A program made the translations under genes and the position numbers. This document shows positions 1 to 64,000 of a stretch of DNA of 64,000 nt, piece after piece. Location: the NCBI RefSeq assembly GCF_004216695.1, contig NZ_SGXC01000002.1:62001-126000 (forward strand), given 5' to 3'. The notes beneath the pieces are model-generated. The model saw only the letters and a list, made by a program, of their open reading frames with translations, searched no databases and had not been told where the DNA came from. Every line of letters begins with the position of its first letter. The first letter of the stretch is position 1. Origin of the DNA: Pigmentiphaga kullae (GTDB taxonomy: Bacteria > Pseudomonadota > Gammaproteobacteria > Burkholderiales > Burkholderiaceae_B).

Positions 1-78
1 TTTGACCCGGAAACTCCCATTGGAAACCACAAATCAGAACTAGCTGTTATGCTTAAAAAACATGAATCGGGGCTTTCC

Positions 79-1017
79 ATGGACTTGAAACAACTCGAAT
101 GCTTCGTGCGAGTCGTCGAGTTCGGCAGCGTTACCCGGGCCGCGATCACCCTCAATCTATCGCAACCCGTGGTCAGCCGCCACGTGCGGCAGCTCGAGGT
201 CGAACTCAAGGAACACCTGCTCGAACGCAATGGCCGCGGCGTCATCCCCACCGATGCCGGCAAGCGGCTGCTGGAGCGTGGGCGCGGCATCCTGCACCAG
301 GTGCGCCTGGCCAGGCAGGAAATCGAGGACCTGCGCGGCTCGCCCGCAGGCAAGGTGGTGGTGGGCATGCCGCCTAGCGTGGGCAAGTCGCTGACGGTGG
401 ACCTGGTCAGCGATTTCCGCGCCGGGTTCCCGCGTGCCTCGCTGGGCGTGGTCGAGGCCCTGACGGTCTCCATGTACGAATGGCTGCTGCTGGGGCGCCT
501 GGACTTCGCGCTGCTGTACAACCCGCCCGTCACGCAGCAGGCGGCCTACGAGCACGTCTGGTCCGAAGACCTGTACCTGATCGGCAGCCGGGGGCTGGAC
601 GGCAAGCCCATGCCGGCCAGCGTCAAGATGCGCGAGCTGGCGAACTATCCGTTGATCACGCCGGGGCAGCCCAATGCCATCCGCAACCTGCTGGACGTGC
701 AGTGCGCGCGCCTGGGCGTGCCCCTCTCGGTCGCGCTCGAGGTCGATGCCATCGAGTCCCTGCTGGATCTGGTGGACCGGGGCATGGGCTATGCGGTGCT
801 GTCGCGCAATGCCATCTACGGCCGCGCCCATCGTCCCAACCTGCATGCGTCCCGCATCGTCTCGCCATCGCTCACCAGCCAGCTGGTGATCGCGACGGTA
901 TCGCAGCGGCCGCTGACGCGCCTGGCCCAGGCCACCATCGACCTGATCCGCAAGCGCATCCAGGGCGGCGTCCTGGCCGGCGACGGGAAGCGCGACGCAC
1001 CCCGGGGCAGGGCGTGA
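79..1017 (+). CDS. LysR-family transcriptional regulator
   Basis: A LysR-type regulator of 312 residues. The N-terminal winged helix-turn-helix (about residues 4-62) includes the typical run SVTRAAITLNLSQPVVSRHV. A LysR substrate-binding domain follows from about residue 90. An ATG at 49 is also in frame, but the one at 79 places the helix-turn-helix at the usual distance from the N-terminus; neither has a strong ribosome site. The gene reads toward zwf on the same strand. That suggests control of zwf or of an unseen gene to the left, but no divergent target is visible. The effector is unknown. Confidence 0.85.
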   Translation: MDLKQLECFVRVVEFGSVTRAAITLNLSQPVVSRHVRQLEVELKEHLLERNGRGVIPTDAGKRLLERGRGILHQVRLARQEIEDLRGSPAGKVVVGMPPSVGKSLTVDLVSDFRAGFPRASLGVVEALTVSMYEWLLLGRLDFALLYNPPVTQQAAYEHVWSEDLYLIGSRGLDGKPMPASVKMRELANYPLITPGQPNAIRNLLDVQCARLGVPLSVALEVDAIESLLDLVDRGMGYAVLSRNAIYGRAHRPNLHASRIVSPSLTSQLVIATVSQRPLTRLAQATIDLIRKRIQGGVLAGDGKRDAPRGRA

Positions 1018-1101
1018 CCAGTTGTGAGCGGGCGGCGTGGCCGTGTTGCGACGCCGCATCGCCGCCGCCATAATCAGGCCATGTCCTGGAGGCGGCAAGC
1101 G

Positions 1102-2628
1102 ATGGATTCCCCGATGAACAGGCAGGCGCCCACGGTGGCGCTGCAGCCTGCCCCGCGTTGTACCCTGGTCATCTTCGGCGCGACCGGCGACATGACCGGC
1201 CGCCTGCTGATCCCGGCGCTGTACAACCTGGCGCGTTTCAATCTGCTGAACGCCGACTTCCGCGTCATCGGCGTCGGCCATCGCAAGCTGGACGACGACG
1301 AGTTCCGGGGCGGGCTGAAGCATTCGATGGAACAGGTCGTCGCCTCGCGGGGTGGGCCGGCCGCCGGCTTCGATGCCCAGGCCTGGGACTGGCTGATGGG
1401 CCGCACGTCCTTCCTGATGGGAGATTTCGAGGGCGAGCAGACCTATGCCCAGCTCGCCACGATGCTGGCGCCCGAGCCGGGCGGCGTCATCTTCTATTTC
1501 GCCACCGCTCCCACGTTCTTCCAGTCCATCGCGCGCCACCTGCACGATGCGGGGCTGCTGAAGCAGGGCCACGGCCGCTGGCGCCGCGTGGTGATCGAGA
1601 AGCCGTTCGGCCGCGACCTGCCTTCCGCGCGCGAGCTGAACAAGCAGCTGACGCGGGTCGTGCACGAGAACCAGATCTTCCGCATCGACCATTTCCTGGG
1701 CAAGGAAACGGTGCAGAACATCCTGGTGTCCCGCTTCGCCAACAGCGTGTTCGAAAGCAACTGGAACCGGCTGTACATCGACCACGTCCAGATCACGGCG
1801 GCCGAGGCGATCGGCGTGGAGCGCCGCTCGCAGTTCTACGAGCAGACCGGGGCGCTGCGCGACATGGTGCCCAACCACCTGTTCCAGCTGTTGGCCATGG
1901 TGGCGATGGAGCCGCCCAATTCCTTCGATGCCGATGCCGTGCGCACCGAGAAGGAAAAGCTGCTGGACGCCATCCGCATCCAGACGCCGGACGAGGCGCT
2001 GCAGAACAGCGTGCGCGGCCAGTACCGAGCAGGTGTGGTCGGCGGCCAGTCCATGCGCGGCTATCGCGAGGAGGAGGGCGTGGCGCCGGACAGCCGGACC
2101 GAGACCTACGTGGCGCTGAAGCTGGGCATCGACAACTGGCGCTGGGGCGGCGTGCCGTTCTACCTGCGCACCGGCAAGGCGCTGGCGCGGCGCCAGACGC
2201 AGATCGTCATTGCCTTCAAGGATGCCGGCCATGCACTGTTCCGCCAGAGCGCGCAGGAAAAGCCGCCATCCAATTCGCTGGTGTTGCAGATCCAGCCCGA
2301 CGAGGGGCTGTTCTTCCACATGAAGGCCAAGGTGCCGGGCTCGAAGATCCGCATCGCGCCGGTCAGCATGGATTTCCGCTACGCGGACCATTTCATGACC
2401 GGCCACAGTTCGGGCTACGAAACCCTGATCTACGACTGCATGGTGGGCGACGCGACGCTGTTCCAGCGGGCGGCCGACATCGAGCTGGGCTGGGAGGCGG
2501 TGATGCCGTTCCTGCAAGCCTGGGAAGACGGCGGCGAGATCCATCCCTACCGCGCCGGCAGCCAGGGGCCGGTGCAGGCGGACGTGCTGCTGGCCCGCGA
2601 CGGGCGCCAGTGGCTGCCGCTGGAATAG
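1102..2628 (+). CDS. zwf: Glucose-6-phosphate 1-dehydrogenase
   Basis: Oxidises glucose-6-phosphate to 6-phosphogluconolactone with reduction of NAD(P)+, the first step of the oxidative pentose phosphate and Entner-Doudoroff routes; cytosolic. The protein has 508 residues. The dinucleotide-binding motif IFGATGD lies near residue 25, and the active-site signature RIDHFLGKE begins near residue 194, both as in the family. ATG 1102 is chosen because GGAGG lies 9 nt upstream (1088-1092); ATG 1081 and GTG 1024 are in-frame alternatives with no such site. No pgl, edd or eda is adjacent, which is unusual for a zwf locus. The downstream gene starts 38 nt later. Confidence 0.95.
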   Translation: MDSPMNRQAPTVALQPAPRCTLVIFGATGDMTGRLLIPALYNLARFNLLNADFRVIGVGHRKLDDDEFRGGLKHSMEQVVASRGGPAAGFDAQAWDWLMGRTSFLMGDFEGEQTYAQLATMLAPEPGGVIFYFATAPTFFQSIARHLHDAGLLKQGHGRWRRVVIEKPFGRDLPSARELNKQLTRVVHENQIFRIDHFLGKETVQNILVSRFANSVFESNWNRLYIDHVQITAAEAIGVERRSQFYEQTGALRDMVPNHLFQLLAMVAMEPPNSFDADAVRTEKEKLLDAIRIQTPDEALQNSVRGQYRAGVVGGQSMRGYREEEGVAPDSRTETYVALKLGIDNWRWGGVPFYLRTGKALARRQTQIVIAFKDAGHALFRQSAQEKPPSNSLVLQIQPDEGLFFHMKAKVPGSKIRIAPVSMDFRYADHFMTGHSSGYETLIYDCMVGDATLFQRAADIELGWEAVMPFLQAWEDGGEIHPYRAGSQGPVQADVLLARDGRQWLPLE

Positions 2629-2666
2629 GGGCTGGACCGGGAACGCTTCTTGCGGCGCGGGGCCGC

Positions 2667-3455
2667 ATGAACACCGAGATCGATGGCAAGAGGCAAGGCG
2701 GCCCGGGCGGGCTGACGTTCCGCGTCCTGACCGTGAATGTCCACAAGGGATTCAATTTTTTCAATCGCCGCTTCATCCTGCATGACCTGCGGGAGGCGGT
2801 GCGCAGCGTGGCGGCCGACATGGTGTTCCTGCAGGAAGTGCTGGGCACGCATGCCAGGCATTCGCTGCGGTTCGCCGACTGGCCCGCGACGCCGCAGTAC
2901 GAGTTCCTGGCAGATACCATCTGGACGGACTTCGCCTACGGGCGCAACGCGGTCTATCCGGACGGCCACCACGGCAACGCGGTGCTGTCCAAGTTTCCCA
3001 TCGTGCGCTACGAGAACCGCGACGTTTCCATCGGCGGGCCGGAGCGGCGCGGCCTGTTGCATTGCGTGGTCCGGGCGCCGGGAACTGGCGGCGACATCCA
3101 TGCGATATGCGTGCACCTGGGATTGCAGGAGCGCCATCGCGTGCGCCAACTGCAACTGCTGTGCCACCTGGTGGAGAAGGAGATTCCCGCCGATGCGCCG
3201 CTGGTGGTGGCCGGCGATTTCAACGACTGGCGCCGGCGTGCCGGCCGGGTCCTGGACGGCTGCGCCGGGTTGCGTGAAGTGCATGCCCATGCTAACGGAC
3301 GGCTGGTCCGCACTTTCCCCGCGTGGTGTCCGGTCCTGCCGCTCGATCGCATCTATGTGCGCGGCGCGCGCGACCACTGGCCCATGCGCCTGGGACGCCG
3401 GCCCTGGACGTCGTTGTCGGACCATGCGCCGCTGGCGGCGGAGATCGCGCTGTGA
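2667..3455 (+). CDS. Endonuclease/exonuclease/phosphatase-family protein (YbhP-like)
   Basis: A 262-residue member of the EEP metal-dependent phosphoesterase superfamily. Visible motifs are LTVNVHKG near the N-terminus (metal-binding Asn), FLQEVLG (catalytic Glu), VAGDFNDW (Asp/Asn pair) and the C-terminal SDHAPL (catalytic Asp-His). There is no signal peptide. Its stop codon overlaps the GTG start of clsB by 4 nt, and ybhN follows. The order EEP protein, clsB, ybhN is that of E. coli ybhPON, so a link to membrane lipid metabolism is likely by context; the substrate is unknown. No strong ribosome site precedes ATG 2667. Confidence 0.88.
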   Translation: MNTEIDGKRQGGPGGLTFRVLTVNVHKGFNFFNRRFILHDLREAVRSVAADMVFLQEVLGTHARHSLRFADWPATPQYEFLADTIWTDFAYGRNAVYPDGHHGNAVLSKFPIVRYENRDVSIGGPERRGLLHCVVRAPGTGGDIHAICVHLGLQERHRVRQLQLLCHLVEKEIPADAPLVVAGDFNDWRRRAGRVLDGCAGLREVHAHANGRLVRTFPAWCPVLPLDRIYVRGARDHWPMRLGRRPWTSLSDHAPLAAEIAL

Positions 3456-4714
3456 GCGGGCCGTCCCGAGGCAGCGGCGGCCGCCCGCGCCGGCCCCCGG
3501 CCAGTTCGCAATGGATGTCCGGCAACGCGGTGTCGCTGCTGGAGAACGGCGAAGCCTTCTTTCCCCGCGTGTTCGAGGTGATCCGGCGGGCCCGCCGCGA
3601 AGTGCTGCTCGAGACTTTCATCCTGTTCGAGGACAAGGTCGGGACCGCGTTGCGCGACGTATTGCTGGAGGCCGCCCGGCGCGGCGTCTTCGTGTCGGTG
3701 CTGGTGGATGGCTACGGTTCGGTGGACCTGTCGGAAGCGTTCCTGGCGGACCTGATCGCCGCTGGCGTGCAAGTCCGGGTATTCGATCCGCGTCCCAAGC
3801 TGCTGGGCATGCGCACCAACGTTTTCCGGCGCATGCATCGCAAGCTGCTGATCGTCGACGGCGAGACGGCCTTCGTCGGCGGCATCAATTTCTCGGCCGA
3901 TCATCTCGCGGATTTCGGCCCGGGCGCCAAGCAGGACTATGCCATCGAAGTGCGCGGCCCCATCGTCGCGCGCCTGCGCACGTTCGTTCGCACGGGAGAG
4001 CTCAGGCGCAGCCAGCCGGGAGGCCGGCCGGAGGCGGATGCCGAGCGCGTGGGCGACGCGGACTGCCTGTTCGTGGTGCGCGACAACGACTCGCACCGGA
4101 CGGACATCGAGCAGCACTACCGCATCGCCATCCGCGCCGCCCGCCATGACTTGACCATCGCCAACGCGTATTTCTTTCCCGGCTACCGCGTGTTGCGCGA
4201 CCTGCGCCATGCCGCGCGCCGCGGGGTGCGCGTGCGGCTGATCCTGCAGGGGGAGCCCGACATGCCCATCGTCAAGGTGGGGGCACGCATGCTGCACGAC
4301 TATCTGCTGGATGCCGGCGTGCGGATCTACGAGTATTGCGAGCGGCCGCTGCATGGCAAGGTGGCCGTGGCCGACGACGACTGGTCCACGGTGGGATCGA
4401 GCAATCTCGACCCGCTCAGCCTGTCGCTGAACCTGGAGGCCAACCTCGTCATCCGCGATCAGCGGTTCAACCAGGCGTTGCGCGAGCGGCTGGACACGCT
4501 GGTCGGCAGGTACTGCCGCGAGGTGACGGCCGTTGCATCGCACCGGCGGCCGATATGGCGCGCGGCGGCCTCGTTCGTGGCCTTCCATTTCCTGCGGCGC
4601 TTCCCCGCCTGGGCGGGCTGGCTGCCTGCGCACACCCCCAGACTGGAGAAGGTCGAGGCGCCCCGGCGGCGCCCGGCCGAATCCCCCGATGCCCACACTC
4701 GCCAAACCGGATAG
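3452..4714 (+). CDS. clsB: Cardiolipin synthase B (phospholipase D family)
   Basis: Makes cardiolipin by phosphatidyl transfer at the inner membrane. The 420-residue protein has both phospholipase D HxK(x4)D signatures: HRKLLIVDG starting near residue 129 and HGKVAVADDD near residue 301, followed by GSSNLDPLSLSLN. There is no N-terminal membrane anchor, as in ClsB rather than ClsA. The GTG at 3452 is chosen because it overlaps the previous stop codon (GTGA), implying translational coupling; ATG 3515 is an alternative that removes a basic, low-complexity leader. The 3' end overlaps the start of ybhN. Confidence 0.93.
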   Translation: MSGPSRGSGGRPRRPPASSQWMSGNAVSLLENGEAFFPRVFEVIRRARREVLLETFILFEDKVGTALRDVLLEAARRGVFVSVLVDGYGSVDLSEAFLADLIAAGVQVRVFDPRPKLLGMRTNVFRRMHRKLLIVDGETAFVGGINFSADHLADFGPGAKQDYAIEVRGPIVARLRTFVRTGELRRSQPGGRPEADAERVGDADCLFVVRDNDSHRTDIEQHYRIAIRAARHDLTIANAYFFPGYRVLRDLRHAARRGVRVRLILQGEPDMPIVKVGARMLHDYLLDAGVRIYEYCERPLHGKVAVADDDWSTVGSSNLDPLSLSLNLEANLVIRDQRFNQALRERLDTLVGRYCREVTAVASHRRPIWRAAASFVAFHFLRRFPAWAGWLPAHTPRLEKVEAPRRRPAESPDAHTRQTG

Positions 4715-5663
4715 GCGCCGCGCGTCCTCGACCGCCCGGGGCCGCCGCCGTTCATGGTGGTGGTGGGGCCGGCACGCGCTCACGCTGGTCTTCATCGCCG
4801 TGGTGGCGCTGCTGCTGGCCGAGCAGGTCAGCAAGATCGATTGGGGCAAGGTCCTGCAATCGCTGCGGGGATACACGGCCTGGACCCTGGGCGCGGCGGC
4901 GGGCCTGACCGTGCTCAGCCATCTCTTGTTCGGCGGCTTCGACCAGCTCGGCAGACGCTACGTGGGCCACGCGCTGCGCCCGGCGCAGGTCGCGGTGGTG
5001 GCGGGCATCTGCTATGCGTTCACGCTGAACATGGGGGCCCTGGTCGGCGGCGTCGCCTTTCGCTACCGGCTGTATTCCCGGCTGGGGCTGGCGGCGCCGG
5101 ACATCACCAAGGTCTACGCGCTGAGCGTGCTGAGCAACTGGCTGGGCTATCTGATACTGCTGGGAGCGCTGCTGCTCGCGGGCGCGGTGCGCGTGCCGCC
5201 GGGATGGGGAATACCGGCCGGCTTCCTGCCCGTGCTGGGCGTGGCGTGCTGGGCGCTGGTGGCGGGGTACGGGGCGATGTGCGCGGGGGTGGGACGCCGC
5301 CGCTTCGTGCTGAAGGGCGTGTCCATCGAGTGGCCGGGATGGCGGATGGCGCTGGTGCAGGGCGCGATGTCGATCGCCAACTGGCTGGTCATGGGGCTGA
5401 TCGTCCATCTGTTCATGGGAGGGCGGGTGGACTATGCCGCCGTCCTGGGCGTGATGCTGCTGAGCGCGGTGGCCGGGGCGCTGACGCACGTGCCGGCGGG
5501 GCTGGGTGTGCTCGAGGCCGTGTTCCTGACGATGCTGGCGGGCCGACTGCCCGCCTATGAGATCCTGGCCGCGCTGCTGGCCTATCGCGCGATCTACTAC
5601 CTGTGTCCGCTGGTGCCGGCGGTGGCGGCGTACGCCGTGCTCGAGGCCCGGGCGCGCCGTTAG
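4689..5663 (+). CDS. ybhN: YbhN/UPF0104 integral membrane protein
   Basis: A 324-residue polytopic protein of the UPF0104/lysylphosphatidylglycerol-synthase transmembrane family, with about eight hydrophobic segments. The region with GALTHVPAGLGVLEAVF near residue 265 matches the glycine-rich signature of the family. The start at ATG 4689 overlaps the end of clsB by 26 nt, completing a ybhPON-like operon. Its biochemical role is not established here; a flippase or accessory role next to cardiolipin synthase is inference. The N-terminus is very basic and contains a run of four tryptophans. Confidence 0.85.
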   Translation: MPTLAKPDRRRASSTARGRRRSWWWWGRHALTLVFIAVVALLLAEQVSKIDWGKVLQSLRGYTAWTLGAAAGLTVLSHLLFGGFDQLGRRYVGHALRPAQVAVVAGICYAFTLNMGALVGGVAFRYRLYSRLGLAAPDITKVYALSVLSNWLGYLILLGALLLAGAVRVPPGWGIPAGFLPVLGVACWALVAGYGAMCAGVGRRRFVLKGVSIEWPGWRMALVQGAMSIANWLVMGLIVHLFMGGRVDYAAVLGVMLLSAVAGALTHVPAGLGVLEAVFLTMLAGRLPAYEILAALLAYRAIYYLCPLVPAVAAYAVLEARARR

Positions 5664-5669
5664 CGCACG

Positions 5670-6155
5670 CTAGGCGCGCGCGCCCCGCACGATCTTGGCC
5701 AGCAGTTCGCCCAGGATCTGCCGTTCTCCCTGGGACAGCGGCGCGAGGATGTCTTCCTCCATGCCGTGCGACAGGCGCTCGGCCTCGAGCGCGAGCCGGC
5801 GGCCCTCGGCGGTCAGCACCACGTGGTGGGCGCGCCTGTCGGTGTCGCTGCGCTCGCGCGACAGCAGCCCGCGCTCCTGCAGGCGGTCCAGGACCAGCGC
5901 TAGGCGCGGCGCGGACAGCGACAGGCTGCGGCACAGGTTCTGCTGGTTGGCCTTGTCGTTGTAGGCCAGCAGCACCAGGATGGCGAACTCCACGGGCCGC
6001 AGGTCCAGGTCCTTCATGCTCGAGAAGAAGGCCTTCTGCAGCTTGACGTGCGCGAGCGAGGTCTGGAAGCCCAGCAGGTGGGAAAGGCGGGAGTGGTCCA
6101 GTTCGGATTTGGCCGGTCGCGGCGAGGAGGTGGTGCGCGGCGGGGTCTTGGGCAT
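5670..6155 (-). CDS. MarR-family transcriptional regulator
   Basis: A 161-residue MarR-type dimeric repressor. The winged helix includes NQQNLCRSLSLSAPRLALVL (recognition helix) and a wing with ERSDTDRRAHHV, the usual DxRxxxVxLT-like hinge. Start ATG 6155 (MPKTPPR) is preferred over longer readings because it puts the dimerisation helix at the normal distance. It converges on ybhN with only 6 nt between stop codons. It lies on the same strand just downstream of the porin gene but is separated from it by a terminator. The AT-rich inverted repeat before the porin is a possible target. Confidence 0.88.
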   Translation of the reverse strand: MPKTPPRTTSSPRPAKSELDHSRLSHLLGFQTSLAHVKLQKAFFSSMKDLDLRPVEFAILVLLAYNDKANQQNLCRSLSLSAPRLALVLDRLQERGLLSRERSDTDRRAHHVVLTAEGRRLALEAERLSHGMEEDILAPLSQGERQILGELLAKIVRGARA

Positions 6156-6218
6156 GTGGTGGCGGGTGCGAGTCGATGCGTGGGCGCTTAGGCGTTTTTC
6201 TCGAGGCGGCCCAGTGAC

Positions 6219-6246
6219 AAAAAAAGGGCCGCCGCGAGGGCGGCCC
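6219..6246 (-). terminator. Rho-independent terminator of the porin gene
   Basis: On the minus strand an 8-bp perfect GC stem (GGGCCGCC with GGCGGCCC, 5-nt loop) is followed by seven T residues. It lies 51 nt beyond the porin stop codon and upstream of the marR start. Confidence 0.85.
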
Positions 6247-6296
6247 AGTCCAGTGCCACAACATACCACGCGGGGCGGCCGTGCGCCGCCCGGACT

Positions 6297-7385
6297 TCAG
6301 AAGCTGTGCCGCATGCCCAGCATCACGCCGGTCTGGTTCAGGCCGTTGGGAAGACCAGCCAAGGCCTGGCCGCCGCTGACCGAGAGGTTGGCGTTTTTGT
6401 TGTTGTCCATGTAGCCCACCAGGCCGTAGACCGCCGTGCGCTTGGAGAGCGAATAGGTCGCGCGCACCGTGGCCAGCGTGGAGCGGGCATCGGTGGTCTT
6501 GTTCTTCAGGTGCGCCACCTGGCCGTCCAGGGTCCAGGCCGGCGACAGCGCGTACGAGGCGCCCAGGTAGTACAGATTGGCTTCCGAGCGGGTGGCCGCG
6601 CGCGTGATGCGGCCGATCCAGCCGCCGCCTATCTTCAGGTCGCCGAAGCGGTAGTAGCCGTTGAGCACGGTACGCGTGTCGGAGGTGTCGCTGCTGGACA
6701 GGCCGCCGGCGGCGCCGGTGCCGCCGCGCAGTTGGTCGTAGGCGGCGGCGACGCCGCCCGGGCCCAGGTCGTACTTGAGCAGCGCGGTGACCTGGCGGCA
6801 GGCCTTGCGGTCGCCCGGGACTTCGCCCGCGCAATTGGTGGCGGCCGGGCCGCCGCTGGCCGCGACATCCCGGCCGAAGCTGTAGGTGGCGCCCACAGTC
6901 AGGCCCGAGAAGGTGCCGCGATAGCCGATGGCGTTGTCCGAACGCGTATTGGGGATGTAGTTGTCCAGCGATCCCAGGCCGTACACCGCCGGCCCCATGA
7001 CGTCGGAGTCGAGCAGGGCGAAGAACGTCATGTTGGACTGGCGGCCCAGCGTGACCGTGCCCCAGTTGCCCGACAACCCGACCCATGCCGCGCGGCCGAA
7101 CAGGCGTCCGCCCTGGCCCGACACGCCGGTATCCACGCCGAAGCCGCTTTCCAGGGTGAAGAGCGCCTTCAGGCCGTTGCCCAGGTCTTCCGTGCCGCGC
7201 AGGCCCCAGCGCGAGGGCATGAGCCCGCCGGTGTTGCTGGGCATGCGCCAGGTCGCGTCGCCTTGCGCGTTGGCGTGGTTCACGTATTCGATGCCCGTAT
7301 CGAGTATGCCGTACAGCGTCACGTTCTGGGCGTGTGCGCCGGTGGCGGCCAGCGCGAGGGCGCTGGCCAGCAGGATGCGTTTCAT
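6297..7385 (-). CDS. General porin, outer-membrane trimeric type
   Basis: An outer-membrane diffusion channel of the Gram-negative porin family typical of Burkholderiales, 362 residues. A cleavable signal peptide (MKRILLASALALAATGAHA) is followed by NVTLYGILDTGIEYV, the usual first strand. The chain ends in GMRHSF with the C-terminal Phe that BamA recognises. Other porin hallmarks are SRWGLRGTEDLGNGL and the GRAAWVGLSG region. GGAG stands a few nt before the ATG. It is a monocistronic unit closed by its own hairpin terminator; an AT-rich inverted repeat upstream suggests repression or activation. Solute preference cannot be read from the sequence. Confidence 0.93.
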   Translation of the reverse strand: MKRILLASALALAATGAHAQNVTLYGILDTGIEYVNHANAQGDATWRMPSNTGGLMPSRWGLRGTEDLGNGLKALFTLESGFGVDTGVSGQGGRLFGRAAWVGLSGNWGTVTLGRQSNMTFFALLDSDVMGPAVYGLGSLDNYIPNTRSDNAIGYRGTFSGLTVGATYSFGRDVAASGGPAATNCAGEVPGDRKACRQVTALLKYDLGPGGVAAAYDQLRGGTGAAGGLSSSDTSDTRTVLNGYYRFGDLKIGGGWIGRITRAATRSEANLYYLGASYALSPAWTLDGQVAHLKNKTTDARSTLATVRATYSLSKRTAVYGLVGYMDNNKNANLSVSGGQALAGLPNGLNQTGVMLGMRHSF

Positions 7386-7417
7386 GTGTCTCCGTCCCCT
7401 GGTTCTGGGTTGATTTG

Positions 7418-7448
7418 TTTAACAATGATAAATATTAATTTTGTTAAG
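7418..7448. promoter_or_regulatory. AT-rich inverted repeat upstream of the porin gene
   Basis: TTTAACAA (7418-7425) and TTGTTAAG (7441-7448) form an inverted repeat with a 15-nt spacer in an AT-rich island inside GC-rich DNA. It lies 33-63 nt upstream of the porin ATG and before the opgC-like gene, so it could act on either. TTAACAA/TTGTTAA arms resemble MarR-family operators, and a marR gene is close by; binding is inference. Confidence 0.4.
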
Positions 7449-7489
7449 TAATTAGGGGCTTACCCGTATCGGATTGCAACAAGCACGAA

Positions 7490-8776
7490 TTGTTCGCATT
7501 CCACGCTGTCCATGCAGACTCCCCCTACATTGCGCCCGCCACGCCCGTGTCCACCACTTCCCCCTACGCTTGCGCCCCGCCGCCCGCCTCGTCCCGCCGC
7601 TGGGAACTGGACGCGCTGCGCGGACTGATGCTGGTGCTGATGACGTCCACGCATCTGCCGACCTGGTTCTCGATACCGGCGGGCCAGCCTTTCGGCTTCG
7701 TCTCGGCGGCGGAAGGCTTCGTCTTCCTGTCGGCCTACATGGCGGGGCTGGTGTACACCCAGCGCGCCGTGCGCGACGGCATTCCCGCGATGCGCCGCGC
7801 GTTCCTGCGGCGCGCCCTGGTCATCTATGCCTGCCAGGCGGCGTGCCTGCTCTTCCTGTTCACGGTCATCGCCGCGCTGGGCATGAAATTCCACCAGCCC
7901 GCCGCGAACAACCTCATGTCGTTCTACCTGCATGCGCCGCTGACCGGCCTGTGGACCGGGCTGCTGATGATCTACAACCCGCCGCTGCTGGACATCCTGC
8001 CGGTCTACATCGTGTTCATGCTGGCAAGCCCGTGGATCCTCAGCCATGTCCTGCAGGGAGGATGGAAAACGGTGATGGGGGCGAGCATCGCGTTGTGGGG
8101 CGCGGCCCAGTTCGGCTTGTCGCGCGCGCTGTACGACGGCCTGGTGGCGATGACCGGGCTGCCGGTGCCGTTCCGCGAGACCGGATCGTTCGAGACTTTC
8201 GCCTGGCAATTGCTGTGGGTGCTCGGCCTGTGCCTGGGCGCCTATCACGCGCGGGTGCCGTCCGAGCGCCGCTTCGTGTTCCGTCCGTGGCTGGTCAGGG
8301 CAGCGGTGGGCGTCGTCATCCTTTTCTTCGTCTGGCGCCACCTGACCGGGTTGGAACCCTTTCCCCAGGGCGATCCGCTCAACCTGTGGTTCGACAAGTG
8401 GCACGTGGGGCCGCTGCGGCTGCTGGACTTCCTGGCGCTGGTCGTGGTGCTGCTGCACGGCGGCGGCTGGCTGACCCGTCATCTACCGCGCATGCGGCTG
8501 CTGGAAACGCTGGGCGCCGCGTCGCTGCCGGTCTTCTGCGCCCATCTGGTCATCGTGCTGGTCGCGCTGGCCGTGGTGGGCGAAAGCCATCCGGGCAGGC
8601 CGCTCTGGTTCGATCCGCTGATGTTCGGGCTGAGCATCGCCGCGATGTATGTCGTGGCCAGGCTGGTGCGCATGTTCGGTTCCGGGCCGGGAGCCGGCAG
8701 GGGCCGGCGGGCGGACGCGGCCGCTCGCGCCGGCGGGACCGGGGCGACGCTGAGCGTGGGGACGGGGCCGGGCTAG
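7490..8776 (+). CDS. OpgC-type membrane acyltransferase
   Basis: A 428-residue polytopic protein of the OpgC/MdoC family, which in enterobacteria adds succinyl groups to osmoregulated periplasmic glucans. RRWELDALRGLMLVLM (residues about 36-51) is the typical entry, followed by about ten hydrophobic segments and a conserved late segment LPVFCAHLVIVL. No ATG gives a full-length N-terminus: TTG 7490 and GTG 7547 are the candidates and neither has a strong ribosome site, so the start is uncertain. The C-terminal 40 residues are Gly/Ala/Arg-rich and probably disordered. No opgGH is nearby; the acceptor could be another glycan. Confidence 0.78.
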   Translation: MFAFHAVHADSPYIAPATPVSTTSPYACAPPPASSRRWELDALRGLMLVLMTSTHLPTWFSIPAGQPFGFVSAAEGFVFLSAYMAGLVYTQRAVRDGIPAMRRAFLRRALVIYACQAACLLFLFTVIAALGMKFHQPAANNLMSFYLHAPLTGLWTGLLMIYNPPLLDILPVYIVFMLASPWILSHVLQGGWKTVMGASIALWGAAQFGLSRALYDGLVAMTGLPVPFRETGSFETFAWQLLWVLGLCLGAYHARVPSERRFVFRPWLVRAAVGVVILFFVWRHLTGLEPFPQGDPLNLWFDKWHVGPLRLLDFLALVVVLLHGGGWLTRHLPRMRLLETLGAASLPVFCAHLVIVLVALAVVGESHPGRPLWFDPLMFGLSIAAMYVVARLVRMFGSGPGAGRGRRADAAARAGGTGATLSVGTGPG

Positions 8777-8789
8777 GGGGAAAGCGGAG

Positions 8790-9467
8790 CTAGCGTACGT
8801 GGCGCGAAATGACCGACGTCCAGAGCGCGTAGCCGGCGTCGTTCAGGTGCAGCGCATCGCTGCGGAACAGCTCGGCACGGGGCATGCCGTCGGCCGTCAG
8901 CATGGGAGTGAAGACGTCGATGTAGTCGGCGTTGGGCACGCTTTCCGTGTAGGCCTGGATCAACGCGTTGGTGGCGCGGGCCTGCGGGATCAGCGAATAG
9001 CGCGCCGGGCTCGGCTTGATCGAGATGTAGGCGATCCGTGTTTCAGGCAGCGCCTGGCGGACGCCTTCGACGAACACCGTGAAGCTGTCCAGGATTTCGC
9101 GCGGCGAGCGGCCCTCGGCCAGGTCGTTGTCGCCGGCGTAGACGAGGACGATGCGGGGCTGGTAGGGAACGACCAGCCGGGTCAGGTGGCGCGCGCAGTC
9201 GATCATGCGCGAGCCGCCGAAGCCGCGTTTGAGGACGGGCAGGTCCTTGAACCGGGTTTCGAGGTCGTTCCACAGGCGTATGGATGAACTGCCTATGAAC
9301 AGGATGCCGCCGGGAGCCGGCGCATGCAGGCGGTCGGCCTGGTCGAACGCGGCGAAGCTGGCCGCCCATTGCGTGTCGGCGACGGCCGGCGCGCTGCCTG
9401 CCGGGTCGGCCGCGCAGGCGTTGCCCGCCGCGAGCAGCAGGGCGAGAACGGCGTGGCGGGACCTCAT
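8790..9467 (-). CDS. Exported SGNH/GDSL-family hydrolase
   Basis: A 225-residue periplasmic esterase/acylhydrolase of the SGNH superfamily. After a signal peptide (MRSRHAVLALLLAAGNACA) come block I ILFIGSSSIRLW (nucleophile Ser), block II GFGGSR (Gly), block III YAGDNDLAEG (Asn) and block V SDALHLNDAGY (catalytic Asp and His). ATG 9467 is preferred to 9500 because it starts directly at the signal peptide. It converges on the opgC-like gene. The substrate is not evident; acyl groups on glycans or lipids are the usual targets of this fold. Confidence 0.88.
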   Translation of the reverse strand: MRSRHAVLALLLAAGNACAADPAGSAPAVADTQWAASFAAFDQADRLHAPAPGGILFIGSSSIRLWNDLETRFKDLPVLKRGFGGSRMIDCARHLTRLVVPYQPRIVLVYAGDNDLAEGRSPREILDSFTVFVEGVRQALPETRIAYISIKPSPARYSLIPQARATNALIQAYTESVPNADYIDVFTPMLTADGMPRAELFRSDALHLNDAGYALWTSVISRHVR

Positions 9468-9666
9468 GGGGCGTGCGGAAACAGCGCGGCGACGAAACAT
9501 CCATCATACCGGCAGCCGCATGCGGCCAGCCGCGAAATTGTTGCCGTGTGGCGCCGACCGCCACAAGCCTGGCACGAATGTAAACTTTTGCTAGCGCCGC
9601 GGACCTCTTCGTAAATCCTGCACTCCAATGGACTAGGATCAAGAGACGGACTCCTGGAGGCCAGTC

Positions 9667-9972
9667 ATGAACCAAGTCGTCGAACACGCCGCCGTTCAAT
9701 ACTTCCTGAAATCCCGCGTGCACGATCTGCCGGAGGGACAGTTCCGAGGCTATGTCGAGGTCAAGGCCCGCTCCGGCAAGGACATGCTGGACAGCCGGCT
9801 GAAGTATTGCCCGCTGATACGCGGCACCTGGAACGAGGCCATCGAGGATGCCGAGCGCCTGGCGCAAGGCATGCGCGCCGCCGATTACCAGGACGGGGAA
9901 TGCTTCGTCTTTTCCACGCGCGGCGCCAGCAGTTTCGATGCGCTGATGAACATGTTCGGCAGCGCGCGCTGA
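9667..9972 (+). CDS. Small conserved-looking protein of unknown function
   Basis: A 101-residue soluble protein not recognised as a known family. It has no signal peptide or membrane segment and mixed charge, with a helical stretch around WNEAIEDAERLAQGMRAADY. GGAGG stands 7 nt before the ATG and codon use looks like that of its neighbours, so translation is likely. It stands alone, convergent with the SDR gene (6 nt between stops). Confidence 0.7.
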   Translation: MNQVVEHAAVQYFLKSRVHDLPEGQFRGYVEVKARSGKDMLDSRLKYCPLIRGTWNEAIEDAERLAQGMRAADYQDGECFVFSTRGASSFDALMNMFGSAR

Positions 9973-9978
9973 TCCGGC

Positions 9979-10845
9979 CTAGCCGTTGATGATTTCCCCG
10001 CCGTTGGGGTGCAGGACCTGCCCGGTCATGTAGCTGGCGTCGTCCGACGCCAGGAAGACGTAGCAGGGGGCCACTTCCTCCGGCTGGCCGGGACGCTTCA
10101 TGGGCACCTGCGACCCGAAGGTCGAGACCTCCTCGGCGCTGAACGAAGCGGGAATCAGGGGCGTCCAGATGGGCCCCGGCGCCACCGCGTTGACGCGTAT
10201 GCCGCGCTCGACCACCGCCGACGACAGCGACCGCGTGAAGGCGACGATCGCCCCCTTGGTGGCGGCGTAGTCGATCAGATGCGAGCTGCCGCGATAGGCG
10301 GTGACCGACGTGGTGTTGACGATGGCGCCGCCGGACGCCATGTGCGGCAGGGCTTCCCGGCTCAGGTTGAACATGCCGAAGAAGTTCGTGCGGAAGGTCC
10401 GCTCCAGCTGGGCGCTGTCGATGTCCTCCAGCGCCTGGCGCGGATGCTGCTCGCCGGCGTTGTTGACGAGGACGTCGATACGGCCGAACTCTTCCATGGC
10501 GCGCCGCACGACTTCGCGGCAGTGCGATTCGCTGCCGAGATCCCCGGCCATGCCCACGCAGCGTCGGCCCGCCTGGGTTACCAGCCGCCGGGTCTCCTCG
10601 GCGTCGGCGGTCTCGTCCAGGTAGGTGAACAGGATGTCCGCGCCTTCCTTGGCGAAGGCCACCGCCACCGCGCGGCCGATGCCGCTGTCCCCGCCGGTGA
10701 CGATGGCGCAGCGCCCCTCCAGCTTGCCCGCGGCCCGGTAGTCCGGGCCCGTCGACCGGGGTTCAGGGTGCATGTCGCCCTGCATGCCGGGTTGCCGGGG
10801 TTGTTGCTGCGGGGGCAGGGTCTGCGGGTTGGATTTGCCTGGCAT
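9979..10845 (-). CDS. Short-chain dehydrogenase/reductase (stress-protein 39 type)
   Basis: An NAD(P)-dependent oxidoreductase of the classical SDR superfamily, 288 residues. The cofactor motif GGDSGIGRAVA lies near residue 52, followed by LVNNAGEQHPR (NNAG), NTTSVTAYRG (catalytic Ser) and YAATKGA (catalytic Tyr-xxx-Lys). The long N-terminal extension rich in Gln and Pro (PQTLPPQQQPRQPG) is typical of the YhdF/GSP39/YghA subgroup, linked to stress response. The substrate is unknown. It appears monocistronic. Confidence 0.9.
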   Translation of the reverse strand: MPGKSNPQTLPPQQQPRQPGMQGDMHPEPRSTGPDYRAAGKLEGRCAIVTGGDSGIGRAVAVAFAKEGADILFTYLDETADAEETRRLVTQAGRRCVGMAGDLGSESHCREVVRRAMEEFGRIDVLVNNAGEQHPRQALEDIDSAQLERTFRTNFFGMFNLSREALPHMASGGAIVNTTSVTAYRGSSHLIDYAATKGAIVAFTRSLSSAVVERGIRVNAVAPGPIWTPLIPASFSAEEVSTFGSQVPMKRPGQPEEVAPCYVFLASDDASYMTGQVLHPNGGEIING

Positions 10846-10908
10846 CGTCGTTCTCCCATGAAAGAAAAGAAGCGGAGCGACGATTCCAGCAACTTGCGTG
10901 CCGCGGCC

Positions 10909-11547
10909 CTAGCGTGGCGCCGCGAATGCCTCGGGGCTTTCGTACTGCACGTCCAGCAGTTCGAATACCTGCATGGCCAGCGCCACGCAGGCGTTGGTGA
11001 GCTGCCAGGGAAGCGCGGCGGGGATGCGGTCCTGCAACAGCAGCTTGGTCGCCGCGAGGTGGGGAATGGGATCCAGCAGGCGATGGCCGAAGGCGCCGAG
11101 CAGCTCGTCCGTGGAGGCCTGCGCCAGGCGCCGGGCCGGTTCGTCCGCCGGCCATTGCGAGGGCAGCCCCCAGGCGCGCGGCATCCATTCCAGGTCGCGC
11201 AGTACCGTGCGCATGTCTTCGTGCGAATCGCGGAAGGGCAGCAGGACCAGATCCGCCAGGTTGGCGAGATGGCTGTCGGTATCCGAGCGGTTGCCGCCGC
11301 CGTCGATGACGCCGAACCAGTCGCCGACGTCGTTCAGCGTGGCGACGACCTTGGCCAGATTGCCGGCCTCGCGGGCGTCGAAAGGCAGGTAGAGGCGGTG
11401 TTCCTTGGAAAGGCGTTCACGCTCGAGGTCGGTCAGCACGCACACCACGCGTTTGCCCAGCAGCGCCATGCCATGCGAGATCATGTGCGACAACGTGGTC
11501 TTGCCGGTACCTCCCTTGTTTCCCAGCACGCATACGATCTGGGCCAT
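10909..11547 (-). CDS. Orphan ParA/MinD-like P-loop ATPase
   Basis: A 212-residue protein beginning with a deviant Walker A motif, GNKGGTGKTTLSHM (residues 9-22), as in ParA/MinD ATPases. The body is shorter than in chromosomal ParA and lacks a DNA-binding N-terminal domain. VIDGGGNRSDTD occupies the place of the Walker A' and switch region. GGGGAGG lies directly upstream of ATG 11547. No parB, parS-like repeat, minC or cargo gene is adjacent, so the partner is unknown. Roles in positioning a protein complex or in an orphan partition-like process are both possible. Confidence 0.75.
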   Translation of the reverse strand: MAQIVCVLGNKGGTGKTTLSHMISHGMALLGKRVVCVLTDLERERLSKEHRLYLPFDAREAGNLAKVVATLNDVGDWFGVIDGGGNRSDTDSHLANLADLVLLPFRDSHEDMRTVLRDLEWMPRAWGLPSQWPADEPARRLAQASTDELLGAFGHRLLDPIPHLAATKLLLQDRIPAALPWQLTNACVALAMQVFELLDVQYESPEAFAAPR

Positions 11548-11676
11548 GACCTCCCCTGGGCGGGCACGGGCGCAGGCCGTGCCTGGCCGCCAGTATGGCC
11601 GGTGCGCGGCCGTGCCGAAAGCGTAAATAGCGGGAGATAGACCCGGTTGTTCGGCGCCGGGGGCCGCGCCGCGGGC

Positions 11677-12687
11677 TCAGGCGGCGCGGCGCTCCGCCGC
11701 GTTGGCCACGACCTGCCAGGCGGCGTCGATCAGGGCGGGATCGTTGGCGGCCAGCAGGCGGTTGTCGGACAGCATCTGGCGCCAGCGGCGGGCGCCGCCC
11801 TGCGTGTTGAACAGGCCCAGCATGTGGCGGACCACCGAGCGCAGCGGCACGCCGCGGGCCACCTGGCCGCCGGCGTAGTCCATCATGGCCCGCACCACGG
11901 CTTCGTCGTCGGGAATGGGCGCGTGCGGCCACAGCAGGCGGGACAGCTCGGACAGCACGCGGGGCCGGTGATAGGCCTCGCGCCCGAGCATGACGCCGTC
12001 CAGTTCGCCGCCGCCGTGGCCGATGTGCGCCAGCGCGGCCGGCCCGGTCAGCCCGCCGTTGAGCACGATCAGGGCGTGAGGGAAGTCGCGCTTGAGCTGG
12101 CGCGCCACGTCGTAGCGCAGCGGCGGGATCTCGCGGTTTTCCTTGGGCGACAGGCCCTTGAGCACGGCGTTGCGGGCATGGACGATGAAGACCTCGCAAC
12201 CCGCTTCGTGCACGGTGCCGACGAAGTCGCGCACGAACCCATAGGAATCGTCGTAGTCCAGGCCGATGCGGTGCTTGACCGTGACCGGGATGCCGACCGC
12301 GTCGCGCATGGCCTTCACGCAATCGGCCACCAGCTCCGGCGTGGACATCAGGCAGGCGCCGAACGCGCCTTTCTGCACCCGGTCCGACGGGCAGCCGCAG
12401 TTCAGGTTGATTTCGTCGTAGCCCCAGTCCTGGCCGGCGCGGGCCGCGCGCGCCAGGGCCTCCGGTTCGTTGCCGCCCAGTTGCAGCGCGACCGGGTGCT
12501 CGGCGCGGTCGAAATCGAGGTGCCGGGCGGCGTCGCCGTAGATGATCGCGCCGGTGGCGATCATTTCGGTGTACAGGCGGGCATGCGGGGACAGCAGCCG
12601 ATGGAAGTAGCGGCAGTGGCGGTCGGTCCAGTCGATCATGGGGGCGACACACAGCTCCCAGCCGCCAAGTCGTTGATTTGAAAGCAT
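11677..12687 (-). CDS. dusA: tRNA-dihydrouridine(20/20a) synthase
   Basis: A flavoenzyme that reduces uridine to dihydrouridine in the tRNA D-loop. The 336-residue protein starts its FMN barrel with CVAPMIDWTDRHCRYFHR and carries the Dus signature NLNCGCPSDRVQKGAFGACL with the catalytic Cys near residue 100. KHRIGLDY and NGGLTGPAAL (FMN phosphate binding) follow. Length and the YTEMIATGAIIYGD segment fit the DusA subgroup rather than DusB or DusC. It is divergent from a small exported protein gene. Confidence 0.94.
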   Translation of the reverse strand: MLSNQRLGGWELCVAPMIDWTDRHCRYFHRLLSPHARLYTEMIATGAIIYGDAARHLDFDRAEHPVALQLGGNEPEALARAARAGQDWGYDEINLNCGCPSDRVQKGAFGACLMSTPELVADCVKAMRDAVGIPVTVKHRIGLDYDDSYGFVRDFVGTVHEAGCEVFIVHARNAVLKGLSPKENREIPPLRYDVARQLKRDFPHALIVLNGGLTGPAALAHIGHGGGELDGVMLGREAYHRPRVLSELSRLLWPHAPIPDDEAVVRAMMDYAGGQVARGVPLRSVVRHMLGLFNTQGGARRWRQMLSDNRLLAANDPALIDAAWQVVANAAERRAA

Positions 12688-12762
12688 AATGCCGCAATCA
12701 TAACCCGCCGTGCGGCTTAACCGATATCATTGCCGTCACGTTTAGACCCGGAGATCTCCTTC

Positions 12763-13140
12763 ATGCGCACGCAATTCCTCGCCGCCACGCTGATGCTGGC
12801 CGCCTCGCTGGGCACGGCCCATGCCGCCAATCTCAGCTTTCTGAACGAGTCCATCCTGCTGCGTATACCCAAGGCCCAGGTCTCCGAGTTCTCGACCGAG
12901 GTCGGACGCGTGCTGAACGACGTGGCCGACGGCCAGCAATCCAGCTGGGCCAGCAAGCCCGTGCGGGCGCGCCAGGTGCCGGTCAACGTCACGTTCGCAC
13001 CCAGGAACACCACGCGTACCAGCAAGGGCCAGACCTGCCGCTTCCTGGCGGCCGACGTGGCCCAGGGCACGGCGAAAGAGAACTGGGGATTCTGGTTCTG
13101 CAAGCAGGAGAACGGCGCCTGGCGCGCCAGCGCGAGGTAA
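12763..13140 (+). CDS. Small exported protein, surface-antigen-like C-terminus
   Basis: A 125-residue protein with a clear signal peptide (MRTQFLAATLMLAASLGTAHA). The C-terminal half has the pattern ADGQQSSWAS, GQTCRFLAADV and FWFCKQENGAWRA. It has two Cys and a final GxW, which recalls the 17-kDa/RT0821-type surface antigen domain, but the match is weak. GGAGA stands 8 nt before ATG 12763, favouring this start over upstream in-frame codons. Its role is unknown; it is probably periplasmic or outer-membrane associated. Confidence 0.7.
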   Translation: MRTQFLAATLMLAASLGTAHAANLSFLNESILLRIPKAQVSEFSTEVGRVLNDVADGQQSSWASKPVRARQVPVNVTFAPRNTTRTSKGQTCRFLAADVAQGTAKENWGFWFCKQENGAWRASAR

Positions 13141-13174
13141 GCCGGCACGCGCATGCCGCGGCGCCCGCGCGCCG

Positions 13175-14182
13175 CTATTCCAGCTTGAGCCCCAGCCGCT
13201 TGATCACCTCGCCCCAGCGGCGCGTGTCGGTTTCGATGCGTGCCGCCATCTCGGCCGGCGAGCCGCCCGTGGCGTCCCAGCCCTGCGCCGCCAGCCTGGC
13301 CCGCACCGGGGCCGACCGCAGGATGGCGTTGATCTCTTTCGCCAGCATGGCCGCCACCGGCGCCGGCGTGGCGCGCGGCGCGTAGGCGCCTATCCACAGC
13401 TCCGCGGCAAAGCCCGGCAGGCCCGCGGCCTGGGCGACGGTCGGCACCCCCGGCGCCAGCGGCGAAGGCTGCGCCGACGTGACGCCCAGCACGCGCACCT
13501 TGCCCGCCTTGGCCTGTTCGATGGCCCCCGAGGGCGCCATGAACCCCGCCTGGATCTGCCCGCTCATCACGGCCATGGTGACCTGGGGGAAGCCCTGGTA
13601 GGGGACGTGCATCATCCGGATGCCCGCTTCCTGCGCGAACAGCTCGCCCGTCAGGTGCGAACCCGAACCCACACCCACCGACCCGTACGAGATTTCCTTG
13701 TGATGGGCGCGTGCGTCGTCCACCAGCTCGCGCAGCGTGGCATAGGGCAGCTTGGGGTCGATGACCAGGATCTGCGGGCTGACCGCGGCCAGGGACAACG
13801 GCTGCAGGTCCCGGGCGACGTCGTAGGGCAGGTTGGGATAGAGCAGGGCGGAGGTGGTCAGCGGACCGTGCGCGGTCACGCCGAAGGTATGGCCGTCGGT
13901 GGCGCGCGCCACCAGGTCGACGCCTATGTTGCCGGCGGCGCCGGGCTTGTTCTCGACGATGACCGGCTTGCCCAGCTTCTGCGACAGCGGCTCGGCGATC
14001 AGCCGGGCCACCGTGTCGGGCGAGGTGCCGGCGGGAAAGCCCACGACGAGCTTGACCGGCTGGGTGGGCCAGGGGGCGTCGGCGCCGCGCGCCATTCCCG
14101 TGGCGAGCAGAGTGCCCGACAGGACGGCGAAGGCGAACAGCGTGCGCCGACGCGGCGCGGAACGTAGCGAAAGGCAGGGCAT
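13175..14182 (-). CDS. Bug/TctC-family periplasmic solute-binding protein
   Basis: A 335-residue tripartite-tricarboxylate receptor of the Bug family, expanded in Bordetella. After an arginine-rich signal peptide come WPTQPVKLVVGFPAGTSPDT (ligand loop 1) and VIVENKPGAAGNIG, both diagnostic. No tctA/tctB membrane genes are adjacent, as for most Bug proteins. It is the last gene of a minus-strand set led by a TauD-like dioxygenase, with a 43-nt gap to the DUF178-like gene, so it may bind the dioxygenase substrate. The ligand is unknown. Confidence 0.9.
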   Translation of the reverse strand: MPCLSLRSAPRRRTLFAFAVLSGTLLATGMARGADAPWPTQPVKLVVGFPAGTSPDTVARLIAEPLSQKLGKPVIVENKPGAAGNIGVDLVARATDGHTFGVTAHGPLTTSALLYPNLPYDVARDLQPLSLAAVSPQILVIDPKLPYATLRELVDDARAHHKEISYGSVGVGSGSHLTGELFAQEAGIRMMHVPYQGFPQVTMAVMSGQIQAGFMAPSGAIEQAKAGKVRVLGVTSAQPSPLAPGVPTVAQAAGLPGFAAELWIGAYAPRATPAPVAAMLAKEINAILRSAPVRARLAAQGWDATGGSPAEMAARIETDTRRWGEVIKRLGLKLE

Positions 14183-14225
14183 GGATGTCTCCTGTTCTTG
14201 GATGGATGAAGGACGGGCGGGGACG

Positions 14226-15005
14226 TCAGGTTTGCAGGGCCACGGCGGTGGGCAGGATCTGGGCCATGCGGCGTATGCCCGCTTCGGCGGCCTCGCCCAG
14301 TTCGAACTCGAAATTGCCGAGCAGCGCGCGCAGCGCCGCGGGTGCCGAGGCCAGGCCGTGGCGCGCGCAGTGGCGTTCGATGGCCTGGTCCGGCTGGCCG
14401 GCGTACCGGGACAAGGAGGCCGCCAGGCCGGCGCGCAGCGGTTCCAGCGCGTCGTCCGCCAGGTCCCGGCGGCGGACCCACACCGCCGAGACCACCGGGG
14501 TGCCTTGCCACTCCCACCATTCCCGCCCCAGGTCGTGGACGTGCGGGAAACGCCCCCGCGCCGCTTCCTCGACCGCCTGGTCCTGGATCAGCAACCGCGG
14601 CATGGAGGGGTCGGCGGGCTGGCCGCGCCGCCAGCGGCCGATGCGCAGCCCGTACTTTTCGGTCAGGATGGCATGCAGCACCCGCAGCGACGTGGCGGTC
14701 TCGTCGCAGATCGCGATGTCCGCGCCGTCCAGTTCATGGATGGGGCGCGGCGAGAACAGCAGCACGCTGCCCGCGCGCTGGCGGTAGGCCAGGCCCAGCC
14801 CGCCCAGGCGCGGCCACTGGTCGCCGCGCGCCAGCCAGTCCACGGTGGCCATGGGCGTGGCGTCCAGCAGGCCGGCATCCGCCATGGCCAGGACCGTGCT
14901 GGACACGCAGGGCACGCGCCGCACGGGCCAGTCCTCGCTGTCGACGTAGAACGGAATCCAGGGCACCGACTGGAAATGCCCGACGCGCAGGCCGGCCTCA
15001 CGCAT
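14226..15005 (-). CDS. MqnA/DUF178-like substrate-binding-fold protein
   Basis: A 259-residue protein of the periplasmic-binding-protein fold, resembling the MqnA/MqnD (DUF178) family: LRVGHFQSVPWIPFYVD at the N-terminus, ADIAICDETATSLRVL and PRLLIQDQAVEEA in the middle. No signal peptide is visible, so it may be a cytosolic enzyme or sensor rather than a transporter component. ATG 15005 overlaps the tauD-like stop codon (ATGCGTGA), indicating translational coupling. No other futalosine-pathway gene is present, so menaquinone synthesis is an unlikely role; a lyase or decarboxylase for the pathway substrate is possible. Confidence 0.65.
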   Translation of the reverse strand: MREAGLRVGHFQSVPWIPFYVDSEDWPVRRVPCVSSTVLAMADAGLLDATPMATVDWLARGDQWPRLGGLGLAYRQRAGSVLLFSPRPIHELDGADIAICDETATSLRVLHAILTEKYGLRIGRWRRGQPADPSMPRLLIQDQAVEEAARGRFPHVHDLGREWWEWQGTPVVSAVWVRRRDLADDALEPLRAGLAASLSRYAGQPDQAIERHCARHGLASAPAALRALLGNFEFELGEAAEAGIRRMAQILPTAVALQT

Positions 15006-15858
15006 AGTGGACGTAGGCATAGCCGCGATGCATCAGCCGCTGGCCGCCCTGGTAGTCCGCGGGCGAGGCCGAGTGCAGCGAGGCGCGGTTGTCCCAGAAG
15101 ACCAGGTCGCCGACCTGCCATTTGTGGCGGTAGACCGCCTCGGGGCGGGTCGCGTGGGCGACCAGTTCCGCGGACAGCCGCTGCGCTTGCTCGTCGGAAT
15201 AGCCGCTGATGCCCCGGACCAGGGTCGGGCTGATGAAATACAGCGGGCGGCCGGTTACCGGATGGCGCTGCACCAGTTCGTGTTCCCGGTCCGGCCACTT
15301 GGCGCGGTCGGCTTCCGACAGGGGCTGGGCCGAGCCGGGGTTGCGGGCCAAGAGGTAGTCGTTGTGCTGGTTGAAGTTGTGGACCACGGTCCTGCCGTCG
15401 ATGCGGGCCTTCAGGTCCGCCGGCAGCGTTTCGTAGGCCCTGCCCATGCTGGCGAACAGCGTGTCGCCCCCGACTTGCGGCGTCATCACGCAGTACAGCA
15501 TCGTGACCCCGTCGACGTGCTGGTCGCTGGCCGTGTCGCTGTGCCACAGGTTGCCGTAGCGGTCCAGGAAGGCCGACGGCGTACCGTCGGGATGCCGGGT
15601 GTTGCCCACGCGGCCGATCTCGGGCGTGCCCGGCACGTGGAACTCCTTGCGCTGCGAGATCTTGGGCGTGCCGAAGCGGCGCAGCAGCCCGGCCTGCGCG
15701 GGCGCGGCCAGCGATTGCCCGCGCACGACGACGACGGAATGGCGGTGATAGGCGTCCAGCAGCGACTGGAACTGCTCGTCGTCCAGGGGGTGGCTGAGGT
15801 CGCAACCCAGGACTTCCACCCCCACGTCGGGGTGGAGGGGGCGCAAGGCAAGCGGCAT
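14998..15858 (-). CDS. TauD/TfdA-family 2-oxoglutarate-dependent dioxygenase
   Basis: A 286-residue Fe(II)/2-oxoglutarate oxygenase. The iron motif WHSDTA (His-x-Asp) lies near residue 111. The distal His is in NRASLHSAS near residue 260, and the following RGYAYV supplies the 2-oxoglutarate Arg. Such enzymes hydroxylate sulfonates, phenoxy acids or other small acids. It leads a unit with a DUF178-like protein and a Bug receptor and is divergent from a LysR regulator, with an 18-bp inverted repeat between them. The exact substrate cannot be read. Confidence 0.9.
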   Translation of the reverse strand: MPLALRPLHPDVGVEVLGCDLSHPLDDEQFQSLLDAYHRHSVVVVRGQSLAAPAQAGLLRRFGTPKISQRKEFHVPGTPEIGRVGNTRHPDGTPSAFLDRYGNLWHSDTASDQHVDGVTMLYCVMTPQVGGDTLFASMGRAYETLPADLKARIDGRTVVHNFNQHNDYLLARNPGSAQPLSEADRAKWPDREHELVQRHPVTGRPLYFISPTLVRGISGYSDEQAQRLSAELVAHATRPEAVYRHKWQVGDLVFWDNRASLHSASPADYQGGQRLMHRGYAYVHYA

Positions 15859-15905
15859 GGCGGGGTCTCCGGAAAAGTTCTTGACGTGCCGCCACCTTAA
15901 TCCTC

Positions 15906-15923
15906 ATTCTATTTCTATAGAAT
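15906..15923. promoter_or_regulatory. Candidate LysR-type operator between tauD-like and lysR
   Basis: ATTCTA (15906-15911) and TAGAAT (15918-15923) form a perfect inverted repeat with 6-nt spacing, an AT-rich dyad of the T-N11-A kind favoured by LysR proteins. It lies between the two divergent start codons. A second dyad, CGCGA-N7-TCGCG, is at 15935-15951. Confidence 0.5.
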
Positions 15924-15965
15924 CCACCAAAAAGCGCGATCATTATTCGCGAAAACAGAGAGGTC

Positions 15966-16892
15966 ATGGACACCATCGTCAATTTCCGGACCTTCATCGC
16001 CGTGGCGCAGGCCGGCAGCTTCTCCAAGGCGGCGCGCCAACTGGGCATCGCCGCGTCCGTGGTGACCAAGCGCATCGACCAGCTCGAATGGCGCGCCCGA
16101 ACCCGGTTGTTCGAGCGCAGCACCCGCCGCCTGGCCCTGACCGACGAAGGCCAGCGCCTGTTGCCGGTGGCGCGGCGCATCGTCCACGACGTCGAGGACG
16201 CGTTCGGCAGCGCGCTGGGCCACGCGCACGAACTGGAGGGGCACCTGCGCATCAAGGTGCCGACTTCGCTGACCGCCACGTGCCTGGGCGATGCGCTGGG
16301 GCGTTTCCTGGAGGTCCATCCCAAGCTCAGCATGGACGTGGTGGTGATCGACCGGCCCGTGAACCCCATCCAGGAAGGCTTCGACATCGTGGTCGGCATG
16401 CTGCCGGCCTCGTACGACGGCGTGCTCGAGGCCGGGCTGTGCCCGCTGCCGCGCATGGCGGTGGCGGCGCCGTCCTATCTGGCCGCGCGCGGCCGTCCCG
16501 CGCATCCCACGGATCTGGCGAGGCACGCGCTGTTGAATTTCCAGCCCACGGGGCCGGTCTGGACTTTCCAGGGGCCGAACGGGCCGATCGCGGTCGAGGT
16601 GACGCCGCGCCTGAGCACCAACGACGGACACGTGCTGCTCAATTCGGTGCTGCGGGGCAATGGCATCACGATCCTGTCGGCCTATATCGTCGACGGCGCG
16701 CTGGGCCGGGGCGAACTGGTCCGGGTGCTGGAGGACTTCGCCATCCCCGAATACTGGATACGGGCCCTGGTACCCCACAGCCGGGCCCACCTGGGCCGGG
16801 TACAGGCCCTGCTGTCCTGGCTCAGGAATGAATTCACGCCGCTGCCGCCCTGGGCGCGGCACGAAAGTTGCGGCTTGCCGGCCTCCTCGTGA
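15966..16892 (+). CDS. LysR-family transcriptional regulator
   Basis: A 308-residue LysR regulator: helix-turn-helix at residues about 5-62 (AGSFSKAARQLGIAASVVTK), then the effector domain from about residue 92. It is transcribed away from the tauD-like gene with 107 nt between starts, the classic arrangement for a LysR protein that controls its divergent neighbour and itself. GAGAGG precedes the ATG. The effector is probably the substrate or product of the dioxygenase pathway (inference). Confidence 0.9.
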   Translation: MDTIVNFRTFIAVAQAGSFSKAARQLGIAASVVTKRIDQLEWRARTRLFERSTRRLALTDEGQRLLPVARRIVHDVEDAFGSALGHAHELEGHLRIKVPTSLTATCLGDALGRFLEVHPKLSMDVVVIDRPVNPIQEGFDIVVGMLPASYDGVLEAGLCPLPRMAVAAPSYLAARGRPAHPTDLARHALLNFQPTGPVWTFQGPNGPIAVEVTPRLSTNDGHVLLNSVLRGNGITILSAYIVDGALGRGELVRVLEDFAIPEYWIRALVPHSRAHLGRVQALLSWLRNEFTPLPPWARHESCGLPASS

Positions 16893-16903
16893 AGGAGTTC
16901 GCC

Positions 16904-17086
16904 ATGCCCCAGCATCCCGCTTCCCCACCCAGCCCCCGCCAGGCGGACGACCAGCCGCGCCAGCAGCAGCGCAGCCACGGCGATACGCAGAATCGCACCA
17001 AGAAGGACGGCCATACCGACCAGATCGGCACCGGCGGCAACCAGACCTCGCAGCGCCAGCGGGGCGGCGGCGCCCGGCGCACCTAG
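16904..17086 (+). CDS. Small hydrophilic Gln-rich protein, unknown
   Basis: A 60-residue open frame with a good ribosome site (AAGGAG 7 nt before the ATG), starting 11 nt after the lysR stop. The product is strongly hydrophilic and probably disordered, rich in Gln, Arg and Gly, with segments such as ADDQPRQQQRSHGD and GTGGNQTSQRQRGG. Its TAG stop overlaps, in antisense, the TAG stop of the convergent dehydrogenase gene (CTAG at 17083-17086). No family was recognised. Low-complexity composition means it could be a chance frame. Confidence 0.45.
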   Translation: MPQHPASPPSPRQADDQPRQQQRSHGDTQNRTKKDGHTDQIGTGGNQTSQRQRGGGARRT

Positions 17087-18483
17087 GGCAGGATCTTGCC
17101 CGGGTTCATCAAGCCGTCGGGATCCAGCGCCTGCTTGATCCGCCGCATGAGGCTCAGGGCCACCGGGCTCTTGTAGCGGGCCAGTTCGCCGCGCTTGAGC
17201 TGGCCGATGCCGTGTTCCGCGCTGATCGACCCGCCGTGAGCGTGCACGCTGTCGTGCACCAGGCGGTAGACCTCGTCCTGGCGCAGCAGGAAATCGGCTG
17301 CGGCGATGGCCGGCGGCCGGCTGACGTTGTAGTGCAGGTTGCCGTCGCCCAGGTGGCCGAAGGTGACGTGGCGCACGCCGGGTATGGCCGCCTGCAGCAG
17401 GGCGTCGGTCGCGGCCACGAAGGCGGGGATGCGCGAGGCAGGGACCGAGATGTCGTGCTTGATGTTCTTGCCTTCCCAGGACTGGGCGGCGGAGATGCTC
17501 TCGCGCAGGTGCCACAGCGCGCGGCTTTGCGCCAGGCTGGCGGCGACCGCGGCGTCCTGGGCCAGTCCTTGTTCCAGCGCCTGTTGCAGGACCCCGTGGA
17601 AGCGTTCCTGGGCGTGCGCCGCGCTTTCGCTGTCGGACACCTCGAGCAGCGCATACCAGGGCGTGGGGCCCAGCGGCAGCTTCTGGTCGGGGAAGGCGCG
17701 GGTCACCACGTCCAGGCTGGCATGGGACATGACCTCGAAGCCGGTCAGGGCCGCGCCGAACCCGGCGCGGGCCAGGCCCAGCAGGGCCACGGCGGATTCC
17801 AGCGAGGGTAGGGCGACCAGGGCGGTGCATTGCGCCACCGGCAGCGGATAGAGCCGCAGCGTGGCGGCGGTGATGATGCCCAGCGTGCCTTCGCTGCCTA
17901 TGTACAGGTCGCGCAGGTCGTAGCCGGTGTTGTCCTTGCGCAGGCCGCGCAGGCCGTCCCAGATATCGCCGTCGGCGGTGACCACCTCCAGCCCCAGCGC
18001 CAGTTCGCGCGCGTTGCCATAGCGCAGGACCTGGGTGCCGCCGGCATTGGTCGCCAGGTTGCCGCCCACGGTGCAACTGCCTTCCGAGGCCAGGCTGAGC
18101 GGAAAGAGCCGCCCGGCCTCGCGCGCCCAGTCCTGCACGGTCTGGAGCACGCAGCCGGCCTCGACCGTGATGGTGTCGTCGTCGGTGTCGAGGGCGCGCA
18201 GCCGGTCCAGGCGCCGCGTCGACACCACGACGGCGCGGCCTTCGGCGTCGGGCGTGGCGCCGCCCGCCAGGCCGGTGTTGCCGCCCTGCGGGACGATGGG
18301 GGCGCCGTGCCTGCGGCACAGGCGTACGACGCCCGCGACCTCGTCGGCCGTGCCGGGCCGGACCACCGCCAGCGCCGCTCCGGTGTAGCGGCCGCGCCAG
18401 TCGGTCAGGTAGGGAGCTGCGTCCTGGCCGGTCAGCACCTGGCCGGCCCCCAGCAGGTTCGCGAGTTCGGTCAGCAGATCCAT
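17083..18483 (-). CDS. FAD-linked D-2-hydroxyacid dehydrogenase (GlcD/D2HGDH type)
   Basis: A 466-residue PCMH-type flavoenzyme that oxidises a D-2-hydroxyacid such as D-lactate, glycolate or D-2-hydroxyglutarate to the 2-oxoacid. The FAD-binding half contains PIVPQGGNTGLAGGA and SEGSCTVGGNLATNAGG. The C-terminal half has the metal-binding HVTFGHLGDGNLHYN and the signature AEHGIGQLKRGEL. It lacks the Fe-S domain of long D-lactate dehydrogenases. It starts 22 nt before the DUF2069 gene in transcription order and may be co-transcribed with wrbA. The substrate is not resolved. Confidence 0.9.
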   Translation of the reverse strand: MDLLTELANLLGAGQVLTGQDAAPYLTDWRGRYTGAALAVVRPGTADEVAGVVRLCRRHGAPIVPQGGNTGLAGGATPDAEGRAVVVSTRRLDRLRALDTDDDTITVEAGCVLQTVQDWAREAGRLFPLSLASEGSCTVGGNLATNAGGTQVLRYGNARELALGLEVVTADGDIWDGLRGLRKDNTGYDLRDLYIGSEGTLGIITAATLRLYPLPVAQCTALVALPSLESAVALLGLARAGFGAALTGFEVMSHASLDVVTRAFPDQKLPLGPTPWYALLEVSDSESAAHAQERFHGVLQQALEQGLAQDAAVAASLAQSRALWHLRESISAAQSWEGKNIKHDISVPASRIPAFVAATDALLQAAIPGVRHVTFGHLGDGNLHYNVSRPPAIAAADFLLRQDEVYRLVHDSVHAHGGSISAEHGIGQLKRGELARYKSPVALSLMRRIKQALDPDGLMNPGKILP

Positions 18484-18505
18484 GCCGGTTGCCTCCTGGC
18501 GGCGG

Positions 18506-19527
<1,022 letters not shown>

Positions 19528-19539
19528 TTATCCCTCGAC

Positions 19540-20991
19540 ATGGTCCAGAAAGCTCCCGAGCCCGATACTTCTTCCACGCCGCCTCCGCCTTCGGGTGCCG
19601 CTTCCATCCAGGCGCGCGCGGTCGCGCTGCGCCGCAGCCTGCTCGCCAACGAGTCCTGGCCGGTGCGCGTGGGACGGCTCCTGCGGTTCGCGTTGCAGCG
19701 CGCGGCCGACGAGCGCATCACCCAGGTCGCCTCCAGCCTGACCTTCACCTCGGTGCTGTCGATGGTGCCGCTGCTGGCGGTGGCGCTGGCGCTGTTCACC
19801 GCCTTTCCGCTGTTCCGCGAGTTCCAGGGGGCGCTGGAGCAATTCCTGATCACCAACCTGATGCCGCCGTCGGTGGCGGACAACATCATGGAGTACCTGA
19901 ACCAGTTCGCGCAGAAGGCGAGCCGGTTGACCGCGGTGGGCGGCATCTTCCTGATGATCACGGCCGTGTCGCTGATGCTGACCATCGACAAGGCGCTGAA
20001 CGAGATCTGGCACGTGCGCAAGGGCAGGCCCCTGCCGCAGCGGGTGCTGATCTACTGGGCCACGCTGACGCTCGGGCCGGTGTTGATCGGCGCCAGCCTG
20101 TGGGCCACGTCCTTCCTGGCCCGCGAGTCCATGGGCCTGGTGGGGGACGTCCCCGCGCCCATCGGCGTGCTGCTGTCCTTCATCCCGCTGATCCTGACGG
20201 GCCTGGCCTTCGGCGCGCTGTTCATGGTGGTGCCCAACCGGCACGTCGAGGCGCGCGACGCGATGACCGGCGGCTTCGCGGCGGCCATCGTGCTCGAAAT
20301 CATGAAGTCGGGCTTCGCGTTCTACCTCACGCGCTTTCCCACCTACACCGTGCTGTACGGCGCCTTCGCCACGCTGCCGATCTTCCTGATGTGGATCTAC
20401 ATGTCGTGGCTGGTGACGCTGTTCGGCGCCACGCTGGCGGCCAGCCTGCCGCTGATCCGCATGGGACGCTGGGAAACCGTGCGGCGGCCGGGGCGGCCGT
20501 TCGTCGATGCCTTGTCCATCCTGCGCGCGCTGTCGTCGGTGCGCGACCGCAACCCGCCGGGCCTGAGCACGCTGTCGCTGCGCAGCCGGCTGAACCTGCA
20601 CCACGACGAATTGATGGTGGTGCTCGACACCCTGTCCAGCATCGGCTATATCGCCCGCATCGGCGATGCCGGCGCCGCCCGCGAGCGCTGGGCCATGGTG
20701 TGCGATCCCACGGTGGCCACCCTGGCGCCGGTGGTGGACCGGCTGCTGCTGGACCGGGCGCCGCTGGCCGACGATCCCATGCTGCTGCACGCGGTGAACG
20801 CCGCCTGGGAAAGCGGTTCGGTCACCATCGCCGAGGCCCTCAAGCAGCGGCCCGAGGACGTCGAGGCCGAACTGGCGCTGGATCGCGAGCTGGAGCTGGA
20901 GCCGGACCGCGAAGAAGAGGAAGCCCAGGCCGAGGACGAGGCGGCCGAGGGCGTCCAGGAGGAGCGGCTGCGCCGCCTGCGCGCCTCGTGA
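19540..20991 (+). CDS. YihY/BrkB-family inner-membrane protein
   Basis: A 483-residue protein of the YihY/BrkB (formerly 'RNase BN') family. About six membrane segments occupy residues 55-310, including ITQVASSLTFTSVLSMVPLL and LYGAFATLPIFLMWIYMSW, both family hallmarks. A long C-terminal cytosolic part follows, ending in a highly acidic tail (DREEEEAQAEDEAAEG). ATG 19540 is chosen because upstream in-frame codons would overlap wrbA. Family members are suggested transporters, and BrkB of Bordetella was linked to serum resistance; the function of this copy is not established. Confidence 0.88.
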   Translation: MVQKAPEPDTSSTPPPPSGAASIQARAVALRRSLLANESWPVRVGRLLRFALQRAADERITQVASSLTFTSVLSMVPLLAVALALFTAFPLFREFQGALEQFLITNLMPPSVADNIMEYLNQFAQKASRLTAVGGIFLMITAVSLMLTIDKALNEIWHVRKGRPLPQRVLIYWATLTLGPVLIGASLWATSFLARESMGLVGDVPAPIGVLLSFIPLILTGLAFGALFMVVPNRHVEARDAMTGGFAAAIVLEIMKSGFAFYLTRFPTYTVLYGAFATLPIFLMWIYMSWLVTLFGATLAASLPLIRMGRWETVRRPGRPFVDALSILRALSSVRDRNPPGLSTLSLRSRLNLHHDELMVVLDTLSSIGYIARIGDAGAARERWAMVCDPTVATLAPVVDRLLLDRAPLADDPMLLHAVNAAWESGSVTIAEALKQRPEDVEAELALDRELELEPDREEEEAQAEDEAAEGVQEERLRRLRAS

Positions 20992-21019
20992 TCCGGCGCG
21001 GCCCGCGCCGGCCGCGCCG

Positions 21020-21868
21020 TCAGTCCAGCCGCCAGTACACGCCGCCCATGCCGCAGCGCATGGGCACCGAGGGTACGTAGAACACCGTTTCTGCGCGCGC
21101 GTTGCCGCACATGCCGGCCGCGCCCATGGCCACCACCCAGGCCAGCAGCTCCGCCGCGCCGCCATCCCCGCCGGTCAGCAGTTTCTCGAAGGTCAGCTCG
21201 CGCTTGACCCGCTCGGCGTTGCCTTCCTCCATCAAGGCCAGGAACCAGCGGTCGAACTCCTCGTGCACGGTGAAGTAATCCTTGCCGCCGGGATCGTGCG
21301 ACAGGCCGCCCGTGCCCATGATGACCACACGCTCGTCGGACGGGAAGGCCTGGACGATGCGCGCGATCGTCTCGCCCACCGCATGGCAGTGCGCCGCGGA
21401 GGGCACCGGCGGCACGATGGGATTCATGTGGATGGGAATGAAGCGCACGTCGTAGCGCGGAAACAGGAACTTCAGGGGTACCGACCAGTTGTCGTCGAAC
21501 AGCAGCTTGTCGGCGAACGCGTGGTTGATGCCCGCCCTGGCCGATTCGCGCACCAGCGCGCGGGCCATGTCGCGGTGGCCGCGTACCGTGTAGTCCGGCA
21601 CGTTCAGCCAGTCGCGGAACCACGGCGCCGGCCCGGCCCATTGTTCGCCTATGCCCACGCAGAAGTCCGGAATGTTGTCCAGCGAGAAGTTCAGCAGGTG
21701 GTCGTTGGCGATGCCGATGACCACGTCGGGCCGCACTTCGTCCATCAGTTTCTGGAATTGCGCGTAGCCGTCCAGCACGCCGTCCTGCTCGTGCTGGGGC
21801 GCCTTGTCTATCCAGCCGGTGACGCCGGGGGCGTGCGCCACGCCCAGGGTTGCGACGATCTTTGCCAT
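21020..21868 (-). CDS. Extradiol ring-cleavage dioxygenase, LigB-type catalytic subunit
   Basis: The Fe(II) subunit of a class III extradiol dioxygenase (protocatechuate 4,5-dioxygenase type), which opens a catechol-like or hydroxypyridine ring. The 282-residue protein keeps the LigB ligands: His12 (VAHAPG), His57 (ANDHLLNF), the general base His191 (GGLSHDPG) and Glu240 (GAAELLAW), almost the numbering of LigB itself. The small subunit precedes it by 14 nt. It is the last gene of a twelve-gene operon with a Liv-type transporter and several hydrolases. The substrate is not known from sequence; protocatechuate, gallate, aminophenol or a dihydroxypyridine acid are candidates. Confidence 0.9.
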   Translation of the reverse strand: MAKIVATLGVAHAPGVTGWIDKAPQHEQDGVLDGYAQFQKLMDEVRPDVVIGIANDHLLNFSLDNIPDFCVGIGEQWAGPAPWFRDWLNVPDYTVRGHRDMARALVRESARAGINHAFADKLLFDDNWSVPLKFLFPRYDVRFIPIHMNPIVPPVPSAAHCHAVGETIARIVQAFPSDERVVIMGTGGLSHDPGGKDYFTVHEEFDRWFLALMEEGNAERVKRELTFEKLLTGGDGGAAELLAWVVAMGAAGMCGNARAETVFYVPSVPMRCGMGGVYWRLD

Positions 21869-21882
21869 GCTTGTTCTCCGGA

Positions 21883-22188
21883 TCAGTCCTGCGATGCGAT
21901 GCCCATTTTTTCAGCGTACAGGCGCGCCGCGTCGCTGTCGTTGTGATTGCGCGAGCCGCCCTTGAACAGCCGCGATATCTGCGGCAGGAAGTAGGGGTGC
22001 ACGCCCATGGCGCCCAGCGCCTCGATGTCCATGTCGCGCCACGCGCGCTTTTCCTCGTCCGAAAGGCCGTACGCGGTCATGGATGCCTCGATGTCCTGCT
22101 TGAAGGCGAGGTACTTCTGTTCGTCGCGCCGCAGTTCGAACACCATGCGGTTCGATGGCAGGGTCTTGTCGGTGTCTCGGATTCCCAT
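21883..22188 (-). CDS. Extradiol dioxygenase small subunit, LigA-type
   Basis: A 101-residue all-helical protein of the LigA family, the alpha subunit that caps the active site of LigB-type dioxygenases. FKQDIEASMTAYGLSDEEKR and the helix containing ALGAMGVHPYFLPQISRLF are characteristic. ATG 22188 is chosen because AGGAG lies 6 nt upstream. LigA and LigB are separate proteins here, as in protocatechuate 4,5-dioxygenase and unlike the fused gallate dioxygenases. Confidence 0.88.
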   Translation of the reverse strand: MGIRDTDKTLPSNRMVFELRRDEQKYLAFKQDIEASMTAYGLSDEEKRAWRDMDIEALGAMGVHPYFLPQISRLFKGGSRNHNDSDAARLYAEKMGIASQD

Positions 22189-22222
22189 GTCGGCTCCTTG
22201 TTCGTTGAAAACGATAAGTCGT

Positions 22223-22945
22223 TCATTCGGCCGCGGCAACATTCAGCCAGCGGTCGAGTATCTCGGGCGATGCCCGCAGTTCCTCGCTCGAGGACCGGTG
22301 CACGACGCGGCCGCGGTCCAGGATCATGGCGGTCGAGGCCATGGCCAGGGCGATGACCGGATGCTGTTCGACCACGATGGTGGTCATGCCTTCCTGCGTG
22401 TGCAGGGCGATGATGGCGGCGCCCAGTTCCTCGACGACGATGGGGGCCAGGCCCTCCATGGGTTCGTCCAGCAGGAGCAGGCGCGGGTTGGTCATGAGCG
22501 CGCGGCCGACGGCCAGCATCTGCTGTTCTCCGCCGGACAGTTCGTTGCCCAGGTTGCCGCGCCGCTCGCGCAGCCGCGGGAACAGGCCATAGACCCGGTC
22601 CAGCGTCCACGGGCCGCGGCATGCGACCACGGTCAGGTTTTCCTCGACGGTCAGCGACGCGAACACTTCGCGCTCTTGCGGGACCCAGCCCAGGCCCGCC
22701 CGCGAGCGCTGGCAGGCGTCCAGCCGGGCGATGTCGCGGCCCTGCCAGAGCAGGCGTCCGGCTGTCTGGCGCGTATTGCCCATCAAGGTTTCGAGCAGGG
22801 TGGTCTTGCCCACGCCATTGCGGCCGAGCACCGCCAGGCTATCGCCGGCGCCCAGGCAGAACGAAAGGTCGTCCAGCACCATCGCGTCGCCGTAGCCGGC
22901 GCGCACGTGCTCCAGTTGCAGCAGGACGGGTGCGCTCGCGCTCAT
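22223..22945 (-). CDS. Branched-chain-type ABC transporter ATPase, LivF family
   Basis: The second cytosolic ATPase of a Liv/HAAT-family importer, 240 residues: Walker A GRNGVGKTTLLET, signature NELSGGEQQML, Walker B LLLLDEPMEGLAP, all as in LivF. The start overlaps the LivG stop by 4 nt. In a catabolic operon such transporters usually import aromatic or other carboxylic acids rather than leucine, so a gene name for branched-chain amino acids is not given. Confidence 0.93.
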   Translation of the reverse strand: MSASAPVLLQLEHVRAGYGDAMVLDDLSFCLGAGDSLAVLGRNGVGKTTLLETLMGNTRQTAGRLLWQGRDIARLDACQRSRAGLGWVPQEREVFASLTVEENLTVVACRGPWTLDRVYGLFPRLRERRGNLGNELSGGEQQMLAVGRALMTNPRLLLLDEPMEGLAPIVVEELGAAIIALHTQEGMTTIVVEQHPVIALAMASTAMILDRGRVVHRSSSEELRASPEILDRWLNVAAAE

Positions 22946-23694
22946 GCCGCCTCCAGGGGCGCCGCCTGGCCGAGGTAGGCCTCGCGCACGCGGGGGTCGC
23001 GGGCGATTTCCCCGGGCTGGCCGGTGGCGATGAGGCGGCCGGCCACGAGCACCGAGATGCGCTGCGCGAAGCGGAAGACGAGGTTCATGTCGTGTTCGAT
23101 CAGGAGAATGGCGATGTCCGGGGGCAGCTGGTCCAGGACCGCGAAGACGTGGCGGCTGTCGGCGGCCGAGACGCCGGCCGCCGGTTCGTCCAGCAGCAGC
23201 ACCTTGGGCTTGCGCGCCAGGGCGAGCGCGATTTCCACCAGCCGCTGCCGGCCGTAGGCGAGCTGGCGGGCGGGCCGGTGCGCATCCTGTGCCAGGCCGA
23301 TGCGTTCGAGCAGTTCCCAGGCCTCGCTGGCCGCCGGCTCATGCCGGCGCAGGGAACCGAACAGCGAGCGTACGGCGCCGGTGCGCGCCAGCACGACCAG
23401 CGTGACGGCCTCCAGCACGGTCATGTCCAGGAACAGCGTATTGATCTGGAAGGTGCGCACCAGCCCCAGGTCCACCCGCTTGTCGGGCGGCGCCGCCGTC
23501 ACGTCCGCGCCGTCCAGCAGGACGCGGCCCGAGGTCGGGCGCAGCATGCCGGTCAGCAGGTTGATGAAAGTCGTCTTGCCGGCGCCGTTCGGGCCGATCA
23601 GCGCATGCCGGTCGCCGGGCGCGAGAGACAGATTGACGTTGTCGGTCGCCACCAGCGCACCGAAGCGCTTGCACAGGTCCACGGTCTGGATCAT
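22942..23694 (-). CDS. Branched-chain-type ABC transporter ATPase, LivG family
   Basis: A cytosolic ATPase of 250 residues with Walker A GPNGAGKTTFINL, a divergent signature loop (ARQLAYGRQRLVEIA, where canonical proteins have LSYGxQR) and Walker B VLLLDEPAAGVS. The C-terminal GxPxEIxxxPxVxEAYLG segment is typical of LivG. The start overlaps the LivM stop (ATGA), and the whole transporter is a tightly coupled unit. Confidence 0.93.
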   Translation of the reverse strand: MIQTVDLCKRFGALVATDNVNLSLAPGDRHALIGPNGAGKTTFINLLTGMLRPTSGRVLLDGADVTAAPPDKRVDLGLVRTFQINTLFLDMTVLEAVTLVVLARTGAVRSLFGSLRRHEPAASEAWELLERIGLAQDAHRPARQLAYGRQRLVEIALALARKPKVLLLDEPAAGVSAADSRHVFAVLDQLPPDIAILLIEHDMNLVFRFAQRISVLVAGRLIATGQPGEIARDPRVREAYLGQAAPLEAA

Positions 23695-24668
23695 CGTTGC
23701 TCCCCTCTTTGCGCCAGGCGACGGGCGAGCCGCGCGGCGGTGCCCATGATGCCGCCGCGCGCGAAGAATATCGTGAGCACCAGCAGCAGGCCGAGCCAGA
23801 AATGCCAGTAGGCGGGGCTGATGCCGGACAGCAGGTCGCGGCCCACGACGAAGACCAGCGCGCCGATGAAGCCGCCGTACAGATAGCCCACGCCGCCCAG
23901 CGCGGCGATGATCAGAATGTCGGCCGAGCGCCCGAAGCCGAGCGCATCGATGGTGATGAACTGTGTGATCTGCGTCGTCAACGCGCCCGCGATGCCCGCC
24001 ACCGCCGCCGAGGCGGTGTAGGAGATCGCCAGCGTGCGACCGTCGTCGATACCCACGGCCAGCGCGCGGCGGCGGTTCATGCGCGTGGCATGCAGCGACA
24101 GGCCGTAGGGCGAATTGACCAGCCTGCGCACCAGGAACAGCGTGACGAAGGCCACGACGGCCGCGTACACATAGGCGGTCGACCCCATGAGGTCGAACGG
24201 GAAGAGGCCGAGCAGCGGCGTGAACTCGATGCCTTGCAGGCCGTCGATGCCGCCGGTGACCGCCGTGGCCTTGTTGGCGGCTTCGTACAGCACGAGGCCG
24301 ATGGCCAGCGTCACCATGAGCCGGCTCAGGTCGGTGCCGCGCACGACCAGCCGGCTGCCGAGCGCGCCCGCGCAGGCCGCGACGGCGGCGGCGACGGCCA
24401 GCGCCGAGACCGGTTCGTGCCAGCCGTACTTGCCGAGCCAGCCGGCGGTGAACGCACCCACGCCGAAGAACGCGGCATGGCCCAGGGTGACGATGCCCGC
24501 GTAGCCGAGCAGCATGTCGAGCGACAGCGCGAAGATGCCGGTGACCAGCACTTGCGCGCCCAGGCTGCGGTGATCGGGAAAGGCGAAGAACGCGGCGATG
24601 ATCAGCGCCCAGAATACGAGCTCGGGCGCGCGCCAGCGCGCGCGGTCCAGCAGCGGACTGCCGTTCAT
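23691..24668 (-). CDS. Branched-chain-type ABC transporter permease, LivM family
   Basis: An inner-membrane permease of 325 residues with about ten hydrophobic segments. LDMLLGYAGIVTLGHAAFFGVG is close to the LivM consensus, and the EAA-like loop carries GIDDGRTLAISYTASA. ATG 24668 is selected because it overlaps the LivH stop by 4 nt. The long in-frame extension upstream lies inside livH and is not coding. Confidence 0.92.
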   Translation of the reverse strand: MNGSPLLDRARWRAPELVFWALIIAAFFAFPDHRSLGAQVLVTGIFALSLDMLLGYAGIVTLGHAAFFGVGAFTAGWLGKYGWHEPVSALAVAAAVAACAGALGSRLVVRGTDLSRLMVTLAIGLVLYEAANKATAVTGGIDGLQGIEFTPLLGLFPFDLMGSTAYVYAAVVAFVTLFLVRRLVNSPYGLSLHATRMNRRRALAVGIDDGRTLAISYTASAAVAGIAGALTTQITQFITIDALGFGRSADILIIAALGGVGYLYGGFIGALVFVVGRDLLSGISPAYWHFWLGLLLVLTIFFARGGIMGTAARLARRLAQRGEQR

Positions 24669-25546
24669 GCGGCCCTCCTGCGTGCGAACAGGCTGTAGAG
24701 GCCTTGCGGCCGATAAAGCAGGACCGCCGCCATCAGCACATAGATCATGAATGCGCCGAACTCGGGCACGTAGTATTTGCTGCCGATGTCGCAGATGCCC
24801 AGCAGCATGGCGGCGAAGAAGGTGCCGTTGACCGAGCCGGCGCCGCCCAGCACCACCACGAGCAGGCACAGCACCAGCGTACGCGTGGCGAAGGCCGGAT
24901 CCAGGCCCAGCACCTCGGCCCCGAGCGCGCCGCCCAGCGCGGCCAGCCCGCTGCCGATGGCGAACGCGATCATGAAGACGCGCTTGACCGGTATGCCCAT
25001 CGAGGCCGCGATGCGCTGGTTGTCGACCGAGGCGCGGATCATCGCGCCCAGGCGGGTCGAGTCGAGCCCCCAGTTCAGCAGGGCAAGCAGGGCCATGCCC
25101 GTGCCGAGCAGCATCAACCGATACTTGGAGACGCTCAGGTCGCCCAGGTACCAGCGGCCGTCCAGGTACTCGGGCACCCGCACCGCCTGTTGCGACGGCC
25201 CCCAGAAATAGTGGACGATGCCGCCGGCCATCAGCATGAGCCCGAAGGTCAGGAGGCTCTGGTCGAGCGCCGTCGCGCGGTAGAAGGGCGCATAGATCAC
25301 GCGTTCCAGCACCAGGCTGGCCAGGGCGATCGCCACGACCACCGCCGCCACCGACGCGAAGAACGGCCAGGCCAGCTGGTTGACCAGCGAAACGAGGAAG
25401 TAGCCGCCGAACATGGCGACGGCGGTATGCGCGAGATTGACGAAACCCATCAATCCCAGCGTGATGGACAACCCGAGCGCGATCACGAACAGCATGGCGC
25501 CGTACGACGTTCCATCGATGATCACGCCGACGAAATCGGTCAGCAT
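24665..25546 (-). CDS. Branched-chain-type ABC transporter permease, LivH family
   Basis: A 293-residue permease: GTSYGAMLFVIALGLSITLGLMGFVNLAHTA is the signature opening of LivH proteins (shown in part, about residues 12-40), and VVLGGAGSVNGTFFAA near residue 240 is the second conserved block. It follows the binding protein by 13 nt and overlaps the LivM start. It pairs with LivM to form the channel. Confidence 0.92.
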   Translation of the reverse strand: MLTDFVGVIIDGTSYGAMLFVIALGLSITLGLMGFVNLAHTAVAMFGGYFLVSLVNQLAWPFFASVAAVVVAIALASLVLERVIYAPFYRATALDQSLLTFGLMLMAGGIVHYFWGPSQQAVRVPEYLDGRWYLGDLSVSKYRLMLLGTGMALLALLNWGLDSTRLGAMIRASVDNQRIAASMGIPVKRVFMIAFAIGSGLAALGGALGAEVLGLDPAFATRTLVLCLLVVVLGGAGSVNGTFFAAMLLGICDIGSKYYVPEFGAFMIYVLMAAVLLYRPQGLYSLFARRRAA

Positions 25547-25559
25547 GCGGACTCCTTGG

Positions 25560-26723
25560 TTAGCGGGCCTTGACGGCCTCGATCTTGTCGAACTCGACGT
25601 TGTAGAGTTCGCCCCCGACTTTCTGCACCTTGCGGATGTAGATGTCCTGCACGATGTCGCGCGTGGCGGGGTCGATCGAGATCGGGCCGCGCGGGCTGTC
25701 GAGCTTGAGCCCCTTCATCGCCGCGACGAGCTTGTCGCCGTCGGTATCGCCGCCCGTCTTCCTGACCGCGGCGTAGATCACGGCCATGGCGTCGTAGGCG
25801 CCCACGCCGATGAAATTGGGCCGCTTGCGCCCCTGGTCCCGGACCGCCTTGACGAAGGCGCGGTTCAGGTCGGAGTCGTGCGCGGCCGAGTAATGGTGCG
25901 CGGTGACGGTATCCAGCGCGACGTCGCCGATGGCCGGCAGCGAGTCGTCGTCGACCAGGTCGCCGGTGCCGATCAGGCGAATGCCGGCCTGCTTGAAACC
26001 GCGTTCGTTGTAGGCCTTCATGAAGGCAATGGCGGCTTCGCTGCCCGGCACGAACACGAAAATGGCGTCGGCGCGCGCATCGCGGGCCCGCTGCAGGAAC
26101 GGCGCGAACTCCATGCCGCTGACGGGCATGCGTATTTCGCCCGCCATCTGGCCGCCGGCGGCGGTGAACGCGTCCTTGAAGGCCTGGGCCGCGTCGTGGC
26201 CGGGGCCGTAGTCGGACACGAGCGAGAACACGCGCTTGATGCCGTTCCTGGCTGCCCACGTGGCCATGGGCGCGGAGGTCTGTCCGAGCGTGAACGCCGT
26301 GCGCACGATGTAGGGCGACTTCTCGGTGACGATGGCCGTGGCCGCGAGCGCGATCATCGGCGTCTTGGCCGCGGTGGCGATGGGCGCTGCGGCCAGGGCG
26401 TTGGGCGTGAAGTTGAAGCCCACCAGCGCATCGACCTTGTCGCGCGTGACGAGCTCCTGCGCGTAGCGGCGCGCGTTCTCGGGGGAAATGCCGCCGGTGT
26501 CGCGCAGGACGAGTTCGACCTTGCGGCCGGCCACGGTGTCGCCGTTGAGCTTCATGTAGGCGCGCATCGCGCTTTCGATGGACTGGCCGGCCGAGGCATA
26601 GGTGCCGGAGAACTCGGTGACGACGCCGATCTTAAGGGGTTTGTCGGCGGCGTGCGCGGGAGCGTACGCCGCCGCGGCGGCCAGGGCGCAGGATGCCAGG
26701 CGGGAACGAAGACGAAGTTTCAT
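25560..26723 (-). CDS. Periplasmic ligand-binding protein of Liv-type ABC transporter
   Basis: A 387-residue type-1 periplasmic binding protein (Peripla_BP_6). After a signal peptide ending in AAAYAPAHA comes the opening IGVVTEFSGTYASAGQS, then RDTGGISPENARRYAQELV and FIGVGAYDAMAVIYAAV. The first-lobe sequence resembles binding proteins for aromatic and related carboxylates more than LivK for leucine, though this cannot be settled by eye. ATG 26723 is chosen for the signal peptide; GGAGCAG lies upstream. It is located between a formamidase-like hydrolase and the permeases. Confidence 0.9.
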   Translation of the reverse strand: MKLRLRSRLASCALAAAAAYAPAHAADKPLKIGVVTEFSGTYASAGQSIESAMRAYMKLNGDTVAGRKVELVLRDTGGISPENARRYAQELVTRDKVDALVGFNFTPNALAAAPIATAAKTPMIALAATAIVTEKSPYIVRTAFTLGQTSAPMATWAARNGIKRVFSLVSDYGPGHDAAQAFKDAFTAAGGQMAGEIRMPVSGMEFAPFLQRARDARADAIFVFVPGSEAAIAFMKAYNERGFKQAGIRLIGTGDLVDDDSLPAIGDVALDTVTAHHYSAAHDSDLNRAFVKAVRDQGRKRPNFIGVGAYDAMAVIYAAVRKTGGDTDGDKLVAAMKGLKLDSPRGPISIDPATRDIVQDIYIRKVQKVGGELYNVEFDKIEAVKAR

Positions 26724-26740
26724 GATTCGGGCTGCTCCTT

Positions 26741-27604
26741 TCAGGTGTGGACGCGGGGCGCGGCGCCGCGGTTGCGAAGGCCGATCTGCTCGAACATCGC
26801 CGCCAGCAGCGGGCCGCCGGGCCGGTTGAGCTCGTCGATGATGGAAAAGTGGTCGTGGTCCTTCATGGGCACAAAGCGCGCGGGGTAGCCCGCGGCGGCC
26901 CAGGCGCGCGCATAGCCGGCGGACTGCTCGACGAATTCGGGCAGCTCTTTTTCGCCCACCGCGCAGATCAAGGGGCAGGCGGCGCGCGGCAGGTGCAGCA
27001 GGGGGCTGTTGCGCGCCGCGCCTGGCGCGTCCAGGCGCAGCCATTCGTTCATGAACGACTCGGCCATGGGCCGCATGTCGAAGATTCCGCTGACCGTCGT
27101 GACGCCCTTGACGAGATCGGCCGGCAGGCCCTGCTCGGCCCAATCGGTGGCCGCCGCCATGCCGGCCAGGTGGCCGCCCGCGGAATTGCCGCAAAGAAAG
27201 ATGCGATCGGGGTCGCCGCCGAACGAGGCCGCCTGGCGATGGACCCACGCCACGCCCCGGCGCACGGACGCGACCATGTCGTCCACGCTGGCGGCGGGCG
27301 CCAGGGGGTATTCCATGGAGATCCAGATGGCGCCCGCCGGCCCGAAAGCCTGGGCGGGAAAGCCGCGGTCGGACTTGCTCGAACCCTTCCATGCGCCGCC
27401 GTGCAGGTAGATCACCACGGGGGCGTGGGGGGCGTCCGCCAGATAGACGTCCAGCGTTTGCGCGGTTCCTTCGCCGTAGGCGAGGTCGAGCCGGGTCGGC
27501 CGCTGCTCGCGCGTGAGCCGGCTTGCCTCGGCGTAGCGTTGCAGGTGGGCGCGGAAGTCGGGGACCGTGGCCTCGATGTCGTAGGGAGCGGGACGTTCGT
27601 TCAT
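26741..27604 (-). CDS. Alpha/beta hydrolase, arylformamidase-like
   Basis: A 287-residue serine hydrolase of the Abhydrolase_3/kynurenine-formamidase-like group. The oxyanion motif HGGAW is at residues 68-72, the nucleophile elbow GNSAGG with Ser141, and the His in KDHDHFSI near 252; an acid near 218 probably completes the triad. ATG 27604 overlaps the stop of the preceding gene. The HGGxW...SKSD pattern also occurs in the C-terminal domain of the fusion protein encoded first in this operon, so the operon carries two related hydrolases. Cleavage of an N-formyl, amide or ester bond in the pathway is inferred. Confidence 0.85.
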   Translation of the reverse strand: MNERPAPYDIEATVPDFRAHLQRYAEASRLTREQRPTRLDLAYGEGTAQTLDVYLADAPHAPVVIYLHGGAWKGSSKSDRGFPAQAFGPAGAIWISMEYPLAPAASVDDMVASVRRGVAWVHRQAASFGGDPDRIFLCGNSAGGHLAGMAAATDWAEQGLPADLVKGVTTVSGIFDMRPMAESFMNEWLRLDAPGAARNSPLLHLPRAACPLICAVGEKELPEFVEQSAGYARAWAAAGYPARFVPMKDHDHFSIIDELNRPGGPLLAAMFEQIGLRNRGAAPRVHT

Positions 27605-28593
27605 GCGGGTCTCGTGGTGATGCGGTTCGAAGAAAAATTCGCGGGGGCGAGCCAGTCGCCGGGGTCGTGCTGCCGGCCGGACAGGCCCTGCTGGAAGTGA
27701 TAGCGGGCGAAGGCCCGCAGCAGTTCGCGGTTGGCGTCCAGGCCGTAGGGCCAGTAGTCCTCGCCCATCAGGTCCACGGTGCGCTGGTATTCCGCCGCGA
27801 CCCAGGGCAGGGTGGCGGCAAGCTGGCAGACGTCCCGGATATCCTGGAGGGCCATGCGCCGGGCGGCCTCGAAGCCTTGGCAGACCGCTTCGGCCAGCCA
27901 TGGATGGCGTTCGTGCAACTGGCGCCGCAGTCCCAGCAGATGCATGATGGGAAAGAAGCCGGTGCGCCGGTAGTAGTCCTGCTCGACCCCTTGAGAATCC
28001 GGGAACAGGCGGACCACGGCGTCCCGTCCGGGGCCGAAGCTGGACGGCACCTTGGCGCCGATGACCGCGTCGATGTCCCCTCGGGCCAGCATCGCGGACA
28101 AGTCCCGGTCCGGCAGGGCGCGGATGGGAACGCCCGGGATGGCGGTGGCGGCGGCCGGACCCGGTTCGCCGGCCTCCATGGCGGCCTCCACCCACTGCAT
28201 CTCGCGGGGTTGGACGCCGTGGTCGTGGTCCAGGAAAGCCCGGATCCAGACGTTGGCCGTCGTCTTGTAGTCCGGCGTTCCGATGATCCTGCCGCGCAGG
28301 TCTGACGGAGAGCGGATGCCCTTGCCCGCATGCACGTAGATGCCGCTGTGCCGGAAGGCCCGCGAAGGGAAGACCGGCAGCGCGACATAGGCCGGGTTTC
28401 CCGCATCCAGCGACCGCAGGTAGCCGCTCAGGGACAGCTCGGTCAGGTCGAATTCGGCCGCCTTCGCGCGCGCGAAGGCGGCCTCGGGGTGCAGCGTCGT
28501 CGCCCGCAGGGCGACGCCTTCGATGGCGACCCGCCCGTCGATCAGCGGCCGCGTCCGGTCATAGGCGGCGCAGGCAAGCGTCAGCGTCAGCAT
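27601..28593 (-). CDS. 4,5-Dihydroxyphthalate decarboxylase-like protein
   Basis: A 330-residue protein with the periplasmic-binding fold of the Pht5/4,5-dihydroxyphthalate decarboxylase family. It has no signal peptide, so it is probably a cytosolic enzyme. Supporting segments are FDLTELSLSGYLRSL, GIRSPSDLRGRIIG and the late VDLMGEDYWPYGLDANR, the family's most typical stretch. Start ATG 28593 lies 19 nt after the Bug gene; its stop overlaps the hydrolase start. Family members may be decarboxylases or binding proteins, so catalytic activity is likely but not proven. Confidence 0.8.
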   Translation of the reverse strand: MLTLTLACAAYDRTRPLIDGRVAIEGVALRATTLHPEAAFARAKAAEFDLTELSLSGYLRSLDAGNPAYVALPVFPSRAFRHSGIYVHAGKGIRSPSDLRGRIIGTPDYKTTANVWIRAFLDHDHGVQPREMQWVEAAMEAGEPGPAAATAIPGVPIRALPDRDLSAMLARGDIDAVIGAKVPSSFGPGRDAVVRLFPDSQGVEQDYYRRTGFFPIMHLLGLRRQLHERHPWLAEAVCQGFEAARRMALQDIRDVCQLAATLPWVAAEYQRTVDLMGEDYWPYGLDANRELLRAFARYHFQQGLSGRQHDPGDWLAPANFSSNRITTRPA

Positions 28594-28612
28594 GGTCGGA
28601 GCGCGGCCAGGA

Positions 28613-29596
28613 TCATTTCGCGATCCCCGCGTCGGCGATCACCTTTCTCCACCGGGTCGCCTCGGCGTCGATCAGCGACGAGAACTGCGCGCGGCTGGTG
28701 TTGCCGGTCAGCATGCCCATTTCCGCATAGCGCTTGCGCACTTCCGGGTCGGCCAGCGCCTGCCGCGCGGCGGCGTTGAGCTTGTCCAGCACCGCCGGGT
28801 CCGTTCCCTTGGGCGCGGCCAGGCCTATCCAGCTGCCTGTCTGGAGGGCGCCGTAGCCCGCCTCCGCGGTGGTCGGCACGTTGGGCAGGATGTCGAGCCG
28901 CTCGTTGGCCGCGACCGCGATGGGCTGGATGGTGCCGGCCTTGAGCGGACCCGCGATGGGGCCCGCGGTGTAGAAAGCCACGTTCACGTCGTTGCGCAGC
29001 AAGGCCAGCACGACTGGGGGCGAGCCGTTGAACGGGACGTGGGTCATCGAGACGTTGGCCAGGTTGGCGAAGAATTCGGCCGCGAGGTGGGGCGGGGTGC
29101 CGATGCCGGGCGAGCCGAAGTTCACCTTGCCCGGACGTTCCTTCGCGTACGCCGCCAACTCGCGCAGGCTGCGGGCCGGGACGGCGGGATTGACGACCAC
29201 GATCGTCGGCGCGTTGCTGATCAGCGCGATGGGATCGAACGCCGTCAGCGGGTCGAATGTCATGTCGCGATAGAGATACTGGTTGGTCGCGAAATTGTTC
29301 ACCGCTCCCAGCAGCAGCGTATAGCCGTCGGGCGCGGCGCGCGCCACGTCCGCTGCGCCCAGGTTGCCGGAGGCGCCGGGCTTGTTTTCGATGACGAGCG
29401 GTTGCCCGAGCTGTTTCTCCATCAGCGGCGCGATCAGGCGGAAGCTGACGTCTCCCAGTCCGCCCGCGCCGTAGGGGTTGACGATGCGTATGGGCCGGGA
29501 AGGATAGGCATTGCTCTGCGCCCAGGCTGCGCCATGGGCGGCCAGGGGCAGCAGTACGAGGGAATATCGGGCAAGGCGATGGTGGAACGGCTTCAT
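28613..29596 (-). CDS. Bug/TctC-family periplasmic solute-binding protein
   Basis: A 327-residue Bug receptor with signal peptide (ending AAHGAAWAQ). YPSRPIRIVNPYGAGGLGDV and VIENKPGASGNLG are the two conserved ligand loops. It is the second type of solute receptor in this operon, next to a complete Liv-type ABC system, suggesting either uptake of two compounds or a sensing role. No tctAB genes are present. ATG 29596 is chosen for the signal peptide. Confidence 0.9.
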   Translation of the reverse strand: MKPFHHRLARYSLVLLPLAAHGAAWAQSNAYPSRPIRIVNPYGAGGLGDVSFRLIAPLMEKQLGQPLVIENKPGASGNLGAADVARAAPDGYTLLLGAVNNFATNQYLYRDMTFDPLTAFDPIALISNAPTIVVVNPAVPARSLRELAAYAKERPGKVNFGSPGIGTPPHLAAEFFANLANVSMTHVPFNGSPPVVLALLRNDVNVAFYTAGPIAGPLKAGTIQPIAVAANERLDILPNVPTTAEAGYGALQTGSWIGLAAPKGTDPAVLDKLNAAARQALADPEVRKRYAEMGMLTGNTSRAQFSSLIDAEATRWRKVIADAGIAK

Positions 29597-29687
29597 GGAA
29601 TCTCTCCTGGAGTGACGTTTCTCCTTACCGGTGGGGCGCGCCGCAGGCACGATGCCTGCCGGCGCGCCACGCCTTTTGCTCCGCCTG

Positions 29688-30845
29688 TCAGGGCTCGCCG
29701 TAGAAGGCGGCCGCATTGTCGTAGAGGAACTTGCGCTTCTGGTCCTTGGTGAGATCCTGGCGCTCGATGATCTCCATCGCGGCGTTGTCCCGCCCTTCGC
29801 CATGAGGGAAATCCGAGGAATAAAGAAGCTGGCCGTCGCCCAGCAGCTTGAGTTCGTGCGCCAGCATGGCGTCGCTGGATTCGGGGCCCAGGTAGATGCG
29901 TCCCGATTTCACCAGGTCGTCCACTTCGCTCTTGGGCAGCATGCTGGGGTCGGCCATCCGGCCCTTGTTGACTTCGGCGTACTGCTTCATGCGCCCGACC
30001 GAATAGAAGATCCATTCGCCGCCGAACTCCAGGAACGCGACCTTCAGGCTGGGATACTTGTCCAGCATGCCGTGGCCGGCCATGGCCATGAAGGCCAGTT
30101 GCGCGGGCATGGCCTTGCCGATCATGTTGGCATCCTGGATCGACTCGCACAGTTGCGCCAGCGGCGGAAAGCTCATGGCCATGTGCACGCACAGGGGCAG
30201 CCCGGTGCGCGAGAATTCGTTCCAGATCGGCTCGAAGCTCGGATGCGACAGCATGCGGTCGCCCACGGTCCCGAACACCACGGCGGCGGCCGCGCCCATG
30301 GCGACCATTTCCTTCATGGCCAGCCGGGCCTGCTCGGCGTCCCGCATGGGCAGCAGGCCCACCCAGCGCAGGCGCTTGGCCGCGTCCCGGCAGCGCGTGC
30401 CGATGTAGCGGTTGTAGGCCCGGAAGAGTTCGCCTTCCAGCGTGGCGTCCGCGGCGATGGTCGCGTAGATGGTGCTGGGGAACAGGACCTGGACGTCGAT
30501 GCCGAGCTTGTCCATGGCGGTGAGCCGGTCGGCGACGTCGCCCATCGTGACACAGCCGACAGGCAGGGAGAATGCGGTGAAATCGCCTGCCCGCGCGCGG
30601 TTGGCGCCGTACTCCTCCAGCACCATGCCGGGGGTGTTGGCAGCGTGCGTGCCGGGTCCGAACGGATGCGGCTCGATGCGGCCGTCCACCAGCCACCCCG
30701 TGCCCCAGTTGCCGAGTTCATGGCCGTCGCCGAACTTGACCGGCCGCGGACGCCGCAGCCAATACTGTTTGGGAAGGGTTTCCCACATTTCCGGGGTCAT
30801 TAGAACGTGGGCATCTGCGTCATAAATCTTGAATCCTTCAAGCAT
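29688..30845 (-). CDS. Metal-dependent amidohydrolase/decarboxylase (ACMSD-like, Amidohydro_2)
   Basis: A 385-residue TIM-barrel enzyme of the Amidohydro_2 family, which holds ACMSD, LigW/LigJ-type and o-pyrocatechuate decarboxylases. The metal-binding opening is YDADAHVLMTPEMW, strand 5 carries the His in LCVHMAMSF, and the last ligand is in LLYSSDFPHGEG. GHGMLDKYPSLKVAFLEFGG is a strong family marker. AAGGA precedes ATG 30845, which is preferred to an upstream in-frame start. In this operon it could decarboxylate an aromatic acid or hydrate/hydrolyse a ring-fission product; the two cannot be told apart by eye. Confidence 0.85.
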   Translation of the reverse strand: MLEGFKIYDADAHVLMTPEMWETLPKQYWLRRPRPVKFGDGHELGNWGTGWLVDGRIEPHPFGPGTHAANTPGMVLEEYGANRARAGDFTAFSLPVGCVTMGDVADRLTAMDKLGIDVQVLFPSTIYATIAADATLEGELFRAYNRYIGTRCRDAAKRLRWVGLLPMRDAEQARLAMKEMVAMGAAAAVVFGTVGDRMLSHPSFEPIWNEFSRTGLPLCVHMAMSFPPLAQLCESIQDANMIGKAMPAQLAFMAMAGHGMLDKYPSLKVAFLEFGGEWIFYSVGRMKQYAEVNKGRMADPSMLPKSEVDDLVKSGRIYLGPESSDAMLAHELKLLGDGQLLYSSDFPHGEGRDNAAMEIIERQDLTKDQKRKFLYDNAAAFYGEP

Positions 30846-30933
30846 GTTCAGTCCTTTCACGTAATGATGGGGAAAGCAGCAGGGCACTGATATCACTGGG
30901 GCGGGCAAGGTCCTCCTTCGGCAATGGCAACAG

Positions 30934-32469
30934 TCAACCCGGCAGGCCCATCAGCCGCAGCGCGGCCTGGGACAGGGCGGAGCCGGGGTCGTTCAACCGG
31001 GTCACGATTTCGTAGTGGTTCGTGGCGGGCAGCAGCATCAGCTCCACCTGCTTGTCCTGCTCCTGTGCGGCGCGGACGAAGTCGCGCGCCTGGCGCTGGA
31101 ACTCCGGGCTTTCGCGGTCGCCGACCGCGACGACCGCGGGACAGTTCAGGCGGGACAGGTGCCGGATGGGGCTGTAGCGCTCGATCTCGTCCGGCTGGAG
31201 CTTCACGTAGCCGCTGCGCGCGCTGAGCATGACCGGATGCAGGTCGTACATGCCGCTGATCAGCAGCGCGCTCTTGATCAGGTCGGCGGGCAGGTGCAGG
31301 GACTCCCAGTCCGTGGTCGCCAGGACCGCAGCCATGTGGGCGCCGGACGAGTGGCCCGACAGGTGGATGCGGTCGGGGTCGCCGCCGAAGCGGGAGGCCT
31401 TGGCGCGGATCCAGGCCAGCGCACGGCGGGTCTGGGCAATCATGTCGGGCAGGCGCACCTCGGGAATCAGCGAAAAATCCAGCACCACCAATACGCCGCC
31501 CGCGGGGACCAGCGTGCGCGCCAGGAAGGATTCGTCGTCCTTGCTGAGGTTGCGCCAGCCGCCGCCGTGCACGTGCACGTGGATGGGCGCGCCTTGTTGC
31601 TGCGCCGGAAAGATGTCCAGCGTCTCGTGGGGGCCGGGGCCATAGGGAACGTGCCGGTGATGCGGATATTCGTCGCGGGCGCCGGCGCTGGCCTGCGCGT
31701 ACCAGGCCAGCATGGCGTCCCGGTTGTCGGCCCAGGCGCGCTGGTCGTAGGCGCGATCCAGTTCTTCCTGCGTGTAGTCCAGGTAGACCCGCCGGGGCGA
31801 GGTCTGCCAATGGGACGCGAGCGTGTCCAGCCGGGTGACGTCGCCCAGCAGGAAGCGGACGTTGTTCAGCGTGGCGTCGTGCGCGGGCTGCGTGTGCGAC
31901 GCCACGCAATCCTCGGGCACCACGCAGTGAAAGCCCAGCGCGTTCGCGTGGCGCAGCGTGGCTTCGACGCAGATGTTGGTCTGGACGCCCGCGAAGACCA
32001 GGGTACGGATGCCGCGGGCGCGCAGTGCATGTTCAAGGGCGGTGCCGACGAAGCCGTCGTAGCTGTTCTTTTCCAGCACCGGTTCGCCGGGCAGGGGCTG
32101 CACGCCGTACCAGTCGTAGCCCCAGGTGTCGCGGTCGCAGCAGACGTCGGTGATGCCTTGCTCGGCCAGCTTGGTGCGCATGGACGCGGGCAGCAGGTCG
32201 GGCCGGTAGCAGGCGCGCAGCCAGAAGACGGGGAGACCATGTCCGCGCGCGGAATCGAGCAGGGACTGGAGCCGGGGCACGATGGCGCAGCACGCTGCGA
32301 TGTCCTTGCCGATGACACGTTCGACATAGCCGCCGGGGGCGCAGAAATCGTTCTGCATGTCGATCACCAGCACGGCCGTGTGGGCAGCGTCCACCCGGGC
32401 CGCCAGGGAAAGGAGGGGCTGCGCATCCGATAAATCGCGATAGGCGTCGGCTTTCAATTCCTTCTCCAT
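30934..32469 (-). CDS. Fusion of isochorismatase-like cysteine hydrolase and alpha/beta hydrolase
   Basis: A single 511-residue reading frame joins two complete hydrolases. Residues 1 to about 225 are an isochorismatase-like cysteine hydrolase with triad Asp37 (VIDMQNDF), Lys134 (LEKNSYDGF) and Cys167 (VQTNICVEA, preceded by the usual cis-peptide region). Residues about 226-511 are a formamidase-like alpha/beta hydrolase with oxyanion motif HGGGW (301-305), nucleophile Ser374 (SGHSSGAH) and His485 (ATNHYE). All catalytic residues are present in both halves. ATG 32469 is chosen because a TTGACA promoter element lies where the longer reading would start. It is the first gene of the catabolic operon and probably acts on an amide or N-formyl intermediate. 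Confidence 0.88.
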   Translation of the reverse strand: MEKELKADAYRDLSDAQPLLSLAARVDAAHTAVLVIDMQNDFCAPGGYVERVIGKDIAACCAIVPRLQSLLDSARGHGLPVFWLRACYRPDLLPASMRTKLAEQGITDVCCDRDTWGYDWYGVQPLPGEPVLEKNSYDGFVGTALEHALRARGIRTLVFAGVQTNICVEATLRHANALGFHCVVPEDCVASHTQPAHDATLNNVRFLLGDVTRLDTLASHWQTSPRRVYLDYTQEELDRAYDQRAWADNRDAMLAWYAQASAGARDEYPHHRHVPYGPGPHETLDIFPAQQQGAPIHVHVHGGGWRNLSKDDESFLARTLVPAGGVLVVLDFSLIPEVRLPDMIAQTRRALAWIRAKASRFGGDPDRIHLSGHSSGAHMAAVLATTDWESLHLPADLIKSALLISGMYDLHPVMLSARSGYVKLQPDEIERYSPIRHLSRLNCPAVVAVGDRESPEFQRQARDFVRAAQEQDKQVELMLLPATNHYEIVTRLNDPGSALSQAALRLMGLPG

Positions 32470-32532
32470 AATCGATGATCTTTTTATTTTCGATTTTTGT
32501 GTGATTTTTAGGAATAATCGATTATCTGTCAA
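32468..32532 (-). promoter_or_regulatory. Operon promoter with paired palindromic operators
   Basis: On the minus strand, a perfect -35 TTGACA (32532-32527) is followed after 17 nt by AAAAAT (32509-32504, four of six matches to TATAAT), giving a leader of about 28 nt to ATG 32469. A perfect 12-bp palindrome ATAATCGATTAT (32514-32525) fills the spacer. A near copy, ATAATCGATGAT (32468-32479), overlaps the start codon; the centres are 46 bp apart. Both sit in an AT-rich island between the operon and the divergent GntR gene, so repression by that regulator is the simplest reading. Confidence 0.6.
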
Positions 32533-32561
32533 TAGATAGTTGATTTGAGCCGCGTGTTACG

Positions 32562-33305
32562 ATGGATCAAAAGACGAGGAGCATGATGAAACTGGCATCG
32601 GTGGTGCCGGCTGGACAGCCGGCTCCGAGCACGGGACAGAATTTCGCGAGCACGATTGCGACCCGGTTGCGCAACGACATCGTGTCCGGCAGACGTCCCC
32701 CGGGCGCCAGGCTTTCCATCGAGGAACTCAAGGGGGACTTCGGCGTCAGCCTTTCCCCCCTGCGCGAGGCGCTGGCCAGGCTGGCCACCGAGGGCTTCGT
32801 GGTCAACGAAGACAAGAAAGGCTTCAAGGTCGCGCCGGTATCGCGCGAGAACCTGCTCGAGGTGGCGAAACTACAGTCCACGCTCGAGCCCATGGCGCTG
32901 CGCGAGTCCATCCGGCACGGCACCCGCGACTGGGAGGACGGCATCGTCCTGACCCACCACCGGCTCACGCGCTACGAGCGTCCGGAACAGAAGGACGGCG
33001 GGGGCGTCGACGAATGGGAAGCGCATCACCGCGAGTTCCACCTGGCGCTGCTGGCGGCCTGCCGCATGCCGCTGGCGCTGATGGTGTGCGATTCGCTGCA
33101 GCATTTCAGCGCGCGCTACCGGCGCCTGTTCCTGGCCTACAAGCCCTTCGACCGCGACGTTGCCCAGGAGCACCGTTCGCTGGTGGACGCGACGCTGGAC
33201 CGCAAGGAAGACCTGGCCGCGGAGATCCTGGCCGAGCACATCGAACGAACAGCTCGAAACATCCTGGCGGCGCTGGATGCGGGGGGTGTGGCGGCGGCGA
33301 GTTGA
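32562..33305 (+). CDS. GntR-family regulator, FCD (FadR-type) effector domain
   Basis: A 247-residue GntR/FadR-subfamily regulator. The winged helix spans residues about 28-95, with SIEELKGDFGVSLSPLREAL as the recognition region. The FCD ligand domain follows, with metal-binding candidates such as His150-Glu-Phe-His in EAHHREFHLAL and the late EHRSLVDATLD. It is divergent from the twelve-gene catabolic operon, and palindromes lie in the shared 92-nt gap, so it probably represses that operon until the substrate or an intermediate binds. ATG 32562 is given; ATG 32583/32586 just after GAGGAG is a real alternative. Confidence 0.9.
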   Translation: MDQKTRSMMKLASVVPAGQPAPSTGQNFASTIATRLRNDIVSGRRPPGARLSIEELKGDFGVSLSPLREALARLATEGFVVNEDKKGFKVAPVSRENLLEVAKLQSTLEPMALRESIRHGTRDWEDGIVLTHHRLTRYERPEQKDGGGVDEWEAHHREFHLALLAACRMPLALMVCDSLQHFSARYRRLFLAYKPFDRDVAQEHRSLVDATLDRKEDLAAEILAEHIERTARNILAALDAGGVAAAS

Positions 33306-33414
33306 AGCGTGTTTCGAGGCGCGCTAGGATAGCTACATGGCCATGCACGAGCCGATATATTCCCCAGATCCGACCCCATAAACAGAACCGGCGTGCGTGG
33401 CTGAGGAGGCCGTC

Positions 33415-33876
33415 ATGATCAAAGTCAGTGAAATCCTGCGCGTCAAGGGCGACGCGCTTTATACCGCCAGTCCCGATACCCCGGTCGGGCAGGTCGTCGA
33501 TACGATGGCCCTGCAAGACATCGGCTCGCTGGTCATCATGGAGTTCGGCGAGCTGGTGGGGATGCTCACCTTCCGCGAAATCATCCGGCACCTGCAGGCC
33601 AATGGCGGCTCCCTGGGCACCACCACGATACGGTCGATCATGGACGACGCGCCGGTCACGGTGTCGCCCAACACCGAAGTCAACGAGGTGCGGCGCCTGA
33701 TGCTCGACAAGCACGCCCGCTACATCCCCGTCATGGACGGCCGCATGCTGCTGGGGGTGATCTCGTTCTATGACGTCGCCAAGGCCGTGCTCGAGGCCCA
33801 GGGCTTCGAGAACCGCATGCTCAAGGCCTACATCCGCGACTGGCCCGGCGAGCAGCGCGAGACGGAAGCTCTGTAA
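33415..33876 (+). CDS. Tandem CBS-domain protein
   Basis: A 153-residue protein made of two CBS motifs (residues about 8-65 and 78-135), which form one Bateman module binding adenosyl nucleotides. LVIMEFGELVGMLTFREIIR and YIPVMDGRMLLGVISFYDVAK are the two typical beta-beta-alpha ends. GAGGAGG precedes ATG 33415, so this start is preferred to the in-frame GTG at 33397. No other domain is attached; a sensor subunit for a partner enzyme is possible. A long palindromic repeat begins immediately after its stop codon. Confidence 0.88.
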   Translation: MIKVSEILRVKGDALYTASPDTPVGQVVDTMALQDIGSLVIMEFGELVGMLTFREIIRHLQANGGSLGTTTIRSIMDDAPVTVSPNTEVNEVRRLMLDKHARYIPVMDGRMLLGVISFYDVAKAVLEAQGFENRMLKAYIRDWPGEQRETEAL

Positions 33877-34122
33877 CCCCCCTACGCGCTGACGCGCGCC
33901 CCCCAGGGGGCGAAACCGGCGGACTGGCGAAGCCAGATTCGCGGTTTCCTGGGTCTAGTACCAGCCTCTTGGGTTGGATCACGGTTGCTACCGCTGGCAG
34001 CCAGCGGTAGCAACGGAGCTACACCCCAAGATAACGGTACCAGACCCAGGATGCGGTGGATCCGGCTTTGCCGGTCCACCCGCATCGCCCCCTGGGGGGC
34101 GCGCGTCAGCGCGTAGGGGGGG
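33877..34122. repeat. Long nested palindromic intergenic repeat, full copy
   Basis: A 246-nt nested palindrome fills most of the gap before aroC. The outer arms, 33877-33913 and 34085-34121, are a perfect 37-bp inverted repeat (ends CCCCCCTACGCGCT and AGCGCGTAGGGGGG). Inside, 33949-33962 pairs with 34036-34049 (one mismatch in 14). At the centre is a perfect 14-bp hairpin, 33984-33997 with 34001-34014, with a 3-nt loop. The first base follows the CBS gene stop codon directly. Related units occur at 36232-36308 and 50151-50480. No open frame is supported in it. Confidence 0.9.
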
Positions 34123-34137
34123 ACACCATCCTAGGGC

Positions 34138-34143
34138 TACAAT
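34138..34143 (+). promoter_or_regulatory. Candidate -10 element of aroC
   Basis: TACAAT lies 16 nt after the palindromic repeat and 28 nt before the aroC ATG. No good -35 is visible because the repeat's G-run occupies that place, so the call is tentative. Confidence 0.3.
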
Positions 34144-34171
34144 GGCTCATCCCTACCGGAGCCCAGATTCC

Positions 34172-35272
34172 ATGCCAGGCAGCACCCTCGGAGAACTCTT
34201 CTGCGTTACCAATTTCGGTGAATCCCACGGGCCGGCCGTCGGCTGTGTGATCGACGGCTGTCCCCCGGGAATGGCGTTGACCGAGGCCGATATCCAGGTC
34301 GAGCTCGATCGCCGGCGTCCCGGCACGTCGCGCCATGTCACCCAGCGGCAGGAACCCGACCAGGTCGAGATCCTGTCCGGCGTCTACGAGGGCAAGACCA
34401 CCGGCACGCCCATCGCGCTGCTGATCCGCAACCAGGACGCGCGCAGCAAGGACTACAGCAACATCGCTGAAACCTTCCGCCCCGGCCACGCCGACTACAC
34501 CTACTGGCACAAGTTCGGCATCCGCGATCCGCGCGGCGGCGGCCGTTCGTCGGCCCGCCTGACGGCGCCCACCGTGGCGGCCGGCGCGGTGGCCAAGAAG
34601 TGGCTGGCCGAACGCTACGGCGTGCGCGTGCGCGGCTACATGAGCCAGCTGGGCGACATCGAGATTCCGTTCGAGGACTGGGACGCGGTCCATACCAATC
34701 CGTTCTACGCGGCCGGCAGCAGCCGCGTGGCCGAGCTCGAGGCCTACATGGACCAGTTGCGGCGCGACGGCGACTCGGTGGGCGCGCGCATCGAAGTGGT
34801 GGCCGAGAACGTGCCGGTGGGCCTGGGCGAGCCGGTGTACGGCCGCCTGGATGCCGACATCGCCTACGCCATGATGGGCCTGAACGCGGTGAAGGCGGTC
34901 GAGATCGGCGCCGGTTTCCACAGCGTGGAGCAGCGCGGCACCGAGCACGGAGACGAACTGACGCCGGAAGGTTTCCTGTCGAACAACGCCGGCGGCATCC
35001 TGGGCGGCATCGCCACCGGGCAGCCGATCACGGTGTCGCTGGGCATCAAGCCCACCTCCAGTATCCGCAGTCCCCGCCGGTCCATCGACAAGCAGGGCGC
35101 GCCCACCGTGGTCGAGACCCACGGGCGCCACGATCCCTGCGTGGGTATCCGCGCCACGCCCATCGCCGAGGCGCTGCTGGCCCTGGTGCTGGCCGACCAT
35201 GCGCTGCGCCATCGCGCGCAATGCGCCGACGTGTCGGTCGAGACGCCTCGCCTGGGCCAGGCGCGCGGATAA
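34172..35272 (+). CDS. aroC: Chorismate synthase
   Basis: Catalyses the last step of the shikimate pathway, 1,4-elimination of phosphate from EPSP to chorismate with reduced FMN. The 366-residue protein begins with [18 protein letters not shown] (signature 1). It contains [20 protein letters not shown] and [10 protein letters not shown], and ends with [22 protein letters not shown] 34172 gives the normal N-terminus; longer in-frame readings run into the palindromic repeat. It is preceded by the repeat and followed by an M48 protease lipoprotein gene. Confidence 0.97.
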
Positions 35273-35333
35273 AGAAAGTAACAGGGGTTTTGGGGCAAAA
35301 TTGCCGCCTTGGCGTTCTTGTCTTGGGGGCTGC

Positions 35334-36173
35334 ATGAAAAAGACCAAACGTTCTCCTGTCTTCCGCCGCGCCGCGATGGCCGCGGCGGCCTTGGCGCTGG
35401 TGGCCGCGGCCGGCTGCGAGTCGGTCAATACCACCCAGGGCGGCACGATAGGCATCGACCGCACGCAGCGCATGTCCAGCCTGGTGTCCGAGCAGCAACT
35501 GGACCAGCAGGCCGTCCAGCTCTATCAGCAGACGCTGTCGGGCGCGCGCAGCAAGGGGCAGCTCAACACGAACGCCTCGCAGCTCGCCCGGGTGCGGACG
35601 ATTTCCCAGCGCCTGATCGCGCAGGTGGGGGTGTTCCGGCCCGATGCCACGAAGTGGAAGTGGGAAGTCAACGTCATCGACGACAAGGAAGTGAACGCCT
35701 GGTGCATGCCGGGCGGGAAGATCGCGGTCTATACCGGGCTGATCAATACGGTCAAGCCGACGGACGACGAATTGGCCGCGGTGCTGGGCCACGAGATCGC
35801 CCATGCGCTGCGCGAGCACGCGCGCGAGCGGGCGTCCGAACAGATGGCGACGAGCATGGGCCTGAGCGTGCTGGCGGCGATCACGGGGTCGCAGGCGAGT
35901 TCGGACCTGGGCGGGGCGCTGGCCAACGTGATGTTCGGGCTGCCGAACAGCCGCTTGCACGAGACGGAAGCGGACCGGATGGGGGTGGAGCTGGCGGCCC
36001 GGGCGGGGTATGACCCGCGGGCGGCGGTGACGCTGTGGACGAAGATGGGGCAGGTCGGCGGTTCCGCGCCGCCCGAAATCCTGTCCACCCACCCGTCGGC
36101 CGAATCCCGTATCGCGGACCTGAAACAGGCTTCCGAGAAGGTGTTGCCGCTGTACCAGCAGGCTCGACGCTAG
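35334..36173 (+). CDS. M48-family metalloprotease lipoprotein (LoiP/YggG type)
   Basis: A zinc protease of 279 residues, probably anchored to the outer membrane. The N-terminal signal has a lipobox VAAAGC near residue 28. The catalytic motif is HEIAH in VLGHEIAHALREHARE, with the third ligand in RLHETEADRMGVELAARAGY. Length and layout fit YggG/LoiP, a quality-control protease, rather than BepA, which carries TPR repeats. The sequence after the stop holds a half-copy of the intergenic repeat. Confidence 0.9.
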   Translation: MKKTKRSPVFRRAAMAAAALALVAAAGCESVNTTQGGTIGIDRTQRMSSLVSEQQLDQQAVQLYQQTLSGARSKGQLNTNASQLARVRTISQRLIAQVGVFRPDATKWKWEVNVIDDKEVNAWCMPGGKIAVYTGLINTVKPTDDELAAVLGHEIAHALREHARERASEQMATSMGLSVLAAITGSQASSDLGGALANVMFGLPNSRLHETEADRMGVELAARAGYDPRAAVTLWTKMGQVGGSAPPEILSTHPSAESRIADLKQASEKVLPLYQQARR

Positions 36174-36231
36174 CGTCCTTAAAGCGGCCGTGGCGGGGAG
36201 TAAAAACCCCCATCGCCGCCAGCCCGTTGTT

Positions 36232-36308
36232 ACCCAGGATGCGGAGGATCCGGCTCCGCCGGTCCTCCCGCATCGCCCCTGGGGGCGCGCGCAAGCGCGT
36301 AGGGGGGG
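36232..36308. repeat. Palindromic intergenic repeat, half copy before leuC
   Basis: This is the right-hand half of the repeat at 33877-34122. It contains the small hairpin unit GGATCCGGCTCCGCCGGTCC (36246-36265), then GCATCGCCCCTGGGGG and the end AGCGCGTAGGGGGGG. The left partner arm is missing. It ends 5 nt before the AT-rich sequence that may hold the leuC promoter. Confidence 0.8.
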
Positions 36309-36439
36309 CTTAATATACAATCAAGAGTTCCCTATCCCTGAGCGGGTCCGTCGAGGCTGGTCCTCGCGCCTGAGCGACGCCGAGAGGCGCCGAGCCGTGC
36401 GGCTGTTCATGAGCCCGTTCACTTTTTGGCCGGAATCTC
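36309..36439 (+). promoter_or_regulatory. leuC leader region with candidate -10
   Basis: TAATATACAAT (36311-36321) directly after the repeat is the best -10-like element; no clear -35 is visible. The leader of about 115 nt holds short GC-rich inverted repeats but no obvious leucine-rich leader peptide, so attenuation is not supported. Confidence 0.3.
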
Positions 36440-37843
36440 ATGCCTCAGACCCTTTACGACAAGCTGTGGGACGCCCACGTCGTCCATCAGGAAGAAGACG
36501 GTACCTGTCTGATCTACATCGATCGCCACCTGGTCCACGAAGTGACCAGCCCGCAGGCGTTCGAAGGGCTGAAGCTGGCCGGTCGTCCGGTCTGGCGCAT
36601 CAGCGCCAACCTGGCGGTGGCCGACCATAACGTGCCCACGCACAACCGCGACCAGGGCATTGCCGATCCGGTCTCGCGCCTGCAGGTCGATACGCTGGAC
36701 GCCAATTGCCAGGACTACGGCATCGTCGAGTTCGACATGGGCGATCGCCGCCAGGGCATCGTGCACGTGATCGGGCCCGAGCAGGGCGCCACCCTGCCGG
36801 GCATGACCGTGGTCTGCGGCGATTCGCATACCAGCACGCACGGGGCCGTGGCCGCGATGGCCTTCGGCATCGGTACGTCCGAGGTCGAACACGCGCTGGC
36901 CACGCAGACGCTGCTGGTCAAGAAGAACAAGAACATGCAGGTGCGGGTCGAGGGCAAGCTGCCCGCCGGCTGCACCGCCAAGGACCTGGTCCTGCACGTG
37001 ATCGGCAAGATCGGCACGGCGGGCGGTACGGGGCATGCCATCGAGTTCGCCGGCAGCACGATCCGCGACCTGTCGGTCGAAGGCCGCATGACCATCTGCA
37101 ACATGGCCATCGAGGCCGGCGCGCGCGTCGGGCTGGTGGCGGTGGACGAGAAGACCATCGAGTATTTCCGCGACCGTCCCTACGGCCCCAAGGGCGAGGC
37201 CTGGGACCGGGCGGTGGCGTACTGGAACACGCTGCATTCGGACGAGGGCGCGCATTTCGACCGTGTGGTCGAGATCGACGCGGCCGAGATCCAGCCGCAG
37301 GTCACCTGGGGCACCTCGCCCGAGATGGTGCTGCCGGTGGGCGCCAACGTGCCGGATCCGGCCAGCGAGACGGACGAGACCCGCCGTTCGGGCGTGGCGC
37401 GCGCGCTGGAGTACATGGGCCTGACGGCCAACATGCCGATCACCGACATCAGGATCGACAAGGTCTTCATCGGTTCGTGCACCAACTCCCGCATCGAGGA
37501 TTTCCGTGCCGCCGCGGCGGTACTGCGCGGCAAGCGCGTGGCATCCAATGTCAAGCTGGCGCTGGCGGTGCCCGGTTCGGGCCTGGTCAAGGCGCAGGCC
37601 GAGCAGGAAGGCCTGGACAAGGTCTTCATCGAGGCCGGTTTCGAGTGGCGCGATCCCGGCTGCTCGATGTGCCTGGCGATGAACGACGACCGCCTGGAAC
37701 CCGGCGAGCGCTGCGCCTCGACCTCGAACCGCAATTTCGAGGGCCGGCAGGGCGCGGGCGGCCGCACCCACCTGGTGAGTCCCGCGATGGCGGCGGCCGC
37801 CGCCGTGGCCGGTCATTTCGTCGACGTTCGCAAGGTCAACTAA
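36440..37843 (+). CDS. leuC: 3-Isopropylmalate dehydratase large subunit
   Basis: The [4Fe-4S] subunit of isopropylmalate isomerase in leucine synthesis, 467 residues. [20 protein letters not shown] carries the first cluster Cys, and the other two are in [14 protein letters not shown] and [11 protein letters not shown]. All aconitase-family signatures are intact. Eleven nt separate it from leuD, and leuB follows, so the three form an operon; leuA is not here. Confidence 0.97.
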
Positions 37844-37854
37844 GGTAGAGCATC

Positions 37855-38523
37855 ATGCAAGCATTCACCACTCACGAAGGCCTGGTGGCGCCGCTGGACC
37901 GCGAGAACGTCGACACGGACCAGATCATCCCCAAGCAATTCCTGAAGTCCATCCATCGCAGCGGCTTCGGCCCCAACCTGTTCGACGCCTGGCGCTACCT
38001 GGACGAAGGCCAGCCCGGCATGGACAACAGCAAGCGGCCGCTGAACCCGGACTTCGTGCTGAACCAGCCGCGCTACCAGGGAGCCTCCATCCTGCTGGCG
38101 CGCAAGAACTTCGGCTGCGGCTCGAGCCGCGAGCACGCGCCGTGGGCGTTGGACCAGTACGGTTTCCGCGCGGTGATCGCGCCTTCGTTCGCAGACATCT
38201 TCTTCAACAACTGCTTCAAGAACGGCGTGCTGCCCATCGTGCTGTCGGAAGCCGACGTGGACAGCCTGTTCCAGGAAGTGGAGGGCAAGGAAGGCTATCG
38301 CCTGACCATCGACCTGGACCGCCAGGTCGTGGCAACGCCATCCGGCCGCGAACTGTCGTTCAGCGTCGACAGCTTCCGCAAGTACTGCATGCTGAACGGC
38401 CTGGACGAGATCGGCCTGACGCTGCGCCACGCGGACAAGATCAAGGCCTTCGAACAGAAGCGGCTCGCCACCCAGCCCTGGCTGGATGTTCCTGAGTTGC
38501 GCGGCAGCCAGGCCAGCCGCTGA
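37855..38523 (+). CDS. leuD: 3-Isopropylmalate dehydratase small subunit
   Basis: The swivelling small subunit of isopropylmalate isomerase, 222 residues. [17 protein letters not shown] opens the domain, and [18 protein letters not shown] is the substrate loop. [18 protein letters not shown] is the second typical block. It is paired with LeuC; spacing indicates co-transcription with leuC and leuB. Confidence 0.97.
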
Positions 38524-38579
38524 CACCGTAATTCCGCCGGCCTCCACGGGCCGGCCCCGACCCTGAATCAAGAGCCACA

Positions 38580-39653
38580 ATGACACAACATATCGCAGTG
38601 CTGCCGGGAGACGGCATCGGTCCCGAAATCGTCGAACAAGCCGTGCGCGTGCTGACCGCGCTGGGCGAGACGTTCACGCTCGACACCCAGCCGGTGGGCG
38701 GCGCTGCGTACGAGGCGGCGGGCCACCCGCTGCCGCCGGCCACGCTGGACCTGGCCAGGAAGGCCGATGCGGTGCTGTTCGGCTCGGTGGGCGACTGGAA
38801 GTACGACAAGCTCGAGCGCGCGCTGCGTCCCGAGCAGGCCATCCTGGGCCTGCGCAAGAGCCTGGGCCTGTTCGCCAACCTGCGCCCGGCCATCCTGTAT
38901 CCCGAGCTGGCCAATGCCTCGTCGCTCAAGCCCGAGGTGGTGTCGGGGCTGGACATCCTGATCATCCGCGAACTGACCGGCGACATCTATTTCGGCCAGC
39001 CCCGCGGCGTGCGCACGGCCCCGGACGGCGCGTTCGCGGGCCAGCGCGAGGGCTTCGACACGATGCGCTATGCCGAGCCGGAAATCCGCCGCATCGCGCA
39101 CGTGGCCTTCCAGACCGCCCGCAAGCGCCGCGGAAAGTTGTGCAGCGTCGACAAATCCAACGTGCTCGAGACCTTCCAGTTCTGGAAGGACATCGTCACC
39201 GAGGTCGGCAAGGAGTATCCTGACGTGGAACTCAGCCACATGTACGTGGACAACGCCGCCATGCAACTGGTGCGCGCACCCAAGCAATTCGACGTGATCG
39301 TGACAGGCAACATGTTCGGCGACATCCTTTCCGACCAGGCTTCCATGCTGACGGGCTCCATCGGCATGCTGCCGTCCGCCTCGCTGAACGAGACGGGCAA
39401 GGGCCTGTACGAGCCCAGCCACGGCTCGGCGCCCGACATCGCGGGCAAGGACATCGCCAATCCGCTGGCGACCATCCTCTCGGCCGCGATGATGCTGCGC
39501 TATTCGCTCGACAAGGCGGCCCAGGCCGACCGGATCGAGGCAGCCGTCAAGAAAGTGCTGGAGCAGGGCTTGCGCACGGCCGACATCTACGAAGAAGGCA
39601 CGACTAAGGTCGGCACTGCCGAGATGGGCAGTGCCGTGATCAAAGCTCTGTAA
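38580..39653 (+). CDS. leuB: 3-Isopropylmalate dehydrogenase
   Basis: NAD-dependent oxidative decarboxylation of 3-isopropylmalate, 357 residues. It begins [13 protein letters not shown]. The catalytic and substrate residues are in [14 protein letters not shown] and [11 protein letters not shown], and the NAD region is in [19 protein letters not shown]. It follows leuD by 56 nt and is followed by asd, a gene order common in proteobacteria. Confidence 0.97.
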
Positions 39654-39734
39654 CCAGCCTGCGTGTCGCGCCCCCCGGGTGTGATGCGCCCGGCAAAACA
39701 GTTTCAATCTGGACTACTTGTTAGGGGTGTGTAA

Positions 39735-40862
39735 ATGAAAGCAGTTGGTCTGGTCGGCTGGCGCGGCATGGTCGGTTCCGTGCTCATGCAGCGCATGCGC
39801 GACGAAAACGATTTCTCGCTGATCGAGCCGGTGTTCTTCTCCACCAGCAACGCCGGCGGCGCGGCGCCCTCGTGGGCGCAGGGCGCCGGTCCGTTGCAGA
39901 ACGCGTTCGACATCGAGGCGCTCAAGAAGCTGCCCATCATCGTCACGGCGCAGGGCGGCGACTACACCACCGAGGTCTATCCCAAGCTGCGCGCCGCAGG
40001 CTGGGACGGCATCTGGATCGACGCGGCCAGCACGCTGCGGATGAAGGACGATGCCATCATCGTGCTCGACCCGGTCAACCGCAAGGTGATCGACGAGGCG
40101 CTGAAGAAGGGCGTCAGGAACTACATCGGCGGCAACTGCACGGTCAGCTGCATGCTGATGGGCCTGGGGGGCCTGTTCGAGCACGACCTGATCGACTGGA
40201 TGACCAGCATGACCTACCAGGCCGCCTCCGGCGGCGGCGCGCAGCACATGCGCGAGCTGCTGACCCAGTTCGGCCTGCTCAACGCCACGGTGTCAGGCCT
40301 GCTGGCCGATCCGGCCTCGGCCATCCTGGAAATCGACCGCACCGTGCTTGCCAAGCAGCAGGACGGGTCGCTGCCGCAGGAACACTTCGGCGTGCCGCTG
40401 GCGGGCAACCTGATCCCCTGGATCGACAAGGATCTGGGCAATGGCGTGTCGCGCGAGGAATGGAAGGGCGGCGCCGAGACCAACAAGATCCTGGGCCGCG
40501 GCGAGGGCTTCGGCTCGTCGCCCATTCCCATCGACGGTCTGTGCGTGCGCATCGGTGCGATGCGCTGCCACAGCCAGGCGCTGACCATCAAGCTCAAGAA
40601 GGACGTGCCGCTGGACGAGATCGAGGGCATGCTGCGCGAGAACAACCAATGGGCCAAGGTCGTTCCCAACACGCGCGAGGCGTCGATGCAGTCGCTTACG
40701 CCCGTGGCCGTCACGGGTACCCTGGACATCCCGGTCGGCCGCATGCGCAAGCTGGCGATGGGCCCCGAGTACCTGAGCGCCTTCACCGTGGGCGACCAGT
40801 TGCTGTGGGGCGCGGCCGAGCCGCTGCGCCGCATGCTGCGCATCGCCCTGGGCGAACTCTGA
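39735..40862 (+). CDS. asd: Aspartate-semialdehyde dehydrogenase
   Basis: Reduces aspartyl phosphate to aspartate semialdehyde, the branch point for lysine, threonine, methionine and diaminopimelate. The 375-residue protein opens with [18 protein letters not shown]. Its catalytic Cys is in [13 protein letters not shown] near residue 135, and the His in [11 protein letters not shown]. Length and sequence match the Gram-negative asd type. AGGGG precedes the ATG. Confidence 0.97.
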
Positions 40863-40873
40863 TACTCGGGCTT

Positions 40874-40916
40874 GCATCAGAACGTACCTGAGCTTGCGAC
40901 GGTAAGTCTCTGATGC
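40874..40916. other. Stem-loop in the asd-fimV gap
   Basis: GCATCAGA (40874-40881) pairs perfectly with TCTGATGC (40909-40916), and the inner TACC (40885-40888) pairs with GGTA (40901-40904). It follows the asd stop by 11 nt. There is no T-run on either side, so it is not a standard intrinsic terminator; it may stabilise the 3' end of the mRNA. Confidence 0.45.
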
Positions 40917-40999
40917 TACAAGGAGGCCCGGCGGGCGGCGACCTGCCGGGTTGACCAACCGCCAGGCTATTCGCGGGGGCTTTTGCGCATGGGATTAGG

Positions 41000-42877
41000 A
41001 TGAACGGACTTTCCGACCGAGAGACAGGCCGTCCGGCCTTGATATACAAGCGTCCGCGCGCGGGCGGTCCATCGGCGGGACTGCTGGCGCTGGGATTGGC
41101 GGCCGGAGCCGTATCGGCGGCGCAGGCCGCCGACCTGGGGGCGCTGAAAGTCCTGTCCGCATCCGGCGAGCCCCTGCGGGCCGAGATCACCGTCAATGCC
41201 GCGACGCCGCAGGAAGCCGCCACGCTGAAGGCGGCCGTCGCGCCGCGGGACGTCTACCGCCAGACCCAGCTCGAATACAGCGAGGCGCTGGCCAACCTGA
41301 CCCTGCGTATCGAAGACCGCCCCGACGGGCGCAAGGTGGTCAGCATCGCCTCGGCGGCGCCGCTGGACGTCCATGTGCTGGACCTGCTGGTGGAGCTGAC
41401 CTGGAACATGGGCCGCTTCATCCGCCAGTACACCTTCATCCTGGACGTGCCGGCGCCCAAGGCGCAGGCGGCCGAGACGCAGTCCACGCCCGCCGCGCTG
41501 GAGGTCAAGCCCGGCGATACCCTGTTCGGCATCGCGGGCCGCCTCAAGCCCGAAGGCGCATCGATCTACCAGACCCTGGCGGCGCTGCTGCGCGCCAATC
41601 CCCAGGCCTTCGTCGACGGCAACATGAACCGGCTGCGCGCCGGCGCGTCGCTGTCCGTGCCCGGCGCGGACGACGTGGGCGCGATCGACGCGGCGCAGGC
41701 CGCGGCGCTGTTCGCCAGCCAGGCAGAAGCCTTCGAGGCCTATCGCCAACGCGTTGCCGGCGGGGCCCGGCAGGTGCCGGCCGGCGCGGCCACGGGCGGG
41801 GCGGAGTCGCGGGGCGACATCGCGTCCTCGGCCGGATCGCAGGCGGAATCCGGCGCGAAAGAGGGTGATGCCCTCAAGCTTTCCAGCGGCGGCCAGGAAA
41901 CGGCCGCCGGCGGCGAGCAGACCACGCGCGACCGTCTGGAAGAAGAGCGCGACGCCACCGCCAGGGCCATGCGCGAGGCGCAGGAGCGGGTCGAGGCCTT
42001 GCAGGGCAACGTCGAGGCCATGCGCGGCCTGCTCGAGGCACAGAACGAAACACTGGCGAAGATGGAGCAGCAGGCCCGCGACCGCGCGGCCGATGCCATG
42101 GGCGGCCAGCCGGCGCCGGCGGCCGGCGACACGGCCGCCCGGCCGGATGCCGCCGCGCCCGCGGCCCCGGCGCAAGCGCCGGGCGAGCCGCCCACGAATG
42201 CCGCCGTGCCGGCCGAGCCCGCCGAAGCCGCGCCGGCCGGCGCTCCCGAGACCAAGCCATCCCTGACCGCTTCGGTGGCCGACAAGGTCCGCGACCATAG
42301 CGTGGCGGTGCTGGGCGCCATCGTCGCCGTGCTGGCGGCCCTGCTCGGCGCCTTCGCGCTGCGCCGCCGCTCGGCCCGCGCCGAACAGGAAGAGGCGCGC
42401 GAGGCGGCCCGCATCGAGGACGAGAACGCCAGCGAAGAGGCCGACGCGCTGCCGTCGGCAGCGGGCGCGCCGGTCAACCACCTGCGCGACTGGGACGACA
42501 TTCCGCCGTTTCCCATTCCCGACGAGCTGCCGCCGCGCGTGGAAGGCGAACCCGACGACTACCCGGACGACGACGAGCCCGAGGATGCCGGCCGTCCCGC
42601 GGCCGTTCCGAAGGCTGCCGCGGCGGCCTTCGGACTGGACCTGAACCTGGACGCCCCCGCGCCGGCGCAGGACGAGACCGGGCCCGCCTCCGCCACCGGC
42701 ATCGACCTGGACACGGACCTGGACGCGCCGGCCGGCATGGCCGCCAAGCTGGACCTGGCCAAGGCCTACGCCGACATGGGCGATCGCGCCGGCGCGCGCG
42801 AGCTGCTGGAAGAGGTCCTGCGCGACGGCGACGCGGACCAGCGCGAACGGGCGCGGGCGCTGCTCGCCTCCTGGTAG
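41000..42877 (+). CDS. fimV: FimV/HubP-family polar protein
   Basis: A 625-residue inner-membrane protein of the FimV family, which organises the cell pole and type IV pili in pseudomonads. The N-terminal periplasmic FimV domain ([20 protein letters not shown]) is followed by a LysM-like segment with the [13 protein letters not shown] motif. Next come a coiled coil (about residues 310-360), an Ala/Pro-rich stretch, a membrane helix near 435-452 and a cytosolic acidic part. The end, [20 protein letters not shown], is the conserved FimV C-terminal motif. The following truA starts 11 nt later. Confidence 0.9.
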
Positions 42878-42888
42878 GATCGCCGGGC

Positions 42889-43680
42889 ATGCCGCGCATC
42901 GCGCTGGGGCTGAGCTACGACGGCTCCCCCTGGCTGGGCTGGCAGACCCAGCCGCACCGGCGAACCGTGCAGGACCGGCTGGAGTCGGCCCTGGCCGCTT
43001 TCGTCGGCCAGCCGGTGGCCACCCTCTGCGCCGGCCGCACCGACACCGGCGTTCATGCCGCGCAGCAGATCGTGCATCTGGACACCTCGGTGCTGCGTCC
43101 CGAGCAAGCCTGGGTCCGCGGCGTGAACGCACATCTGCCGCCCAGCATCGCGGTGCGCTGGGCGCGCGAGGTGCCCGCCGACTTCCACGCCCGGTTCTCG
43201 GCGCGCTCGCGTTCCTATGTCTACCTGCTGCTGGACGATCCCGTGCGCTCACCGCTGTGGACGGGCCGCGCGGGCTGGAGCTTCCGTCCCCTGGACCTGG
43301 AGGCGATGCGGGCGGGAGCGGTCCATCTGCTGGGCGAGCACGATTTCAGCAGCTTCCGGTCGTCCGAGTGCCAGGCGGCCTCGCCCGTGCGCACGATGCA
43401 CGAACTCGGCATCGAGCGGCGCGGCAGGCTGGTGGTCTTCACCTTGCGCGCCAATGCCTTCCTGCATCACATGGTCCGCAACATCGTGGGGGCGCTGGTG
43501 TACGTGGGGCAGGGCAGGCAGTCCGCCGACTGGATGCCCGCACTGCTGGCCGAGCGCAACCGGACCAAGGCGGCGCCCACCTTCTCGCCCGACGGCCTCT
43601 ACCTGACGGCCGTGGGCTATCCCGGCGACTACGGCCTGCCGTCCACCGACGCCACCGACGAGATCAGGCTGGGGCGCTGA
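42889..43680 (+). CDS. truA: tRNA pseudouridine(38-40) synthase
   Basis: Isomerises uridines 38-40 of the tRNA anticodon arm. The 263-residue protein has the catalytic Asp in [11 protein letters not shown] near residue 52 and the family motifs [13 protein letters not shown] and [15 protein letters not shown]. The fimV-truA linkage is widespread in betaproteobacteria, normally followed directly by trpF; here a broken tannase gene intervenes. Confidence 0.96.
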
Positions 43681-43704
43681 TCCGCCGGGCGTCCGGCCGG
43701 CTTC

Positions 43705-45567
43705 CTAGCGGCAGCTGTAGTTCGCGCCGTCGGTGACGGAACCGCTGCCCTTGTAGGTGGCCTTCTGCGGATGGACGCAGATCGGCATGCTGACGCTGGC
43801 GTCGGCGGACTTCAACATCAGCGGGCCCGGCTGTGTGCCTTTCTCCACCCAGGCGACCAGGGCGTCGAAGAACTGGTTGGCCGCGGGCAGCGGCACGGTG
43901 TTGGCCGTGGCGGCCGGCCCCGCGCTGCCGCTGACGGTGCCCACGCCGGCGCAGTGGCCCATGCCCGGGACCAGGTACAGGCGGTTGAAGGCCTGGACGG
44001 CGTCCATGCCGCCCATCTTGTCGGCCACGCGAGCGAGGTAGTTCAGCGAACCGGCGGGTGTGATCAACTGGTCGGCCAGCCCGTGGTAGCTGATGACCTT
44101 GCCGCCGCCGTCGCGCAGCCGCGTCAGGTCCGGATTGTCGGTGTTGATGTGGCCGAAGGCCGCCTGTAGCGCGACGCCCCGGTCATAGGCGTTGGCCAGG
44201 TCGGCGTAGCTCATGTCCTTCCATTTGTCCGTGCCATTGCCGGTCGCGTTGGTGAAGGACGGGGTCGCGTAGCTTGGATTCTGCAACTCCAGGGCAACCA
44301 TGTCGGTGGCGATGGTGAACGGCCGGGCGACCGGAGGCGTGCCGGAGGAGCCGGCCAGGCCGCCGAGATCCGTGCCGCGCGTCAGGCCCCACCAGAGCTG
44401 CTTGCTGGCCAGCGTGGCGGCGCTGGCGTTGTCCGCCTGCGGGTCGGGGGCGCTGCCGTCGGCGGTCTGGCCGTACCAGATCTTGTTGATGGTCCGGGCC
44501 TAGGCCAGCGAGACGCAGGCGGCATCGGTGCTGGTGCCGACCACGCCGTTGCCGGCCACGCCCGCGCACAGCGCCGAGGCGTCGCGCGTCGGATCGTAGC
44601 GGCACTGGCTGGTGTCGGGAATGAAGCCCAGGTGCTGGCCGCCCACGGTGTCGCAGGCGCTGACCGCGGCGGCGCTGACGCGGCGCAGCTTGTCGGCGGC
44701 GATCGGGCCGCCCAGGTCGCGCTGCATCGCCACCTGCGGATAGAGTTCGTTGGTGATGAAGCGGGTCCAGTTGAAGGCGGGGGCGCCATTCAGGTAGCCA
44801 TCGTAATCGTCCGGATGTTCCTGGGCGATCTTGTAGCCCTGGCGTCCGCCGGTGGAGCAGCCTTCCCAGTAGGCGTACTGCTGCGGCTTGCCGTAGTAGG
44901 CCTCGACCAGCGCCTTGGTCTTGACCGCGAGTTCGTGCAGGCTGCGTTCGGCGAAATCCGCCCATAGCGCGCTGTTGATCGTGCCGTCTTCCTTCATCGC
45001 GAACGACCCGTTGCCCGCGATGGCATGGCCGGTGTCGGTGCTGCCGACCGCATAGCCCAGGGCCGCGGTGGCGGCGGCGCCGGCGTTGCCGATCTGGGTG
45101 GCCGAGGCCTGGCTGCCGCCGGCCCAGCCGCCACCGCCCAGGTTGCGGATGCGCTGGTTCCAGTTGGCGGGCGTGGGCAACCAGACCTCGATGCCGATGC
45201 CGGGCGAGGTGGACGGCGCATCCGCCGTGCCCGGATTGCCCGGGCCGACCACCATCTTGACCAGGCACACATCCTGGGTGGCCTTGGCGGGCGCGGGCGA
45301 GGCCGGCGTACCCGCCAGGGCCAGCGCGTCGCCCTGCCTGAAGGCCTTGGCCAGGACCACCTGGGTGTTCGCGTCCGGCTTGAAGGCGGCCTTCATGCTG
45401 TCGTCGCAGCTGAGCGTGGCCGCGGGCGGCGGCGGGGGCGGGGCGGGCGGATCGTCGCTGCCGCCACAGGCGCCCAGGGCGGCCAGCAGGCCCGCGGCCC
45501 AGGTGCGCGGCGGCAGGCTGGCGAATGGACGAGGCAAGGGAGAGGAATGCTGCTTCAGGCGTGCCAT
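43705..45567 (-). pseudogene. Tannase/feruloyl-esterase-family lipoprotein, split by in-frame TAG
   Basis: One continuous frame of 620 codons is interrupted by a single TAG at 44500-44502 (codon 356; CAG is the likely ancestor). The N-part has an export signal with lipobox LGAC (Cys34), a polyproline stretch and the nucleophile Ser238 in EGCSTGGRQG. The partner Asp (about 499, HGLADQL) and His (about 538, GMGHCAG) of the tannase triad lie after the stop. The truncated product would therefore lack a working active site, although both halves are otherwise intact. GAGGAG precedes ATG 45567. It interrupts the usual truA-trpF neighbourhood on the opposite strand, suggesting acquisition followed by recent decay. 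Confidence 0.88.
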
Positions 45568-45769
45568 GGTGATCTCCTCGGCGGGCAGCCAGGCTGCCCT
45601 CTTTCTTATGGGTGGAACCGCAGGCAGACGAACGTTTATGCAAAATAGTTCTTGTTTTTGTGGCGCAATCATGAATAGTTGTGCATGAATCATCAATTTA
45701 GGGCTTGTACCTAGCGCGGCGGGGAAGCGGCCGGAAAGTGGGGCAAGCGCGGGGCGGTATGATGGCGGG

Positions 45770-46411
45770 ATGTCCCGTACCCGTATCAAGATCTGCGGCC
45801 TGACCCGCGAACAGGACGTCGCCGCCGCCGTCGGCGCGGGCGCCGACGCCATCGGCCTGGTGTTCTACCCTCCCAGCCGGCGCGCGCTGGCGCCAGCGCG
45901 CGCGGCCGAGCTGCGGCGCCTCGTCCCGCCGTTCGTCGACGTGGTCGCCTTGTTCGTCAACGCGTCCGAGGCGCAGATCCAGGACGTGCTGGACGTGGTC
46001 CGGCCCGACCTGCTCCAGTTCCATGGCGACGAGACGCCGGAACAATGCGAACGCCACGGCCAGCGCTACCTGCGTGCCTTCCGCGTGGGCGGGCCGGGCA
46101 TGGAAACATCGCAGGCTTTGCTAAAATCCTGCCTACAGTACGGTTCCGCCGCAGGCTGGCTGTTCGACAGCCATTCCGACGGCTACGGCGGTAGCGGGAG
46201 AGCGTTCGATTGGTCTCTGGTCAGCAGCGAAAGCGCGCGTCCGGTCGTTTTATCTGGTGGGTTGCATGCCGGAAATGTGGCGGCAGCCATTGAGTCCGTG
46301 CGCCCGTTCGCTGTCGACGTAAGCAGCGGCGTGGAAGAATCGCCAGGCATCAAATCCGCCGACAAGATCGCCGAATTCGTGGCGCAGGTGCGGCGAGCCG
46401 ACGGCGCCTGA
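45770..46411 (+). CDS. trpF: Phosphoribosylanthranilate isomerase
   Basis: Amadori rearrangement of phosphoribosylanthranilate in tryptophan synthesis, 213 residues. [16 protein letters not shown] carries the catalytic Cys, [19 protein letters not shown] the phosphate-binding end and [10 protein letters not shown] the second phosphate loop. It is the first gene of trpFBA; trpE, D, C and G are elsewhere, the common betaproteobacterial split. Confidence 0.96.
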
Positions 46412-46482
46412 CGCCGCATTCCCCCAATCCTTCCGGCGCGCGCCAGGCGCGCGGGCCGGGCTTCATAGCCGGGACCATCCCA

Positions 46483-47682
46483 GTGAAAACCTACGACTTC
46501 CCCGATGCGAGGGGCCATTTCGGCCCATATGGCGGCGTGTTCGTCGCCGAGACGCTCATGCACGCGCTGGACGAACTGCGCCAGAACTATGCGCGCTACC
46601 AGCACGATCCCGATTTCGTCGCCGAGTTCAACTACGAACTCGAGCACTTCGTGGGCCGCCCCAGCCCCGTCTACCACGCCAGGCGCTGGTCCGAGGAACT
46701 GGGCGGCGCGCAGATCTGGTTCAAGCGGGAAGACCTGAACCACACCGGCGCGCACAAGGTGAACAACTGCATCGGACAGGCGCTGCTGGCCCGCCGCATG
46801 GGCAAGCGCCGCGTGATCGCCGAGACCGGCGCCGGCCAGCACGGCGTGGCGACCGCCACCGTCGCGGCCCGCTACGGCATGGAGTGCGTGGTCTACATGG
46901 GCAGCGAGGACGTCAAGCGGCAGGCCGCCAACGTCTACCGGATGAAGCTGCTGGGCGCGACCGTCGTGCCCGTGGATTCGGGCTCGCGCACGCTCAAGGA
47001 CGCGCTGAACGAAGCCATGCGCGACTGGGTGACCAACGTCGAGGACACCTTCTACATCATCGGCACGGTGGCCGGTCCCCACCCGTATCCGATGATGGTG
47101 CGCGACTTCCAGACCGTCATCGGCAACGAGTGCCTGGTGCAGATGCCCAAGGCCGCCGGGCGCCAGCCCGACGTCGTGATCGCGGCGGTGGGCGGCGGCT
47201 CGAACGCCATGGGCATCTTCCATCCCTACCTGCCGTACGAGGACGTCGCGCTGGTGGGCGTGGAGGCCGCCGGCGAAGGCATGGAGACGGGCCGCCACGC
47301 GGCCTCGCTGGCCGGCGGGGCGCCGGGCGTGCTGCACGGCAACCGCACCTACGTGCTGCAGGACGAGAACGGGCAGGTGATCGACACCCATTCGATCTCG
47401 GCCGGCCTGGATTATCCGGGCGTGGGTCCCGAGCATGCGTGGCTGATGGACAGCGGCCGGGCGACCTATGTGGGCGTGACGGACGACGAGGCCCTGGCGG
47501 CCTTCCATCACTGCTGCCGGATCGAGGGCATCATCCCGGCGCTGGAGTCGTCCCATGCCATCGCGCATGCGGTCCGGCTGGCGCCCACGCTGCCCAAGGA
47601 CAAGATCCTGCTGGTCAACCTTTCCGGACGTGGCGACAAGGACATGCATACCGTCGCCGAACGTTCGGGCATCGCGCTCTGA
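46483..47682 (+). CDS. trpB: Tryptophan synthase beta chain
   Basis: PLP enzyme condensing indole and serine to tryptophan, 399 residues. The PLP lysine is in [27 protein letters not shown] binds the phosphate, and GRGDKD lies near the end. The start is GTG 46483. It is paired with trpA, whose ATG follows after 11 nt. Confidence 0.97.
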
Positions 47683-47693
47683 GGGCGGTCTCC

Positions 47694-48569
47694 ATGTCGT
47701 CATCCTCCCGTATCGCCGCCGCGTTCGCGCGCCGTGCCGCCGCCCCGGGCGCCTGCGCCCTGATCCCCTACGTCACCGCCGGCTATCCCACGCCGGCCAG
47801 CACGGTTCCCATCATGCACGCGCTGGTGGCCGCCGGCGCCGACGTGCTGGAGCTGGGCGTGCCGTTCTCCGATCCCATGGCCGACGGCCCGGTCATCCAG
47901 CGTTCCAGCCAGCATGCGCTGGAGCAGGGCGTGGGCCTGCGCGACGTGCTGGCCATGGTCAAGGAATTCCGCCGCACCGACAGCCAGACGCCGGTGGTGC
48001 TGATGGGCTATGCCAACCCCGTCGAGCGCATGGGCCAGGCCGCCTTCGCCGCCGCCGCGCAGGAAGCCGGCGTGGACGGCTGCCTGGTGGTGGACTATCC
48101 GCCCGAGGAAGCCGGCGAGTTCGGCGCCCTGCTGGAAGGGCATGGCATCGACCCCATCTTCCTGCTGGCGCCGACCACCACCGATGAGCGCATCCAGGCC
48201 GTGGCCCGGGTCGCGCGCGGCTACGTGTACTACGTCTCGCTCAAGGGCGTGACCGGCGCCGGCCACCTGGACGTCCAGGACGTCTCGCGCCGGCTGGCGC
48301 ACATCCGGCAGTTCGTCTCGCTGCCGGTGGGCGTGGGCTTCGGCATCCGCGACGGCCAGAGCGCCCGGGCGCTGGGCGCCGAGGCCGACGCCGTGGTCAT
48401 CGGCACCCGGCTGATCCAGGAAATCGACGCCGCCTCGCAAGGCACCCCCCCGGAACGACAGCCCGAAATCTGCGCTCGCGCAGCCGGGGCATGGTTGCGT
48501 ACAATCCGGGGGGCGCTAGATGCCCCGCCTCCGGGCGGGGCCTCCCAAGAATCAAGGAAATCCGCATGA
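47694..48569 (+). CDS. trpA: Tryptophan synthase alpha chain
   Basis: Cleaves indole-3-glycerol phosphate to indole. The 291-residue barrel has the catalytic Glu in [16 protein letters not shown] and the Asp in [26 protein letters not shown] is the phosphate loop. The C-terminal 20 residues (Ala/Pro/Gly-rich) extend beyond the usual end; the DNA there forms a GC hairpin (48522-48541) just before the accD ribosome site. The stop overlaps the accD start (ATGA). Confidence 0.96.
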
Positions 48570-49435
48570 GCTGGATAGAAAAACTGCTCCCTCCCCGTAT
48601 CAAGACCACCGACGGCTCGGCCCGCCGCGTGCCGGAGGGCCTGTGGGTCAAGTGCCCGTCGTGCGAGTCGGTGCTGTACCGCGACGATCTCGTCAAGAAC
48701 CTGAACGTGTGCCCCAAGTGCGAGCACCACATGCGCATCGGCGCGCGCCAGCGCATCGACGCGCTGCTGGACGCCGAAGGCCGCTACGAGATCGGCATCG
48801 GCACGCTGCCGGTGGACAGCCTGAAGTTCAAGGACACCAAGAAATATCCCGACCGCCTGCAGGACGCCATGGCGCAAACCGGCGAGACCGATGCGCTGGT
48901 GGTCATGGGCGGCGCCATGCATACGCTGCCGGTGGTGGTGGCCTGCTTCGAGTTCGAATTCATGGCGGGCTCCATGGGCTCGGTCGTGGGCGAGCGCTTC
49001 GTGCGCGGCGCCCAGGCCGCCATCGAGCAGAAGGTGCCGTTCATCTGCGTGACCGCCTCGGGCGGCGCGCGCATGCAGGAAGGCCTGCTGTCGCTGATGC
49101 AGATGGCCAAGACCACCGCCGCGCTGACGCTGTTGTCCTCGCGCAAGCTGCCTTTCATCAGCGTGCTGTCCGACCCCACCATGGGCGGCGTGTCGGCCAG
49201 CTTCGCGTTCATGGGCGACGTCGTGATCGCCGAGCCCAAGGCGCTGGTCGGCTTCGCCGGCCCGCGCGTGATCGAGCAGACCGTGCGCGAGAAACTGCCC
49301 GAAGGCTTCCAGCGTGCCGAGTTCCTGCTCGAGAAGGGCGCCATCGACATGATCGTCGACCGCCGCAAGATGCGCGAGGAAATCGCGCGCCTGCTGGCAT
49401 TGCTGACCCAGCAGCCGGCGGACGCCGTGGCCTGA
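48566..49435 (+). CDS. accD: Acetyl-CoA carboxylase carboxyltransferase subunit beta
   Basis: The zinc-ribbon half of the carboxyltransferase that makes malonyl-CoA, 289 residues. The zinc site is [12 protein letters not shown] plus [11 protein letters not shown] near the N-terminus. Carboxyltransferase signatures are [18 protein letters not shown] and [22 protein letters not shown] stands 6 nt before ATG 48566, which overlaps trpA by 4 nt. folC, its common downstream partner, is not present here. Confidence 0.97.
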
Positions 49436-49613
49436 GGCGGAGAAGGGAACTGCGGCTAGCCTGCAACGCGGCCTGTCATCGGACGTATGCAGATGTAACG
49501 AGTTTGTTATAGTCGAAGTTTCCTTTCCCTCTTCACGCGGGGGACCGCATCCTGCCCCCACGGGCAGACGATCTAGACGGCGTCCGCGCGAAGCATCACA
49601 GGCAGCCGATCAG

Positions 49614-50150
49614 ATGAAAAAAACCGCCCTAGCCGCCGCGCTTCTCGCCCTTGCTTCCTTCTCGGCCCATGGGGCCGACCCCACCGGCGGTTTCGCCAAC
49701 GGCGGCTGGAGCGCCCAGTACGGCGTGGTCGACGGCAACCATCGCGCCACGCTCAACTACGAGACTTCGCCGCTCTGGCACATGAAACTCGGCTCGACCC
49801 GCCTGGAAGTGGTGGGCGAACTGGGCGGCTCGTACTGGTGGACCTCGAGCGCGCTGCCGGGCTACGCCCGCCGCATGTGGCAGCTCAACGCCATTCCCAT
49901 GTTCCGCTGGTGGCCCACCGAACGCTTCTACATCGAAGGCGGCATCGGCGCCACCGCCGTCAGCGAGACCAAGTTCCACGACAAGGACATCAGCTCGACC
50001 TTCCAGTTCGGCGACCACATCGGCGCCGGCTTCAAGCTGGCCGACAACATGCGCCTGGGCCTGCGCGTGTCGCACTTCTCCAATGGCGGCATGAAGAAGC
50101 CCAACCAGGGCCTGAACCAAGTCCAGCTGAACTTTGCCATGGGGTTTTAG
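49614..50150 (+). CDS. pagL: Lipid A 3-O-deacylase, PagL family
   Basis: An outer-membrane eight-stranded barrel that removes the 3-position acyl chain of lipid A and so lowers endotoxicity. The 178-residue precursor has a signal peptide (ending SAHG-A) and ends in Phe. The active-site segment RVSHFSNGGMKKPNQG gives His154, Ser156 and Asn157. Fourteen residues after the His, where the Pseudomonas enzyme has its catalytic Glu, this protein appears to have Asn168. It lies 178 nt after accD, and a palindromic repeat follows its stop directly. Confidence 0.88.
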   Translation: MKKTALAAALLALASFSAHGADPTGGFANGGWSAQYGVVDGNHRATLNYETSPLWHMKLGSTRLEVVGELGGSYWWTSSALPGYARRMWQLNAIPMFRWWPTERFYIEGGIGATAVSETKFHDKDISSTFQFGDHIGAGFKLADNMRLGLRVSHFSNGGMKKPNQGLNQVQLNFAMGF

Positions 50151-50480
50151 CCCCCCCTACGCGCTTCGCGCGCCCCCCCAGGGGGCGATGCGCGTGGACC
50201 GGCGGAGCCGGATCCACCGCATCCTGGGGTACCAACGGGCTGGCGGAGAACGGCGATACTGCCTGGCAGCCGCTTGGGCTCAATAAAAACGGCCTTGCAT
50301 ATGATGCGAGGCCGCTCTTGTATCCGCGATCGGATCAGGCCCAGGGCGCAGCGGATCCGGCTTTGCCGGTCCGCCAGTGCCGCCCCTTGAGGGGTGCGGC
50401 CATGGGCCGCGTGGGGTGGGCTTCCCTTCCGGTCCACTCGCATCGCCCCCTGGGGGGCGCGCGAAGCGCGTAGGGGGGGG
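50151..50480. repeat. Palindromic intergenic repeat pair between pagL and moaA
   Basis: The gap of 335 nt holds no gene. Its ends are inverted copies of the repeat seen before aroC: left 50151-50235 starting at the base after the pagL stop (CCCCCCCTACGCGCTTCGCG), right 50437-50480 ending 5 nt before the moaA stop (GCGAAGCGCGTAGGGGGGGG). GGACCGGCGGAGCCGGATCC lies at 50197-50216, and an exact copy of the aroC-side unit GGATCCGGCTTTGCCGGTCC at 50353-50372, within a degenerate inner copy (about 50341-50420). Confidence 0.88.
50285..50314 (-). terminator. Rho-independent terminator for moaA, possibly two-way
   Basis: An 11-bp stem (CGGCCTTGCAT at 50290-50300 with ATGCGAGGCCG at 50304-50314, one G-T pair, 3-nt loop) is flanked by AAAAA on the left. 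On the minus strand this is a hairpin followed by TTTTTATT, suited to end moaA transcripts. On the plus strand CTCTTGT follows, a weaker tail for pagL. Confidence 0.75.
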
Positions 50481-50485
50481 CTCCA

Positions 50486-51589
50486 TCACCCGCCGATGTA
50501 GCTCATTTCTATGCGGCCGGAGCGGGGCGTGTCGGCGGAGCGGCGTTCGGAGTAGTTGTCGGTGCGGGCCTGCCAGATGCGGGCGATGGCGGTGGCCAGT
50601 TGTTCGTCGCTGGCGCCGCAGCGCAACAGGGTGCGCAGGTCGTAGCCCTGGTCGGCGAACAGGCACAGGTAGAGCTGGCCTTCGGTGGACAGGCGGGCGC
50701 GGGTACAGGATGAACAGAAGGCCTGGGTGACGCTGGAGATGACGCCCACTTCGCCGCCGCCGTCGCGATAGCGCCAGCGCTGGGCGACTTCGCCGGCATA
50801 GTGCGGCTCCAGGGTTTCGAGCGGCCAGCGGGCGCCCAGGCGGCGCAGGATGTCGGCAGAGGGCACGACTTCATCCATCTTCCAGCCGTTGGAGGCGCCC
50901 ACGTCCATGTACTCGATGAAGCGCAGGGTGTGGCCGGAGTGGCGGAAGTGCTCGGCCATGGGCTCGATCTGGTCGTCGTTGAGGCCCTTCTTGACCACCA
51001 TGTTGACCTTGATGGGCCCCAGGCCTGCCTCGGCCGCGGCATCGATGCCGTGCAGCACGTCGGCAACGGCGAAGTCGACGTCGTTCATGCGGCGAAAGAC
51101 CGTGTCGTCCAGCGCGTCCAGGCTGACGGTGACCCGGTTCAGGCCGGCGTCGGCCAGGGCGCGCGCCTTGCGCGCCAGCAGCGACGCGTTGGTGGTCAGG
51201 GTCAGGTCGAGCGGCTTGCCCGATGGCGTGCGCAGCTCGGCCAGCCGGGCAACCAGGGTCTCGATATTCTTGCGCAGCAGCGGTTCGCCGCCGGTCAGGC
51301 GGACCTTCTCGACGCCGTGGGCCACGAACAGCCGCGCCAGCCGCACGATTTCCTCGAAGCTGAGCAGGGCGTCGTGGGGCAGGTAGGGGTAGTCCTTGCC
51401 GAAGACTTCCTTGGGCATGCAGTACACGCAGCGGAAGTTGCAGCGGTCGGTGACGGAGATGCGCAGGTCGTGCAGCATCCTGCCGCGCGTGTCCGCCAGT
51501 TGGCCGGAGGGCGCGATGAGGTCACTGGCGGCCACGGGAACGGGGCGGCGCGCGCGGTAATCGGTCAGCAGGATGGTTTTTTCGGTCAC
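50486..51589 (-). CDS. moaA: GTP 3',8-cyclase (molybdenum cofactor synthesis)
   Basis: A radical-SAM enzyme that starts molybdopterin synthesis from GTP, 367 residues. The SAM-cluster motif [12 protein letters not shown] lies near residue 48, and [11 protein letters not shown] follows. The C-terminal cluster is [21 protein letters not shown], and the protein ends in Gly-Gly, needed for activation in this family. It is transcribed away from bcsQ on the same strand with a 97-nt gap; no other moa or moe gene is in the window. Confidence 0.96.
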
Positions 51590-51686
51590 GGTGCGAAGGG
51601 CGGCAACAGGGGCGGGACTGGCCCGCCGTGTTCTGTAATACTACCCCATGGCACGGGAGGGTTGTGCCGCATCACTGCGCCTGAGA

Positions 51687-52460
51687 TCAGAGCGAGGGCC
51701 CGAGGGTGGACAGCACGTCCTCGATGCTCTGGGCGCACGCCAGGTAGTCTTGCGTGGCCTGGCACCGCGGGTCGTAGTCAAGCACGCTCTGGTTGAAGGC
51801 AAGGGCTTCGCTGACCGACTGGTCCTGATGGATGACGCCGACCACGCGCTTGCCGAAGTCGGCGCGCATGACCTGCAGCACGTCGCGCGCGAGTTGCCGC
51901 GAGTTGTCGACCTGGTTGACCACGAATACGTGGTTGATGAAGTCGGGCCGCGTGACGCAGTAGGTCTGGACCAGGCCTTCCATCATCGGAAGCGTGGCAT
52001 AGGAAGCGGCGTCGGGCAGCGTCACGATGACGCTCAGCTGCGCCGCCGACAAGGCGGTGCGCATGTAGATCGAAGGGCCCGGGGGCGTGTCCAGCACGAC
52101 CACGTCCTCGGTGCCCAGGCCCAAGCTCTGGAGGTTGCGGGTCAGCCAGTCGGCGTGCACTTCCAGGTGGTGCTCGAAGGCCCGCCGGTCGTCCTCGTTG
52201 ACGGCCCCGTAAGGCAGGACGACGACGCCGGATGAACTGGAGAAGCGGATGTCGCGCCAGTCCTGCCTGGCCAGCGTCGCCCGGGACGTGCCCGTGATGC
52301 GCTGGGGATCGTCGCCGAAATGCAGGTGCAAGGCGTTCTGGGGGTCGAGATCGATGGCGAGCACGTTGCGGCCGCCCTGCCGCAGGGCCGCGCAGAGGTT
52401 CGCGGCGGCCGTGGTCTTGCCGACGCCGCCCTTGGCGGAAACGACAGCAATAATCTTCAC
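51687..52460 (-). CDS. bcsQ: BcsQ-type MinD-like ATPase of cellulose systems
   Basis: A 257-residue ParA/MinD-family ATPase of the BcsQ/YhjQ group, which places the cellulose synthase at the pole. The deviant Walker A is SAKGGVGKTTAAANL (residues 8-22), with LDTPPGPSIYMRTAL as switch II and AIDLDPQNALHLHF as the A' motif. It overlaps the preceding bcsP-like gene by 4 nt. The cellulose synthase genes bcsA, bcsB, bcsC and bcsZ are not found in this window, so the pair is either orphaned or serves another polysaccharide. Confidence 0.85.
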   Translation of the reverse strand: MKIIAVVSAKGGVGKTTAAANLCAALRQGGRNVLAIDLDPQNALHLHFGDDPQRITGTSRATLARQDWRDIRFSSSSGVVVLPYGAVNEDDRRAFEHHLEVHADWLTRNLQSLGLGTEDVVVLDTPPGPSIYMRTALSAAQLSVIVTLPDAASYATLPMMEGLVQTYCVTRPDFINHVFVVNQVDNSRQLARDVLQVMRADFGKRVVGVIHQDQSVSEALAFNQSVLDYDPRCQATQDYLACAQSIEDVLSTLGPSL

Positions 52461-52948
52461 AGTCGATTCAAACGTTCGAGGAGGGATTCGCTTTTCTTGC
52501 CGGCCGGGGGTTGCGGGGCAGGTCGGGCCAGGCGGGTGAAGAGCGCTTGCAACTGGGGTTCCGGTCCCTGCTCAGGAGCCATGCGGGCATCGGTCGTGGA
52601 GACGCCGACGCCGGCGCGCGGAGCGGTGGGAGGAGGCGATGCCGGCGAGGGGGACAGATGGGGCTCGATGCGCCCCGCCGGCGACGGGACCGGTTCGGCG
52701 GCAGGCGGCGCGGCAACCGGCCGGGCGGCCGCGGGCAGGACGGCCGGCTGCGGTGCCTGCGGAAGGTCTCCGGGGACAGGCGCTTCCACGGGGGGAAGGC
52801 GTGCAGCCTGGTCCGCCTCGATCGAGGCCAGTAGCGGCCAGCGCTCGCGTGACTGGCGGGCTTCGTTGGCGCGACTGATCTCCTGGTACTGGCCAGGCTG
52901 GCCGCCGAAGTGCCGGAACAGGTTGGCGATGTCGTCGGATTCTTTCAT
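52457..52948 (-). CDS. BcsP/BcsR-like cellulose biosynthesis accessory protein
   Basis: A 163-residue protein whose first 30 residues (DDIANLFRHFGGQPGQYQEI) match the BcsR/BcsP N-terminal motif. The rest is a Pro/Ala-rich, probably disordered stretch ending in a short conserved-looking helix with LQALFTRLAR and SESLLERLNRL. ATG 52948 is chosen because it begins right at the conserved motif. The stop overlaps the bcsQ start, so the two are translationally coupled. Confidence 0.75.
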   Translation of the reverse strand: MKESDDIANLFRHFGGQPGQYQEISRANEARQSRERWPLLASIEADQAARLPPVEAPVPGDLPQAPQPAVLPAAARPVAAPPAAEPVPSPAGRIEPHLSPSPASPPPTAPRAGVGVSTTDARMAPEQGPEPQLQALFTRLARPAPQPPAGKKSESLLERLNRL

Positions 52949-53295
52949 GTGTTTCCCATTGATCCGTTTGAGAGCATAGGGGATTGCCGGGGGGGTTCGT
53001 ACTGGAGGCAACAGTTGTTAACATTGTAACGGGCGAACCCGTGCTTGCAGCCTATGCGTCCCGTAATGTTCCCATGCCAATTATCGGGTGAAGTCTAATG
53101 TTGGCGTTTACTAACTTGCCGCGAAAGGCGCGCATCTGGCGCCGGATGACCGGGCGGGCCGCATGGGGCGCGGTTTCGCTTTTGCGATGATCGCCTGTGT
53201 GCGATGATCATGTATCACGGCTCCGTGTGCCTGGCGCCGATGACGGACTAGCGGTATATCGATTAAAAGAAGCTTGATGTTTGTTCGATTTTTCC
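52949..53295. other. Intergenic region between bcsP and the EAL gene
   Basis: About 347 nt shared by two divergent genes. It contains an inverted repeat GGGTTCG/CGAACCC (52993-52999 and 53034-53040) around a GTTAACATTGTAAC dyad-like sequence. There is also a 10-bp direct repeat TGCGATGATC (53183-53192 and 53200-53209). No convincing open frame or promoter pair was seen; regulatory use is likely but unproven. Confidence 0.4.
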
Positions 53296-54600
53296 ATGTC
53301 GCCGATGCCTAGAAGGTCCAAGCCCGCCGAGGCCGTACGACAGTTCGCCAATGTCAGCGAACGGGCCATGTTGTTGCGCGAACTGGGTGTGCTGATCGGC
53401 GAGCGCCGGCGCGCCGCCGTCATGGCGCTGGCCTTGCCCTCCGATGCCGCTCCCCACCAGCGTGACGAGATCCTGGGCAAGATCCGCCGTTTCATCCGGG
53501 CGGACGACCTGCTTTGCATGCTCGATGACGCCAGCCTGATCATCGTGTTGCGCGACGTCAACGACAAGTCGGGCGCGATAGGCGCCGCCCAGCGGCTGTT
53601 CCAGCGGTCCTCGCTGTTGCAGATACTGGGCGCCAGCCAGGGGGCCTCGCTGGCCGCCTTCGGCATCGTCATGCTGCCCAGCGACCTGCCCCAGCCCTCC
53701 AACGTGCTGCTGCGCGCCCAGCAGGCGGCCCGCTACGCGCTGCGCACCCGCGCGCGCTGGGTGTGCTGGAACGACGGTCCCGAGGACCTGGACGGCAGGC
53801 TGATGTCGCGCGAAGACACGCTGGTCACCGAGGTCATGCAGGGCCTGGACCGCGGCGAGTTCGAACTGTTCTACCAGCCTCAGCTCGAGATGCGGACCGG
53901 CCGGGTGCGGGGCGTCGAGGCCCTGGTGCGCTGGCATCGCAAGGGCACCCTGGTCATGCCCAACGACTTCGTGCCCGAGGTCGAGGCGGCGGGGCTCAGT
54001 TCCGCGCTGGGCATGTGGGTGCTCAAGCGCGCCTGCCAGCAACTGGCCCAATGGCGCGAGGAAGGCGTGTTCTGTGCCCAGGTGGCCGTCAATCTCAGCG
54101 CAGCCCAGTTGCAGGGGGACCTGGCCGAGAGCGTGGGCAGGATCCTGGAGGAATACGGCATCGAACCGGGCAGGCTGGAGATCGAGCTGACCGAGTCGGC
54201 CGAGATCCCCGATCCGGAAGCCGCCGGCGCCATCACCCGGCGGCTGGGGGAAATGGGGGTGGGCTTCAGCCTGGACGACTTCGGCAGCGGATATTCCAAT
54301 TTCCTGCGGCTGCGCTCGGCGCAGTTCGCGGCCGTCAAGCTGGACCGGCAGTTCGTGGCCGGGATGCTGGACAACACCTACGACAAGGAAATGCTGCGCA
54401 CGGTCATCCAGTTCTGTCGCTCGGTCGAGATCCAGACCATCGCCGAAGGCGTCGAGACGCCGCAGCAACTGGAGGCGCTCCGGCAATTGGGCTGCGATGC
54501 CTGGCAGGGGTTCCTGTGCTCGCCGCCCATGGAGGGCGATGCCGTCACCGACTTCCTGCGCCATGCCGACGCCCGCCAGGGCGTCGCGGTCACGCTTTAG
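53296..54600 (+). CDS. Cyclic-di-GMP phosphodiesterase, degenerate GGDEF plus EAL
   Basis: A 434-residue cytosolic protein. Residues about 20-165 resemble a GGDEF domain without the GGDEF motif, so they should not make c-di-GMP. Residues about 175-430 are an EAL domain with all catalytic features: EALVRW, AVNLSAAQL, IELTES, LDDFGSGYS, VKLDRQF, IAEGVET and WQGFLCSPPM. Hydrolysis of c-di-GMP to pGpG is therefore expected. Start ATG 53296 is one of several (TTG 53281, ATG 53305). It lies opposite bcsPQ, whose systems are usually controlled by c-di-GMP, and converges on a diguanylate cyclase gene. Confidence 0.88.
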   Translation: MSPMPRRSKPAEAVRQFANVSERAMLLRELGVLIGERRRAAVMALALPSDAAPHQRDEILGKIRRFIRADDLLCMLDDASLIIVLRDVNDKSGAIGAAQRLFQRSSLLQILGASQGASLAAFGIVMLPSDLPQPSNVLLRAQQAARYALRTRARWVCWNDGPEDLDGRLMSREDTLVTEVMQGLDRGEFELFYQPQLEMRTGRVRGVEALVRWHRKGTLVMPNDFVPEVEAAGLSSALGMWVLKRACQQLAQWREEGVFCAQVAVNLSAAQLQGDLAESVGRILEEYGIEPGRLEIELTESAEIPDPEAAGAITRRLGEMGVGFSLDDFGSGYSNFLRLRSAQFAAVKLDRQFVAGMLDNTYDKEMLRTVIQFCRSVEIQTIAEGVETPQQLEALRQLGCDAWQGFLCSPPMEGDAVTDFLRHADARQGVAVTL

Positions 54601-54609
54601 CGCGGCCGG

Positions 54610-55629
54610 TCACAGTAGCGTGGCGGCCAGCCTCGCCTGGTTCTTGCCGCTGCGCTTGGCCTCATACATCGCGTTGTCGGCCGCCTGCACCAGGCTGTCG
54701 CGGCTGGTGCCGTGATGCATGGCGATCGCCGCGCCGATGCTGGCGCCGACATGGGCCGTGAATGCCGTGCCGTTGCTGGTCAGCCGGTAGGGCGCGCGCA
54801 GGATCTCGCACAAGTCGACGCATTTCTGCTGGATGGCGGCGGCGTCGGCGGCCTTGCACAGCAGGACGCCGAATTCGTCGCCGCCCAGGCGGGCCACGAC
54901 GTCCTCGGCGCGCAGCGCGGACCGCAGTCGCAGCGAAAAAGCCTGCAACAGCATGTCGCCGGCCTGGTGGCCGTGGCCGTCGTTGACCTGCTTGAAACCG
55001 TCGATGTCCACGTACAGCAGCGCGAACAATTCCTCGTGCCGCTGGGCGCGGCTCAGGAAGCGGTCCAGGGTCTCGATGAACAAGGCCCGGTTCGGCAGCC
55101 CCGTCAACTGGTCGTGCGTGGCCTGGTGGCGCATCTGTTCCTCGATGCGCCGCCGTTCGGCGATCTCCACCTGCAACTGCTGGTTGCGCTGTTCCAGCGT
55201 GGACAGCGCCTGCGCCAGCCGCTGGCGGCCGGTTTCCAGTTCCAGGAAGACCTTGACCTTGGACAGCAGGATCGAGTCGTTGACCGGCTTGGCGATGTAG
55301 TCCACGGCGCCGCTGCGATACCCCTTCAACTGGTTCAGGTCGTCGGCGAAGGCGGCCGTGACGAAGATGACGGGCGTATCGCGATTGAGCGGCTCGTTGG
55401 ACAAGAGGGCGGCGACCTCGTAGCCGTCCATCTCCGGCATGTTGACGTCGAGCAGGATGAGCGCGAAGCGCTGGTCCAGGCAAAGCGCCAGCGCTTCGTT
55501 GCCCGAGGTGACCGTGACCAGCTCGGCATCGATCTGCGCCAGCAGCTTGCGCATGGCGAACAGGTTGGCCGGCGTGTCGTCCACGATCAGGATCTTGGGA
55601 GTGGGCAGGTCGGTCTTCAAGATAGGCAC
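54610..55629 (-). CDS. Response regulator with GGDEF diguanylate cyclase output
   Basis: A 339-residue PleD-like regulator. The receiver (residues about 12-128) has the phospho-Asp in LILLDVNMPEMDGYE and the Lys in AVDYIAKPVND. A coiled-coil linker follows (about 132-170). The GGDEF domain has THDQLTGLPNRALF, VDIDGFKQVNDGHGH and the active RLGGDEFGVLL. Phosphorylation probably switches on c-di-GMP synthesis. The start is GTG 55629, inside the end of the CheB-like gene (13-nt overlap). It is the last gene of the kinase-CheR-CheB operon. Confidence 0.92.
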   Translation of the reverse strand: MPILKTDLPTPKILIVDDTPANLFAMRKLLAQIDAELVTVTSGNEALALCLDQRFALILLDVNMPEMDGYEVAALLSNEPLNRDTPVIFVTAAFADDLNQLKGYRSGAVDYIAKPVNDSILLSKVKVFLELETGRQRLAQALSTLEQRNQQLQVEIAERRRIEEQMRHQATHDQLTGLPNRALFIETLDRFLSRAQRHEELFALLYVDIDGFKQVNDGHGHQAGDMLLQAFSLRLRSALRAEDVVARLGGDEFGVLLCKAADAAAIQQKCVDLCEILRAPYRLTSNGTAFTAHVGASIGAAIAMHHGTSRDSLVQAADNAMYEAKRSGKNQARLAATLL

Positions 55630-56177
55630 ATCCGGTTGAGTTCACTCGCGATGTCGGCGAGCGCGAGGCAATGGTCGGCGCCCGCCAGGGAAAGCGCCGC
55701 TTCTGGCATGCTGGAGGCTTCCGCTTCCTCCGGGTCCTGCACCAGTGCGATGCCCGCCCGCTGCCGCACGCAGCGCAATCCGCGCGCGCCGTCGTCGTTG
55801 GCGCCGGTCAGGATCACGCCGGCCATGCGGTGGCGGTAGGCCTCGGCGGCCGATTCGAACAGCACGTCGATGCTGGGTCGCACGAAGCAGACCTTGGGGT
55901 CGACATTCAAATAGAAATATTGGTCGCGCCCGATCAGCAGATGATAGCCCGGCGGCGCGACATGGAGCACACCCGGCAGCACCGGCGCGCGCTCCTGCGC
56001 TTCCTGCACGGGCATGGGGGTGTCGCGGGCGAGCAACTGGCACAGGGAATCGGCATCGGCCGAGGCCGTGTGGATGACGACGACGAACGCGGTGCGGGGG
56101 CAGGGGGCCAGGGCGCGCAGCAGGACTTGCAGGGCCCGCAACCCGCCGGTGGAACAGCCGATGGCCACCAGTTCCAT
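55617..56177 (-). CDS. Stand-alone CheB-type protein-glutamate methylesterase
   Basis: A 186-residue CheB catalytic domain without a receiver. The nucleophile Ser is in AIGCSTGGLRAL at the N-terminus, the His in VVVIHTASAD and the Asp in LTGANDDGARGL. Such single-domain CheB proteins occur beside single-domain CheR and multi-receiver hybrid kinases in stress- or surface-response loci rather than chemotaxis operons. No methyl-accepting protein gene is visible; the target may be the kinase itself. Confidence 0.9.
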   Translation of the reverse strand: MELVAIGCSTGGLRALQVLLRALAPCPRTAFVVVIHTASADADSLCQLLARDTPMPVQEAQERAPVLPGVLHVAPPGYHLLIGRDQYFYLNVDPKVCFVRPSIDVLFESAAEAYRHRMAGVILTGANDDGARGLRCVRQRAGIALVQDPEEAEASSMPEAALSLAGADHCLALADIASELNRMCLS

Positions 56178-56189
56178 CGCATGCCTCCG

Positions 56190-57017
56190 TCAGGTTGCCC
56201 GCACCGACCGGAATATCCGCGCCGGGCCGTCCACCGTGGCGAAGCTGGAGGCGGCCGAGGCCAGCGCGAGGTTTTCCTTGGTGCCCAGGCACAGGAAGCC
56301 GCCGCGCACCAGGCTGTCGGCGAACAGGGCCAGCGTGCGGTCCTGCAAGGCGTTGTTGAAGTAGATCAGCACGTTGCGGCACAGGATCAGGTGGGCTTCG
56401 CAGAACACGCCGTCGATGGCCAGGTTGTGGTTGGCGAACACCACGTTGCGGCACAGCGATTCGTCCAGCTTCACCAGGTCGTAGCGCGCATGATAGTAGT
56501 CGGCCAGCGTGCGGGTGCCGCCCGCCTGCTGGTAGCGCAGCGAGGCCGCACGCGCCTCGCGCACGGGGAAGATGCCCTCCCGGGCACGCGCCAGCGCGGC
56601 GTCGGAGAAATCGGTGGCATAGATCTGGCTGCGGTCGTACAGCCCGGCTTCCTCGAGCAGGATGGCGAGCGAATAGACTTCCTCGCCATGGGCGCACCCC
56701 GCCTGCCAGATGTTGATACTGGGATACGAGGCCAGGGTCGGGAACACCTTGGTGCGCAGCGCCTCGAACACGAAGGGGTCGCGGAACATTTCAGAGACCG
56801 GCACCGACAGCCCGTCGATCACCTGGGGCATGAAGGAGGCATCGCGCAGCATGCGCGAGGTGAGCTCGCCGATGTGCGCGAGGCCGTGCTGGCGGACCAG
56901 CCCCTGCACGCGCCGCTTGAGCGAGGGGCGCGCGTACTGGCTCAGGTCGTAGCCGTGGCGCCGCCGCAGGGCTTCGACGAACAGGTCCAGCTCGATTTCG
57001 TCCAGGTCGGGTTCCAT
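56190..57017 (-). CDS. CheR-type protein-glutamate methyltransferase
   Basis: A 275-residue SAM-dependent methyltransferase. The N-terminal helical domain is followed by the Rossmann part with WQAGCAHGEEVYSLAI (SAM loop) and IYATDFSDAALARAREG. AHLILCRNVLIYFNN is the conserved late block. It has no TPR or PAS extension. It follows the hybrid kinase by 16 nt and precedes CheB by 12 nt, one operon. Confidence 0.92.
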   Translation of the reverse strand: MEPDLDEIELDLFVEALRRRHGYDLSQYARPSLKRRVQGLVRQHGLAHIGELTSRMLRDASFMPQVIDGLSVPVSEMFRDPFVFEALRTKVFPTLASYPSINIWQAGCAHGEEVYSLAILLEEAGLYDRSQIYATDFSDAALARAREGIFPVREARAASLRYQQAGGTRTLADYYHARYDLVKLDESLCRNVVFANHNLAIDGVFCEAHLILCRNVLIYFNNALQDRTLALFADSLVRGGFLCLGTKENLALASAASSFATVDGPARIFRSVRAT

Positions 57018-57033
57018 GGCGTTCCAGGCGGGC

Positions 57034-60528
<3,495 letters not shown>

Positions 60529-60565
60529 GGAGGGGATATCCCGTAGGGCAGGCCAAGCCGCCATT

Positions 60566-61813
60566 CTAGGCGTTGCGGCCGGAACCGGGCAGCTTTGTGG
60601 TGATTTTGCGGCACCGCCAGGGCACGCGTCCGTTTAGTGCGCCGTGGGCCAGCAGCCCGACCAGCAGCCCCCAAAACGCGCCGCCTATGCCGAACATCGT
60701 GATATTGGCGGCGGATGCCAGGAAGGTGATCAGCGAAGCCTCGCGCGTCCTGGGCTCGGCCAGGGCGGCGGCCAGGCTGCCGCCTATGGTGCCCAGCAGC
60801 GCCAGGCCCGCCAGCGTGGTGATGAAGGTGGCGGGGAAGGCCATGAAGACGGCGGCCAGCGTCACGCCGAACACGCCGACGAGGATGTAGAACACGCCAG
60901 CCGCGATCCCGGCGACCCAGCGCCTGGACGGGTCTTCGTGCGCTTCCCGGCCGGTGCAGATCGCCGCCGTGATCGCGGCGATGTTGACGGCGTGCGAGCC
61001 GAACGGTGCCATCAGCAGCGATCCCAGCCCGGTGGCCGTCACGACGGGGTTGGCGCTGGTCTTGAAGCCGTCGTTGCGCAGCACGAGCATGCCGGGCATG
61101 TATTGGCCGGTCAGTGTGATCAGGAACAGCGGCAGCGCGACGCTCAGCAGGGCGTTCAGCGAGAACGCCGGCATCGTCGGGACGGGGGCCGCCAATGTCA
61201 ACGCCAGTCCGGACAGGTCGACGCGGCCCTGCGCGAGCAGGAACGCCAGCCCCAGCACGAGAATGCCCACCACGGCGTAGCGAGCTGTGTAGCGCTTGAG
61301 CGCCACGTAGGCGACGATCAGCAGCGCGGCCAGCCACGGGTCGACACTCAGCCCCCCGAATGCCTGGATGCCGAACTGCAGCAGGATGCCCGCCAGCAGT
61401 CCGGCCGCCACGCCGGGCGGGATCAGCCGTATCACCTTTTCGAAGCAGCCGGACACGCCCAGCACGACGAAGGTGGCGGCCGATATCAGGTAGGCGCCCA
61501 CTGCTTCCGCGTAAGGCGTGGTGGCCAGGGCCGTGACGAGAAAGGCGGCGGCCGGCGTGGACCAGGCGGTGATGATGGGCTCGCGGTACATCCAGCTCAA
61601 GAGGCAACCCGTCACTCCGACGCCGATCGATACCGACCATACCCAGGAGGCGGTCAGCTCCGGGCTCAGGCCGGCGGCACGGGCCGCCTGGAACACCAGG
61701 ATGAAGGTGCCGCCATAGTTGACGATGACCGAGATCAGGCCGGCCACGATGGGATGGAGGAGGTCGCTCCAGCGCAGGGACGAAGCGGGGCGGGTGGAGG
61801 GCAGGGCCGGCAT
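60566..61813 (-). CDS. benE: BenE-family benzoate/H+ symporter
   Basis: An inner-membrane transporter of 415 residues with about twelve hydrophobic segments, matching the BenE benzoate transporter family. Typical stretches are AWSTPAAAFLVTAL near residue 70, PPGVAAGLLAGILLQFGIQAF, and GSHAVNIAAITAAICTGREAH near residue 275. It is divergent from a MocR-type regulator, 56 nt between ATG codons, and no ben or cat genes are nearby. Benzoate is the family's known substrate; another small aromatic acid is possible here. Confidence 0.9.
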   Translation of the reverse strand: MPALPSTRPASSLRWSDLLHPIVAGLISVIVNYGGTFILVFQAARAAGLSPELTASWVWSVSIGVGVTGCLLSWMYREPIITAWSTPAAAFLVTALATTPYAEAVGAYLISAATFVVLGVSGCFEKVIRLIPPGVAAGLLAGILLQFGIQAFGGLSVDPWLAALLIVAYVALKRYTARYAVVGILVLGLAFLLAQGRVDLSGLALTLAAPVPTMPAFSLNALLSVALPLFLITLTGQYMPGMLVLRNDGFKTSANPVVTATGLGSLLMAPFGSHAVNIAAITAAICTGREAHEDPSRRWVAGIAAGVFYILVGVFGVTLAAVFMAFPATFITTLAGLALLGTIGGSLAAALAEPRTREASLITFLASAANITMFGIGGAFWGLLVGLLAHGALNGRVPWRCRKITTKLPGSGRNA

Positions 61814-61869
61814 GGGATTCCTGAAGGCTAGGGTTGGGCCGATACGGCAAGTTTTTTTATAGCCTTAGA

Positions 61870-63393
61870 ATGGTTGGTTGTTCCCCGCCATTTTTTGGTA
61901 CAGGTGCCGGCCAATTGTTCAAGCATGCCCAGCTCGAATCCGTGAAGGCCTGGATCGGCGATCCCGCGCACGCCGCCTTGCCCCTGCATGCGCGCATCCA
62001 CCGCGCGGTCCGGCAACTAGTCCTGGACGGCACGCTCGAGGCGGGCCGGCCCTTGCCGGCATCGCGCGCCCTGGCACGCTCGCTGGGCGTGTCCCGCGAC
62101 ACGGTCGAGGCGGCCTATGGCCAGTTGCACGTGGAAGGCTTCATCGACCGGCGGGTGGGCAGCGGCAGCTTCGTGTCGGAACGGGCGCAGCGCGGGCCGC
62201 GGCGCGCCGCGCCGCGCGCGGGCGCCCCGCGGGAGGTCTTGCGCCTGAGCCGGCGCGGCGGCGCCATGTTCGAAGGCGGCGGCGTGCGCGATTTCCTGGT
62301 CACCCGCCCGTTCGCGCCCGGCGTACCGGAGACGCGCGGTTTCCCGCTGCAGACCTGGGAGCGGCTGGGGCGGCAGGTGTTGAAGGAGCACGGTCCCGAG
62401 GTGCTGCGGCACAGCCCGCCGCAGGGCATGGAGCAGTTGCGCCGGGCCATCGCGGACTATGTCAACCTGGAGCGCGGCGCGCGGGCCACGGCCGAGCGGG
62501 TGCTGGTACTGACCAGTTCCCAGCAGGCGCTGACCTTGTGCGCCAACGTGCTGCTCGATCCGGGCGACCGGATCTTCATCGAGGATCCCGTCTACCATGG
62601 GGCGCGCAAGGCCTTCGAGGCGGCCGGCCTGGCATGCGCGCCGGTCCCCCTGGATGCCGACGGCATGCGGGTGGACCTGTTGTGCGAGGCGCCGCAGGCC
62701 GCCCGGGCCGTGTTCCTCACGCCATCGCATCAATTCCCGACGGGGACGACGCTGGCGCTGGACCGCCGGCTGGCCGTCATCGAATGGGCCAGGCGGCAGC
62801 GGGCCTGGATCATCGAGGACGACTACGACAGCGAGTTCCATTACGCCGGCCGCCCCACGGCCTGCGTCCAGGGGCTCGATCCGCACGAGCGGACGATCTA
62901 TATCGGCACCTTCACCAAGTCTCTGTTTCCCGGGCTGCGCATCGGCTACATGATCCTGCCGCCGCCGCTCGTGGCGCCGATGACGGTGGCGCGCACCTTG
63001 CTGGACGGCCATAGCGCGCCGCTGCCGCAGCTCACGTTGGCGCGCTTCATCGAGGGCGGGCATTTCGGCGCGCATGTGCGCACCATGCGCGCCGTCTATG
63101 CCGAGCGGCGCGACGTGCTGGCGCGACTGGTGCGCAGGCACCTGGCCGAGTTCGTCGAGCCGCTGGTACCGGCGGGAGGCATGCAGATGCCGTGTGTCTT
63201 CGTCCGCGACCTGCCCGAGCGGGCAGTGGTGGACGCGGCGCGGCGGGCCGAGATCGACCTGCTCGGCCTGACGGCGCTGCACGCATCGGACAGGCATGAG
63301 GCCGGCTTCCTGATGGGGTTCGCCGCCTATGCGCCGAACGAGCTGGGCGCCGCGGTCAGGAAGCTTGCGCAGGTACTGCGTTCCCTGGCCTGA
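61870..63393 (+). CDS. MocR-family regulator (GntR helix-turn-helix plus aminotransferase fold)
   Basis: A 507-residue regulator. A GntR winged helix (about residues 45-110, with PASRALARSLGVSRDTVEAAYG) is joined to a PLP-dependent aminotransferase-like domain. The PLP lysine is in IGTFTKSLFPGLRIGYM, and IIEDDYDSEFHYAG is the typical MocR motif. The start is uncertain: ATG 61870 is used, with TTG 61834 and GTG 61942 as alternatives. It is divergent from benE, which it probably regulates; PdxR-like control of vitamin B6 is not supported since no pdx genes are adjacent. Confidence 0.88.
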   Translation: MVGCSPPFFGTGAGQLFKHAQLESVKAWIGDPAHAALPLHARIHRAVRQLVLDGTLEAGRPLPASRALARSLGVSRDTVEAAYGQLHVEGFIDRRVGSGSFVSERAQRGPRRAAPRAGAPREVLRLSRRGGAMFEGGGVRDFLVTRPFAPGVPETRGFPLQTWERLGRQVLKEHGPEVLRHSPPQGMEQLRRAIADYVNLERGARATAERVLVLTSSQQALTLCANVLLDPGDRIFIEDPVYHGARKAFEAAGLACAPVPLDADGMRVDLLCEAPQAARAVFLTPSHQFPTGTTLALDRRLAVIEWARRQRAWIIEDDYDSEFHYAGRPTACVQGLDPHERTIYIGTFTKSLFPGLRIGYMILPPPLVAPMTVARTLLDGHSAPLPQLTLARFIEGGHFGAHVRTMRAVYAERRDVLARLVRRHLAEFVEPLVPAGGMQMPCVFVRDLPERAVVDAARRAEIDLLGLTALHASDRHEAGFLMGFAAYAPNELGAAVRKLAQVLRSLA

Positions 63394-63408
63394 GGCCGGG
63401 TTCAAGGC

Positions 63409-63439
63409 AAAAAAAATGCCGCACGCGAACGTGCGGCAT
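63409..63439 (-). terminator. Rho-independent terminator of the rne-like gene
   Basis: On the minus strand a 10-bp perfect stem (ATGCCGCACG with CGTGCGGCAT, tetraloop) is followed by about eight T residues, 21 nt after the stop codon at 63461. It also separates the convergent MocR gene. Confidence 0.88.
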
Positions 63440-63460
63440 CGGGACGGCCCGGCTGCGTGA

Positions 63461-64000
63461 TCAGTGACGCAGGTCGGGACGGGTTTCCACCTGCACCAGC
63501 GCCTCGGACGTCACCTGCGCGCGGATGCGCGGCTCGCGGCCCAGGCGGACCGGCGCGGCGGCCGGCGCGGTCTGGCGGGAGGCGGCCAGCTTGGCGCTGT
63601 CCGTTTCCACCCACTGCATGCCGGCCTGCTCGACCACGCGCACGAGTTCGTCGTGCGACGCGGCGGCCTGCGGCACCACGATCTGGGCCGGCGTATCCAG
63701 GATGGAGGCCGTTTGCGGGGCCGGGGCTGGGGCCACGGGCGCGGGCACGTCGGCCTGGGCTTGCACGGCAACCGGTTCGGGCTGCGCGGCGGGTTCCTCG
63801 GCCTGGGGGGCGGGTGCGCTCTCGGCCTCGACCGGCAGGACCGGTTCGACCGGGACCGCGGCGGCCTGCTGGACGGGGGCCTCGGCGACAACGGCGGCGG
63901 GCGCGGGTTCCTCGGCCGGCTGCGGGATGGCCACGGGGGCGGGTTCCTCGGCCTGGGGGGCGGCTTGCGGCGCCGGCTGGGCTTCCTGGACGGGCTCGGC
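63461..64000 (-). CDS. rne: Ribonuclease E, C-terminal part (runs off the window)
   Basis: The last 179 codons of a gene whose 5' part lies beyond the right edge. The visible part is a low-complexity Ala/Pro/Glu/Gln/Val-rich tail followed by a conserved-looking end, with VEQAGMQWVETDSAKLA and SEALVQVETRPDLRH. This combination resembles the C-terminal scaffold end of betaproteobacterial RNase E. The catalytic S1/RNase domains are not visible, so the name rests on this tail. A strong hairpin terminator follows. Internal 26-bp direct repeats show that the tail varies by duplication. Confidence 0.7.
   Translation of the reverse strand, partial: AEPVQEAQPAPQAAPQAEEPAPVAIPQPAEEPAPAAVVAEAPVQQAAAVPVEPVLPVEAESAPAPQAEEPAAQPEPVAVQAQADVPAPVAPAPAPQTASILDTPAQIVVPQAAASHDELVRVVEQAGMQWVETDSAKLAASRQTAPAAAPVRLGREPRIRAQVTSEALVQVETRPDLRH
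63788..63963. repeat. In-frame direct repeats in the rne-like tail
   Basis: A 26-nt sequence beginning GGCGGGTTCCTCGG occurs identically at 63788-63813 and 63938-63963, exactly 150 nt (50 codons) apart. A shorter 13-nt match is at 63905-63917. The repeats encode Ala/Glu/Pro-rich segments (APQAEEPA). Confidence 0.8.

What the first reader, a model, noticed from the sequence alone, without database searches (positions are those of the whole stretch)
30934..32469. Isochorismatase-like hydrolase fused to a formamidase-like alpha/beta hydrolase
Both halves keep full catalytic sets (Asp37-Lys134-Cys167; HGGGW 301-305, Ser374, His485). In nicotinate-type N-heterocycle pathways a deformylase of the alpha/beta-hydrolase fold and an amidase of the isochorismatase fold act in sequence (NicD, NicF). 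A fusion of the same two folds heading an operon with a ring-opening dioxygenase suggests a bifunctional enzyme that removes formyl and amide groups from a ring-fission product, or two cuts on the entering substrate. I do not know of a described fusion of this kind.
Basis: partly seen in the sequence, partly recalled or inferred. Interest (0 to 1): 0.75.

Follow-up and report, generated by a model that had tools for sequence, protein, structure and literature searches.

The report
Fused amidase–hydrolase in ring-degradation operon
A bacterium carries two usually separate cutting enzymes joined into one protein, in an operon that also encodes a ring-opening enzyme; the join is real and conserved in close relatives, and gene neighbours suggest that at least the first half cuts an amide made when a ring is opened.

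Summary
Minus-strand ORF 32469-30934 encodes 511 aa: an isochorismatase-fold half (Asp37, Lys134, Cys167) joined to an Abhydrolase_3-type half (HGGGW 301-305, Ser374, His485; I add Glu453). It heads a 12-gene co-directional run ending in LigA-LigB. The join is not an error: 6 of 268 family genomes, all in the window's genus, have it in frame; both halves are under purifying selection (dN/dS 0.13, 0.12), the linker is loose (0.61). Elsewhere the halves are separate genes. The first half belongs with the dioxygenase: all 22 LigB loci of the window's clade that were found through LigB have an isochorismatase (18) or an FmdA-family gene of another fold (4) in the cluster; 1 of 26 control LigB loci has a weak match. 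So the first half is probably the amidase for the ring-fission product, which suggests a nitrogen-bearing ring. The second half's role is open: 19 of 22 unfused LigAB-isochorismatase stretches lack such a hydrolase, so a deformylase, an entry esterase or a C-C hydrolase remain possible. A 4,5-dihydroxyphthalate-decarboxylase homologue leaves a carbocyclic substrate open. New variant: a conserved, apparently undescribed fusion in an uncharacterised LigAB-amidase cluster.

The parts
30934..32469 (-). 511-aa fusion: isochorismatase-fold domain (residues about 19-212) + linker (213-228) + Abhydrolase_3/BD-FAE domain (about 229-511)
29688..30845 (-). Amidohydrolase_2 family protein (possible decarboxylase); at E 1e-70 found only in the 6 genomes that have the fusion
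28613..29596 (-). TctC/Bug-type solute-binding protein
27601..28593 (-). homologue of 4,5-dihydroxyphthalate decarboxylase (PDB 9jp7)
   Evidence: E 4.7e-81
26741..27604 (-). second alpha/beta hydrolase (ABH2), of a different clade from the fused one
25560..26723 (-). LivJ-like periplasmic binding protein
24665..25546 (-). LivH-like permease
23691..24668 (-). LivM-like permease
22942..23694 (-). LivG-like ATPase (named by reading the sequence and by place; not scanned against Pfam)
22223..22945 (-). LivF-like ATPase (named by reading the sequence and by place; not scanned against Pfam)
21883..22188 (-). LigA-like small subunit
21020..21868 (-). LigB-like class III extradiol dioxygenase; the two metal His, the Glu and the catalytic His of the family sit in conserved columns (residue roles recalled)
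32562..33305 (+). divergent GntR/FCD regulator
32514..32525 (.). palindrome ATAATCGATTAT, likely operator, 56-57 nt before the start in 6 of 6 fused loci; it lies between the -35-like and -10-like hexamers

Best explanation
A bifunctional hydrolase of a catabolic operon. LigAB opens a dihydroxylated ring that holds or carries nitrogen (a dihydroxypyridine-type acid is the likeliest; inferred). The isochorismatase half, by Cys167 attack helped by Asp37 and Lys134, cuts the amide C-N bond of the ring-fission product (inferred from conserved neighbourhood and from replacement by FmdA). The alpha/beta-hydrolase half (Ser374, His485, Glu453, HGGGW oxyanion hole) makes a second cut on the same or a neighbouring intermediate, most plausibly N-deformylation (weakly supported). 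Joining fixes a 1:1 ratio and may pass the intermediate on. Shown: the fusion, intact residues, selection on both halves, operon, LigAB linkage of the first half. Inferred: both reactions and the substrate.
For: Fusion in 6 of 268 family genomes with the same junction; mean dN/dS 0.129, 0.613 and 0.115 for isochorismatase half, linker and hydrolase half over 15 pairs (some linker pairs undefined). LigB-found loci of the window's clade: 22 of 22 with an isochorismatase (18) or FmdA-family gene (4) in the cluster; 1 of 26 control LigB loci. Over 32 clade loci, many found through isochorismatase, 26 have one within 6 kb. LigAB-linked isochorismatases cluster on their tree: 8 changes against 19.3 shuffled, 0 of 500 as low. 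Precedent for the order decarboxylase, dioxygenase, deformylase, amidohydrolase: the pic cluster (passages of PMC10142695). Precedent for a LigB-family 3,4-dihydroxypyridine dioxygenase PydA and an alpha/beta hydrolase KpiB on the N-formyl product: passages of PMC7356986 and PMC3637104.
Against: No hydroxylase in the operon and no biochemical data. 19 of 22 distinct unfused LigAB-isochorismatase stretches show no hydrolase like either of the operon's two, so the second cut is not part of the core. The operon has a second alpha/beta hydrolase. The 4,5-dihydroxyphthalate decarboxylase homologue fits a carbocyclic route. The FmdA relatives are assigned by family: the one scanned scores 81.7 of 500 bits on the formamidase model. 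PydA's DDHFENH motif is absent (ANDHLLNF here), and its sister place on the tree is weak (87/57, long branch). The controls were screened with one isochorismatase and one FmdA query only; two of them hold hydantoinase genes and two (L182, L209) a RidA match.
Confidence: 0.45

Rival explanations
1. The two halves act at different ends of the pathway: the hydrolase half is an entry esterase/amidase that frees the substrate, the isochorismatase half works after ring opening; the fusion only couples expression.
For: 19 of 22 unfused LigAB-isochorismatase stretches have no such hydrolase; a hydrolase of this kind sits in a Liv transporter operon elsewhere (L136), and relatives of the fused half are separate genes in the genomes searched.
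Against: Five of the six fused strains already have a second hydrolase, ABH2, in the operon; coupling of expression alone needs no fusion inside an operon.
Confidence: 0.25
2. Carbocyclic route: the operon breaks down an amide-bearing phthalate- or protocatechuate-like acid. The decarboxylase homologue makes a protocatechuate-like diol for LigAB, the isochorismatase half removes a carboxamide side group, and the hydrolase half is an esterase.
For: 9jp7-type decarboxylase at E 4.7e-81; best PDB hit of LigB is protocatechuate 4,5-dioxygenase 1b4u; nearest solved relatives of the C half are a lipase and esterases.
Against: The decarboxylase query hits none of the unfused LigAB-isochorismatase stretches; replacement by an FmdA (formamidase/acetamidase family) gene fits a small amide better.
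Confidence: 0.2
3. Nitrogen scavenging: the isochorismatase half is a biuret/ureidoacrylate-type hydrolase on a ureido compound, and LigAB neighbourhood is incidental.
For: Best solved relatives are biuret hydrolase 6xjm and RutB; the transporter has similarity to urea ABC proteins below their cut-offs.
Against: Scores far under the BiuH and RutB cut-offs (117.8 of 370, 112.5 of 377.95); 22 of 22 against 1 of 26 linkage to LigAB (and others).
Confidence: 0.08

Closest known systems
nic/pic lower pathway (NicX/PicD dioxygenase, NicD/PicE N-formylmaleamate deformylase, NicF/PicF maleamate amidohydrolase, PicC decarboxylase)
   Same: same kinds of step: amidohydrolase-family decarboxylase, ring opening, deformylase, maleamate amidohydrolase (passages of PMC10142695; that the last is an isochorismatase fold is recalled, NicD's alpha/beta-hydrolase fold is stated in PMC7356986)
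   Different: here deformylase-like and amidase-like folds are fused, the dioxygenase is LigAB, and the N half is not close to the structure recalled as NicF
PydA / Kpi route for 3,4-dihydroxypyridine
   Same: LigB-family dioxygenase for a pyridine diol (PydA) and an alpha/beta hydrolase acting on 3-(N-formyl)-formiminopyruvate (KpiB) (PMC7356986 and PMC3637104, passages); a PydA-motif locus in G177 has GntR, alpha/beta hydrolase, RidA, LigB and FAH-like genes (named by reading the sequences)
   Different: no isochorismatase match there (L182); PydA motif DDHFENH absent here; weak sister relation only
biuret hydrolase (6xjm) and RutB (8bkd)
   Same: best solved relatives of the N half, E 4e-27 and 5e-25
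   Different: single-domain chains of 244 and 230 aa; score far below their equivalog cut-offs
kynurenine formamidase (4e11) and Lipase 1 (9n8r)
   Same: serine hydrolases matching most of the C half
   Different: single-domain chains; profile favours Lipase 1 (2.8e-60) over formamidase (4.6e-31), so the reaction is open
known isochorismatase fusions in siderophore synthesis
   Same: isochorismatase domain joined to another enzyme (one table row of PMC4921024, passage)
   Different: partners there are 2,3-dihydroxybenzoate-AMP ligase and isochorismate synthase, not an alpha/beta hydrolase

Membership tests
Isochorismatase family (PF00857) | profile match and Asp-Lys-Cys set | tested here: met
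   E 1.5e-42; D37, K134, C167 invariant in 32 of 32 chosen rows; residues 31-210 in model blocks of mean pLDDT 92-98
Biuret hydrolase BiuH / RutB | NCBIfam equivalog cut-off | tested here: not met
   117.8 of 370 and 112.5 of 377.95 bits
NicF/PicF maleamate amidohydrolase | closest similarity to NicF | tested here: not met
   3ot4/3uao (recalled to be NicF) E 2.9e-10, against 4e-27 for biuret hydrolase
NicF/PicF maleamate amidohydrolase | hydrolysis of maleamate | not testable with these tools
   needs an assay
Abhydrolase_3 / HGGxW serine hydrolases | profile match, oxyanion motif, nucleophile Ser, His | tested here: met
HaHSL hormone-sensitive lipase family NF058665 | NCBIfam cut-off | tested here: not met
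   136.1 of 320 bits
Kynurenine formamidase / NicD deformylase | hydrolysis of an N-formyl amide | not testable with these tools
   sequence only: 4e11 E 4.6e-31 with profile A3; no NicD sequence was compared
PydA 3,4-dihydroxypyridine dioxygenase | conserved DDHFENH motif (PMC3637104) | tested here: not met
   ANDHLLNF in the window LigB; tree sister 87/57
class III extradiol dioxygenase (LigAB) | PF02900 and PF07746 matches, conserved His/His/Glu/His columns | tested here: met
   (residue roles recalled)
4,5-dihydroxyphthalate decarboxylase (operon gene 27601-28593) | strong match to the solved enzyme | tested here: inconclusive
   9jp7 E 4.7e-81; no Pfam or NCBIfam hit at 1e-5; activity untested

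The most novel reading that the evidence does not exclude
The clade of LigAB enzymes that travels with an amidase (isochorismatase or FmdA) is a separate, uncharacterised ring-cleavage route for N-heteroaromatic diols spread over Alpha-, Beta- and Gammaproteobacteria, Tectomicrobia and a Corynebacterium plasmid, and in one branch of the window's genus its deformylase and amidase steps have been welded into one bifunctional enzyme.
Probability: 0.3. Interest if true: 0.7.

Novelty: new variant of a known kind. Interest (0 to 1): 0.5.

Why it matters
A natural fusion of two hydrolases next to one ring-opening enzyme suggests that the two cuts belong to one pathway, and it names the enzymes to assay. 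The amidase-linked LigAB clade predicts a ring-cleavage route whose substrate can be found by testing a short list of dihydroxypyridine acids and amide-bearing catechols. It could give a one-protein tool for clearing N-heterocyclic pollutants.

Tried and rejected
Sequencing error or frameshift join: rejected, since six genomes share the in-frame junction. Fusion partner as a recent copy of the operon's second hydrolase: rejected, the two fall in separate clades. Simple stop loss in the G192/G193 arrangement: rejected, because the gene behind isochorismatase there is the ABH2 orthologue (64%), not the fused kind (39%). Other fusions: 11 genes with long open frames or matches reaching into the first half were fetched; over all 244 held sequences only frames of the same six genomes carry both domains, 19 frames with repeats. 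Origin of the inserted block (fusion, amidohydrolase, Bug, decarboxylase): not found; the amidohydrolase occurs at 1e-70 in just the same 6 of 268 genomes and in no plasmid record at 1e-30. PydA orthology: motif absent. Structure: the N half is good, the C half is not usable (mean pLDDT 65.6, pTM 0.47), so no statement on domain contact is made. Promoter scan: 1 found against 1.1 expected, so only its place beside the palindrome is of use. A link between LigAB and a free-standing hydrolase of the fused kind elsewhere in the genome: by my count from the printed rows, 6 of the 15 family genomes outside the genus with such a match at E up to about 1e-67 are LigAB-positive, against 7 LigAB-positive of 257. 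The threshold was chosen afterwards, two of the 15 (G127, G074) fall in another clade, not all 15 were in the tree, only five candidates per genome were scored and shared ancestry is not removed, so I do not lean on it. My gene caller was trained on this high-GC window and misses genes in low-GC loci; absences there rest on tblastn. On recheck I lowered the best explanation from 0.5 to 0.45 and raised the two-ends rival from 0.2 to 0.25, because one search gave the fuller count of 19 of 22 stretches without a hydrolase.

Full report
What is there. The ORF at 30934-32469 is on the minus strand and encodes 511 aa from an ATG at 32469. Pfam finds an Isochorismatase domain (31-213, E 1.5e-42) and an Abhydrolase_3/BD-FAE domain (285-485, about 1e-19 to 1e-18). 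The nearest named records, at 93-96%, are Pigmentiphaga and other Alcaligenaceae or Burkholderiales strains, so the window is probably from that genus; that is an inference.

The fusion is genuine. Of 268 genomes of the family, 6 have a match along the whole protein, all in the window's genus (11 genomes, 6 with the fusion); the other printed matches cover one half, or run a little past it (at most five candidates per genome were scored and the row list was cut). None of 356 plasmid records with a match covers 80% of the protein. Of 399 genomes of the order only the window's own shows a full-length match (three candidates scored each). Genes whose match or open frame reached further were fetched: none of 11 has an isochorismatase part, and over all 244 held sequences only the same six genomes have both domains in one frame. 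Over six fused orthologues the mean pairwise dN/dS is 0.129 for the first half, 0.613 for the linker (residues 213-228, some pairs undefined) and 0.115 for the second half. Both halves are being kept, and the linker drifts.

The operon. Twelve genes run the same way from 32469 to 21020 with gaps of -4 to 91 bases: the fusion, an Amidohydro_2 protein, a TctC/Bug solute-binding protein, a homologue of 4,5-dihydroxyphthalate decarboxylase (9jp7, E 4.7e-81), a second alpha/beta hydrolase (ABH2), LivJ, LivH, LivM, LivG, LivF, LigA and LigB. A GntR/FCD regulator is divergent. In 6 of 6 fused loci the palindrome ATAATCGATTAT stands 56-57 nt before the start codon, and a near copy overlaps the start. 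A -35/-10-like pair brackets it (as many are expected by chance in the region), so it is a likely operator.

The locus in the genus. At one chromosomal site G192 and G193 have isochorismatase, ABH2, LivJHMGF, LigA, LigB as separate genes; G191 and G198 have isochorismatase, LigA, LigB only; G197 has fusion, amidohydrolase, Bug, decarboxylase, LigA, LigB; the window and, by the genes called, G196 have the full set, and G190, G194 and G195 match as far as the fetched loci and positions reach. The eleventh, G189, has no close LigB. The amidohydrolase occurs at 1e-70 in just the same 6 of 268 genomes as the fusion, so fusion, amidohydrolase, Bug and decarboxylase look like one inserted block. The fused hydrolase is not a copy of ABH2: they lie in separate clades. 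The window LigB is 86-90% identical to that of G198 and G191, but the isochorismatase half is only 54-55% identical to theirs, and on the tree the fused rows lie outside the group that holds them (99/94). The isochorismatase slot seems to have been replaced together with the fusion.

The link to ring cleavage. The window LigB belongs to a clade of 37 of 54 rows (support 100/99), apart from gallate-, protocatechuate- and carbazole-annotated LigB. To avoid bias I count the clade loci found through LigB itself: 17 close ones and G110 and G112 in the family (a twentieth match, in G159, fell outside the clade), G387 in the class, and two plasmids, of Bosea and Corynebacterium (of 114 records six were opened, and only these two fell in the clade). 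All 22 have one of two amidase families in the cluster: 18 an isochorismatase, which in the seven strains with Liv genes between lies about 6 kb (G192, G193) or 9 kb (five) away on the same strand, and 4 an FmdA-family gene. Only the Corynebacterium FmdA was scanned: PF03069 at 3.7e-37, but 81.7 of 500 bits on the formamidase model; the other three are tblastn matches to it at 33-43%. Of all 32 clade loci examined, many of them found through isochorismatase, 26 have one of the two within 6 kb. The six others are the window and G193 (same run, further off), two at contig ends, L170 (creatininase and RidA) and L195 (an alpha/beta hydrolase). Of 26 control LigB loci outside the clade, mostly from the same genomes, one has a weak isochorismatase match of 42 bits and none an FmdA; two have hydantoinase genes and two a RidA match, which shows that nitrogen enzymes occur there too. 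Amidases of other families would have been missed in both sets. LigAB-linked isochorismatases are clustered on their tree, 8 changes against 19.3 in shuffles, 0 of 500 as low (three fused rows counted there as unlinked because LigB lay beyond the fetched stretch). An unrelated amidase family in the same slot argues that the conserved need is amide hydrolysis, which a nitrogen-free catechol would not create.

What it most likely does. LigAB opens a diol ring that holds or carries nitrogen; the isochorismatase half cuts the resulting amide; the second half cuts once more, most plausibly an N-formyl bond. The pic and nic routes use the same kinds of step with separate enzymes (passages of PMC10142695), and the 3,4-dihydroxypyridine routes give a LigB-family dioxygenase (PydA) and an alpha/beta hydrolase acting on the N-formyl product (KpiB) (passages of PMC7356986 and PMC3637104). 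None of this is shown for the window. Against it: 19 of 22 distinct unfused LigAB-isochorismatase stretches have no hydrolase like the operon's two (L055, G192 and G193 do), the second half is closer to Lipase 1 than to kynurenine formamidase, the decarboxylase homologue would suit a phthalate-like acid, and the PydA motif is absent.

Structure. One model was made. Residues 31-210 of the first half lie in ten-residue blocks of mean pLDDT 92-98; the second half had only five sequences and is unusable. The second job and the fold searches could not be run because the machine was busy or the library was absent.

Novelty. Searches of the paper library for isochorismatase with dihydroxypyridine and dioxygenase, with fusion, alpha/beta hydrolase and formamidase terms, with extradiol or ring-cleavage dioxygenase terms (20 of 53 listed) and with Pigmentiphaga (none) gave listings in which I saw no described fusion of this kind. 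In the one opened for it, PMC4921024, the single isochorismatase fusion is with siderophore enzymes (passage). The library holds open-licence papers only, so this is no proof. I rate it a new variant of known enzymes, of moderate interest; the amidase-linked LigAB clade behind it may be the more interesting object.

Noticed in passing
L141 (NZ_CP014329.1, Corynebacterium glutamicum plasmid p48A), 6111-12179: Plasmid cluster of two hydantoinase genes (the first scores 684 of 1000 bits on the caprolactamase model), LigB, LigA and an FmdA-family gene: a possible lactam or N-ring degradation cassette.
   Followed up: partly
L057, 7989-9400: A Tectomicrobia contig has two isochorismatase genes in tandem right behind LigA-LigB.
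   Followed up: no
L044, L049 and L173: LigAB-isochorismatase clusters that also hold a cupin of the 3-hydroxyanthranilate dioxygenase family (below the equivalog cut-offs); L044 and L049 add an Amidohydro_2-type protein and a RidA match, and L049 a creatininase, which hints at aminophenol-type chemistry.
   Followed up: partly
L182, 5226-13039 (G177): A PydA-motif LigB (246-aa frame) sits with genes that read as GntR, alpha/beta hydrolase, RidA, a sugar-type ABC transporter and an FAH-family protein: a likely 3,4-dihydroxypyridine cluster.
   Followed up: no
L127, 10226-10678 and relatives (L045-L047, L173-L175): A conserved protein of about 150 aa near LigAB-isochorismatase, with no NCBIfam or Pfam hit; I had guessed carboxymuconolactone decarboxylase-like, which the scans do not support.
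   Followed up: partly
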